40,590 nt of DNA from a virus, in the IMG/VR virus record IMGVR_UViG_3300047157_000093, positions 1-40,590 of that record; one strand, written 5' to 3'. Shown here piece by piece: positions 1-40,590 of this stretch. Both the position numbers and the translations under genes were made by a program. The notes below the pieces were generated by a model that was not told the origin of the DNA, did not search any database, and saw only the letters and a program-made list of their open reading frames with translations. The number at the start of each line of letters is the position of its first letter. The stretch's first letter is position 1.

Positions 1-41
1 CTGAGGTGACATTGGCATTCCTTGCGTAAGTCTACATACAC

Positions 42-59
42 TTATCCCACGTCATCTTT
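42..59 (+). repeat. 18-bp direct repeat, copy 1
   Basis: TTATCCCACGTCATCTTT occurs identically at 42-59 and 225-242. The right flanks are also related (GAATGCC and GAAGCC). An identical 18-mer twice within 200 non-coding bases upstream of the first promoter suggests a protein-binding site or phage promoter element. Confidence 0.85.
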
Positions 60-224
60 TGAATGCCTTTTGGGATACAAAAACACTAATTATTCAAGCG
101 TTCCGGTCGTGTATTACTACCTTGACTACCTTTAGCTAGTCATGCTAGTGACTGGCGCTTACGTCATGGGGACGACGCGCTGATGGGATGATGTTTGATA
201 GTTATCTCATCGCTTATGTGTCTA

Positions 225-242
225 TTATCCCACGTCATCTTT
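225..242 (+). repeat. 18-bp direct repeat, copy 2
   Basis: Identical to 42-59. It lies about 115 bp upstream of the -35 box at 357. The embedded ACGTCAT also occurs alone at 161-167, between the two copies. Confidence 0.85.
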
Positions 243-356
243 CTGAAGCCGTTCTTGTTTCATCAAAACATGCGTTCTGGGCTAAATTAAATGTCTTGAC
301 TTCTGAGAAACGGCTTAGGTAAGCCATTCTGGCCAGGAATTGGCCCTAATTTATTG

Positions 357-385
357 TTGACCACACCATCCCTATATAGCATAAT
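357..385 (+). promoter_or_regulatory. Sigma70-type promoter for leader 1 and the first operon
   Basis: -35 TTGACC at 357-362, a 17-nt spacer, and -10 CATAAT at 380-385. Each box matches the consensus at five of six positions with ideal spacing. The predicted start at about 391-392 coincides with the first base of hairpin P1 of the structured leader, so the RNA element would begin at the transcript 5' end. Confidence 0.75.
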
Positions 386-391
386 GTCCTT

Positions 392-523
392 GTTGTCGGG
401 GAGGTAAGCACGGCAACGAACGGGGGCCGGAGAGCACGGCCCCACGGTAACGGGACAGCGCGGTGGCGGATCCCGAGATCGATATCCCGCCGGAGGGACT
501 CACGAAACCGGATCGCTCGCCAA
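392..523 (+). ncRNA. Structured 5' leader RNA, copy 1 (upstream of hammerhead 1)
   Basis: Hairpins seen: P1 GTTGTCG/CGGCAAC (392-398 with 411-417, one GU pair); P2 GGGGCCG/CGGCCCC (423-429 with 437-443) closing the loop GAGAGCA; P4 GGCGG/CCGCC (465-469 with 487-491). A 17-nt segment (495-511) follows, then GCTCGCCAA (515-523) leading into hammerhead stem III. The same layout recurs at 2121-2246 with different stem sequences but the same P2 loop, linker and GCTCGCCAA, which is the signature of a selected RNA fold. It could be a sensor domain, a stability element or a trans-acting RNA released by cleavage; the sequence does not decide. No Rfam family is recognised. Confidence 0.82.
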
Positions 524-580
524 CATTGTCTGAAGTTTGCAACTTACTTTACTGATGAGGCCACGCAGGCCGAAACAATG
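524..580 (+). ncRNA. Type III hammerhead ribozyme 1
   Basis: All core elements are present in type III order. Stem III is CATTGT (524-529) with ACAATG (575-580), 6 bp. The cleavage triplet is GTC (528-530), cutting after C530. Stem I is TGAAGT (531-536) with ACTTTA (546-551), 6 bp including one GU. The core box CTGATGA is at 552-558, stem II is GGCC/GGCC (559-562 with 568-571, loop ACGCA), and GAAA is at 572-575. No core position deviates from consensus. It ends in the Shine-Dalgarno (GGAG, 580-583) of the gene starting at 591. Predicted products are a leader of about 139 nt with a 2',3'-cyclic phosphate and an mRNA with a 5'-OH. Confidence 0.93.
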
Positions 581-590
581 GAGAAACACT

Positions 591-812
591 ATGACGACCG
601 AATTGCTGGCAACCCTACGCAACGACAACGACGGGCTTGAGGCGCTGATCATGGAAGGCAACGACAGGTTCAACTACCGCGTCGTCCTGCGAGACAGCGA
701 CGCTGACGCGACCATCATCGTTCAGTTCCGACACAACTACTTCGAGTGCGACGACATCGCACGAGAGTTCCTGCTTAACGAAATCACCCACATCAACGGA
801 GAGACACTATGA
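591..812 (+). CDS. Hypothetical small acidic protein, first gene of operon 1
   Basis: A 73-residue acidic protein of no recognised family; it has no signal peptide or membrane segment. The ATG at 591 is chosen because GGAG (580-583) sits at correct spacing, and because a longer in-frame reading from a TTG at 537 would begin inside the hammerhead. It is the first gene behind hammerhead ribozyme 1 and overlaps the next gene by ATGA, so its translation is probably coupled to the four genes behind it. Position behind the strongest promoter seen suggests early expression, perhaps host takeover; that is inference only. Confidence 0.75.
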   Translation: MTTELLATLRNDNDGLEALIMEGNDRFNYRVVLRDSDADATIIVQFRHNYFECDDIAREFLLNEITHINGETL

Positions 813-1468
813 GCAAGCACACACACCGAGGTCACTGTCAGGTCTGCGGAGCACAGCAGGCAGTCAACAACAAGACCGGGATGATGGCCAAGCATGGCTA
901 CACGGTCGAGAGCGGATGGTTTGAGGGCGAGTGCCCCGGCAGTCACAACCTGCCGCTGGAAGTTGAGCGCACGATGACCGACAACATCATCGAAGACCTG
1001 ACGCGTTCTGCTGACCGGATCCAAAAGCAGGCGGACAACATCATCATCGTCGTCCCCTACCACTACACGGTCCGCACCGGCAACTATGGTAGCGAGAAGC
1101 GCACGGTCAACATCATGGAGGACACTCTTGAGTCCACCTTCGCTGACCTCGGCAAGCGCGTCTACAGCGTCAAGGCGCAATGGGACGACATGGTCGAGCA
1201 GTATCGCTGGAAGCTGAAGGGTCAGGTACGGTTCCTTCGCGCTCACTGCGAAATGATGGCCAAGCTGATCGACAAGCGCCACGGCAACGACCTCGTCGCT
1301 GTCGAGCGCATCGAGCGACAGTCTAAGGGCTTCGCTGACCGGCTTGAGGCCAAGGCATGGCTCGACGGCCTGAAGGCTGAGGGCTGGACTGGACGCATCG
1401 TCACCGACATGTACAAGGGCATCGGCCAAGTCGGCCGCTACAACGCACAAGCGAGGAGAACAGCATGA
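809..1468 (+). CDS. Hypothetical protein with N-terminal zinc-ribbon-like domain
   Basis: A 219-residue protein. The first 45 residues contain CQVCG (10-14), a central HGYT and ECPGS, an arrangement of Cys and His that suggests zinc binding and recurs in phage and bacterial proteins of unknown function. The rest is mostly predicted helical and charged, with no membrane segment. It starts at an ATGA overlap with the preceding gene and has GGAGAG upstream. The role is unknown; the zinc-binding N-terminus suggests contact with nucleic acid or protein. Confidence 0.78.
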   Translation: MSKHTHRGHCQVCGAQQAVNNKTGMMAKHGYTVESGWFEGECPGSHNLPLEVERTMTDNIIEDLTRSADRIQKQADNIIIVVPYHYTVRTGNYGSEKRTVNIMEDTLESTFADLGKRVYSVKAQWDDMVEQYRWKLKGQVRFLRAHCEMMAKLIDKRHGNDLVAVERIERQSKGFADRLEAKAWLDGLKAEGWTGRIVTDMYKGIGQVGRYNAQARRTA

Positions 1469-1695
1469 GCATCACTAAGCATCTGGACAACGAGATCAAA
1501 CTGATCGGGCAGGAGGCGCAAGCACTCCGGGATGAGGGCCGCAACGAGGAGGCTGACGCACTGTACGCAATGTGCGACCGACTCCGGTCCGTCTCGATCC
1601 GAACTGCAACCCAAGCCTGCGAGGAGCGCATACAGCGACACAAGCGTATGCAGGCCAAGCTGGACACATTCGCCAAAGAGGAGGCATTCGCATGA
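1465..1695 (+). CDS. Hypothetical helical protein
   Basis: A 76-residue, highly charged protein that should be almost entirely alpha-helical (long Glu/Arg/Ala-rich stretches with heptad-like spacing). It starts at an ATGA overlap with the preceding gene and ends in ATGA with the next. No family is recognised. Longer antisense and shifted frames across it lack Shine-Dalgarno sequences and are treated as shadows. Confidence 0.68.
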   Translation: MSITKHLDNEIKLIGQEAQALRDEGRNEEADALYAMCDRLRSVSIRTATQACEERIQRHKRMQAKLDTFAKEEAFA

Positions 1696-1931
1696 TCGTA
1701 CACCACACACCCGAGCAACTCGTTAACGGCCCCAAGGGCCACGTGCCGCTGATCAAGGTGACGCTACACTGCACCAGCACCGAGGAGGCCGCCTACATTG
1801 CTGAGACCATGAGGATGGTCAACGACAACTACGCGCCTGATGTCTACGAGAGCGAGCACGTCGTCGTCTGCTACGCCCGACCGCCAAGCTACTGGGAGCA
1901 TGACTTTAGATCCACGGGGGGTGCGCTATGA
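1692..1931 (+). CDS. Hypothetical protein
   Basis: A 79-residue protein starting MIVHHTPEQL at the ATG overlapping the stop of the preceding gene. A longer in-frame reading from 1572 lies fully inside the upstream gene and has no reason to be used. It has alternating beta-type hydrophobic stretches (VPLIKVTLHC, HVVVCYA) flanking a helix, so a small alpha/beta fold is likely. No family is recognised. Confidence 0.65.
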   Translation: MIVHHTPEQLVNGPKGHVPLIKVTLHCTSTEEAAYIAETMRMVNDNYAPDVYESEHVVVCYARPPSYWEHDFRSTGGAL

Positions 1932-1978
1932 CCCCCATTGACATTTTCGTCACGCTGTGCTTGCTTGAGTCTTCATAA
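1928..1978 (+). CDS. Possible 16-residue terminal peptide of operon 1
   Basis: A short frame, MTPIDIFVTLCLLESS, starts at an ATGA overlap with the previous stop, like every other junction in this operon. Its middle is hydrophobic (IFVTLCLL), too short for a secure membrane segment. The -35 box of a candidate promoter (1965-1970) lies within it. It may be a translated tail rather than a functional gene. Confidence 0.3.
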   Translation: MTPIDIFVTLCLLESS

Positions 1979-1993
1979 TATGTCTTATATATT
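1965..1993 (+). promoter_or_regulatory. Candidate promoter in the AT-rich region
   Basis: TTGAGT (1965-1970), a 17-nt spacer and TATATT (1988-1993) fit a sigma70 promoter. The -10 lies in the left arm of the large inverted repeat at 1974-2035, so a protein bound there, or the repeat itself, could affect it. Confidence 0.4.
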
Positions 1994-2060
1994 GATCTAT
2001 AAGATAGTTATTTGTTCATAATATAAGACATTATGGTCGAATTTAATTTCACTTTTTTTT
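1974..2060 (+). promoter_or_regulatory. AT-rich inverted repeat with competing hairpins and T8 tract
   Basis: The arm at 1974-1990 pairs with 2021-2035 to give 15 bp with a two-base bulge. Inside the left arm, TCTTATA (1983-1989) can instead pair with TATAAGA at 1998-2004, excluding the long stem. Eight T residues follow at 2053-2060, too far for a textbook terminator. The region separates operon 1 from leader 2. Possible roles are attenuator, weak terminator, operator or replication element. Confidence 0.5.
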
Positions 2061-2107
2061 AATTATTTTCGGAATAGGGGGAATAAAACACGGACCTGAA
2101 GCGTCAT

Positions 2108-2113
2108 TATAGT
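2108..2113 (+). promoter_or_regulatory. Candidate -10 box for leader 2
   Basis: TATAGT matches TATAAT at five of six positions and lies 8 nt before hairpin P1 of leader 2, the same distance (within one base) as the -10 box of copy 1. The -35 at 17-nt spacing (AAAACA, 2085-2090) is weak, so activity may need an activator, or the leader may also be reached from an upstream start. Confidence 0.45.
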
Positions 2114-2120
2114 GTAAGAC

Positions 2121-2245
2121 GGCGGGATTGACGCCCCGCCAGCCACCGAGAGCAGGTGGCGACGGTTTGGAGACCAAGGGGCGGCGGCCCGGTCACCGGA
2201 TCGAGATCCCCACCGGGGGGACGCGCAAAGCCGGGATGCTCGCCA
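2121..2245 (+). ncRNA. Structured 5' leader RNA, copy 2 (upstream of hammerhead 2)
   Basis: P1 is GGCGGG/CCCGCC (2121-2126 with 2135-2140). P2 is GCCACC/GGTGGC (2142-2147 with 2155-2160) closing the same GAGAGCA loop as copy 1. A local hairpin TTGG-aga-CCAA follows (2167-2177). P4 is CCCGGT/ACCGGG (2188-2193 with 2212-2217), capped by GGAT-cgag-ATCC (2198-2209). The linker at 2218-2234 differs from copy 1 at only four of 17 positions, and GCTCGCCAA (2238-2246) is identical. P1, P2 and P4 stem sequences differ almost completely from copy 1 yet still pair, strong evidence for a conserved fold. Confidence 0.82.
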
Positions 2246-2300
2246 ATATCGTCTGATTGAAACCATCACTGATGACGCCGAATGGAGGCAGAAACGATAT
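2246..2300 (+). ncRNA. Type III hammerhead ribozyme 2
   Basis: Stem III is ATATCGT (2246-2252) with ACGATAT (2294-2300), 7 bp. The GTC triplet is at 2251-2253, with cleavage after C2253. Stem I is TGAT (2254-2257) with ATCA (2265-2268). CTGATGA is at 2269-2275, stem II is GCC/GGC (2277-2279 with 2287-2289), and GAAA is at 2291-2294. The first stem II pair (10.1/11.1, C2276 with A2290) is a mismatch where G-C is usual, so activity may be reduced. The Shine-Dalgarno GGAGG (2284-2288) is in the stem II loop and stem, and bases A2299 and U2300 of the start codon are in stem III. Confidence 0.86.
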
Positions 2301-2301
2301 G
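2284..2301 (+). promoter_or_regulatory. Ribosome binding site and start codon sequestered in hammerhead 2
   Basis: GGAGG (2284-2288) precedes ATG (2299-2301) by 10 nt. G2287 and G2288 pair with C2279 and C2278 in stem II, and A2299 and U2300 pair with U2247 and A2246 in stem III. The folded ribozyme should therefore block initiation, and loss of the upstream strand after cleavage should expose it. Confidence 0.7.
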
Positions 2302-2643
2302 AAAACATTACCCATGTACTACACCACTAGCGGCACCGACGTTGACGCTTACACCCTGCCCGAGTTACGTGAGGGTAAGGTCTACGACCTTCTCAAGGAA
2401 GCTGAGGAGATCATGTACGACGCTTGGAGGGCTAACGGCCGGGAGGACGCAGGTTCATGTGTCTTAGGCGCTGGGATCGAGGTCTGGCACGTTAAGCCAC
2501 GCGCCCGGATCGCAAAGCCGCTTGTCGTCATCCGACAGGTTGCACAGGGCAACGTGAGTTCACACGCGGCGGCACAGCCCGCCATCGAGTTCCTGCGAGA
2601 GCAGGGCATCAACGCACGCTGGAACGACGGCCGACTTGACTAA
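2299..2643 (+). CDS. Hypothetical protein, first gene behind hammerhead 2
   Basis: A 114-residue protein starting MKTLPMYYTT; the longer in-frame reading from 2257 begins inside the ribozyme and is rejected. It has a central helix rich in Glu and Ala and a likely alpha/beta C-terminal half (PLVVIRQVAQ, then a helix AAAQPAIEFLREQGI). No family is recognised. As first gene of the second operon it is the direct target of ribozyme-leader control. Confidence 0.75.
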   Translation: MKTLPMYYTTSGTDVDAYTLPELREGKVYDLLKEAEEIMYDAWRANGREDAGSCVLGAGIEVWHVKPRARIAKPLVVIRQVAQGNVSSHAAAQPAIEFLREQGINARWNDGRLD

Positions 2644-2654
2644 GGAGAGTTAGC

Positions 2655-2852
2655 ATGACCTACACCTACCGCAAGGTTCTCAATCGGGGCTTCACGCCCT
2701 GCTGGTACGACACCGACAACGGCACACGCGTCGCGTGGATCGAAAAGGAAGGACGCAAGTGGATGACAGTCCGCTTCGCAACGGGCGAGCGTAAGCGCAA
2801 GCCCCTGAGCGAAAAGCGTTACATGACCCCATTCAAATCTAAGCGAGGTTAA
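2655..2852 (+). CDS. Hypothetical small basic protein
   Basis: A 65-residue basic protein (many Lys and Arg, especially near the C-terminus) with probable beta-strand content (CWYDTDNGTRVAWIE). It has a Shine-Dalgarno AAGGAGAG just before the ATG. It lies 11 nt after the preceding stop and 3 nt before the next gene, so it is part of the same operon. The basic tail would suit nucleic-acid binding, but no family is recognised. Confidence 0.68.
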   Translation: MTYTYRKVLNRGFTPCWYDTDNGTRVAWIEKEGRKWMTVRFATGERKRKPLSEKRYMTPFKSKRG

Positions 2853-2855
2853 GTT

Positions 2856-3338
2856 ATGGAAATTCAAGACGCGCACATCTTAGAGTGGCTCCATAAGAGC
2901 GTTCACATGGGCACTGCCCAGTATCGCCATGCCGCCTACCACGATAACAACAACTGCACGGTACGCGCCCTACGGGACGCTCTCGGCATCCACATCATCG
3001 ATGCCTACGTGCTCATGCGTGAGCAGGGCCGGGTTCACGGTCGCGGCGTTTACCCGCCCACCACCACCCGGTACTACCGCAACATCGCGGCAGAGCGTGG
3101 CTACCAGTACAGCGAGTTACGCGGGCTTGACGCCCACCGTGACTACGGTAAAACGATAGTCACCGCCCAGCGGGCACTGGCTCACCACCAGCGCGTGGTG
3201 TTCAGCGTGCGCGGTCATGTGATAGGTTTTCATGGCAGGGCCAGTCAAGCGACTGGGCTGACGGCCGACGACACCACATTCGTGGCGCTCACATCTTTCG
3301 ACAACAGGCCGCGTGAGCGGCTAAGGAGATTCAAATGA
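2856..3338 (+). CDS. Papain-like (cysteine-peptidase fold) phage protein
   Basis: A 160-residue protein with the pattern of small papain-like phage and bacterial proteins. NNCTVRALRDALG near residues 32-44 places a Cys at the start of a helix, followed by a helix containing DAYVLMREQGR and a GRG turn; the C-terminal half has RGHVIGFHG, offering a catalytic-type His. Activity might be proteolytic, deamidating or lost; the substrate is unknown. It sits among small early genes, where such enzymes could modify host proteins (inference). ATGA overlap joins it to the next gene. Confidence 0.62.
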   Translation: MEIQDAHILEWLHKSVHMGTAQYRHAAYHDNNNCTVRALRDALGIHIIDAYVLMREQGRVHGRGVYPPTTTRYYRNIAAERGYQYSELRGLDAHRDYGKTIVTAQRALAHHQRVVFSVRGHVIGFHGRASQATGLTADDTTFVALTSFDNRPRERLRRFK

Positions 3339-3589
3339 AAGTAGGTCAAGAGGTTTACATCCACCAGTGGGACTATGCCGCTGGCGATGTCATCACTGAC
3401 ATCAGCAACACCCTGATGGACGACCTCGAGAGGGCCGTCATCACACACATCAGCGCGGACAGCGCTGGTCGGGGTCGCAATAACGGCCCACTATGCTGGG
3501 TCGAGTGGGTCGATAGGCCCATGCGGCACCAAGCCAACGGGTCTTTCCGACCCGCCACACAACTTTTCTTGGAGGCCAGAGTGAAATGA
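3335..3589 (+). CDS. Hypothetical small beta-rich protein
   Basis: An 84-residue protein beginning MKVGQEVYIHQWDYAAG, a start typical of small beta-barrel domains (KVGQEVYI). The second half contains CWVEWVDRP. No family can be assigned. It starts in an ATGA overlap with the papain-like gene, with AAGGAGA upstream, and ends overlapping the next start. Confidence 0.65.
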   Translation: MKVGQEVYIHQWDYAAGDVITDISNTLMDDLERAVITHISADSAGRGRNNGPLCWVEWVDRPMRHQANGSFRPATQLFLEARVK

Positions 3590-3783
3590 GTAACGTAGTA
3601 GACATCAAGACCGGGCAGAAACAGTCAGCCCTGACCAACGCCGAGCAGGTAGCAATTGTTCGGGACATGTTCGAGGAACTAATAATCTTCATTCAGACCG
3701 AGTGCCCCACCCTGCCAGACATGGGCATCGACGCGACATTCGATGCGGTACTCGGATACATTGACGATCATGATGCGAGGTAA
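3586..3783 (+). CDS. Hypothetical small acidic protein
   Basis: A 65-residue protein with a Shine-Dalgarno (GGAGG) inside the end of the preceding gene and an ATGA start overlap. The N-terminus is polar (MSNVVDIKTGQ), followed by two probable helices. No family is recognised. Confidence 0.63.
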   Translation: MSNVVDIKTGQKQSALTNAEQVAIVRDMFEELIIFIQTECPTLPDMGIDATFDAVLGYIDDHDAR

Positions 3784-3785
3784 AC

Positions 3786-4334
3786 ATGAAAACATGTAGT
3801 AAGTGCGGCGAGGAGAAGTCGCTTGAAACTTTCTCCAAAAACAAGGGTAAGCGCGACGGCCTGAACAGTTACTGCAAGCCGTGTATGAGGTCGTACAAGA
3901 AAGTCTACAATCAACAGGATCACGTGAAGGAGCAGGCAAGGGCTTCATCTCTGAAGTGGCATTACGCAAACAGGGAAGAGTCGATTGCTAAGTCGAAGGC
4001 ATACCATACCGCCAATCGTGAAGCAGTTAACGAGCGTCAGCGGAAGTATTACGACGACAACCTTCCCTACATGCTACAGCGTGCGAGCGTTGGCAGGGGC
4101 GAGCGTGCGAAGCGCGTTGTCTCATGGGCTAACCAACAAGTGATCGACGCCTATTACATGGAAGCCAAGCGACTCGAAGAGTTGACCGGAATCCAGTTTC
4201 ACGTTGACCACATCATCCCCTTACAGGGTAAGATGGTCTCCGGCCTGCACGTCGAGACAAACCTACAACTACTACCGGCACACGAGAACTTAGGGAAGAA
4301 GAATAGCTTCGACCCCGAGACTTTCAATGCCTAG
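3786..4334 (+). CDS. HNH endonuclease with N-terminal zinc ribbon
   Basis: A 182-residue protein. Residues 1-40 hold CSKCG and CKPC, a four-Cys zinc ribbon common in phage HNH proteins. A basic helical middle follows, and an HNH motif closes the protein: HVDHIIPLQGK, then HVETNLQLLPAHENLGKKN. It probably cuts or nicks DNA and resembles free-standing homing-type endonucleases of tailed phages. No intron or split gene is visible nearby, so it appears to be an independent insertion. It starts 2 nt after the preceding stop. Confidence 0.88.
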   Translation: MKTCSKCGEEKSLETFSKNKGKRDGLNSYCKPCMRSYKKVYNQQDHVKEQARASSLKWHYANREESIAKSKAYHTANREAVNERQRKYYDDNLPYMLQRASVGRGERAKRVVSWANQQVIDAYYMEAKRLEELTGIQFHVDHIIPLQGKMVSGLHVETNLQLLPAHENLGKKNSFDPETFNA

Positions 4335-4344
4335 CGAGGAGGAC

Positions 4345-4470
4345 ATGAACAAGCGAAGCAACCCGGTGGCCAAACACGCGGCCACCTTTAACAAGGCCCA
4401 CGTGATGCGCGACCGAAAGAAGGACGCCAAGCGTGGATACAGTAAGCACAAAGGTAACGAGCGCAAATAG
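4345..4470 (+). CDS. DUF7230-like small basic phage protein
   Basis: A 41-residue, very basic protein, MNKRSNPVAKHAATFNKAHV followed by RDRKKDAKRG and KHKG. The NPVAKHA, FNKA, RDRKK and KHK signature recurs in a small phage protein family (recalled as DUF7230; not searched) of unknown function. The start at 4345 is preferred because GAGGAGG lies just upstream; an in-frame ATG at 4327 has none. The charge suggests nucleic-acid binding. Confidence 0.72.
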   Translation: MNKRSNPVAKHAATFNKAHVMRDRKKDAKRGYSKHKGNERK

Positions 4471-4474
4471 TAGT

Positions 4475-4505
4475 GAGGCAACCGCCTCGATGAATCATTA
4501 ATCGA
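4475..4505 (+). other. Overlapping small hairpins between operon genes
   Basis: GAGGC-aacc-GCCTC (4475-4488) is a perfect 5-bp stem with a four-base loop just after the DUF7230-like gene. TCGAT (4487-4491) can pair with ATCGA (4501-4505) and would compete with it. No T tract follows. It may protect mRNA ends or act as a processing site. Confidence 0.4.
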
Positions 4506-4518
4506 TAAGGAAATCTTT

Positions 4519-4740
4519 ATGAAAAGCAAAACTTACCTTAACCACCACAAGCCCCCGGTCATCGATAGCTGGCACTATGTCAAAGCCGGTGCCGGTGCCT
4601 ACGTCGAGCAAACAACGGGCGCGGACGAGATGCACCTGTCCGGCGCTATGCACGACATGTCCGGGATGGACCCAATGGAACTGATGATCAAGTTCGAGGA
4701 GTATGAGGACATCGAATGCGACGAGGAGTGGGTAATATGA
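4519..4740 (+). CDS. Hypothetical acidic Met-rich protein
   Basis: A 73-residue acidic protein with a Met-rich middle (MHLSGAMHDMSGMDPMELM) and a Glu/Asp-rich end. It follows the only gap of note in this stretch and has AAGGAAA upstream. No family or localisation signal is recognised. It overlaps the next gene by ATGA. Confidence 0.62.
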   Translation: MKSKTYLNHHKPPVIDSWHYVKAGAGAYVEQTTGADEMHLSGAMHDMSGMDPMELMIKFEEYEDIECDEEWVI

Positions 4741-5258
4741 GTAAGCGCGATCACAACTGGTGGAGCAAGTCGTCGGTCATGGAGGTGGCCAGCCTGTTCA
4801 GCACCATTAAGGACTTCCGCAGGACATACGTCGGTGCCTACGCCTACGCCAAGAAGCACGGGTTCCTCGAAGAGGTTACGTACCACATGAACCTGTCCGA
4901 CGACCCGGTCGAGTTGCTGGAGCAAATGTCACGAGACCTCGGCGCGTCGCGTCGCCACTTCATGACTGCCCACAACTGTCGCCGTCTCGGTGACCCAAGC
5001 AACTCAGGACTGGACGACGTTCCCGAGGATCAGCGCGGCACTGGCAACTACCTAGACCATGACATAGGTCACTGGGAGCAGTGCGGTGAGGAGGCCGAGG
5101 AGCGAGCGCTCAGGCGCATGTACGGGCTAAACTTACGAGGCACACCCGAGCAGATTGCTAAGGGCTGGGCCATGTTTGAGCAACACCAAGTGTGGGGTCG
5201 TCAGGGAATGGCACCACGAAACTCATCTGGGACATCTACTAACACAAAGGGAGAGTAA
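4737..5258 (+). CDS. Hypothetical phage protein
   Basis: A 173-residue protein starting MSKRDHNWWSKSSV in an ATGA overlap. The segment FRRTYVGAYAYAKKHGFLEE followed by VTYHM resembles a short helical motif found in phage and homing-endonuclease-associated proteins (AY.xARK.G.L..I..HM type), suggesting a DNA-binding helix, though no nuclease motif is visible. The C-terminus is polar, Ser/Thr-rich and probably disordered. The function is unknown. Confidence 0.62.
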   Translation: MSKRDHNWWSKSSVMEVASLFSTIKDFRRTYVGAYAYAKKHGFLEEVTYHMNLSDDPVELLEQMSRDLGASRRHFMTAHNCRRLGDPSNSGLDDVPEDQRGTGNYLDHDIGHWEQCGEEAEERALRRMYGLNLRGTPEQIAKGWAMFEQHQVWGRQGMAPRNSSGTSTNTKGE

Positions 5259-5260
5259 CA

Positions 5261-5434
5261 ATGCAGGGAAGCAATTACGCACCACCAAGGGCCACCATGT
5301 TCGGCCTTCAGGACGCAGTCGATTTTCTCACCGATCTCGATTACGACACATCTGGTCTTGGCAATTCTGAGATCTTTCAGCTACTGGAGGAGGTCTTGGA
5401 CGGCCTCAAGGAAAATGAAGAGGACATGGTCTGA
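5261..5434 (+). CDS. Hypothetical small acidic protein
   Basis: A 57-residue acidic protein starting MQGSNYAPPRATM, with a helical C-terminal half rich in Glu and Leu (IFQLLEEVLDGLKENEEDM). GGGAGAG lies upstream of the ATG. It fills the space exactly between the preceding gene and the helicase (2 and 3 nt gaps), which supports it as a real gene. Confidence 0.62.
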   Translation: MQGSNYAPPRATMFGLQDAVDFLTDLDYDTSGLGNSEIFQLLEEVLDGLKENEEDMV

Positions 5435-5437
5435 GCC

Positions 5438-6472
5438 ATGTTTGATGATGATGATCTTTTAGAGGATCTTGGTTTAGACAAATTCCTCGACCCCAGAGAT
5501 CTAGTAGACCCAGCGATTGAACGCCGCAATAACCCCATCAAGGGTATCGACGCTCCTTGGTCGAAATTACGCGGCCTCTTTGATATTCACAAGCAGGGGG
5601 TCACTCTACTAGGAGGGTACAGCGGCCACTCTAAATCCAGTGTGGCCAATCAGTGGTGTGTCCACGCAGTTTCCACCGGGCACAAAGTCTGCATCGCTTC
5701 GCTTGAACTTACGACGGACAGTCTATTCGAGATGCTAGCGGGCCAGTCTGCGTGTATGCAGGAGCCACACGAGCCATACCTGCGTCGCTTCGGCGACTAC
5801 TGTCAGGACAGGCTGTTTGTGGTCAACCACCACGATGTGATGCAACCTCATGAAGTCATTCGCCTCATACAGGACGCGAAGCAGTTACTAGGTTGCGACA
5901 TGTTCGTGCTGGACTGCCTGTTTCAAGTGGACACGGGCGGCGAACTGGAACACGAGAAGCGATTCATGCAACAGCTTGCAGTCACGGCTCGTGATTACGA
6001 CATCGCAATATTAGTTTGCCACCACATGAGAAAAAGCCAAGGCCCGGAGGGCGAGAAGCGCGTGCCTAACAAGCATGACTTCATCGGTAGTAGTCACCTG
6101 ACTAACGCCGCCGCCGGGGTTTTGATTCTCTGGGAAGACAAAGCCAAGTCGGCACAGCGCAACAACGGAAACGAGGTCGATGATGACAAGCCAGACTTCG
6201 TGCTCGCTGTTGCCAAGAATCGGTTCGGCCCCTATGAGGGCCAAGTCGGATTGTACAAACACCCTAATGCCCGCCTGCTGTGCAACAGCCGGGGGCGTCA
6301 ATACCGCCCAGTAAATTTGGAGGATACGCCGTGGTTGTCTACAGAGTCAGTCAAGGAAGTCACACCCGCTGGTTCACTGATGAAGGTGACGCCAGAGAAT
6401 ATGCCAGAGTTCGGTACGACATCGAAACTGACGGCATCCCATTTGTCGCGGAACTCGACCACCGCGAACTGA
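5438..6472 (+). CDS. DnaB/Twinkle-type replicative helicase (RecA-like domain)
   Basis: A 344-residue protein with the RecA-like core of DnaB-family helicases: Walker A GGYSGHSKSS (59-68), a catalytic-Glu segment SLELT (88-92), Walker B MFVLDC (155-160), HH at 195-196, and an arginine-finger-type KNRFGPYEGQ (260-269). It should unwind DNA ahead of the fork using NTP hydrolysis. It lacks the N-terminal primase or DnaB N-domain, so priming must come from another protein, possibly the host. The acidic first 25 residues are unusual. Its last 45-50 residues are overprinted by the next gene and may be less constrained. Confidence 0.88.
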   Translation: MFDDDDLLEDLGLDKFLDPRDLVDPAIERRNNPIKGIDAPWSKLRGLFDIHKQGVTLLGGYSGHSKSSVANQWCVHAVSTGHKVCIASLELTTDSLFEMLAGQSACMQEPHEPYLRRFGDYCQDRLFVVNHHDVMQPHEVIRLIQDAKQLLGCDMFVLDCLFQVDTGGELEHEKRFMQQLAVTARDYDIAILVCHHMRKSQGPEGEKRVPNKHDFIGSSHLTNAAAGVLILWEDKAKSAQRNNGNEVDDDKPDFVLAVAKNRFGPYEGQVGLYKHPNARLLCNSRGRQYRPVNLEDTPWLSTESVKEVTPAGSLMKVTPENMPEFGTTSKLTASHLSRNSTTAN

Positions 6473-6531
6473 TGGTTCGCTTAAATGAACTAGAAGCAAG
6501 AAGCGCCGGAGAGAACAACTCGGCATCATAA
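6331..6531 (+). CDS. Hypothetical protein, GTG start, overlaps helicase 3' end
   Basis: A 66-residue protein beginning at GTG 6331, 7 nt after GGAGG (6319-6323). The product reads as a compact domain (VYRVSQGSHTRWFTDEGDAR, then EYARVRYD). It overlaps the helicase frame by about 140 nt, so one sequence encodes both the helicase tail and this gene. Its role is unknown; position between helicase and ribonucleotide reductase suggests a replication link. Confidence 0.6.
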   Translation: MVVYRVSQGSHTRWFTDEGDAREYARVRYDIETDGIPFVAELDHRELMVRLNELEARSAGENNSAS

Positions 6532-6549
6532 ACAATGGAGGCAAGTAAA

Positions 6550-8460
6550 TTGACCAAGAAGCTAAATGATTTTCAGACACTGATTCATCAAAGCCGGTAC
6601 GCACGGTACTTGGATGATACGGACGGAGGCAGGCGCGAGTTATGGCCTGAAACAATTGAGCGTTACCTGACGCACTTCAAGGATGAGGGAAAGCTAACTG
6701 AGAAACAGATTGAGGATGAAGGAATACGGAACGCACTGCTGAACATGGACGTGTTCCCGAGCATGAGAGCACTGTGGTCGGCGGGCGCGGCACTGAAGCG
6801 TGACAACGCCGCAGGTTTCAATTGCTGTTATACAATTCCAGACGCGAGCGCAAGAATCTGGGATGAATGCTTCTTCTTGCTTTTGAACGGATGTGGGGTC
6901 GGCTATTCTGTAGAGCGACAATACGTCAACCAGTTACCCGAGGTGCCAGAGGACATGGTCCCATGCGACACGGTCATCATGGTCGCTGACAGTAAGGTAG
7001 GATGGGCGAGCGCATTGCGACAACTGGTAACACTGCTCTACTCTGGTCACATCCCAACGTGGAACGTCAGCAAGGTTAGACCAAACGGTGCCCGTCTCAA
7101 AACTTTCGGCGGGAGGGCCAGCGGCCCGCAACCATTAGTCGATCTGTTTGAGTTCTTCGTTCAGACCTTTAAGGCCAGTGCCGGATCTCGCTTATCCAGC
7201 ATTCAGGTACACGACCTATTGTGCTCAGTCGGGGCCGCCGTGGTAGTTGGTGGCACGCGCCGTTCAGCAATGATATCGCTTTCTAATGTCTCGGATGATC
7301 GAATGCGCGTAGCAAAGTCAGGTGCATGGTATGACCATCATGGGTATCGTGCTCTCGCTAACAACTCGGCAGTGTATGACGGTCGGCCAGAGTTTCACGT
7401 GCTACAACAGGAACTGAAAGCGCTCTACGATAGTTACAGCGGCGAGCGTGGACTGATGAATCGTGGTGGCGCTCAGAAAAAAGTTGCGGCATACGGCAAG
7501 CGTGATCCTGATCACGATTTCGGAGTTAACCCGTGCGCTGAAATTTTGCTTAGGCCACATCAAATGTGCAACCTGTCAGAACTAAAAGTGACGGCAACAG
7601 ATACACTAGCTACCCTAAAACGAAAGGCCCGGCTGTGTGCAATCTTGGGAACGATCCAAGCATCGCAAACCGATTTTCGCTACCTTCGCAAGGTGTGGAA
7701 AAACAACTGTGATGAAGAAGCGCTCCTCGGAGTCTCGATGACTTCTGTGTGCTCGCACCCAGTGATGTCTGGTACGGAGGGAGAGGAGAAGCTAGGCAAG
7801 TGGTTGCGCGAACTGCGAAGCGTAGTCGAGGAGACTAACGAGGAGTGGGCCGCGAAGATCGGGATCAACCCTTCAGCTAGTGTGACCACATGTAAGCCCA
7901 GCGGCACGGTCTCACAATTGGCCGGGTCAGTACCTTCGGGAATTCACCCCGCGTTCAGTCGGCACTATATCCGCCGGATAAGACAATCGCTAAACGATCC
8001 ACTTACCAGTTTCCTGATTGACCAAGGTGTCCCGTATGAGCCGTGCGTCATGCAACCGGGGAGCACGGTGGTGTTCGACTTCGTTGTCGAGTCCGCACCA
8101 GAGGCGCTGACTGTTGCTGACGTTGGAACGCTTGATCAGCTAAAGCTGGCGAAGTGCTACGGCGACAACTGGGCAACTCACACAGTGTCATGCACTGCGT
8201 ACTACACTGATGACTCATGGTATGACGCGTGCTCATTTATCTGGGAGAACTTCTCATCAATTGTGGGCATGAGTTTCCTACCCTACGATGGCGGCAGTTA
8301 TAAGCAAGCGCCGTATGAAGAGATAGACCAAGCCGACTACGACATCCTGAAGCAAGCGATGCCTAAGATCGACTGGTCTAAACTTCCAAGCTACGAGAAT
8401 GGTGACACAACACTGGGCGCTCAGACTGCGGCCTGTGTCGGTGACGCCTGCGAGTTATGA
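6550..8460 (+). CDS. Class II (adenosylcobalamin-dependent) ribonucleotide reductase
   Basis: A monomeric class II reductase of about 636 residues, converting ribonucleoside triphosphates to deoxy forms for phage DNA synthesis. Numbered from the upstream ATG (6535), key features are C98/C99 in FNCCY, GGTRRSAMISLSN (239-251), NPCAEI (332-337, with N332, C334 and E336), C345 in HQMCN, the PSGT loop near 455, and C-terminal redox cysteines C634 and C639 (CVGDAC). These fit the L. leichmannii-type enzyme. The TTG at 6550 is preferred because GGAGG precedes it by 8 nt, while the ATG at 6535 has no Shine-Dalgarno. It needs host or environmental B12. Confidence 0.92.
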   Translation: MTKKLNDFQTLIHQSRYARYLDDTDGGRRELWPETIERYLTHFKDEGKLTEKQIEDEGIRNALLNMDVFPSMRALWSAGAALKRDNAAGFNCCYTIPDASARIWDECFFLLLNGCGVGYSVERQYVNQLPEVPEDMVPCDTVIMVADSKVGWASALRQLVTLLYSGHIPTWNVSKVRPNGARLKTFGGRASGPQPLVDLFEFFVQTFKASAGSRLSSIQVHDLLCSVGAAVVVGGTRRSAMISLSNVSDDRMRVAKSGAWYDHHGYRALANNSAVYDGRPEFHVLQQELKALYDSYSGERGLMNRGGAQKKVAAYGKRDPDHDFGVNPCAEILLRPHQMCNLSELKVTATDTLATLKRKARLCAILGTIQASQTDFRYLRKVWKNNCDEEALLGVSMTSVCSHPVMSGTEGEEKLGKWLRELRSVVEETNEEWAAKIGINPSASVTTCKPSGTVSQLAGSVPSGIHPAFSRHYIRRIRQSLNDPLTSFLIDQGVPYEPCVMQPGSTVVFDFVVESAPEALTVADVGTLDQLKLAKCYGDNWATHTVSCTAYYTDDSWYDACSFIWENFSSIVGMSFLPYDGGSYKQAPYEEIDQADYDILKQAMPKIDWSKLPSYENGDTTLGAQTAACVGDACEL

Positions 8461-8516
8461 GCAAGTCTGAATGGTGGGATGCGGATGGCAGGTCACCAAG
8501 GGAATATGCGCCCTAG
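8457..8516 (+). CDS. Possible 19-residue peptide after the reductase
   Basis: A frame MSKSEWWDADGRSPREYAP starts at an ATG overlapping the reductase stop (ATGA), the junction type used widely in this phage. It is very short and matches nothing I recognise. It may be a real small peptide, or simply reinitiation filling the 180-nt gap before the next good Shine-Dalgarno. Confidence 0.3.
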   Translation: MSKSEWWDADGRSPREYAP

Positions 8517-8528
8517 CCCTCTCTAGAG

Positions 8529-8654
8529 ATGAAGGGCGATGCTCCTAGACAGCAAGCATTTATGACCACTCACGTTCCCGAGCACCTTCGGGAACTAACT
8601 CGAACGCATTACAAAAACGCACTCGCATTAGGAAAGGGCGATGAAGAAAGATAA
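8529..8654 (+). CDS. Possible 41-residue small protein
   Basis: An open frame from ATG 8529, with a second in-frame ATG at 8562 (MTTHVPEHLRELTRTHYKNA), runs to 8654 and overlaps the next gene by 14 nt. The composition is protein-like and mostly helical. Upstream Shine-Dalgarno matches are weak for both starts. It fills most of an otherwise empty stretch. Confidence 0.35.
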   Translation: MKGDAPRQQAFMTTHVPEHLRELTRTHYKNALALGKGDEER

Positions 8655-8862
8655 CCTTAGAGATCAGATAGCCAAGGAAGTCGAGCAATTCTTACGGGAG
8701 GGTAAGCGCATTGAGAAGCTACCCACGGAAAGGATCTGCCCGGAAGGCATGGAGTGGATCGCGGAGCGCGGCATGGACTACACCACTTGGGATCAACCGG
8801 GATCGCCAGAGTGGGAGCAGAGCCGTGAGCCTGATCCAGAGGAGGAAGAATTTCATGGATGA
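8641..8862 (+). CDS. Hypothetical acidic helical protein
   Basis: A 73-residue protein, MKKDNLRDQIAKEVEQFLRE, with an amphipathic N-terminal helix and an acidic C-terminus (PDPEEEEF). AGGAAAGG precedes the ATG. Its end overlaps the next start, whose Shine-Dalgarno (GGAGGA, 8841-8846) lies within it. No family is recognised. Confidence 0.65.
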   Translation: MKKDNLRDQIAKEVEQFLREGKRIEKLPTERICPEGMEWIAERGMDYTTWDQPGSPEWEQSREPDPEEEEFHG

Positions 8863-9124
8863 AGATATAGGAGAGATCGAAATGTTAACTGACTTTGATG
8901 AAGCCCTACTGGGCTGTGTCTATTCAGAGGACGGCACCCCCGTAGCCTGTTACTCAAGCGAGGTCGTAATGAAACGACTCGTGCAGGAAGGCTATGAGGA
9001 AAGCGAAGCGCTCGATTACGTGGAAGAGATGACCACCGGAATGAAACTGGTGTGGATTCACCCAATCGAATTTGAGCCAGAGTTCTCACCAACCAAGTCA
9101 CCACATCTTAGGCTGGTGCACTGA
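8855..9124 (+). CDS. Hypothetical protein
   Basis: An 89-residue acidic protein starting MDEDIGEIEMLTDFDEALLG at ATG 8855, with GGAGGA at ideal distance; a longer in-frame reading from 8711 would run through the preceding gene. The middle, VVMKRLVQEGYEESEALDYV, looks like a helix-turn-helix-like pair of helices, and WIHPIEFEPEF follows. It resembles small phage proteins of unknown function. Its stop overlaps the next ATG (TGATG). Confidence 0.68.
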   Translation: MDEDIGEIEMLTDFDEALLGCVYSEDGTPVACYSSEVVMKRLVQEGYEESEALDYVEEMTTGMKLVWIHPIEFEPEFSPTKSPHLRLVH

Positions 9125-9606
9125 TGGCCTTCCGGGGTATTAAGCGTCTCACGGCAGACAAGCACATGAGTGACGCGCTACGTAAAAAGGCTGGCTTCAT
9201 TTGCCAGCTTACCGGCAAGGACTATAGCGACAGACCGCAAGGTCTACAGCTATCTCATTTTATCGGGAGAGGAAATTGGAGCGTGCGCTTCGATCCTAAA
9301 AACGTACTCATACTATCTGCATGGGCGCACAAGGAAATGGAATCCCACCCGGTAAATCACATAGCGCTGTGGCGCGAAATTCATGGAGGAATTTATGGCA
9401 GATCTGAAAGCGACGCTGAACTCAATGCGCTTCTGGCGCGATCAACCTGCACCGACAGAGCCAAGTACGCCAGAGCCAACCACGCAAGTATCGGCAAGCA
9501 CTACCTCGCCATCAGTAAAGAAATCGACACACTCACGGAAGAGGAACTCGAACAATATGAAATCCACCCACCAGTCTACAGAGAAAGAGCGACGCTCATC
9601 GCCTAG
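9124..9606 (+). CDS. NinG-like HNH-family recombination protein
   Basis: A 160-residue protein. Residues 25-75 read CQLTGKDYSDRPQGLQLSHF, then GRGNWSVRFDPKNV and HKEMESHP, following the NinG/Rap-type arrangement (Cys pair, LQ..HFI.R, RFD..N). Most of the Cys residues expected for metal binding are missing, so the site may be partly degenerate. NinG-type proteins act on recombination intermediates, which fits the Sak-type annealing protein further along. The last 70 codons are overlapped by the next gene. Confidence 0.6.
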   Translation: MAFRGIKRLTADKHMSDALRKKAGFICQLTGKDYSDRPQGLQLSHFIGRGNWSVRFDPKNVLILSAWAHKEMESHPVNHIALWREIHGGIYGRSESDAELNALLARSTCTDRAKYARANHASIGKHYLAISKEIDTLTEEELEQYEIHPPVYRERATLIA

Positions 9607-10387
9607 AGGCAAGCGCATCATGGTGATACCGGACACGCAGGTGAAGCCGGGCGTTAACACTGACCACCTAGAGTGGGCCGGGAAGTATGCGGTAAAGATG
9701 AAGCCGGACGTGATCGTTCACCTCGGCGACCACGCAGACTTTCCCTCGCTATCCACGTGGGACAAAAAGGGCGGCAAGCAAATGGAAGGCAAGCGCATCA
9801 TGGCTGACTTCGATTCCGCTAACGCCGCGTGGGCCAGACTCAACGCGCCAATCGATAAAGAGATAGCGCGACTGAAGAAGGGGAAGCGCAAGTCATGGGA
9901 TCCTCGCAAGGTGATCACGCTCGGGAACCATGAGGACAGGCTGACACGATTCATAGCTTCTGACGTTGCATGGGAGGGCGTTATAGATTTGGACATGCTC
10001 GACTATGAGCGCTCAGGCTGGGAGGTCTACCCGTTCCTGCAAGCTGTCGAGATCGAGGGCATTGCGTTCGTACACTATGTGACTTCAGGCGTGATGGGCC
10101 GGTCGATCACTAGCGCACGGGCCGGGCTGACGAAGCGACACCAGTCGTTCGTGCAAGGTCACGTTCAGACTCGCGACATAGCGGAGACCAGCGACGTTCT
10201 CGGCAGGCGCAAGATTGGCTTGATGGCAGGTATATTTTATAGCCATCCTGAAGAGTACTTAACCAGTCAAACGGGTACGGACACCACGTGGTCGGGAGTG
10301 TGGATGCTCCACGATTGCGACGGGACTGGTCAGTTTGATTACATGCCAGTGTCGTATGCCTATCTGGAGGATAAGTATGGGGGTTGA
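9395..10387 (+). CDS. Calcineurin-like metallophosphoesterase
   Basis: The two-metal phosphoesterase motifs are in order: IPDTQ, HLGDHAD, TLGNHEDR, a later HYVTSG and GHVQTRD. It should hydrolyse phosphodiester or phosphomonoester bonds; phage relatives are annotated as phosphoesterases or possible nucleases, substrate unknown. The start at 9395 has GGAGGA 5 nt away and adds a Pro/Ser/Thr-rich linker of about 55 residues that overprints the preceding gene by 212 nt. A start at 9557 (MKSTHQ) would avoid most of the overlap but has only a distant GAGG. The enzyme core begins around RGKRIMVIPD in either case. Confidence 0.82.
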   Translation: MADLKATLNSMRFWRDQPAPTEPSTPEPTTQVSASTTSPSVKKSTHSRKRNSNNMKSTHQSTEKERRSSPRGKRIMVIPDTQVKPGVNTDHLEWAGKYAVKMKPDVIVHLGDHADFPSLSTWDKKGGKQMEGKRIMADFDSANAAWARLNAPIDKEIARLKKGKRKSWDPRKVITLGNHEDRLTRFIASDVAWEGVIDLDMLDYERSGWEVYPFLQAVEIEGIAFVHYVTSGVMGRSITSARAGLTKRHQSFVQGHVQTRDIAETSDVLGRRKIGLMAGIFYSHPEEYLTSQTGTDTTWSGVWMLHDCDGTGQFDYMPVSYAYLEDKYGG

Positions 10388-10865
10388 AATACAACTGACC
10401 ACCTCCGAGATGCTCCTCGGGGCACAGGCAGGTGCCTTGCGGCAGATCGAGAATCTAAGGGACGACGGATCTAAACCGACTCATGGTTTAGAGAACAACG
10501 AAAAGGATTGGCAGTTGCATATCGAAGGCGTGCTCAAGGAGCAGGCCGTCGCCAAACACCTTAATCGTTATTTCAGCGGGAAGGGGAAGAGGGGAGGGGT
10601 GGACGTTCATGACGTGGACGTGCGTAGCACAGAGCACCTTGACGGTTGTCTGATCGTTCACAAGTCCGACCCGGACGACAGATTCTTCTATCTCGTTACC
10701 GGGGTCAACGGCACCTATAAAATACACGGTGGGATGTACGCTCGCGAAGCGAAGCAGGAAGAATTCTGGCGAGGTAAGATACCCCGGCCAGCCTTTTTTG
10801 TGCCTCAAGCGTCGCTGTATTTACCTAAAGATGACTTGGGATACATAAGTGCCAAGGAGGTTTAA
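10377..10865 (+). CDS. Possible PD-(D/E)XK-like phage protein
   Basis: A 162-residue protein starting MGVEIQLTTSEM at ATG 10377 with GGAGG upstream and an 11-nt overlap with the phosphoesterase gene. A helix with a conserved-looking Glu (GVLKEQAVAKHLNRYFSG) is followed by DVHDVDVRST and a strand pair ending in KIHGGMYAREAK, then PAFFVPQASLY. This order resembles a restriction-endonuclease-like fold seen in phage proteins of unknown function. The catalytic Lys position is uncertain, so nuclease activity is a guess. Confidence 0.55.
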   Translation: MGVEIQLTTSEMLLGAQAGALRQIENLRDDGSKPTHGLENNEKDWQLHIEGVLKEQAVAKHLNRYFSGKGKRGGVDVHDVDVRSTEHLDGCLIVHKSDPDDRFFYLVTGVNGTYKIHGGMYAREAKQEEFWRGKIPRPAFFVPQASLYLPKDDLGYISAKEV

Positions 10866-10867
10866 GC

Positions 10868-11074
10868 ATGGAAAAAGAATGGGTTATGGAAGACCGGAGC
10901 CGCGACATGTGGGCGATAGTGAACGACGTTTCTCGTGTGGAAGAGATACCGATCAGTTCTATCGTTTCGCTTTGTGAGGATCACGGGATAGAGATTCAAG
11001 CCTTCGTCGAGAAGTGGGAAGTACTACTCGATGAGAGCCACGAAGTTATCAACAGAGCGGAGGATTTAATGTGA
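10868..11074 (+). CDS. Hypothetical small acidic protein
   Basis: A 68-residue acidic, mainly helical protein (SIVSLCEDHGIEIQAFVEKW). AAGGAGG is 8 nt before the ATG. It sits 2 nt after the preceding stop and overlaps the next gene's GTG by four bases. No family is recognised. Confidence 0.65.
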   Translation: MEKEWVMEDRSRDMWAIVNDVSRVEEIPISSIVSLCEDHGIEIQAFVEKWEVLLDESHEVINRAEDLM

Positions 11075-11250
11075 GATATAACGCGACGCTGTATTTCAAC
11101 AACAAGCAGTCAGCGCTGGACGCTGGTTACTGTGACGCGATGATGGTAGATGACGATGAGCCAGAGGGTGGCTACTTTACGGTGATCACCTTCTTCGCTG
11201 ACGGCTACGAGGTCGAGCAGGACAACGACTTGTTCGAGGTGGCCGTATGA
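11071..11250 (+). CDS. Hypothetical small protein, GTG start
   Basis: A 59-residue frame beginning at GTG 11071 (MRYNATLYFNNKQSALDAGY) with GGAGG about 8 nt upstream and a GTGA overlap with the previous stop. It ends YEVEQDNDLFEVAV, overlapping the next ATG by four bases. A beta-alpha-beta pattern is suggested. Perfect packing between neighbours makes it credible despite its size. Confidence 0.62.
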   Translation: MRYNATLYFNNKQSALDAGYCDAMMVDDDEPEGGYFTVITFFADGYEVEQDNDLFEVAV

Positions 11251-11558
11251 GTGTGAACGATTCAAACGCAACAGACTGGGATAACATGGCGGGTCGGTTC
11301 TACGATAACCGGCCATTTCCTGCTGACGTTAAGAAGGAGGAGGCTCATGACCCGGTCAACAAGCCACAGCACTATCGGGTCGGTGAGGTCGAGGCTATCG
11401 ACTACATCGCCCAGCAACTAGGGTCTGGCGTTAAAGATTATTTGCTAGGGAATATCCACAAATATCTTCATCGCCATAGGTTCAAAGGTGGTCTGCAAGA
11501 CCTCCGCAAAGCAGAGTGGTACTTACAGAGACTTTTGATCGAAGAGCAAGGGGGATAA
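11247..11558 (+). CDS. DUF3310 family protein
   Basis: A 103-residue protein carrying the family signature: DPVNKPQHYRVGEVEAIDYI, a Gly-containing region (KDYLLGNIHKYLHRHRFKGG) and DLRKAEWYLQRLL. Proteins of this family are widespread in tailed phages and are sometimes annotated as nucleotide kinase-like, but no biochemical role is established to my knowledge. The first 33 residues form a polar extension ahead of the domain. ATGA overlap at the start; the stop is directly followed by the annealing-protein gene. Confidence 0.85.
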   Translation: MSVNDSNATDWDNMAGRFYDNRPFPADVKKEEAHDPVNKPQHYRVGEVEAIDYIAQQLGSGVKDYLLGNIHKYLHRHRFKGGLQDLRKAEWYLQRLLIEEQGG

Positions 11559-12281
11559 ATGGATAAAGTTAATCGTTACATCAAACTGTCGCGCAAAGAC
11601 GTTAGCGCAGGCATAGAGCAAAAAGGAGGGTTGTCCTATATCAGTTGGGCCTACGCATGGAACGCTTTAGCGGAGGAGTATCCCGACAGCACCTATTACT
11701 TCGGTGAGCCAATCACATTCCCTGACGGGACCATGATGGTAAAGGCCGGGGTCAACGTGTGCGGGATTAATTATGAGATGCAATTGCCGTGCATGGATCA
11801 TCGCAACAAGGCAGTCAGCAACCCGGACGCCCGGCTTATCTCGGACAACCAAATGCGGGCACTCGTAAAAGCGATTGCCATGACAGGATGTGGTATCGGA
11901 TTGTACTTGGGAGACCTCAAGCACGTGGTAGCTGAGTCTAGCTTCAGCAAGGCGGAGCAACTGATCGCCGCGCAGGACGCTAGTGGCTTCCATGAGTTCG
12001 TTCACTTGCAACTCAATGAGACGGAGCGCGTTGACATTTTCAATGATGCGCCCGCCGGTCGCAAAACTTCTTTTAAAGCAGAATGGAGGAGCCTCTTAGG
12101 ACTGGCTAACACCTTCTTGGATGAGGTCGCGGCAAGCATCTCTGATGCAACCGCTTCTGAGGATCAGTCTCTGCTCAACGAGACTGTGAATGAGTTGTCC
12201 TCTTATGAGAGGAAAGCAGTATGGGGTCGCCTTAACGACAGAGAGCAACAATTTCTTAAACAGGCAAGGAGTGCCGCGTAA
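11559..12281 (+). CDS. Sak-type single-strand annealing protein (DUF1071-like)
   Basis: A 240-residue protein with the signature of the DUF1071/Sak group: GLSYISWAYAWNAL near residues 24-37, a strand VKAGVNVCGINYEMQLPCMD, DNQMRALVKAIAMTGCGIGL and LYLGDL. Such proteins anneal complementary single strands and drive phage recombination and end repair. The SSB-like protein follows directly (stop/ATG overlap), a usual partner order. The C-terminal 100 residues are helical and acidic. The nearby NinG-like protein supports a recombination cluster. Confidence 0.82.
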   Translation: MDKVNRYIKLSRKDVSAGIEQKGGLSYISWAYAWNALAEEYPDSTYYFGEPITFPDGTMMVKAGVNVCGINYEMQLPCMDHRNKAVSNPDARLISDNQMRALVKAIAMTGCGIGLYLGDLKHVVAESSFSKAEQLIAAQDASGFHEFVHLQLNETERVDIFNDAPAGRKTSFKAEWRSLLGLANTFLDEVAASISDATASEDQSLLNETVNELSSYERKAVWGRLNDREQQFLKQARSAA

Positions 12282-12544
12282 TGAAGCAATTTAAAAAGGT
12301 AGTAGCTACGGTAGGAAAATATACTGACGCGAATGGTCAGGAAAAGAATCGGTACGTGACAGTCGGTCGAGCGTTCATACGCGAAGACAAAAGCGTGTCG
12401 ATCAAGGTGGACTCGATGCCAGTAGGCCCAGAGTTTAGCGGGTGGCTCAACCTGTATGACCTCGATGAGGATCGTCAGGGTCAGGCACCAGCACGGGCAC
12501 CAGCGCCTGCACCAGCGGCAGTTGACGACGACCTTCCGTTCTAA
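12281..12544 (+). CDS. SSB-like protein with acidic DDDLPF tip
   Basis: An 87-residue protein. The N-terminal 60 residues look like a small beta-rich domain (KKVVATVGKYTDANGQEKN). An Ala/Pro-rich linker (APARAPAPAPAAV) follows, ending in DDDLPF, closely matching the acidic tip by which bacterial SSB recruits partners (DDDIPF). It probably binds single-stranded DNA and works with the annealing protein encoded just before it. The body is shorter than a typical SSB OB-fold of about 110 residues, so it may be a divergent SSB or an SSB-tip mimic. Confidence 0.7.
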   Translation: MKQFKKVVATVGKYTDANGQEKNRYVTVGRAFIREDKSVSIKVDSMPVGPEFSGWLNLYDLDEDRQGQAPARAPAPAPAAVDDDLPF

Positions 12545-12885
12545 TGTCTGACGTTGCCGCAGTAGTATTGGGGATTGCTTTGCAGTCCCCGGTATTACCT
12601 TTCACGCTTTGCTTCAATGACAGTTGTGTCGATTACCAATGTGACACACCACCATCGGTATCTCTCTGTGGAGAGATTGCGAGAGTACACACCCCGTGCC
12701 TACCGCTAAACCTAGTATGCAAAGACCAAGGTTACGCAGAGACATGCACGGTCAACGGGATCACGGTCACGCAGATGCCAAACAAGCAGGGCGTCATACT
12801 CGGAGCCAACGGGACGACAGGCAATTGCATCGACATTGCCCAGACCGGGGACAAGCACGAGATCAAACTAGAGACAGGAACTTAA
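12544..12885 (+). CDS. Hypothetical cysteine-rich protein
   Basis: A 113-residue protein with eight cysteines (about C23, C28, C33, C42, C52, C59, C68 and C95), unusual for a cytoplasmic phage protein. The first 20 residues are moderately hydrophobic (VAAVVLGIALQSPVLPF) and could be a weak export signal or membrane anchor, with the Cys-rich part outside. The ATG overlaps the stop of the SSB-like gene (TAATG). Another frame across this DNA is judged a shadow. Neighbouring the one-TM miniprotein, it might act at the envelope (inference). Confidence 0.6.
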   Translation: MSDVAAVVLGIALQSPVLPFTLCFNDSCVDYQCDTPPSVSLCGEIARVHTPCLPLNLVCKDQGYAETCTVNGITVTQMPNKQGVILGANGTTGNCIDIAQTGDKHEIKLETGT

Positions 12886-12906
12886 CATGAAAACAAAGGA
12901 GGATTT

Positions 12907-13029
12907 ATGAAAAGCCAGCGCGTGTGGCGACCGCTTAACACCGTAGGATTAATTTTGGTCGGTGCGGTAGTCAGTTTTGTCTGCATCTACAGCATAATGG
13001 ACCTAAGTCGCGTCTGTAGTGCCTTGTGA
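12907..13029 (+). CDS. Single-TM miniprotein (holin-size)
   Basis: A 40-residue protein starting MKSQRVWRPLNTVGLILVGA; residues 12-30 form one hydrophobic helix (VGLILVGAVVSFVCIYSIM) after a positively charged N-terminus, so it should insert with the N-terminus inside. AAGGAGGA precedes the ATG by 4-5 nt, among the best Shine-Dalgarno sequences in the window. A seven-codon frame (MKTKEDL, 12887-12910) overlaps its start. It is the last rightward gene and could be a small holin or membrane effector; no lysis enzyme is adjacent. Confidence 0.62.
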   Translation: MKSQRVWRPLNTVGLILVGAVVSFVCIYSIMDLSRVCSAL

Positions 13030-13212
13030 GAGCCTGAGAGCCGCTGTGAGAGACGATAGGGGTAACCCGCACGTCTACTATAGGTACAGCGAATCGGCCT
13101 CTAAAGGCGCATAGAGCGCCCCCAGACCTCCCCCGAAATCACCGTGTATACAGCTTGGACGCCAGTATTTGCGTGTGCCACAAGGACGTGGCCGTGAGAG
13201 TAGGGGGATTAT
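13030..13212. other. Convergent intergenic region
   Basis: No gene is seen between the converging early and late blocks. It contains hairpins GGCGC-ataga-GCGCC (13106-13120) and GCCAC-aaggac-GTGGC (13177-13192), and GTGAGAG three times (13026-13032, 13046-13052, 13194-13200). Neither hairpin has a strong T tract on either strand; on the minus strand the first is followed by TTT. Termination here may need Rho or rely on RNA structure. Confidence 0.5.
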
Positions 13213-14619
13213 TTACATTCCGAGGAGGTTCTTAATGATCTTGTCCTCGACGGGGATGAATCCCTGAGACTTACCCTTCCCATCAGGCTTCGATCGAGCA
13301 ACAGTATTGTACGCCCTTGCAGGGGGTATCAACTGGCCGTTCGACTCCTTCATCTTCAGGATGTCAGTGTAGTAGCGATCCATCAGCGTCTCTGGTGAGA
13401 CCGGCTCCGCTAGGCGTCCAAACAGCCCACCGGGCTTGGCAGGAATGCCTCCGTTATACGTGTTATGACGCACCCCTCTCGTGGCACCTTCTGCCGCAGT
13501 ATCCAACTCCACAATCATTTGACCCATCGACCTGATTGGATCGTTCCGTAGGTTCGGATCTATCGTCGCCCGCAGGATGTCAGGACCAAATATACCTGAC
13601 GGTCTCGCAGTCTCCGCGCTCATGAAGGGCACCAGCAGATCCTTGCGATTGTCTGCCGAAGTACTGGACAGCCACTTAGAGAAGTCTGGCGAGTTCAGGC
13701 CGGGGAACCCCTCCATCGTCTCACCAACCGCCGACACAGCATCGAACAGCTTCGGGTCGAAGTCAGACCCCAGAGTCCTTGAGAGTTCTCCAGCGAGCGT
13801 CATAGGCATCGTGCTGAAGTCAGGAGATCGGTCACCCATCCTCCCGTAAACCCCCAGCACGCGCTTGTTCGGGTTCTTCTTCTGAACCATGCGAGCCTTG
13901 TTGACCACGTCGTTGGCTGTGTTGTACATACTAGCCCACGCCAGATCGTCCGCGTTCTGTGCGGCAAATCCCACACCCCCATCGAAATCCACAGCGTTGT
14001 CCAGCTTGATGCCCATGTAGTCCGTCAGTTCGCCCACCGGAGACGGGTCGCCGCTGATCGGCATCATCACCGAGTCGGCGAGTTCGTCTGGATGAATGAC
14101 CGGGTAGGTGCTCTGATCGACCCACTCATCCATCACGTTCTCGAAGTTACCCTCCCGCATTGCCTCTCGAACTTTCTTACCGTATGGGTTGTCCTCGACC
14201 TTCTTTATCGCGTTGGGCTTTAGCTGTGCGCCGCCCAGTGTGCTGTGGGCAACATCCTCCATGCTCTCCACGCTCTTGCCACCATACTTCTTTGCCGCCG
14301 GGGCGAGTATCGACCACTTCGCTAGGTCACCTATGACGGGGAATGCCTCACCGGCAAGCGTCAGACCGCCCTCAAGCGCGGCCATTCCATAGTTACCTTC
14401 GTTGATGTGCTGGCGTGTGTTGTCTACCCCGATAGCACCACCGACCCCCGGAAGGAACTCCGGGATCATCGACAGTATCGGTGCCGCAGTGCTGGCGGTA
14501 TCCTCCTCAAACCCTGCCGCCATCAATCCCTTCTTCAGCCCGGCTTGGATAGTCTCGGATATATTCTCATCCTGAAGCACGGGTGCCGTTCTATTCGCCA
14601 GTTTCGCTCTCGCTAACAT
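13213..14619 (-). CDS. Probable virion/ejection protein
   Basis: A 468-residue protein, last of the late block. The N-terminal region contains Gly/Ala-rich hydrophobic stretches (SMIPEFLPGVGGAIGVDN; ALEGGLTLAGEAFPVIGDLA) typical of phage proteins that travel into the cell with DNA. The long C-terminal part has no recognised motif and looks globular. It follows the ADP-ribosyltransferase-like gene with a stop/start overlap and likely forms part of the same ejected set. Assignment rests on position and composition. Confidence 0.55.
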   Translation of the reverse strand: MLARAKLANRTAPVLQDENISETIQAGLKKGLMAAGFEEDTASTAAPILSMIPEFLPGVGGAIGVDNTRQHINEGNYGMAALEGGLTLAGEAFPVIGDLAKWSILAPAAKKYGGKSVESMEDVAHSTLGGAQLKPNAIKKVEDNPYGKKVREAMREGNFENVMDEWVDQSTYPVIHPDELADSVMMPISGDPSPVGELTDYMGIKLDNAVDFDGGVGFAAQNADDLAWASMYNTANDVVNKARMVQKKNPNKRVLGVYGRMGDRSPDFSTMPMTLAGELSRTLGSDFDPKLFDAVSAVGETMEGFPGLNSPDFSKWLSSTSADNRKDLLVPFMSAETARPSGIFGPDILRATIDPNLRNDPIRSMGQMIVELDTAAEGATRGVRHNTYNGGIPAKPGGLFGRLAEPVSPETLMDRYYTDILKMKESNGQLIPPARAYNTVARSKPDGKGKSQGFIPVEDKIIKNLLGM

Positions 14620-15929
14620 TATAAGAAGTCCATCAGTGCGCCCAGACGCGTCGTAGCGTTCGGGTCTTCGGTTCGTCGGTTAGTAGTCTCAAGGTAGTTA
14701 ACGATCCCGTCAGGGAAGAGTAAACTCATGGGACTGCCTTTGAGGTCTCTCTGTAGGTTGCGTGCGCCCTGCGTGAACTCGGCTAGGCCGTCACTCCGTG
14801 GGGCGCTGATCATTCCCGAGTCCTTGATGTGGGGTGCCGCCAGACTCGCCGCCGCCGCGCCTATACCGGCAACGGGTAACAGTGACATGGGGTCAGCCGC
14901 GCCCTTCTGGAATCCCTGAGCCTTGCGATCAGCGAAGCGAGTCTTCGCGTACTTGGTCAGGCCCGTCATCAGGCGCTTATCCTTGCCCACCTTCGCGTGC
15001 TTCGAGATGTCCATCAGCATCGGCTTCAGGCCGTTGAAGTAGGTCTCACCGTTCTTGCCGCCGTCCTGCTTCCGGGCAAACGTAGCCCAGTCGTTGTAGT
15101 TAACAAAGCCCTTATCGTGCATGATATTCTGTAGGTGCGTCTCAGGAGCGATGTCAGGCTCTCTGGAGACCTTTTTCTGCCATGCGCTTACCAGCCTATC
15201 CAGATCAATTCCTTTCGCCAGAGCGAGCGCAGGGCCAGCGTCAGCCTCATTTGACTGCCCGGCGGCTAGGAGGCCAGCGACGCCAGCAGTGCCTGCGGCA
15301 CCGCCCATGATGTTTGGGCCGTTGTAATCAGGATCGAATGCGGCCTTGTCTGCGTGACGGATCTTAACGCCGTCATAGGAGCCGAGGATATTGTAAACGT
15401 CAGATGGCTCACCATACCCGTTGTAATCATCCATCATGTCATTGAACTTCGTGCCCTGTAGCCCTTGCCCGCCAGCGCGATGGTTACCCAGCTTTACCGC
15501 GTTTGCTATCTCATCACTACCCATTGCCATGCCGTATCCGGGCACGTTCACATGCGGGTACGTGTACTCGTTCCCGTAAACGTCTACCTCAAACAGGTTG
15601 TCGGCGTTAGTCCTTAGTGGCGTGACCGCGCCCTTCCTCTTAACGTAGTCTCCGCTGGCCTCATCCCAGACATCACCACGATTGTCGGCATAGGTCTGAG
15701 CCGTCCTTGGCGAGTTAGACAGGAACATATCCTCATCGCTTCTTGGCGGCGTGTTAGCAGAATGACCTCGGTACAACTGGTCCGGGGTCATCTGCTCCTC
15801 TCTCCTAGCCACCCTGCTGGCTTCATCCATCGGCAGATCGCCGTCAAATATTTTCTTGGCGACCGACTCTGGGTATCCTTCCTCAACCAATTGCTTGACT
15901 GACTTAACAACATTCCCAAACAAACCCAT
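14619..15929 (-). CDS. Probable ejection protein with ADP-ribosyltransferase-like domain
   Basis: A 436-residue protein. After a helical start, GDLPMDEASRVARREEQM (about 30-47) and LYRGHS (52-57), then FLSNSPRTAQTYADNRG (69-85) and YDGVKIRHAD (185-194), follow the order of ADP-ribosyltransferase-like domains in phage structural polyproteins (R/H in the first strand, S-T/S-type second motif). A clear catalytic Glu motif is not identified, so activity is uncertain. FDPDYNGPNIMG then leads into an Ala/Gly hydrophobic segment (208-225). Packaged in the virion, such a domain could modify a host protein at infection (inference). Overlaps both neighbours by stop/start contacts. Confidence 0.6.
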   Translation of the reverse strand: MGLFGNVVKSVKQLVEEGYPESVAKKIFDGDLPMDEASRVARREEQMTPDQLYRGHSANTPPRSDEDMFLSNSPRTAQTYADNRGDVWDEASGDYVKRKGAVTPLRTNADNLFEVDVYGNEYTYPHVNVPGYGMAMGSDEIANAVKLGNHRAGGQGLQGTKFNDMMDDYNGYGEPSDVYNILGSYDGVKIRHADKAAFDPDYNGPNIMGGAAGTAGVAGLLAAGQSNEADAGPALALAKGIDLDRLVSAWQKKVSREPDIAPETHLQNIMHDKGFVNYNDWATFARKQDGGKNGETYFNGLKPMLMDISKHAKVGKDKRLMTGLTKYAKTRFADRKAQGFQKGAADPMSLLPVAGIGAAAASLAAPHIKDSGMISAPRSDGLAEFTQGARNLQRDLKGSPMSLLFPDGIVNYLETTNRRTEDPNATTRLGALMDFL

Positions 15930-17866
15930 TACAATCCCTCCAGCAACGACTGACCGTCGAGCGACTTCTTAACCTTCACATGGTCGCGAGCCTGCTTGTA
16001 CACGTGGCCGACGATTGCGTTCTTCGGGTTAGCAATACCAGCGTTAGCCGTCAGGAAGTTCCAGATAGCGGAACTGGTATTCGAGTGGTTGATGGTTCCG
16101 GGTGGCCCCGTCGCGATAGCGTCAGACACCTCGACCATATCCCTCAGATCCTGAGCCATCTTTTTGCCGAGCATTGCCTCCAGCTTACCGGACCTATCGA
16201 ACCTCTGCACCGTGGTCTTGAACTGTGCTGGCGATAGAACCGGCTGACGCGTGGAATCAGTCTGAGTACCAAAAGCCTTCTCCCTGATCTGCTGTAGGAA
16301 GCTGTGCTGGATACCAGCCCACTCACGAGTGCCCTCGGGGGTCTTCTTCATCGTGGCCTCTAGCTGTTTGATCTCCTGCACGCTAGAGCCTGCGACCTTA
16401 GACGCAACCTTCTCATCAGGAATCTTGTCGGTATTCATGCCGCGCTTATTGCCGTTAATGTCACTGGCCAACGGAGAGTTATCGAACTCATCGTAGTACT
16501 CACGAGCCACACGTCGAGCCTGACTGTACATAGGCCCGGCATCAGTGTTATCGAGTGCCTCATCGATGACGTTGATTAGCTGACGCCTCTGGTACATCTC
16601 TGAGGGGTCACGAGGATCGTATCCCCTGTTAGCCGCCTGCCGTAGCTTCACGAGGTTATCCACCGTTGTCGGCTTCATCCTACCCTGCTCATCAATAATA
16701 TTGAGACGACGGGCTTCCTCGATCATCGCTTTGTTCTTCGGAACGAAACCTGAGTCATGCCACAGGCGTTGCATCTCATCGCCCATGCCCATCGGGTTAA
16801 CCATCGCGCTTGTCTCACCGGCCTCCTGAGCACGCTTGTACGCTTCGTCCTTCGCCTTCTTACGCTGTCCTCTGTACTGCTGAACCGCTCCGCGAATAGA
16901 CGCGCCCTGAGAAACGTCGTCGTATGCTCCGCCATAATTAAGCTGTTCATCCAGCGCATCGAAGTTCTGGTGCATTACAGTCTGCTGATTTGTCATCCGC
17001 TCCTGAATTGGTTGCCCAACTCCGTTACGCTTCGCGATCTCTCGCTCAAACTGAACCTGATCGTTCTGCCGGGTAAGCTGACCACGTGTTAGCTGTGAGT
17101 CGCCCTCGAACGGAACTGGTAGGTTCTGCGCTGTCGTTTGTATCTGCTGTGCCTGACTAGCCTCAGCCGCACCGACACTCTTGTCGTTCGCCTCTGGCTT
17201 GCCAAAGTTTCTCTCAATGGCACGAGCCGGGACCGTGACCGGGGACGCAACTGCTCTCCCTGTCGCCCTAGCGCCGTTAGCGATTGCCGCACCAGTCTCC
17301 CTAGTGGCATCCACAACGTCTGACCCGGTGGCCCTGAGAGCCTGCCTGCTGATCATGCCGGGGATTGCCGCAGTAGGCTGAGTAGGAATCATGGCGGCGA
17401 GTGGCCCTAACTGATCGGCTCTGGCCAAAGGCTCAAGAGCCTCGCCCACATCACTCAGGACTGCCTGACCCTCGGGGGTGTAAGTATCGCGTGAGAAGTC
17501 ATCAGTCACCTGATCCATAGTCCCACGTATCTGATTCACGCCCTCCTGAGTGCCATAGGTGCCATCCCTGACGGCCCCGACCAAACCCTTACCGAATCCG
17601 TAAGTGGCTCCGGCGATCTGTCCTCCGACGCCAGACAGCATCGCTCCGGCGGCATCTAAGTATCCGTCAAAGGTCTTCTCTATCTCTGTCTTCTGTCTAG
17701 GCTCCACAGTCGGGCCATCCATAGCCTCAAGCTGAGACGCGGCGAGGTCGTTACCTTCGGACTGACGACGGGCATCAGCCGCGATGACAGCCTGTATGGC
17801 TTCCTCACGCGTGTCGGCAGTCTTGCTATAGACGGTGCCGTTCTTCCTAATCTGAAAAGTGGGCAT
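15929..17866 (-). CDS. Probable internal virion/ejection protein
   Basis: A 645-residue protein starting MPTFQIRKNGTVYSKTADTR, an N-terminal beta-hairpin module seen in phage ejection proteins, followed by Gly/Ala-rich amphipathic stretches (AAGAMLSGVGGQIAGATYGF; GKGLVGAVRDG) and a long, highly charged helical region rich in Gln and Arg. GGGAGG precedes the ATG. Size, position and composition suggest it is carried in the head and crosses the envelope with DNA. No transglycosylase motif is seen. Confidence 0.6.
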   Translation of the reverse strand: MPTFQIRKNGTVYSKTADTREEAIQAVIAADARRQSEGNDLAASQLEAMDGPTVEPRQKTEIEKTFDGYLDAAGAMLSGVGGQIAGATYGFGKGLVGAVRDGTYGTQEGVNQIRGTMDQVTDDFSRDTYTPEGQAVLSDVGEALEPLARADQLGPLAAMIPTQPTAAIPGMISRQALRATGSDVVDATRETGAAIANGARATGRAVASPVTVPARAIERNFGKPEANDKSVGAAEASQAQQIQTTAQNLPVPFEGDSQLTRGQLTRQNDQVQFEREIAKRNGVGQPIQERMTNQQTVMHQNFDALDEQLNYGGAYDDVSQGASIRGAVQQYRGQRKKAKDEAYKRAQEAGETSAMVNPMGMGDEMQRLWHDSGFVPKNKAMIEEARRLNIIDEQGRMKPTTVDNLVKLRQAANRGYDPRDPSEMYQRRQLINVIDEALDNTDAGPMYSQARRVAREYYDEFDNSPLASDINGNKRGMNTDKIPDEKVASKVAGSSVQEIKQLEATMKKTPEGTREWAGIQHSFLQQIREKAFGTQTDSTRQPVLSPAQFKTTVQRFDRSGKLEAMLGKKMAQDLRDMVEVSDAIATGPPGTINHSNTSSAIWNFLTANAGIANPKNAIVGHVYKQARDHVKVKKSLDGQSLLEGL

Positions 17867-17877
17867 TCCCTGCCTCC

Positions 17878-19299
17878 CTATTGGCCTTGCTGTACTTGAT
17901 CAAGGTCGATGATTGTGGATTGCATATCACTGGACCCAACTGACTGGCGCGGAATGTCTCCTTGTCCCTGTTGTTGCAGGATAGGATTATCTGGCCAGTA
18001 ACGCTCTAGCATTCCCTGCTGGATCTGCATCGCCTTGATGTACTCTTTGTACAGGCGCGTGAACTCTCTCTGAGCCGCCTTGTTACCCATTCCCCTCTTC
18101 GCCGCCTGCGTTACTGCGGCACGCAACATCGCCGTCTCACCTTCTGTGATCTGGCCCTGACCCTTCAGCTTTCCACGTTCATCTACCGCCAGACTCTCGA
18201 TCATCTGCTCGACGCCAGCTTTAGCGTCACGGTTACCCTGTGGCATGAAGTACTCATTGTCCCCACCGAAGCCGCCGTTGTCAGCGCCACTGCTACCCCA
18301 GTTCTGAGGATTCAGTCTGTTGCCGTCCCAGCTTCCGTAAAGGTCGGTAGTGTCCTCGTTGAGAACAAACTCACCCTTCTTCTCATCCCATCGGCCGAGA
18401 CCGCTGATGATCTCACCAAAGCGTCGATAGAACTTCAGCTTCTCGGGTGCCTCCCTAACCATAGTCGCCTGCTCTTCATTGATGCCTGCGAGCACTGGGC
18501 CTAGAGTATTTGGGTCTTGTTGCTGTGGCTGACCGGGTTGACCGGGTTGCTGTTGTTGCTGTGTCTGTCCGGGTTGGCCGCCCTGCTGTTGCTGTAGGAC
18601 TTGCTGTTGCTGTGCCTGTTGCTCCTCCTCGTGCCGTGCTAGAACCTCTTGCACCGTATTGACGGAGTAAGTAGAACCGTCTGCCGGGTTGGTGCGAGTC
18701 TCAGTAGGCTCCGCCGTGGCGGCGACCAAGTCACCGAAGATAGGCGAGTCGGTACTGATGCCCTTCGCATTCGCTATGGCCGTAGCCTCAGCTACTGCCG
18801 CAGGTGGTGGTACAGGTTTGTGAGGCTGACTGTGAAGCACGCTACCAGTGCCTGCGCCCAGTATTGAACTACCGGGAGATGCAGTTATCGGATTGGGATC
18901 AAACTTATCAACCCCGCCAGCCATTGCCGCCGCCGCCATTCGATCAGTGTGCGAAGAGTTGGGGTCGTTCAGGACATCAACATATTTCTGACGCATGGCC
19001 TGCTCTCTGGCGTGCTCAATCTCATCTTTGTACATGTCGAGATCGTTTGCGTAGCGAGCCTTACTGCCGATAGCCTCCGGGAACAAGAGAGGAGTCATCC
19101 CGGTGAAGCCGCCCAGAAGCATCTTGGCGAAAAACTTACCCTTGCCGTCTTTCTCCATAGCTTTCTCTGTCCAGTGCTGTGGCGCTTCTATGCCGAGCAG
19201 GTTGTCACTGACAGGGGCTTTCATTGCCATGCCCGGAGTAACTCCGACCGAGGCTGTCTTACGCTTCATCTCTTCTAGCTGTTCTTCAAAAAGGCTCAT
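17878..19299 (-). CDS. Q-rich probable virion protein
   Basis: A 473-residue protein starting MSLFEEQLEEMKRKTASVG; GGAGG lies at the right distance from the ATG at 19299, so a longer in-frame reading from 19320 is rejected. The middle holds a Gln/Pro/Gly tract (around 18530-18640 on the DNA) with repeated QQQ and QPGQ, probably disordered. The N-terminal region has a Gly-rich hydrophobic stretch. It is grouped with the ejection-type proteins; the function is not recognised. Confidence 0.58.
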   Translation of the reverse strand: MSLFEEQLEEMKRKTASVGVTPGMAMKAPVSDNLLGIEAPQHWTEKAMEKDGKGKFFAKMLLGGFTGMTPLLFPEAIGSKARYANDLDMYKDEIEHAREQAMRQKYVDVLNDPNSSHTDRMAAAAMAGGVDKFDPNPITASPGSSILGAGTGSVLHSQPHKPVPPPAAVAEATAIANAKGISTDSPIFGDLVAATAEPTETRTNPADGSTYSVNTVQEVLARHEEEQQAQQQQVLQQQQGGQPGQTQQQQQPGQPGQPQQQDPNTLGPVLAGINEEQATMVREAPEKLKFYRRFGEIISGLGRWDEKKGEFVLNEDTTDLYGSWDGNRLNPQNWGSSGADNGGFGGDNEYFMPQGNRDAKAGVEQMIESLAVDERGKLKGQGQITEGETAMLRAAVTQAAKRGMGNKAAQREFTRLYKEYIKAMQIQQGMLERYWPDNPILQQQGQGDIPRQSVGSSDMQSTIIDLDQVQQGQ

Positions 19300-19300
19300 A

Positions 19301-19777
19301 TTATCGCCCTCCTTGCCCACCGAGGTTCTGATCTCTCATGTGGTTATTGATGTTAAAGCCATAGGGACTCTGATTCTGATTAGCGTAGAAACGCGTCTTC
19401 ATCTCCGGGGTCATGTTAGCCATCCACTGAGGTTCTTGTGGTTGCGCCATACCTTGTGCAGGTGCCGCTGGCGTATCCGCAGGGCCGTACTTAGCCTGCA
19501 AATCCTTAACGAAGCCGGGAGTCTCGAACTGCATAGGCTGACCGCCTATCGCCCTAGTAAAGTTTGCCAGCGCCGGGTTATCGGACATCATCTGCTGACC
19601 GTTCTCGATCAGCCCACCCAGCACGTCCCCGAGGGCACCCATCTGCTTACTAAACATACCGTTGAACAGCGCACTAGAATCCTTACCGGAGACTGGTGGT
19701 AGCTTCTTCATAGCCGAGTCCATGTTGCCACCCGCGCTACCGCCAGAACTGCCCTTACTGCTACTTCTTCCACCCAT
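19301..19777 (-). CDS. Hypothetical Gly/Met-rich virion protein
   Basis: A 158-residue protein starting MGGRSSSKGSSGGSAGGNMD, low complexity and basic at the N-terminus, then Met/Gly-rich helical segments and a Pro/Ala linker. Its start resembles that of the preceding protein (MGGKSKSKQTSN), suggesting related roles or a shared N-terminal signal. No family is recognised. It ends 1 nt before the next gene's start. Confidence 0.55.
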   Translation of the reverse strand: MGGRSSSKGSSGGSAGGNMDSAMKKLPPVSGKDSSALFNGMFSKQMGALGDVLGGLIENGQQMMSDNPALANFTRAIGGQPMQFETPGFVKDLQAKYGPADTPAAPAQGMAQPQEPQWMANMTPEMKTRFYANQNQSPYGFNINNHMRDQNLGGQGGR

Positions 19778-19788
19778 GATCTATCCCC

Positions 19789-20703
19789 TTATGCGAAACT
19801 GAAGCTAGGTGGCTGGACATTCCAGCTACTGGAACTACCGCTTCCAGATGACCCACCATAGTTATTGTTAAAGCCCTGACTGCCAGACTGGTTCATGCCG
19901 ACGTTCATGCCGTTACTGAATCCCTGACTCGCAGAACTGCTTGAGCCGCCGCCAGAGGATTGTCCTAATACCGTAGGCCCGCCAATGATCTGGCCGTAAG
20001 CGCCTGTAGCATTCAGTCCTGCCATCGCTGGGTTGAACTGGTTCATCGCGCCCTGTTGCATGTTCTGAACATTGCCTACACCGAACTGCTGGTTTCTATC
20101 CATCATCCCGGCTAGGTTCATCTGGTTCTGCACGCCTTGGTTATGCGCTTGGAATCCTAGATTGTTCATGCCCTGCATCGTGGCCTTGTCTACGTTGTTA
20201 GCCATCGTGTTAGCGGAGTTGTGATACCCAGATGAGCCTGACATCCCAGACGCCGCCGCACGGGCATCAATCCCGCCGAGGTTCTGTTGCTTGATCTGCT
20301 GGGCGTCGTTCATCATGTCGCCCTTCAGGGCGTCCACATAACTGTTAGGGCCGACCTGACCCTGTAGCTGTTGGGCGTAGCCACCATTCATCTGGTTGCC
20401 GTAGCCGCCACTCGCCTGATCGTATGCGCCGGATACCTGATTCTGTACCTCGGGTTGCATACCGTTGATCGAGTCAATGGCCTGACCGTACTGGTCAGTA
20501 GCAGAGCCGTAGACGTTCTCTAGGGCCGGTTGCTGTGCGCCCCATACGTCCTGTGAACTCTGATTAAAGTTACTGCTACCTGATGTAGAGTTCTGACCCG
20601 ACTGATTAATGCCGTAGTTAACCCCCACGCTAGAACTGGCGTTAACACCATTCCCAGCCTGCTGGCTATTACTCGTTTGCTTACTCTTACTCTTTCCGCC
20701 CAT
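19789..20703 (-). CDS. Low-complexity Asn/Gln/Gly/Ser-rich virion protein
   Basis: A 304-residue protein with a polar N-terminus (SQQAGNGVNASSSVGVNYGI), a middle with the pattern QDVWGAQQPALENVY, and a C-terminus rich in Gly and Ser. Similar Gln/Gly-rich proteins lie near ejection genes in many podoviruses, where they are probably minor virion components. No catalytic motif is visible. GGAG is well placed ahead of the ATG. Confidence 0.55.
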   Translation of the reverse strand: MGGKSKSKQTSNSQQAGNGVNASSSVGVNYGINQSGQNSTSGSSNFNQSSQDVWGAQQPALENVYGSATDQYGQAIDSINGMQPEVQNQVSGAYDQASGGYGNQMNGGYAQQLQGQVGPNSYVDALKGDMMNDAQQIKQQNLGGIDARAAASGMSGSSGYHNSANTMANNVDKATMQGMNNLGFQAHNQGVQNQMNLAGMMDRNQQFGVGNVQNMQQGAMNQFNPAMAGLNATGAYGQIIGGPTVLGQSSGGGSSSSASQGFSNGMNVGMNQSGSQGFNNNYGGSSGSGSSSSWNVQPPSFSFA

Positions 20704-20706
20704 GAG

Positions 20707-21144
20707 TTAACTCCGTAGGTCTTTCCCAAAAATGATTTCTCTAATTTCCCACCCCACTTTGCTGACTGCGTATTCCACAGCGGGCATCTGGCATGAGCGT
20801 GTTTCGATTCGTGAGCAGTTAAGTTGCTTGGCTACCTTCTCGTAGAAGTCCGCGAACGTCACAGCGTTCGCTCCTCCCCGTTCCTTAGCCCATGAGAGCC
20901 ACAGTAGGAACGTGGTGTCTCCGGTGAACTCATCTGTCTCAATGGTGACCACGTTGAAGAAGTTAGGATGCACCCACAGTTGGCTCTCGCCTGATAGTAC
21001 ACTGTGGTAAACGTCTTCCGGCCTAAAGGTGAGGTTAGTATCAAGATGCAGAATCTCTTCGATTGCTGGCTTGATCCAGTGCCACTCCTCTCTAATATTC
21101 GCTACCCGTGGGTAGACAATTAATCCAGCGTCAACTTCTTCCAT
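20707..21144 (-). CDS. Hypothetical protein, possibly GNAT-like
   Basis: A 145-residue alpha/beta protein with the order helix (WHWIKPAIEEIL), strand pair (GESQLWVHPN; FNVVTIETDE), strand (TTFLLWLSWAKE), helix and a C-terminal strand, resembling acetyltransferase-like proteins found in podoviral structural modules and near the position of T7 gp13. No clear acetyl-CoA loop is seen, so enzymatic activity is doubtful. AAGGAGAG precedes the ATG. It overlaps the previous gene by 25 nt. Confidence 0.5.
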   Translation of the reverse strand: MEEVDAGLIVYPRVANIREEWHWIKPAIEEILHLDTNLTFRPEDVYHSVLSGESQLWVHPNFFNVVTIETDEFTGDTTFLLWLSWAKERGGANAVTFADFYEKVAKQLNCSRIETRSCQMPAVEYAVSKVGWEIREIIFGKDLRS

Positions 21145-21353
21145 ACGATCTCTCCTTGATCCTCAACGCATCCGTAAAATCCTTTTTCACGGACATAAAC
21201 TATTGCTCCGATTTCCCGACGTAGCGGCATGTCGCCGATAACGGGTGCGATGAAACGCGACAGGTGCGAATCAATCCCGAAGAATTGACGGTCGAGGAAC
21301 TCAGCGAGAACCTCATCCGTCTCCTCTGGTACTGGCTCTGCTCTATAAGTCAT
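21120..21353 (-). CDS. Hypothetical small protein
   Basis: A 77-residue protein beginning MTYRAEPVPEETDE at the ATG overlapping the preceding stop (ATGA). A GTG at 21374 would extend it by seven residues without gain. It has alternating beta strands near the end (GAIVYVREKGFYGCVED). No family is recognised. It overlaps the start of the next gene. Confidence 0.58.
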   Translation of the reverse strand: MTYRAEPVPEETDEVLAEFLDRQFFGIDSHLSRFIAPVIGDMPLRREIGAIVYVREKGFYGCVEDQGEIVWKKLTLD

Positions 21354-22933
21354 CGCGTTCCACTCGGTGACCACTCAACATCCACACCGCTGATGTTAAA
21401 GTTTCCGTTAGCCGGTCCCTCAGCACGCCACGAGTGAAGTTCACCCGTAGACCGGACATCGATCTTGCGTTCCGTTGCAGGGCTGAAGTCTCTCTTATCG
21501 CCTGCCCACCGGGCACCGTCACCAGCGTAGTGGTGAGAGCCGATAGACATCTTGATCGGGGTCTTGCCCTCAACCTGCGGGTAGAGCCTCGTGATAGTGC
21601 TCACGTCCTCGTGGCCGACTATAGGCAAGTGCGTCCGCTCGATGAAGCACGTCAGACCTTCCTCTGTAGGGTTCTGCGTGTCGATGTTGTAGACGTTAGG
21701 CCCGGAGGATCCGATCATCACGCCATCGAACGGTTGCCTGTTAGCAGTCGCCCATGTAGTACGCTCGTTAGCCCATACGCCTTCCCACTGCTCCCACTCA
21801 TTAATAACTGTGGGCTGGTTGCCGTAGCAGGCGTGTGAGAACGTGCGCTCAGTGCTGAGGTCTCTCAGCGACCACGTGTCGTCCCGGTAATTGAAGACGT
21901 AAGCCATGTTAGGTTCGTCGTAGCCTTCCTCGGGTACGCAGAACCAGATCTCGCCCATCATTTGATTGTGTGCCGCGAACGACGTGTGACGCCTGTCCTC
22001 GTTCAACGTGCTAGCGAATCGCTTGCGTAGTCGATTGTGGAGCAGGCTCTGTGCTTGGTTACCGTCGAACACTAGGATGTCTTCGTTCGATATAAAGTAG
22101 TGGCGGCCCGATACCTCGACCAGTGCGTCCCGGCCGATCAGTCCAGCGTTCTGGGTAACGGTGCGCCTACGCCAAACCAAAGCGTCTCCTGTAAAATCCA
22201 TTACATTTAGCGCCTTCTCACTGTAGATGACAAAGCTGTCACGCAGGCTCTCCGCCCCGACGATCTTGCCGCCGCGACCGAGTGTCAGGTAACCGGCTAG
22301 GCTGGACGGATCAACGTCCGGCCCTTCCCACGTGTAGGGCACGCCGTTAGGATCGCAAGGGTGCGACCACCGGACCCTGTCCTCGTAGTAGGTAGATAGA
22401 CCTGTCTGCGGATCTGGCTCAGTCATGCCTAAAGCAAAAACGAAATTCTTGTGCGACTGGATCATGCGAGCGTAGATGCCTCGGTCTTCCCAGAGGTCTC
22501 CGCCTGCAACCCAAGGTAGCGGTATGGCCACCTCAGCGTTGGCGTCCCAGTCAGTAAAGTAGACCGGGTTAACCGACGCGTTATTGATGAAGGTAACCTG
22601 ACCGATCTGACAGCTAGTCCACGCGTGCTCATCCACCTCGTTATCGAGTCGCAATACCGTGTGGAACTTCTGGTCGAAGTAACTCTCGATAGTTTTGTCA
22701 GTGCATACGAGCCACGTACTGTTACCCTCGAAGTCATTGCTCTGCATGATGTGGCCAATGTCGCCACTAGCCTCTCCAGCAGTATTCACGAGACGCGATC
22801 CGCCCGACGCCTGAATCTTTCCAGATACGACTCGGAAGTTGCGTCCGTCTGTCAGTGCGTTAGGCGGCAGATCCCACGGTGCTACATCAGAGATGACCCC
22901 GACCTGACCTATGCCGCGTACATTGATAAGCAT
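21350..22933 (-). CDS. Tail nozzle/stabilisation-like beta-propeller protein
   Basis: A 527-residue protein starting MLINVRGIGQVGVISDVAPW, followed by LPPNALTDGRNFRVVSGKIQ, the N-terminal pattern of podoviral nozzle and head-stabilisation proteins (P22 gp10-like and SU10/phiEco32-type nozzles). Later repeats, GGKIVGAESLRDSFVIYSE, ISNEDILVFDG and RDDTWSLRDLS, are propeller-type blades. It should form the distal end of the short tail and hold DNA in until injection. The length is typical for the group. Confidence 0.75.
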   Translation of the reverse strand: MLINVRGIGQVGVISDVAPWDLPPNALTDGRNFRVVSGKIQASGGSRLVNTAGEASGDIGHIMQSNDFEGNSTWLVCTDKTIESYFDQKFHTVLRLDNEVDEHAWTSCQIGQVTFINNASVNPVYFTDWDANAEVAIPLPWVAGGDLWEDRGIYARMIQSHKNFVFALGMTEPDPQTGLSTYYEDRVRWSHPCDPNGVPYTWEGPDVDPSSLAGYLTLGRGGKIVGAESLRDSFVIYSEKALNVMDFTGDALVWRRRTVTQNAGLIGRDALVEVSGRHYFISNEDILVFDGNQAQSLLHNRLRKRFASTLNEDRRHTSFAAHNQMMGEIWFCVPEEGYDEPNMAYVFNYRDDTWSLRDLSTERTFSHACYGNQPTVINEWEQWEGVWANERTTWATANRQPFDGVMIGSSGPNVYNIDTQNPTEEGLTCFIERTHLPIVGHEDVSTITRLYPQVEGKTPIKMSIGSHHYAGDGARWAGDKRDFSPATERKIDVRSTGELHSWRAEGPANGNFNISGVDVEWSPSGTR

Positions 22934-23505
22934 TACGCTTGATTCTCCAGCTTGTACGAAAGTTCCTTAACAGCCTCCAGTAGAATAACGCAGAGCCGTG
23001 AGTAATCCACGGCTAGGTATCCGTTCTCTGTCTGCTGTACCGCCTGCGGGAATACCGCCTGAACTTGTTGTGCTGAGACGCCCGCCATTTCCATGTAAGG
23101 CATCCCACACTGCACGCCTTCCTCGTTAGGGACATACGTGAACGTGTCGAGAGTCTTGACCTTGTCGAGGGCGTCGGTAATGACTGCCGTCTTATGCTTC
23201 AGTCTCTCATCCGACTGACTGACCACGTTGCCGCTTGCCGTCAGGTTCGCGCAGGTGATGTTGCCAGACGTGTCGATCTTTACGTTGTCGGTCTCGGCCC
23301 ACTCACCAGAAACGTGGTGGATGATTGAGAATTGATCTTTCGCCGGGTAGTAGTTTGGTGCCTGCGGTGCGTCGGCCTTGGGGAACGTGTTCCTCAGTGC
23401 CGTCTTAATCAATCTCAAGTGGTCATCGCCCATCGAGATCGAGTCATTAGCCGTTGGCCATGCTGGATCTAGATCTGTGATGAACTCGCCTGTCTCAATT
23501 CCCAT
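22933..23505 (-). CDS. Tail-fibre-like protein with C-terminal S74-type chaperone domain
   Basis: A 190-residue protein. The start MGIETGEFITDLDPAW at 23505 has GGAG upstream and overlaps the previous stop; a longer reading from 23538 is less likely. The N-terminus (ISMGDDHLRLIKTALRNTFP) is a common fibre module. SDERLKHKTAVITDALDKV begins an intramolecular chaperone (peptidase S74), with the Ser and Lys needed for self-cleavage present, and continues to GVSAQQVQAVFPQAV and LLEAVKELSYKLE. It should trimerise a short fibre and may then be cut off. Unusually short for a fibre. Confidence 0.72.
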   Translation of the reverse strand: MGIETGEFITDLDPAWPTANDSISMGDDHLRLIKTALRNTFPKADAPQAPNYYPAKDQFSIIHHVSGEWAETDNVKIDTSGNITCANLTASGNVVSQSDERLKHKTAVITDALDKVKTLDTFTYVPNEEGVQCGMPYMEMAGVSAQQVQAVFPQAVQQTENGYLAVDYSRLCVILLEAVKELSYKLENQA

Positions 23506-23680
23506 TGCACTTCTCCAGTTGCAGGAGTATGTCGCCACACTCCCTCGTGCCCACGCTATTGCGCGGCACTACTTTCCAATCAGTTTTGACTGTGCACTTC
23601 TTCACCCAGCCACGTTCAACGAATGGCCTCGTGCCCTTGAGAGCGTATACGAGGCCACCGAAAAGTACTTCACCCATCAT
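23495..23680 (-). CDS. Hypothetical small basic protein
   Basis: A 61-residue basic protein, MMGEVLFGGLVYALKGTRPF, with Cys and Lys-rich C-terminal half. It starts in an ATGA overlap with the lipoprotein gene and ends inside the start of the S74 gene. The opposite strand also has open frames here but without ribosome-binding sites. Packing between neighbours is the main support; the function is unknown. Confidence 0.5.
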   Translation of the reverse strand: MMGEVLFGGLVYALKGTRPFVERGWVKKCTVKTDWKVVPRNSVGTRECGDILLQLEKCNGN

Positions 23681-24516
23681 GACTCATCGCACTCGGGCGG
23701 TGCTGGACTAAACTGAGGAGAGGAGCAATCCACTGCATCGTCGCCACCGTCAGTAGTGTCGTCAGTAGTATCGTCACCAGAATCGTCAACATCACTGTCG
23801 TCAACAGAGTCCGTAGTATCGTCCGTAGTATCGTCAGTAGTGTCGTCAACAATCTCATCGTCCACTATCCCAAAGCTAGATGTCTCATCGATAACCGTGT
23901 CGATCAGGTCATCAGCCTCAGCCGGGTCACCGATCACGTAGTTAACGCGCTCATCGTTATTGAAGTCGTTGCCGACATAGGTGCTGTCAGTCATCGTGAT
24001 AGTGCTACCAGCCGCGCCAGCGATTGATGGGATCACGTCGAAGATCTTCCCACGGTTCTCTTCCTGCTTCATGTTAACGTCACGGTTGTTCCTGCTGATC
24101 TCTTTCTGGAGGTCGCTGTTAACAGCCGCGATGCCTACCTGAGTCAGTGTGCCCAGTACCGGAGCCGTCATAACCTTGGCCCAGTCGAGTGCAGTAACGT
24201 CACGCTCGGTCTTGATCAGGGCCATGCCCGTAGCCTGCTGAGTACCATCGCCACCCTCACGTGCCGCCGCAACAGCCGCAACGATTGCGACGTTAGATGC
24301 CGCCTCGGGATTGGCTTTAGCAACAGACGCTAGCGCCTCCCACATCGCCTTCTTCTCTAGAGCCTCGGCGTGTGCTTGGTTAACCCTCATCTCTGACTGT
24401 ACTTTGATAGCCTCTACTTGGGCGTCCCTGTAGTTGGCCTTGCTCTGCATTTTCTGATCCGCTGACGCGCAACCCAAAAAACTCAACAACGCCAATCCAA
24501 TTACTAAACCTTTCAT
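23677..24516 (-). CDS. Predicted lipoprotein with Asp/Thr repeat tail
   Basis: A 279-residue protein with a type II signal peptide: MKGLVIGLALLSFLGCASAD has a basic start, hydrophobic core and lipobox LGCA, with lipidation expected at C16. A helical region rich in Ala and Glu (residues 20-100) resembles coiled-coil periplasmic proteins. The C-terminal 80 residues are highly acidic with repeats of DDTTD type. It probably sits on a host membrane, consistent with a lysis, spanin-like or exclusion role, but no spanin partner is adjacent. Asp-rich repeats may bind divalent cations. Confidence 0.72.
   Translation of the reverse strand: MKGLVIGLALLSFLGCASADQKMQSKANYRDAQVEAIKVQSEMRVNQAHAEALEKKAMWEALASVAKANPEAASNVAIVAAVAAAREGGDGTQQATGMALIKTERDVTALDWAKVMTAPVLGTLTQVGIAAVNSDLQKEISRNNRDVNMKQEENRGKIFDVIPSIAGAAGSTITMTDSTYVGNDFNNDERVNYVIGDPAEADDLIDTVIDETSSFGIVDDEIVDDTTDDTTDDTTDSVDDSDVDDSGDDTTDDTTDGGDDAVDCSSPQFSPAPPECDES
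23755..23850 (+). repeat. Trinucleotide-based repeat encoding Asp/Thr tail
   Basis: GTCGTCAGTAGTATCGTC-type units recur on the plus strand across about 23755-23850. They encode the DDTTD repeats of the lipoprotein read on the minus strand. Both third-base variation and unit-length variation are visible, consistent with replication slippage and protein-level selection. Confidence 0.6.
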
Positions 24517-24776
24517 AACACTCTCCTTGTGAAGTCCGTCATCTCTCCGTAGTTTTCATCTTCTAGAATTCTCATTCTTCCGTTCCCTCTGTCGGCTACC
24601 ATCTCTGCTCGCTCCTCTGAGAAATCAACCAGCATCACTGGTGCCTTCGTTGGATCAAACTCTTCGTCAATATTCTTAGCGGCCTTGGCCAGTGCATCCT
24701 TAAAACTACGAGCCTGAAACTTCTTGACTCGTGGGTGAGTGAAGGGTGGCTTGTACATGACTGCGAAAGTTCTCAT
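24513..24776 (-). CDS. Hypothetical small basic protein
   Basis: An 87-residue protein, MRTFAVMYKPPFTHPRVKKF, beginning in a beta strand and followed by a helix (FKDALAKAAKNID) and strands with KAPVMLVDFSEE. A small alpha/beta fold is likely. It overlaps the preceding stop (TGATG) and the lipoprotein start (ATGA). No family is recognised. Confidence 0.58.
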   Translation of the reverse strand: MRTFAVMYKPPFTHPRVKKFQARSFKDALAKAAKNIDEEFDPTKAPVMLVDFSEERAEMVADRGNGRMRILEDENYGEMTDFTRRVL

Positions 24777-25477
24777 CAGATTTTCTCTACCGTTACGTTG
24801 TGAACTCGTGCGTGGGAATAGGCGTTGCGGCCATACCCACCCGGCTGAAACAAGGTGAAGTTCATTACGATGTGCCTGTAGTCAGCCTTCACATCGATAA
24901 TGTCCTCGTACTCGTAAATTGTGTTCTTCTGGCGACGCTCGCCTACACCGTTTAGCTTGTAGTCGTAGCGCGTTCCGTCTAGATAGCCACGCCTGTAGCC
25001 GAGGACGGCCGAATAGATCATCGCGTCCTCTTCCCAGTCATCGACTGTCTCTAACTTTGTTTTGACTCTGTACTTACCGAGTTCATCTGCGTACCACCAC
25101 CCGTTAACTGCAATGGCACCGGGTGATCGATCACGACTGGTCTGGTCAATCCACAGCCAGTAGTACTTACCTCTCTGGCCGTCACTGTCCCAGTCAACGT
25201 CGTTATCTAGCAGGTTCGAGATAGCGCCGTCAGCACGCTTGTCGCTGTGCTCCTTACTCAGCTTGTAAACGTCACCGTGCTTACCCCAGCCGTAATCATC
25301 CAGCTTGTACTGGAGGCCGTAGGCCATGCCATCGTAGCCTTCGAGATCCCAGTCCTCTCGATGAAGCTGTCGCATGTCACGTGCGTATCGGTCGCTAGCC
25401 TTGATCTCGCCCTCACTACCTTTGTAGTTGAAGCGTATCTCTTGCATAGTCGCCGGTAGGCGCTTGATGATGCTCAT
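24776..25477 (-). CDS. Hypothetical virion-module protein
   Basis: A 233-residue protein rich in Tyr, Trp and Asp (YYWLWIDQTSRDRSPGAIAV), which suggests a beta-rich surface-exposed or carbohydrate-binding fold. No signal peptide is seen. It starts in an ATGA overlap with the tail-fibre assembly gene and may assist receptor binding. No family is recognised. Confidence 0.55.
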   Translation of the reverse strand: MSIIKRLPATMQEIRFNYKGSEGEIKASDRYARDMRQLHREDWDLEGYDGMAYGLQYKLDDYGWGKHGDVYKLSKEHSDKRADGAISNLLDNDVDWDSDGQRGKYYWLWIDQTSRDRSPGAIAVNGWWYADELGKYRVKTKLETVDDWEEDAMIYSAVLGYRRGYLDGTRYDYKLNGVGERRQKNTIYEYEDIIDVKADYRHIVMNFTLFQPGGYGRNAYSHARVHNVTVEKI

Positions 25478-26082
25478 CCTTTATAGTTCGGGCTAGTTGG
25501 CCAATGGATCTCTTTCGGGAAGTTAGGCTGGTTGGTAACGTCACGCAGAGCCTGTCGGTACTCAAGCCAAGGCGCTTTGTCCTCGACAGTACTGTCAGGT
25601 GCACAGACGATTCCGTCAGTCATAGCCAACTCGAAATTACGATCCGCACGGGCCTGTTGTGCCGCCCCCGCTAAACGCTCTGCTATCTCTTCCTCTGTTA
25701 GGTCAACAACGACCCACGGAATGCTTTCCTGTAGTGGGCTGGTAATGTCGCCCAATAGGCAGTCCTGAGTCCACTGATCCCACTCAGGCTCTGGGTCTGG
25801 CTGGATGTTAGGCTCGTAGGGCATATAGAGTTCTGGGTCTACCTCTAGGTTTCCCTTGCTAGGTATCGACAACTCTTTTGGGTGGTCAGGGATTCGCGAC
25901 CATGCGCCAGCCAGTCGGCACGCAATAGCGCCGAACTGATCCAGTAGCTTTTCCTTGCTGAAGTCTGGGAACGAGAACTGCTCGATCCAAGGCTCCTGTC
26001 CGGGTCTATCGAACTTCACGGCGATCCACTCAGCGTCTGGCTGATAGTCTAAGATCTCGTAACTAACTTTAACCTTTTCCAT
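25474..26082 (-). CDS. Tail-fibre assembly chaperone-like protein (Phage_tail_APC type)
   Basis: A 202-residue protein starting MEKVKVSYEILDYQPDAEWI at 26082, with AAGGA placed 6-8 nt upstream. Longer open reading up to 26682 runs antisense-like through the poly-glycine gene's shadow frame and is rejected. The C-terminus RNFELAMTDGIVCAPD, then LEYRQALRDVTNQPNFPKEI and HWP, matches the tail assembly chaperone family. Such proteins fold or cap the adjacent adhesin, here the gene directly upstream. Confidence 0.75.
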   Translation of the reverse strand: MEKVKVSYEILDYQPDAEWIAVKFDRPGQEPWIEQFSFPDFSKEKLLDQFGAIACRLAGAWSRIPDHPKELSIPSKGNLEVDPELYMPYEPNIQPDPEPEWDQWTQDCLLGDITSPLQESIPWVVVDLTEEEIAERLAGAAQQARADRNFELAMTDGIVCAPDSTVEDKAPWLEYRQALRDVTNQPNFPKEIHWPTSPNYKG

Positions 26083-26098
26083 GTCTATTCCTTCGTCC

Positions 26099-27163
26099 TT
26101 AAATTGGATGACCAATTTTGACAATACCGGGAGTACCAGTACGGCCCGGCTCGCCTGTAGCACCGCCACCTTGGGCACCGCCACCACCGCCACCACCACC
26201 ATTTCCTGAAGCCGCTGTAGCTTTAGCCGCCCCTCGGACACAAACTCCGCCAACACCTCCGTCAGGAGAGCCTTTCGCACCGCCAGACTGGTCACCAGCC
26301 GACGCTCCTCCGCCCCCGCCGCCGATAGCGCCGTATGTGTAATAAGTCTTTGCGTTACCGCCTTTTCCGCCACCGCGAGTCTGGTCAGAAGATCCGTACT
26401 TAAATCCAGTACCGGCGGCACCCATCGATCCACCACCGCCTGCACCACCGGAACCACCGCCACCCCCATTGTTGCCGGGGTTGCCAACTCCGCCTGACGA
26501 TGCAGAAGCGCCGTACTTACCACCAGCACCACCACCGGATCCACCAGCAACTCCAGACGCCGTACTGGCCGAGGCACCCTTGGAAGAATACGCTCCACCA
26601 CCACCGCCGCCTGCCGCGTTCGCAGATGGTATGCCAGTGCCACCCAGAGCGGTCGGCTGTCCGTTGACACCCTTGGCTCCACTAGCGACTTGGCCCATTG
26701 CCTTACCGGGCTTGCCTGTGAAGGTCATGCCGTTAGTAGGTGTTTTCTGAGCAAATAACGCTCCACCACCACCGCCACCACCGCCGGATCTAGAGCCGTT
26801 TGACTCAGTTTGGTGCTGAGGGCCGCCACCGCCGCCTCCCCCACCAGCGCCGACGCCGACGTATTTAACCCAATTCGCATAGCTACCCTGTGCAATCTTA
26901 GTGACCGTCAGGGTTCCTGTCGCGTTCGTGTTAGTGATCGTGCAAGTCTTTACGCCACCGGAAGTAGTGAAAGCACCGCCCGCGCACGTTGACTCGATAG
27001 GCGAGTCGTTAGACTTGCCGAGGAAGTCAGTCAGCTTCAGGTTGCCCGACGCTGGCACTCCGGGAGCCGCGCCGTAATACGACTTCAGGTTCTTGCCGCT
27101 GATAGACGAGAACTCGTTGATAACCTGATTCTGGGTAATCGGTACTCTACTGGGAAGCGTCAT
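26099..27163 (-). CDS. Poly-glycine tail-tip adhesin
   Basis: A 354-residue protein. The N-terminus (MTLPSRVPITQNQVINEFSS; GNLKLTDFLG) is an attachment module found in phage tail proteins. From about residue 110, nine or more poly-Gly runs (up to GGGGGGGG) alternate with short variable segments (PQHQTESNGSRS, FAQKTPTN, SSKGASAS). Known T4-like and S16-type gp38 adhesins fold such runs into polyglycine-II helices whose connecting loops bind receptors. The tail-fibre chaperone gene directly downstream supports this. The loops are the likely receptor-specific regions. Confidence 0.72.
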   Translation of the reverse strand: MTLPSRVPITQNQVINEFSSISGKNLKSYYGAAPGVPASGNLKLTDFLGKSNDSPIESTCAGGAFTTSGGVKTCTITNTNATGTLTVTKIAQGSYANWVKYVGVGAGGGGGGGGPQHQTESNGSRSGGGGGGGGALFAQKTPTNGMTFTGKPGKAMGQVASGAKGVNGQPTALGGTGIPSANAAGGGGGGAYSSKGASASTASGVAGGSGGGAGGKYGASASSGGVGNPGNNGGGGGSGGAGGGGSMGAAGTGFKYGSSDQTRGGGKGGNAKTYYTYGAIGGGGGGASAGDQSGGAKGSPDGGVGGVCVRGAAKATAASGNGGGGGGGGAQGGGATGEPGRTGTPGIVKIGHPI

Positions 27164-29325
27164 TACTTCATCTCCTCGATCTGTTTACGGAGGTCTTTGA
27201 CCTCCTCAATCAGGTATCCAATGAGGCCCATATAAGCCACCGATAGGGAGCCGCCTACGTCCTCGTGCACAAGGTGAGGCAGTACCTCTTGTACCTCTTG
27301 CGCGATGACGCCGCTGGACATTCCGCCACCATCCTTCCACTCGAACTCAACGCCGCGTAACTCATCGATGAAGCCGAGAGGGGCGGTGACCACGTTCTTC
27401 TTCTTGTTAGCATCAGACGACGCAACGAAGTCGGTAGCGGTCAGCGTTCCGGAGATCGTCGAGTTGCCTGACGTGGGAACGTATGCGTGCGAGTGACTTA
27501 CTGGTGCGTAGACGCCAGAGTGGTTATGGTTGGTCGCCGCGTAGTTATGACTGTGGCTAGAAGGGGCGTACTCAGTGTGACTGTGGTTAGAGGTCGCCGC
27601 GCCTACGTCACCAGCGCTGAGTGTGACTGCGCCGGTCTTGCCGTTAACACTGCTAACCGGGTAGCTGACAGTCGGTATGTCAGTCTTCTTCGCGTAGTTC
27701 TGTGACGCGTGGTTACCCCAGCCAAATGCCGTGTTCCAGTTGGACACCTGCGTCGTCGTAATGTTCTTTACGTGATCAGGTACGGTGGGGTCAGTCTCTC
27801 TGAAGCTGGTAGTGAGATAGTCGCCTACTGGCTGATAGACCCCATTGTGATTGTGGCTGGTCAGGGCGTAGTCGCCCACTGGCTGGTAAACGCCCTCGTG
27901 CAAGTGGTTAGCAGGTGAAGCGCCAACGTCAGCCGCGTTCAGTACCACCTCGCCGGTCTTATCGTTCACCGACGTGACAGGTGGCTCTGCGTCTTCCATG
28001 CCGGGGAGGTTATACAGGCCGCTACCGTCACCGATAAAGACACCACGGTCTTCGGCGATGCTGATATTGCCCTTGGCCTCGATGCCGCCAGCCATGTCGA
28101 TGTCGCCGCCGTCGCTCAGGGTGAACTCGGTATTCTCAGTCCACATGTCGGACTGGTCGTCCCACGTGAGCACTCGGCCCGTCGTACTGCCGGGTAGCAC
28201 AGGTGCCTGCCCGTCGCCGCCGCCGGAGACGTAGTTAAGTGGCACCCAGCCTAATCCGTCAGAGATCAGCCAGTCGCCCTTCGACATTGGCGTCTCCTCG
28301 AAGACACCGCCGTCGTCAATAACCATGACGTAGTAGCGTTTGTTGTCGCCATCAGCCGCTGGGAGTGGTGCGCCATCCTCAAAGCCGTTCATCTGGCCCT
28401 GACTGCTCGCTACAACGATTCTAGCCTGTAGAGCACTGTAACTACCGGCAAAGATTAAATCGCCCTGTAGGGCCGCTATGGAGTCCTCAAGGTCACCTAC
28501 AACATCGTTAAGGTCATCGCCGTTCCCGTTGATGATCTCATCGAAGCCGTGAGTGTGGAATCCGGGCGTTCCGCCGCTACCGCCATCGCCACCGCTAGGT
28601 GCCTCGATCCACTTGCCTTTACCGTTGAAATCGATATAACGGGCAAGGGGCTGGCCCTCTAGTTCGGGCTTGTAAGCAATGTCATCGTAGACAATGTTAT
28701 CGGGTATGTTGCCGATCTCATCCCACGTAATGATCTGAATGTTGCCGTAGTTGATCGGAATCCACTCGCCACCAGCCGCGACCATCCAGTCGCCGTCCAT
28801 GTACTGGTTGCCGTGGACAACTCCAGCATCGGTACTGATAAAGAAGAGTCTATCCTGATCCTCAGTGACGCTAGGCGGAATAGGCTGACCGTCAGCGAAG
28901 CCCATAGCCTTGGCTCGGTCAGACAGCTTCAGGAACGTGCCCGTGCTAGCCTGAAACGATCCGCCAAAGACCATCTGCTCCATCATGGCGTCTACCTTGT
29001 CACGAAACTCCTTCAGGACTTCGTTAAGGTTCTTCTCGCCGTCGTAGTCTCCGTCCTCGTTGGTATCGACAAGGATCTCGTAGTCGAAGTGCATGTGATC
29101 TTCGGGCGGGTAGGTATCTGGTTTATTCTGGATCTCATTCCACCAGACAGTACCGCCACCACCACCGCCACCGGAGCCACCTGAGCCACCGATAGATTTC
29201 CATACGCCCGGCTCTGGCGAGCCTTCCGGCATGGGGATATAGACCCAAGTCCGGCCGTACTCACGATGAGTATCACCCGGCTGTGGCTCACCCTCTGGCC
29301 AGTGAATGATTCTTTCGTTGCTCAT
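27163..29325 (-). CDS. Tail fibre with internal duplication and C-terminal S74 chaperone
   Basis: A 720-residue protein. After a Pro/Gly-rich start, an 85-residue unit (about 110-194) recurs at 278-365, with matching FGGSFQAS/FAGSYSAL, MDGDWMVA/SKGDWLIS and EWIPINY/GWVPLNY. Two SVN.KTG.V.L...DVGA modules (about 451 and 558) alternate with His-rich H.H repeats (NHNHSGVYAPVSHSHAY). The C-terminus is an S74 chaperone (SSDANKKKNVV to GVIAQEVQEVLPHLV) followed by a coiled coil, so it is a trimeric fibre. It starts in an ATGA overlap. Confidence 0.8.
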   Translation of the reverse strand: MSNERIIHWPEGEPQPGDTHREYGRTWVYIPMPEGSPEPGVWKSIGGSGGSGGGGGGGTVWWNEIQNKPDTYPPEDHMHFDYEILVDTNEDGDYDGEKNLNEVLKEFRDKVDAMMEQMVFGGSFQASTGTFLKLSDRAKAMGFADGQPIPPSVTEDQDRLFFISTDAGVVHGNQYMDGDWMVAAGGEWIPINYGNIQIITWDEIGNIPDNIVYDDIAYKPELEGQPLARYIDFNGKGKWIEAPSGGDGGSGGTPGFHTHGFDEIINGNGDDLNDVVGDLEDSIAALQGDLIFAGSYSALQARIVVASSQGQMNGFEDGAPLPAADGDNKRYYVMVIDDGGVFEETPMSKGDWLISDGLGWVPLNYVSGGGDGQAPVLPGSTTGRVLTWDDQSDMWTENTEFTLSDGGDIDMAGGIEAKGNISIAEDRGVFIGDGSGLYNLPGMEDAEPPVTSVNDKTGEVVLNAADVGASPANHLHEGVYQPVGDYALTSHNHNGVYQPVGDYLTTSFRETDPTVPDHVKNITTTQVSNWNTAFGWGNHASQNYAKKTDIPTVSYPVSSVNGKTGAVTLSAGDVGAATSNHSHTEYAPSSHSHNYAATNHNHSGVYAPVSHSHAYVPTSGNSTISGTLTATDFVASSDANKKKNVVTAPLGFIDELRGVEFEWKDGGGMSSGVIAQEVQEVLPHLVHEDVGGSLSVAYMGLIGYLIEEVKDLRKQIEEMK

Positions 29326-31334
29326 ATTTTGTGTCCCTCTTCTACCGCCTTATCTTCTAGCGCGTGTAGCTTGGCGAGTACTTGATCGAGTCCGCTAACG
29401 ACGGCAGTCCGAAGTCCTTCGACAGTAGTCTCCTCAGTGATCGCGGATTTAATTGTCGAGAAGGTGTCGATCAGATCGACCCCCGCTATCATGGGAGACC
29501 CGTCCTTATAGAAGCTGGCCGAGTAAACGACGCTCCACTGAGTGGTGGGCTGACCTATACAGCCGAACATGCTGTAGGTGCCGTTCTTCGTTGGCATGAA
29601 GTTAGTGAAGTTGCCTTGGAATCCAGACACGCCTACTACTGTCGCACCAACACCATTCCGCTCCAGCCCCTGAGCCGTCTCTGGTGCAGGCGGCTGGTAG
29701 CTGGAATCCAGTGCGCCCACATCAGCGGCAGTCAGGGCAACCGCGCCCGTCTTGCCGTTCACGCTGTCAACTGGTGCCTTGTATGAGTTCGGCTTCGCAC
29801 CGACATCGCTGTAATCAAGCGTGACGTTGCCGGTCATGGCGTTGACGCTCGTTACTCCCGCTGGCTGAATAATGCTGTTGCCGTTTGCGTCTACGAATTC
29901 TACCGCCTGTACGGAGTCGGCAATGATCTGGAGCGCCTGCACAGACTGGAAGCCACTGATCCACGGCATGTCGCCCGTTATCCCATCAGGGATACCCTGA
30001 ATCTCGGAAGCGCCATGTAACTCAACGTCGCCGTCACGGCCTATGCTGAACGTGCCGCGATTCCCGCTGACGTACATGAAAGAGCCGTCTAGCGAGTTAG
30101 GGTCTTCTGAGTTCTTGTTGTAACCAATGCGCCCGTTGAACGGATAGTTCTCGTCGGCTGAGTCATCCCATACGATTTGGAATGTACCCTCGACTACGTC
30201 GTTCTTCTTTGTGCTATCAATCATGTCGGCGACTTTGCCGTCCACGTAAGTCTCAGTTGCGTAGCCAGTTAGGATTGGCTGGCCGTCCTGATCTAGGTAG
30301 CCGCTAGCGCTGATGCTAGTGAGGCCCATCATCTCGACTTCGTCAGATCCGATAGTCGTCTTAAAGATGTTTGTGTTTTCAGAGTTAGTCAGGTGGTAGT
30401 AGTGGCCAATGGCATTCCCGTCAACATCCTCGATGCCGTCAGAGTCCCATACGCCGCCAGCGTCAACCTCAGTCCACTCTCCGTTCTCTCTGCCGTACTG
30501 AAGGCCATCGAGTGGCGCTTCTGGAACGAAGACTGCGCCTGAGCCGTCTCCGCCAGCTACCCACTTGCCCTCTCCCGTCGCGCTACTGATAACGCGCTCA
30601 AGGGGGATGTCGTAAAGCTGATCGTCGTCAACAACGTCGGTTGTGATCTTGCTGGAGTATGAGTCGAGGTCGTCTAGGTCTACACCCAGTCCGCCGCCGG
30701 TAACAGACACCCAGTAAGCGCCTTCCCATACGTACTGCTCGCCGGTCACACCAACGTCAGTCCACATGTCGCCCTTCTGAGGGTTGGGTGGCGGTAACTC
30801 CTGCACGTAGTTCTGTGCGGTAGACTTAATCGCGTTGTCCCACTCGGCGATGATGCCGCTCAGGTTATCGAGCGCGTCCTGCACGTTGTCGCCCAGCAGG
30901 TTATCGTTGTCCTGCTCCACCTGACCAGCGTCAACCTCGTGTGGGTTGTCCTTGTCCCAGATGTGCGCCCAGATGGCGTTAAAGGCTACAGCGTTGAAGG
31001 TGCCGGTAATCGTCCCGCCGTTGGGGAATGGCACTGGTGCAACGTCGCCGTCTACGTACTTGTCATTCTGTAGCGTGGCAGTGCTCTCGATAGGAGTCAG
31101 CGATTGGTCTGCCGCGTTGAAGGTGGCGAAGCCAGCCTCACGGTTGCAGTCGTCATCGAAGGCCGCATAGAAAACGACAGAGCCGTCATCGATAGTGTCA
31201 GAGAAGTTAGTGTAGCCCTTGCTGGAGCCTTGGAGATAGAACTTGCCCACACCGTCACTGACGTTGGGCCTATCGAAACTCTCAGCGATCCAGTTACCAG
31301 CTACGGCACGCTCAAATAATTCTTGATTGGTCAT
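29322..31334 (-). CDS. Tail fibre/virion protein
   Basis: A 670-residue protein starting MTNQELFERAVAGNWIAESF at the ATG overlapping the preceding stop; the longer reading from 31379 is rejected. It contains PPPNPQKGDMWTDVGVTGEQ and a later W-containing module, common in phage fibres, and two SVN..TG.V.L...DVGA units (VTSVNAMTGNVTL, DSVNGKTGAVALTAADVGA). It ends in a helical coiled-coil-like tail. Beta-rich trimeric structure is expected; it probably attaches to the tail or head vertex with the next fibre. Confidence 0.7.
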   Translation of the reverse strand: MTNQELFERAVAGNWIAESFDRPNVSDGVGKFYLQGSSKGYTNFSDTIDDGSVVFYAAFDDDCNREAGFATFNAADQSLTPIESTATLQNDKYVDGDVAPVPFPNGGTITGTFNAVAFNAIWAHIWDKDNPHEVDAGQVEQDNDNLLGDNVQDALDNLSGIIAEWDNAIKSTAQNYVQELPPPNPQKGDMWTDVGVTGEQYVWEGAYWVSVTGGGLGVDLDDLDSYSSKITTDVVDDDQLYDIPLERVISSATGEGKWVAGGDGSGAVFVPEAPLDGLQYGRENGEWTEVDAGGVWDSDGIEDVDGNAIGHYYHLTNSENTNIFKTTIGSDEVEMMGLTSISASGYLDQDGQPILTGYATETYVDGKVADMIDSTKKNDVVEGTFQIVWDDSADENYPFNGRIGYNKNSEDPNSLDGSFMYVSGNRGTFSIGRDGDVELHGASEIQGIPDGITGDMPWISGFQSVQALQIIADSVQAVEFVDANGNSIIQPAGVTSVNAMTGNVTLDYSDVGAKPNSYKAPVDSVNGKTGAVALTAADVGALDSSYQPPAPETAQGLERNGVGATVVGVSGFQGNFTNFMPTKNGTYSMFGCIGQPTTQWSVVYSASFYKDGSPMIAGVDLIDTFSTIKSAITEETTVEGLRTAVVSGLDQVLAKLHALEDKAVEEGHKI

Positions 31335-31984
31335 ACAATGAGTCCGTCCGTATAAGTTCGTAGTGAGGGGCCAGACCATCGAGTCACTTGGTCGTCCTGA
31401 GCGATGCCCATGAGCGACTCCATGAAACGCACCTTATAGAGTTCAAACCCAACGGCGTCCTTAGCGAAGGCACAGATCTCAGCGCACAGTCCGAAGATGT
31501 ACGCGTCTGGATGCTTCTCCGTCAGCCAGTTGGTGTCAGTATCATTGCTGAGAGGCGGCACGGTCTGGTAATAGACCACCTCCAGCACTTGGTTATCAGT
31601 CGGTGGCGACACTTGGATCTGGTTAGCGATCACCGTGTAGTAACGCTGACGCTCTCGCCGATTAGTCCCGTTCATCTGCTCGGGGTTAACGTAGATCAGG
31701 GTCATGCCGCCCATAGGGTGAAGGCCGGTGCCCTGATTGATTGAGTTAGACCCACGCTCCACGAGTTCAACGTCGCGGAAGCCGCCCCAGTCTCCGGGCA
31801 ATCCGTAGTACTCCTTATCACGCTCCAGCCAGATCTGAGCACGTACAGCCTGCTCACCCGTTTTAAGGGCAGTATTGATCTTGGACTCCACCACCTTGGT
31901 GAAGCCCGGAAGCGCACCGACCAATTCCTGATCGTAACGATCAACGTAGGATTGAGCCGCGTCTTTAACTTGTTTGTAATTCAT
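31331..31984 (-). CDS. Head-to-tail adaptor-like protein (SU10-type)
   Basis: A 217-residue protein, largely helical at the start (MNYKQVKDAAQSYVDRYDQE), then SKINTALKTGEQAVRAQIWL, EYYGLPGDWGGFRDVELVER and a beta region with YYQTVPPLSND. This follows the pattern of podoviral adaptor proteins that bind below the portal (SU10-like adaptor; P22 gp4 analogue). It is placed between fibre genes rather than next to the portal, as in some relatives. It should bridge portal and nozzle. Confidence 0.68.
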   Translation of the reverse strand: MNYKQVKDAAQSYVDRYDQELVGALPGFTKVVESKINTALKTGEQAVRAQIWLERDKEYYGLPGDWGGFRDVELVERGSNSINQGTGLHPMGGMTLIYVNPEQMNGTNRRERQRYYTVIANQIQVSPPTDNQVLEVVYYQTVPPLSNDTDTNWLTEKHPDAYIFGLCAEICAFAKDAVGFELYKVRFMESLMGIAQDDQVTRWSGPSLRTYTDGLIV

Positions 31985-33558
31985 TAGAGTTCCCTAAACA
32001 CGTTGATGAACTCGATGCGCTGAGTCTCGCCGAGAGTTGCCGTATTCATTCCATACTGCCTCCCTTCCATCGGAAGGTTCAGCACCACCTCGCCATTATC
32101 GTTTAAGGCGTTTAGGTCGCCGGGCATGACGTTGCCGCCGAAGTAGACTTCGCCGGTCTTGGCGCTCGACACAACAACATAGCCAAAGCCGGTAAGTTCT
32201 ACTGCGCCTCTCCACCAATCTTTGTTGTTGATCTTGTAAACAATCGCCCTAGCGCCAGAGCCAACCACCGTTGGGGTCTGCAAGTCACTTTGCAAAAAGT
32301 GCCAATAGCCTTGGTCAAGGTTTACGCTGTTTGATGAATGCCCAAATACGCTAGTGGTGAACATCTGCTTCGCACTAGTGTTACCGACTGCGGTATCGAC
32401 ATACCCGACCGTCGCTAGATTAGTGGCGCTGTCTTGCTTGCCTTTGTAGTTGACCGCATCAGTGCCGCTTTCGTTGTGATACACACTAAGCAAATCTTTA
32501 TCAGCGCCATCGGCTGTCGCGCCCTTTAGTACAAAGCCATCCTTATTTGTGCCCGCCTTGGCGATCGTCACTTTGCCGTCAAACTTGATTCGGGTGGTCT
32601 GACCCTCTTGGATCGCCTTCGCGCCGGTCATCCCCAGATATTGAACCGACATTATGGGGTTGGTTCCCATGTTGATGCCGCCGGTCAGATTGCCGCCGGT
32701 CTTCCTTAGATAGCGAGCGTCCAGATCATCTAGTTGCAAGTCCTGCTCATTCACTTGGAAGAAGCGTACCTCACAAGTCTCACCGATCAGGAAGTTCTGA
32801 CCCTTGTCCTTTAACTCGACGTTAACCTCAGTTATGCCCGTCCCCGTTGGCGCGGACTTAACAGTAAACAACACGTAGTTAGCAGGCTCATCGAGATCAA
32901 CGATCTCAAGGTAGTCTCCGACCTCAACGTCAGTAAACCCGTGAGTAGTTCCCTCTAGGTCTATATTATTGAGCGTAATGACATTCTGGCTTGATGAGAG
33001 ATCATCAGACGCCAAAGCAAACTCGCCAGCGTTGCGTGGCATGTTATCGCCAATGAACCCGATATACTTCCACTGACCGTGCTCTCGCTGTACCAGTAGC
33101 GTCTCAAGCGCAAGCGCGATCTGGTCGATCTCGCCTTGCAGATGCCGGTCGCCGTCGTCTACGTATTCGGTCGTCGGCAGATCATCAATCTGATTGTCTA
33201 CGTATTCCCTTGTGGGCAGATCATCAATCTGCGCCTGTAGTCCTTCATCGACCTTGGTAAGCTGTCTTTCGAGACTTTCATTATCACCCTGAGACCAAGC
33301 GTAACAACGCAGAATCTGATCCTCGAACTTAATATGGGCGACAGTGTTTAAATTGGACTCTTGGTCTATCTTGGCGTCTAGGGCTTCGTCGCGCATTTGG
33401 CTGGTGCGATCAACCTCATTGATCAGTGCCAGTGTCGCGTCATCAGCCTCAGCGCCACCGCCCGCGAGCCACTTCTCGCCGTCGAAGGTGTACTTAACGC
33501 CGGTCTCTTCGTTGGTGAACGTGTCACCGTCTGCCCAAGGTTTATTTGGTAGGCTCAT
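31984..33558 (-). CDS. Tail-fibre/virion protein 2
   Basis: A 524-residue protein. MSLPNKPWADGDTFTNEETG followed by YTFDGEKWLAGGG is a fibre N-terminal module. Coiled-coil-like repeats TREYVDNQIDDLPTTEYVDD follow, then a beta domain (GEFALASDDLSSSQNVITLN to VGDYLEIVDLDE) also present in the upstream fibre gene. RYLRKTGGNLTGGINMG is typical of phage fibre shafts. Its stop/start contact with both neighbours suggests co-assembly. Confidence 0.7.
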   Translation of the reverse strand: MSLPNKPWADGDTFTNEETGVKYTFDGEKWLAGGGAEADDATLALINEVDRTSQMRDEALDAKIDQESNLNTVAHIKFEDQILRCYAWSQGDNESLERQLTKVDEGLQAQIDDLPTREYVDNQIDDLPTTEYVDDGDRHLQGEIDQIALALETLLVQREHGQWKYIGFIGDNMPRNAGEFALASDDLSSSQNVITLNNIDLEGTTHGFTDVEVGDYLEIVDLDEPANYVLFTVKSAPTGTGITEVNVELKDKGQNFLIGETCEVRFFQVNEQDLQLDDLDARYLRKTGGNLTGGINMGTNPIMSVQYLGMTGAKAIQEGQTTRIKFDGKVTIAKAGTNKDGFVLKGATADGADKDLLSVYHNESGTDAVNYKGKQDSATNLATVGYVDTAVGNTSAKQMFTTSVFGHSSNSVNLDQGYWHFLQSDLQTPTVVGSGARAIVYKINNKDWWRGAVELTGFGYVVVSSAKTGEVYFGGNVMPGDLNALNDNGEVVLNLPMEGRQYGMNTATLGETQRIEFINVFREL

Positions 33559-35453
33559 TAAATAATACCCCCAATCGTAATGTAGTAAGGCCCAGACCCA
33601 TTAGCGAAGTTGCCTCCATTCAGGGCAGTCTTGTTGGAGACATAGCAAAGAGCGTGGTCAGGATGAAAATCAATCCGGCTGATAGTGCCTGTTACCTTCA
33701 TCTTCCATCCACCACCTGATACCTCCCAGATAGTGAAGGGTATGTTATCGCTATAGCGAACGTCTTCACGGGGCGTATTGGTTCCCCAAGCGATGCCATC
33801 TCCATCTGTGGTGGCAAGTTCTAGGTGCTGATTACCCGTGCTTTCCTTTACCCACCACTGGAAATACCCATTCGGCAAGTTAACGATACTGCACATGAAC
33901 TTTAGACCGGGTGGCCTTGATGGGACGCCGTTGTAAGAATTGGAATCCACATACCCTTTAGTCGCCGCATGATGTGACTCGTTCGGCTCCTTTAGGTTAT
34001 ATACGCCAAGCTGACCACCCACGCTGTGTATTAGTGTCTTGTTCTTGCCTTCTGAGTTGTGTTGTCTAACCTTCCAGTCAGTGTCATCCGGTAGCTGGTT
34101 AGCGCCTTCGGTTTTAATCGTGACACGCTCAAAGTAATCGTTCAGGGTCAGAGTGTCTTGACGCAGGACTTCATCTTGCTGGTCAACGTAGGCCACAGTC
34201 GCTACGCCAGCAGGATCATACTGCGACAACATGACGAACCCGTATGGGCCGACAAACATTTCGTTTAGGTCGCCGTTGATCTTAGTGAAGCTGAAGAAGC
34301 CTTGCGACTCACTCGTAACTCGCAACTCGGCCATGCCCATAGCGCCATGCGCTAGACGGATGACATCGCCAACCCCGACTCGGTCAATATCGACAGGCGA
34401 GCCGTCAGCGTCAACATTGCTGATCTGAATGTGCGCCGCCTCTTCGATCTTGTAGACCATCTGCATGGTATCGTCGAGAAGGTTGAACTCGCCATGCCTC
34501 GGGGTCTGATTGCTCTGAGTGAAGTTCAGCGTATGCTCGCCGACCGCACCCTCGATCTGCTTCACCTTATTCTCAAGGGTGACTAGATCGCTTTTGATTT
34601 CTTGCTGTACGCCTTCGCCAACTTTGACTCGGCCCTCAATCGCACTCTGCTCGCCTAATGCGTGAACGATCTCAGCGGCGATGGTCTCTTGCCTAGACTC
34701 TCCGGTATCCAGTCGCTGAAGTATCTGCGCCTGTACAACCTCGCCTTCCTCGACCCGTGCGCCCAATGGGGAACAGGGGAACCAGCCATCATTCGCGTAC
34801 ACGAACAACTCAAGCCTGCCAGTGTCATACCAGCACAGCCCTTCCTCGGGATTCTCAGGCGGGTCTTCAGAGACTATCGTACCGACTGGTAACTCGATAG
34901 CGTCGATCTGCTCGGTGACCCACTCCTCTTTTGCGTAGCCGGTGAGGTCAACGCCGTCAGGAACGTCGATAGCGTCGATCTGGTCTTGCAGTACCTTGTC
35001 GCCGTCAGTCGCGACCTTGATGGCCGCGTTCAGGACGTTAAGTTCGGTTTCGTCTACGTACTCAATCGTAGCGTATTCGCTAAGGTCTACGTCACCGCCC
35101 TCGATGCCATCGATCTCTTGTTCGAGTCGCTGGATCTCACTGGCGATGAATCGGTTAGCGTCTTTCTGGTTCTCTAGTTCGGGTAACTCTTTGGTGGGCA
35201 TAAACTGCCCGCGTGCATTTCGCAAGGGGTCATCAGGCTCCAGCCCGACCATACTGGTAGTAACCTCACCAGTCTCGCCCCCAACAGGGAAATCGGCACG
35301 CACGTTCGCACCGCCCTTAATCCCAACGACTTCCATGCCCTCGGTATCGGTAATCTTATTGAAGTCCGAAAACTTCTTAGTCGTAGCCTCGCGTACTGAA
35401 CCCTCCGCCTTAACGAAGAGTTTCGGGAGCCAGTCTGGGATCAGTGACTTCAT
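33558..35453 (-). CDS. Tail-fibre/virion protein 1
   Basis: A 631-residue protein. The start MKSLIPDWLPKLFVKAEGSV is amphipathic and may anchor the fibre. Long helical coiled-coil stretches follow (LSEYATIEYVDETELNVLNA and several IDAI repeats), then PPENPEEGLCWYDTGRLELF, and a beta domain (GEFNLLDDTMQMVYKIEEAA to VGVGDVIRLAHG) related to that in the next gene. The C-terminal 120 residues look like a globular tip with Trp/Gly content and may bind receptor. Confidence 0.7.
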   Translation of the reverse strand: MKSLIPDWLPKLFVKAEGSVREATTKKFSDFNKITDTEGMEVVGIKGGANVRADFPVGGETGEVTTSMVGLEPDDPLRNARGQFMPTKELPELENQKDANRFIASEIQRLEQEIDGIEGGDVDLSEYATIEYVDETELNVLNAAIKVATDGDKVLQDQIDAIDVPDGVDLTGYAKEEWVTEQIDAIELPVGTIVSEDPPENPEEGLCWYDTGRLELFVYANDGWFPCSPLGARVEEGEVVQAQILQRLDTGESRQETIAAEIVHALGEQSAIEGRVKVGEGVQQEIKSDLVTLENKVKQIEGAVGEHTLNFTQSNQTPRHGEFNLLDDTMQMVYKIEEAAHIQISNVDADGSPVDIDRVGVGDVIRLAHGAMGMAELRVTSESQGFFSFTKINGDLNEMFVGPYGFVMLSQYDPAGVATVAYVDQQDEVLRQDTLTLNDYFERVTIKTEGANQLPDDTDWKVRQHNSEGKNKTLIHSVGGQLGVYNLKEPNESHHAATKGYVDSNSYNGVPSRPPGLKFMCSIVNLPNGYFQWWVKESTGNQHLELATTDGDGIAWGTNTPREDVRYSDNIPFTIWEVSGGGWKMKVTGTISRIDFHPDHALCYVSNKTALNGGNFANGSGPYYITIGGII

Positions 35454-35675
35454 TTATTTCTCCGGTGCTAGGAACTTCTCGCCACTTTCCTCGGTCATCA
35501 CATTACCGGCCTCAGTAGCCAGCATGCGGACAGGAGGCTCGTTCGGGTCGGGAGGGCTGAGGTTCTTCAACTCCTCCATGTTTATGTAGGCACCCGTTGT
35601 GTGCCATGTCTTGCCGCCGCCTGCCTTGACGCCAGTGACGCCTCGGTTACGGGTTCGGTGCATAATGAGTGGCAT
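35454..35675 (-). CDS. Hypothetical small virion-module protein
   Basis: A 73-residue protein, MPLIMHRTRNRGVTGVKAGG, with a basic N-terminus and acidic, Pro-rich C-terminus (NLSPPDPNEPPVRM). No family is recognised. It fits exactly between its neighbours (1-nt and 0-nt gaps). Position after the capsid-associated gene suggests a small head or neck component. Confidence 0.58.
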   Translation of the reverse strand: MPLIMHRTRNRGVTGVKAGGGKTWHTTGAYINMEELKNLSPPDPNEPPVRMLATEAGNVMTEESGEKFLAPEK

Positions 35676-35676
35676 A

Positions 35677-36021
35677 TCAGATCCTAAAGTTGTCGTTCAG
35701 CATGAACGGTTTAATGTCTTCCTCTTGGAAGAAGCTAGCGAACTCGCGCTGTTGATCCTTAGCGCCGAGTTGCAGGAATCCTTTGTAACGTCCATCGTGG
35801 GAGCGCCCGTCGTTGGCCGCGCTAAACACTTCGATGGGAATGGTCGCAACCATACGGAAGCCATCCAGATCTCTGGTGCCGCCGTCGTTGCGTACTGCCT
35901 GAGCCAACTCTGCTACTGCGTCGTAGTTAGCCGCGTACTTGCGGACATACATCTTATCTTCGTGGGCCGAGTGCTTCCACTCAACTCCCGTTCCGTTTTC
36001 AACGTAGTGTAGGTCGGTCAT
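35677..36021 (-). CDS. Hypothetical head-associated protein
   Basis: A 114-residue protein, MTDLHYVENGTGVEWKHSAH, beginning with an extended segment followed by a helix (NYDAVAELAQAVRNDGGTRD) and strands (FRMVATIPIEVFSA). AAGGATCAAGG is just upstream of the ATG. It is the first gene after the capsid terminator, so it should be made at a lower level than the capsid. It may be a head decoration or completion factor; that is inference. Confidence 0.58.
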   Translation of the reverse strand: MTDLHYVENGTGVEWKHSAHEDKMYVRKYAANYDAVAELAQAVRNDGGTRDLDGFRMVATIPIEVFSAANDGRSHDGRYKGFLQLGAKDQQREFASFFQEEDIKPFMLNDNFRI

Positions 36022-36047
36022 CCTTGATCCTTGAATTCTGGTCGAAT

Positions 36048-36079
36048 GAAAATAGCCCCCAGCCCGAAGGCATGGGGGC
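36048..36079 (-). terminator. Rho-independent terminator after the capsid gene
   Basis: On the minus strand the stem GCCCCCA/TGGGGGC (36073-36079 with 36055-36061) encloses GCC-TTCG-GGC, a very stable UUCG tetraloop, and is followed by TATTTT. It lies 9 nt past the capsid stop, with no obvious promoter before the next gene at 36021. It therefore probably works as a partial terminator that keeps capsid mRNA abundant relative to downstream tail genes. Confidence 0.88.
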
Positions 36080-36087
36080 GTTTAGCT

Positions 36088-37170
36088 TTACTCTACTGCT
36101 TCCGCTGATCCGTCAACGCCGGTAATCATGGCGTGGGCTTTCTCAGTGTGTACACGCAGTCCCCAGTCAACACTGATCTGACGCTTCTCTGCCAGTCCAG
36201 TCTTAGCCAAGGTATCCGTGCGGTAGCCTTCCAAGTAGGACAGAGATACATACTCTGGATCCAACAGGAAGATGTTGTCGCTCTCGCTGGTAACAAGACC
36301 AGTTCCAGCGTCAACGGCACCGTTGCCCGGTTGCAGTCGGTTAGGTACTAACTTAACCGTGCCGAAGTCGGAGATGATGACGTTAACAGAGGCGAGTGCC
36401 TTAGCCTTGTCACCACTCTTACCTTGGTCTGCTTGCAGAGTCGCGATACGGGCAGTCTCGTTGAACATGTACGTCGAGATGCCAGTGATCACTGAAGGAG
36501 TAGACATCAGTACTGATACCTCACCACCTTCCTCATACACGGACTGGATAGCGTCCTTGATGCACTTAAACGACACAGGTGCCGCCGTGCCAGCCGTAGC
36601 CGCCGCAGTCAGGCCACTGGTGTAGTTGTATCCACCAGCAGTACCGGCAGTGCCGTCAGCATTGAAGACAGAAGTCTCAATCCATGAAGGCAGTCCACCA
36701 GTGATACCTGCAACAGCGTCTGTACCGGCCTTAGAGCCTTGGTTGTACAGAGAGGCCGCTTCTACGTCACGTCGGATCTCTTGGTTAGCGCGGGTCAGCC
36801 TATAGGCCAATTCCTTCGCTCTCCCGATTGTGTCCGAACTATCCGCCCGGTAAGACACCGCGATCACCTTGTCGGAGATCTGCGAATGGTTACCAACACG
36901 GCCGCCAGTGATCGAAACGAGGTCGCCCGCGTCCTGACCATCTACACGCTGGTTGTTCAGCATGGGTGGGTTCAGTTCATCGAGAACCCAATCGAACCGC
37001 TCATTCTTATGGCTCGTTTTACCGACCATGTCGGTGAATGGCAAAGGAATTCGACTGATATCGAAAATTTTGTCCATTACGTCTTCGTGAATTACTCCTC
37101 CGGTCTCGATTGACTTGAGGTTAAAGGCATCCACGTTGCCTGTCGTAGGGGCTAGGGTTGAATTAGCCAT
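36088..37170 (-). CDS. Major capsid protein (SU10/DUF5309-like)
   Basis: A 360-residue protein. The N-terminus (STLAPTTGNVDAFNLKSIET) and the segment ISRIPLPFTDMVGKTSHKNE resemble the SU10-type HK97-fold capsid family recalled as DUF5309. Later segments LVSITGGRVGNHSQISDKVI, then SVYEEGGEVSVLMSTPSVIT and VNVIISDFGTVKLVPNRLQ, fit the same family. Length is close to expectation. It forms the icosahedral shell on the scaffold encoded upstream. GGGAGAG precedes the start, and a strong terminator follows. Confidence 0.82.
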   Translation of the reverse strand: MANSTLAPTTGNVDAFNLKSIETGGVIHEDVMDKIFDISRIPLPFTDMVGKTSHKNERFDWVLDELNPPMLNNQRVDGQDAGDLVSITGGRVGNHSQISDKVIAVSYRADSSDTIGRAKELAYRLTRANQEIRRDVEAASLYNQGSKAGTDAVAGITGGLPSWIETSVFNADGTAGTAGGYNYTSGLTAAATAGTAAPVSFKCIKDAIQSVYEEGGEVSVLMSTPSVITGISTYMFNETARIATLQADQGKSGDKAKALASVNVIISDFGTVKLVPNRLQPGNGAVDAGTGLVTSESDNIFLLDPEYVSLSYLEGYRTDTLAKTGLAEKRQISVDWGLRVHTEKAHAMITGVDGSAEAVE

Positions 37171-37173
37171 GAT

Positions 37174-38283
37174 TTACTCTCCCATAAGGAGGCTCGCTAC
37201 TGCGTCTCTTTCCAACATCCTTTTGTTGGCACCTTTCGCGTTTTTAGCGGCCTGCACTAGACTATCGACCTGTGACTTTTTCTTCTGCACAAATCGTCCA
37301 TTTGCCGCGCGTTGCATCTTGGGAGCCTTCTTCACCTTCTTCTCGGCGACGGTTTTGCCTTGATCGTACAGCATCGCCTTACGGAGGGTTACCACATGGC
37401 GCGACATCGTCACGTCCTGTAATTCCTCATCAGGGAAGCCGTTCTCTCTGGCGTACTGGATGATCTGGTGCATCTCTGCACCCATCTTCTCTTCGTCGTT
37501 CCACTCGGGGACTGCTTGGGTTAGCGCCACCCTCTCATGCGCCAGCGTCTCTTGACGCTCTCGCTGAAAGACTTCGTCAGCCTGCTGGTTCTGGAATTGA
37601 ACCTGCTGGCCTACCGCTTCGCCCATCTGCTGTAGTTCCTGTTGCCTATACTGGAACTCCTGCTGTTTAGCCGCCCACTCAGCCGGGTCAGTCATTCTTA
37701 GCTGATCCCAATTGATGGTGTTGAATTCTCCCATCAGCTTCTGCTCTAGTGCGTTCCCAATGTTCTGGATGTACTGGAGCCGTTGGCTGATAGTCTCTGC
37801 AACTTGCGTGCGTTCGGACTCGAACGTCTTACGCTCCTCCGCAAGGACTTGGGATTTCTCCTCATTAGCCTTGTAGTATTGCGTCTGACTGATCGCGTCC
37901 TTGAGTGAGACGTGCTCGTCCTTTCCATTGACCTTTAGCTTTACAAAGACATCGCCGTCGTCATCTACCGTCAGCTTATCATTGTCTAGCCCGAGTTCAT
38001 TGGCTAAGGCTTCGAGACCGCCTACCTCTTCATGGTCGTCTACTGCTTCCTCTAGCTGGGACTCTTCCGTTTCGACATCGCCGTCTTCAAAGCCTGCTGA
38101 TTCTGCCTCGACTTCTTCCGAGGTTTCTTCTTCGCCGTAATCAACGGGTGTGTTGCTTACGTCATCGGGCGCACCAATCTGGTGTGCCTCTTCTTTGTCG
38201 CCTGATACTAATAGTTCAGCGACCTGATCGACTGCACTAGCGCCCGTATCCGTAGAATTAGGGTGGACTGCACCTTCGCTCAT
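37174..38283 (-). CDS. Capsid scaffolding protein
   Basis: A 369-residue, acidic N-terminus (many Glu/Asp through about residue 110), then Gln-rich long helices and a Lys/Arg-rich C-terminus (EKKVKKAPKMQRAANGRF). Position between portal and capsid genes and this charge pattern are typical of podoviral scaffolds, which hold the capsid in shape and leave or are degraded on DNA packaging. The basic C-terminus is the usual capsid-binding end. Assignment rests on context and composition. Confidence 0.75.
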   Translation of the reverse strand: MSEGAVHPNSTDTGASAVDQVAELLVSGDKEEAHQIGAPDDVSNTPVDYGEEETSEEVEAESAGFEDGDVETEESQLEEAVDDHEEVGGLEALANELGLDNDKLTVDDDGDVFVKLKVNGKDEHVSLKDAISQTQYYKANEEKSQVLAEERKTFESERTQVAETISQRLQYIQNIGNALEQKLMGEFNTINWDQLRMTDPAEWAAKQQEFQYRQQELQQMGEAVGQQVQFQNQQADEVFQRERQETLAHERVALTQAVPEWNDEEKMGAEMHQIIQYARENGFPDEELQDVTMSRHVVTLRKAMLYDQGKTVAEKKVKKAPKMQRAANGRFVQKKKSQVDSLVQAAKNAKGANKRMLERDAVASLLMGE

Positions 38284-38534
38284 ATATCATCTCCTTCGTG
38301 TTGTTTTTCGGCCAATATGCCGGTGGTGACTAACTCCTTGAGGAAATCCTCTAGGTTGGTTAGCGCAATCGCTTGGCTTCTAATATCGTAGTCATCCTCT
38401 TGGTTGCGATCACTACAGAAGGTCTCGAACAGCGCCCATTTGCGTTGCTCGATGTGTTCCTCAATTAGGGACAGTTCTTTCTTCGCCTGCCTGCCCCTTC
38501 TTGCTTCCCTTATCAGTTGCCCGTCCTGAGCCAT
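38280..38534 (-). CDS. Hypothetical protein between portal and scaffold
   Basis: An 84-residue, highly charged helical protein, MAQDGQLIREARRGRQAKKE. It overlaps the portal 3' end by 74 nt and the scaffold start by ATGA. AAGGAAAG precedes the ATG. Small genes occupy this place in related phages and might act in head assembly; the role is unknown. Confidence 0.62.
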   Translation of the reverse strand: MAQDGQLIREARRGRQAKKELSLIEEHIEQRKWALFETFCSDRNQEDDYDIRSQAIALTNLEDFLKELVTTGILAEKQHEGDDI

Positions 38535-40590
38535 TCAAACTTTCCTTGTTTGCCTGTAATTCTCTTTCCAACTGCATCTTCGAGTTGGTCTCTAGTTCGG
38601 TTAACTTTAACGCCGTGTCGGTCTTCAGCTTGTCGTAGTCGAACGCCTGACGGGAAGAATCCTTCGCGCTCTGTAGCGCCGTCTTTAACTGTTCGAGTTC
38701 CTGAGTGTGCTGTGCCTTCATCGCGTTGATCTGTTCTTTTAGCTGACCGTTCTGCATGGTGGCCTGAGCCTTCTGCATCTCCGCTTGTGCGACGGTCTGC
38801 TGTGCCTGTAGCGCCTGCTGTTGCATCTGCAACTGTTGCTCTTGCTGTTGCATCATCTGCTGTTGCTGTTGCTGATCGGCTTGCTGTTTCTGCTGGGCGA
38901 ACATCTGACCCTCTTGCGTGTCAGGGTTCATGAAGTACTTCTCGGCCTCACCCAAGTCCGCCAGTTCGACCATGTCGTCCAGTGAGTTGAACAACTGCTT
39001 AGTGTCCACCATCACGTTGTCTGGCATCTGCTTGAACTGCATCTGTGTCTGGAACAGTGTCTGCAACGCCATCAGTTTCTTCTGGCTGTCACCGGCACCG
39101 GCACCGACCGTCACCATCATCCGGCTACGCTCGCCCCATGTGCTGGGGTCGACGTTCATCCAGTTACCCTTAAACTTGTAGGGCACCATGCCGTTCTGGA
39201 AACGTACCATGAGGTCACGAATCATTTTGTATGCCGGGCGCACCCCGGTCTCGGCTATGCTCCTCACCATGAGGTTAACGAGCATCTCCTTTGCCGACAT
39301 CATGCGCTCTACGCCGTGTGCCGACTCGTTGTTAACTAGGTTAGACTGGCCAGCCATGTCTGGGCTGACGCCTACCCGCGCCTCCTTCTGTACATCAGCA
39401 TACTGTAGTAGCTGTAACGCCTCACCGCCGAAGAAGGTGCCACCCAGTTCGGTGACCGCGTTATGACCCTTGGCGCGGATAATTCCGCCGGGTCGGTTAA
39501 CCAGTAGGTCGTCGATGTTGACCTGACCTTCCTGAACCACCTTAATGCGGTTCACTGACTGGTAGAAGCTATCCAGCGTGCTACGTAGCACCGCCGTCTT
39601 TATGTCCTGCACCTGCTTGAGCCGCTCGAATACGCTGAGGCCCAGAAACTGGTGTGGCATCGGGGTGGCACTCATTGCCACGAAGGGGATCTCTACGATC
39701 TCTTCGATGTCGAGGATCGCATCGATTTCGCTCTCGCCTATACAGGTAACCTTGCAGAGTTCGGATATGCCGTCCTCGTTAATGTCCATAGAGAGGAACG
39801 CCTCGGTGACGACGATCAGCTTCTGGCTCTCATCGATGTCCAAGCCGCTGTGTGTCTCGTCGCCGACCGTGCGATCCAGATAACCCTGCTGGGCGTCCGC
39901 GATCACATCGGGGTCATACCCAGCACGCAGTAAGTCGGAAGCCGTCCTGCGAGTAGTGTGTGCAACGAAACGGGCGTCGGTCAGATCAAGACTGTCAGCG
40001 TCGTCATTTACACGGAACTCCTCGGCAGGAACGGCCTCGACCATTACTCTACCTTGCCGGGTAATCCGAGCCGCCGTCACCGAGGTGCCGTCTGTCTCAG
40101 ATCTCTCAATCTCCGTGACCTCTATCATGGGGTCCGCCAAGAGAGCCTGTAGCTGTGGCTCTGATAGCCCGGAGTACCGCTCGACGACCCGCTCGGGGGC
40201 GTCGTCGTAATAGATTTTCAGGACGCCAACTCCGGTCAGGAGGGCGTCTTTAGTGGCCTCGTATAGATTCAGGAAGCCGTTGTTCTCCTCGCTGAACACG
40301 AAGTGAGTGAAATCGGTCTCTAGGTCTGCCTGATCTTCGTCCTGCGCGGACATGGGCATGAACTTGACGGATTTGCCCGACAGGCTCTCGATGATGTTAG
40401 GGATCAGCCACTCGACCGCATCGCTCACATCGGTGGAAACGACCTCAGAACGTCCCTTGATGCCAGACGGTCTTGGTTCGTGCCCGTTGTAGTAGTCCAT
40501 AGCTAGGCGCTTGCGGTTGACCCATTCGTCACCCGAGCAATTACTCATCTCATTCGAGACAATCGCCTTAATGTCGTCTTCTTCCATCAT
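38461..40590 (-). CDS. Portal protein
   Basis: A 709-residue protein reaching the window edge; an ATG lies exactly at 40590, so it is complete or nearly so. The N-terminal half has portal features: WLIPNIIESLSGKSVKFMPM, then LYEATKDALLTGVGVLKIYY (wing and stem region), VEAVPAEEFRVNDDADSLDL and FLGLSVFERLKQVQDIKTAV. The C-terminal 170 residues are a Gln/Lys-rich coiled coil (QQQQQMMQQQEQQLQMQQQA) like the barrel of P22-type portals. It forms the dodecameric DNA entry ring. The large terminase is presumably beyond the right edge. Confidence 0.88.
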   Translation of the reverse strand: MMEEDDIKAIVSNEMSNCSGDEWVNRKRLAMDYYNGHEPRPSGIKGRSEVVSTDVSDAVEWLIPNIIESLSGKSVKFMPMSAQDEDQADLETDFTHFVFSEENNGFLNLYEATKDALLTGVGVLKIYYDDAPERVVERYSGLSEPQLQALLADPMIEVTEIERSETDGTSVTAARITRQGRVMVEAVPAEEFRVNDDADSLDLTDARFVAHTTRRTASDLLRAGYDPDVIADAQQGYLDRTVGDETHSGLDIDESQKLIVVTEAFLSMDINEDGISELCKVTCIGESEIDAILDIEEIVEIPFVAMSATPMPHQFLGLSVFERLKQVQDIKTAVLRSTLDSFYQSVNRIKVVQEGQVNIDDLLVNRPGGIIRAKGHNAVTELGGTFFGGEALQLLQYADVQKEARVGVSPDMAGQSNLVNNESAHGVERMMSAKEMLVNLMVRSIAETGVRPAYKMIRDLMVRFQNGMVPYKFKGNWMNVDPSTWGERSRMMVTVGAGAGDSQKKLMALQTLFQTQMQFKQMPDNVMVDTKQLFNSLDDMVELADLGEAEKYFMNPDTQEGQMFAQQKQQADQQQQQQMMQQQEQQLQMQQQALQAQQTVAQAEMQKAQATMQNGQLKEQINAMKAQHTQELEQLKTALQSAKDSSRQAFDYDKLKTDTALKLTELETNSKMQLERELQANKESLNGSGRATDKGSKKGQAGEERTVPN

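Follow-up and report, generated by a model that had tools for sequence, protein, structure and literature searches.

Hammerhead ribozymes are known in phages, one of them at the head of an early operon, and their purpose there is an open question. A 40,590-base virus record (the whole stretch analysed here, hereafter the window) raises it in two places: what would a hammerhead do behind a structured leader, at the ribosome-binding site (RBS) of a first early gene, and would both copies do it? The early genes of this record lie on the plus strand from ~590 and the late genes on the minus strand from ~13,200 onward; several of the late gene products show matches to structural families of tailed phages, and for the major capsid protein the identity to LUZ24-like and other podovirus capsids is, among the matches listed, 29–36%. 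A first-pass annotation, made from the letters alone, had placed two elements at 392–580 and 2121–2300, each heading an early operon. The coordinates proved right, and in operons A and B alike the hammerhead motif lies at the RBS of the first early gene. Its description of both elements as ending at the first start codon has to be refined, as A stops 10 nt before AUG 591 and B ends inside its own AUG (2299–2301). The features are collected in Table 1.

Table 1. Features of the two early leaders and their surroundings in the window.
Feature	Position	Strand	Details	Basis or occurrence elsewhere
Palindrome GGCTTAGGTAAGCC	312–325			Also upstream of the L112 and L174 leaders
Sigma-70-like promoter A	357–385	+	TTGACC-17-CATAAT	Consensus scan, 10/12 matches
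Leader domain A	392–523	+	P1 392–417; P2 423–443, loop GAGAGCA 430–436; P3 ~451–475; P4 485–498, loop CCGG; linker CCGG...GCTCGCCAA 508–523	Pairs checked; aligned to copy B; identical in L111
Type III hammerhead A	524–580	+	Predicted cleavage after C530	Rfam RF00008 and descriptor scan
Shine-Dalgarno (SD) sequence, first gene of operon A	580–583		GGAG; overlaps the end of stem III of hammerhead A
First gene, early operon A	591–812	+	73 aa, function not assigned	Open reading frame list and sequence
Promoter block GGGGAATAAAACACGGACCTGAAGCGTCATTATAGT	2078–2113	+		Same block ahead of early leaders in L112, L137 and L208
Leader domain B	2121–2245	+	P1 2121–2140; P2 2142–2160, loop GAGAGCA 2148–2154; P3 ~2163–2203; P4 2207–2221; linker 2231–2246	Aligned to A; identical in L111
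Hammerhead-like motif B	2246–2300	+	Predicted cleavage after C2253	Descriptor scan
First gene, early operon B	2299–2643	+	114 aa, function not assigned	Open reading frame list

Judged by its sequence, copy A carries a canonical type III hammerhead (CATTGTC/TGAAGT...ACTTTA CTGATGA GGCC ACGCA GGCC GAAA CAATG, the slash marking the predicted cut), with CUGANGA, GAAA, an NUH triplet, three helices and the open end in stem III. The Rfam model RF00008 (Hammerhead_3) matches it at 523–581 with 39.0 bits (E=2.1e-6), under the gathering score of 48.5 bits, which is a curation threshold and not a mechanistic feature; a default Rfam scan of the window reported nothing for this reason. The motif of copy B (ATATCGTC/TGAT...ATCA CTGATGA CGCC GAATGGA GGCA GAAA CGATAT) keeps all strict core bases and three helices in the descriptor scan, and its stem III has 6 bp plus U-A; however, the 10.1/11.1 position at the base of stem II is an unpaired C-A mismatch and stem I has 4 bp, which is probably why Rfam gave no match to copy B even at E<=10. 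The SD sequence of B, GGAGG, lies within loop II/stem II, and its AUG overlaps stem III. The stems of motif B are weak, and the hammerhead is not the best fold of copy B alone, an alternative being favoured by 1.7 kcal/mol. A U10.1-U11.1 mismatch was found to be tolerated and to give more activity than any other mispair (PMC3088659), so that the C-A of copy B should be worse than U-U. Copy B may be weak or inactive as a ribozyme, and the type III hammerhead originally proposed for both elements stands for A and, for the most part, for B.

The leaders themselves are homologous, as had been proposed: P1, P2 and P4 pair in both copies (pair check on sequence), and the alignment of A and B gives a 48-nt block with 77% identity, besides the same overall order. 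P2 carries the same GAGAGCA loop on unrelated perfect stems, GGGGCCG/CGGCCCC in A and GCCACC/GGTGGC in B, for which the chance of occurrence is 0.0008 and 0.0036, respectively. The near twin L111 has the two copies without a single difference, but it is too close a relative to prove constraint. Two pseudoknots are possible in A (GAGC 432–435/GCTC 515–518 and CCGG 490–493/508–511) and fit both copies, but chance alone would, roughly estimated, produce complementarity of this kind in 10–30% of cases, and we therefore only infer them. The folding energy of the leaders alone is unexceptional (z −0.9 to −1.75), and for full-length leader A, with pseudoknots left out, the fold that lacks stems I and III is more favourable than the one that has them. 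The P1 loop of A is complementary to the ribozyme, but a switch built on this was discarded, since B has no such complementarity. Rfam gave no match for the GAGAGCA/CCGG leader domain, nor for any riboswitch or known aptamer family in the window; the exact linker pattern was not found in the genome contigs, and the P4/linker block pattern was met only in L090, whose contig is that of L111, apart from chance coding matches.

Upstream of leader A, the consensus scan places the predicted +1 of promoter A at ~392, the first base of hairpin P1. Copy B is preceded by the block GGGGAATAAAACACGGACCTGAAGCGTCATTATAG, and its promoter block has a predicted +1 at ~2120. Palindrome GGCTTAGGTAAGCC, which comes after an HTH-like gene where it precedes the L112 and L174 leaders, is possibly an operator. 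We also noticed a direct repeat, TTATCCCACGTCATCTTT, at 42–70 and 225–253, between the divergent late and early operons, a possible operator pair, and, within 1967–2033, an inverted repeat with 16-nt arms (1980–1995/2016–2031) that is missing from L111 at the same place and resembles a small palindromic insertion.

Phage sequences gave no match to 591–806, within the first gene of operon A, blastn of 330–2330 against phages gave none either, and the operon-A protein, used as an anchor, found only the contig of L111. Among the 72 loci anchored on RNR, hammerheads occur only in the near twin and in L112, whose helicase protein is 73–75% identical to that of the window. The single L112 hammerhead (866–918; Rfam 27.9 bits) has different stems and the triplet AUA; it precedes the first gene, and ahead of it stand the same promoter block and another leader, ~240 nt long. 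The RNR-anchored loci also yielded leaders in L137 and L174; no hammerhead was found in L137, L174, L208 or L212. The leaders behind the shared promoter block vary greatly, from short in L208 to ~600 nt in L137, where an apparently non-coding and strongly folding stretch (1368–1965; z −3.5; no Rfam match) comes right after the early promoter block. In L174 (405–960; no Rfam match) and L212 (1–340), a large conserved RNA heads the early region; its stems show compensatory changes, and several of its hairpins have a CCU(U)ACAA loop in common. In L212, a tRNA-like sequence ending in CCA comes after it. The early promoter, the leader or both are present in L137, L174 and L208 with no hammerhead found, so that the ribozyme is dispensable in the wider group, which opens its early transcripts with structured RNA, only some members adding a ribozyme.

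The arrangement also occurs in known phages. The hammerhead of Pseudomonas phage PaP3 (45418–45468, minus strand), in a stretch conserved in 71 Pseudomonas phage records, lies directly ahead of ORF71, the first of the early genes, which comprise ORF49–71 (PMC4707531). It is listed among the active core variants tested in vitro, in a study that describes it as nothing more than a variant-core phage ribozyme in an intergenic region (PMC3088659). Hammerheads are likewise found at the first early gene of NV1 (975–1027), UFV-P2 (1141–1193) and Rembedalsseter (1036–1088), and region 1076–1132 of phage tf, which the scan missed, reads by eye as a variant that has an extra U after CUGAUGA and whose stem III includes the annotated start codon, 1130. 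In Clew-1 and phiPA01_302, too, stem III encloses the AUG; in these two, as in copy B and tf, the SD and/or the AUG is part of stem II or III. The Pseudomonas phage hammerheads are unannotated in the sequence records examined. In NV1 (L201:975–1042), the annotated start of gp01, 980, falls inside the hammerhead, the likely start being ATG 1040.

What these phages share with the window is a hammerhead placed at the first early RBS, not a homologous upstream leader: the leader domain of the window showed no similarity to those of PaP3, NV1 and tf, only the hammerhead region of NV1 matching A, and Bruynoghevirus and Vicosavirus leaders gave no usable alignment with each other. PaP3 and the other LUZ24-like phages (Bruynoghevirus), a distant relative group by their capsids, have a type III hammerhead at the same place, mismatched at 10.1/11.1 like copy B (U-U in PaP3), and resemble B also in the start codon within stem III of Clew-1 and phiPA01_302, but theirs is a single copy behind a far longer leader of unrelated sequence. 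The Vicosavirus-type phages (NV1, UFV-P2 and Rembedalsseter) also have a single copy and another upstream domain, although their leader, immediately upstream, is structured and keeps one loop conserved while its stems change (four pairs changed on both sides; n=3), and the SD overlaps or adjoins stem III. In the haloviruses HF1 and HF2, the ribozyme HHphage lies 13 nt upstream of the first gene, in an early polycistronic transcript whose 5′ end maps within 3 nt of the cleavage site; these are archaeal viruses, the core is a variant and no leader domain is described (PMC3088659). The glmS ribozyme and riboswitches have in common with the window a self-cleaving or structured RNA in the 5′UTR, but the window has a hammerhead, with no known ligand and no Rfam riboswitch match.

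From the placement in PaP3, NV1, UFV-P2, Rembedalsseter and tf, leader, hammerhead and RBS form a recurring arrangement, of which the window copies are a duplicated version with an unrelated leader. The first-pass annotation knew of no natural hammerhead joined to such a domain, which does not hold for the Pseudomonas phages, whose hammerheads lie behind long leaders, structured in the NV1 group; the isolation of the arrangement was also overstated, given the L112 hammerhead at the same place and the position of the halovirus one. Similar counterparts do occur in L112, PaP3, NV1, UFV-P2 and Rembedalsseter, and a variant one in tf. On a partial search of the literature, no description appears to exist of hammerheads placed systematically, in LUZ24-like phages and in this lineage, at the first early RBS, nor of the duplicated leader or the GAGAGCA/CCGG leader domain.

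The best explanation, which we consider rather probable, is a self-processing early leader. Host RNA polymerase would start at the first base of P1, and the leader would fold into a compact multi-hairpin domain, of which P1, P2 and P4 are evident from the sequence and the pseudoknots would be further parts. Where leader and RBS meet, the type III hammerhead would then cut itself after C530, and after C2253 less efficiently or not at all, and free the leader as a structured RNA, ~139 nt long in A and ~133 nt in B. Hammerhead cleavage leaves a 2′,3′-cyclic phosphate and a 5′-OH; the remaining early mRNA would thus have a 5′-OH end and a 5′UTR of ~60 nt (A) or ~45 nt (B). Loss of the 5′ strand of stem III would also open the RBS, because part of the SD and/or of the start codon lies within stem III (and, in B, within stem II too). 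The likeliest benefit would be a defined, translation-ready early mRNA, whose 5′-OH should resist 5′-monophosphate-dependent decay, and the freed leader may have a further role. Several observations argue for self-processing: the RF00008 match to A, the specificity of the scan, the L112 hammerhead, which is independent, differs in sequence and yet occupies the corresponding place, the placement at the first early gene in PaP3 and its relatives, NV1, UFV-P2 and Rembedalsseter, with the variant in tf, the persistence of core and pairing while stem sequences differ across phages, the SD and/or AUG in the stems of copy B, tf, Clew-1 and phiPA01_302, the activity of the PaP3 core variant in vitro with the tolerated U-U mismatch, and the HF1/HF2 transcript end near the cleavage site. 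The mismatched core pair in B, the dispensability of the ribozyme in the wider group and the more favourable fold of full-length leader A that lacks stems I and III count against it.

A chance hammerhead-like sequence in a GC-rich, hairpin-rich leader, with which the unexceptional folding energy would agree, is highly improbable: the descriptor scan gave zero unrelated matches in 2.46 Mb of strand, the E-value for A is low, and the same position in other lineages (L112, PaP3 and NV1) contradicts it. A scan of viral contigs for the linker plus hammerhead pattern returned 109 stretches, of which only L090 carries a hammerhead, the rest failing the stem test. That only A works as a ribozyme, B being a decayed duplicate that is now an ordinary RBS hairpin, is compatible with self-processing of A and falls just short of an even chance; the C-A pair, the short stem I, the silence of Rfam and the competing fold of B speak for it, whereas the intact strict core and stem III, and the identity of B in L111, for what so close a relative can tell, speak against it. 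On another reading, the ribozyme would do no more than detach the leader from the early mRNA, and the freed leader itself would be what matters, as a phage small RNA (decoy, antisense or anti-defence). Promoter A is positioned precisely at the beginning of the leader, one P2 loop kept on stems that differ is what a binding site typically looks like, and larger structured leaders stand at this place in L137, L174 and L212; but the latter have no ribozyme, so that release by one is not needed there, no target is known, and we hold this to be unlikely.

Less likely again is an allosteric ribozyme, in which the leader would sense a ligand, protein or RNA, switch cleavage and gate early translation. 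The conserved P2 loop and linker are joined directly to the ribozyme and, in a context-folding test of secondary-structure energies that leaves pseudoknots out, the upstream sequence disfavoured the ribozyme fold more than 92–96% of shuffles did in A (p 0.05), NV1 (p 0.04), UFV-P2 (p 0.07) and PaP3 (p 0.08), partly via strands that could pair with stem III or with the strand of the cleavage site; a CTAGG upstream in the NV1 group is paired with stem III/SD. Nevertheless, no such effect was observed in B (p 0.71) or L112 (p 0.53), the competing strands are not homologous between the copies and are without covariation support, and from one lineage to another the upstream domains have unrelated sequences. 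The leader domain may possibly regulate the ribozyme, for which these energies speak weakly; that the GAGAGCA-loop/linker domain itself switches cleavage, opening and closing the first early start codons twice in one genome, we rate a shade lower still.

Placement at the first early RBS in several divergent lineages gives the phage hammerheads a specific, testable role, early mRNA maturation, some of the ribozymes having the SD and start codon built into their stems. The shared placement looks like a common means by which the first messenger RNAs of such phages are trimmed. The PaP3 hammerhead could be tested in a laboratory host, and, the leader being duplicated here, a single genome provides two versions whose predicted activities differ.

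Other elements were observed in the relatives. Permuted tmRNA genes are encoded at L112:3231–3606, L113:7455–7800, L136:346–690, L151:7802–8146 and L174:3222–3546 (none was found in the window), with tag peptides that include ANDDNYVALAA and ANDSEYALAA, and such genes and tags hint at betaproteobacterial hosts. Tandem hairpins with a common loop, CTCTGRTTAGCTYCAY, and changing stems lie upstream of early genes at L113:3215–3345 and are reminiscent of repeat RNAs. A short intergenic element, CTRRCCCACYYGGCAMCAGRACGGGYC, is present upstream of small genes (L112:1237–1270, L112:1582–1612, L113:3395–3425 and L212:502–531) and can form an H-type pseudoknot (GCC/GGC and (G/A)CCC/GGG(C/T)).
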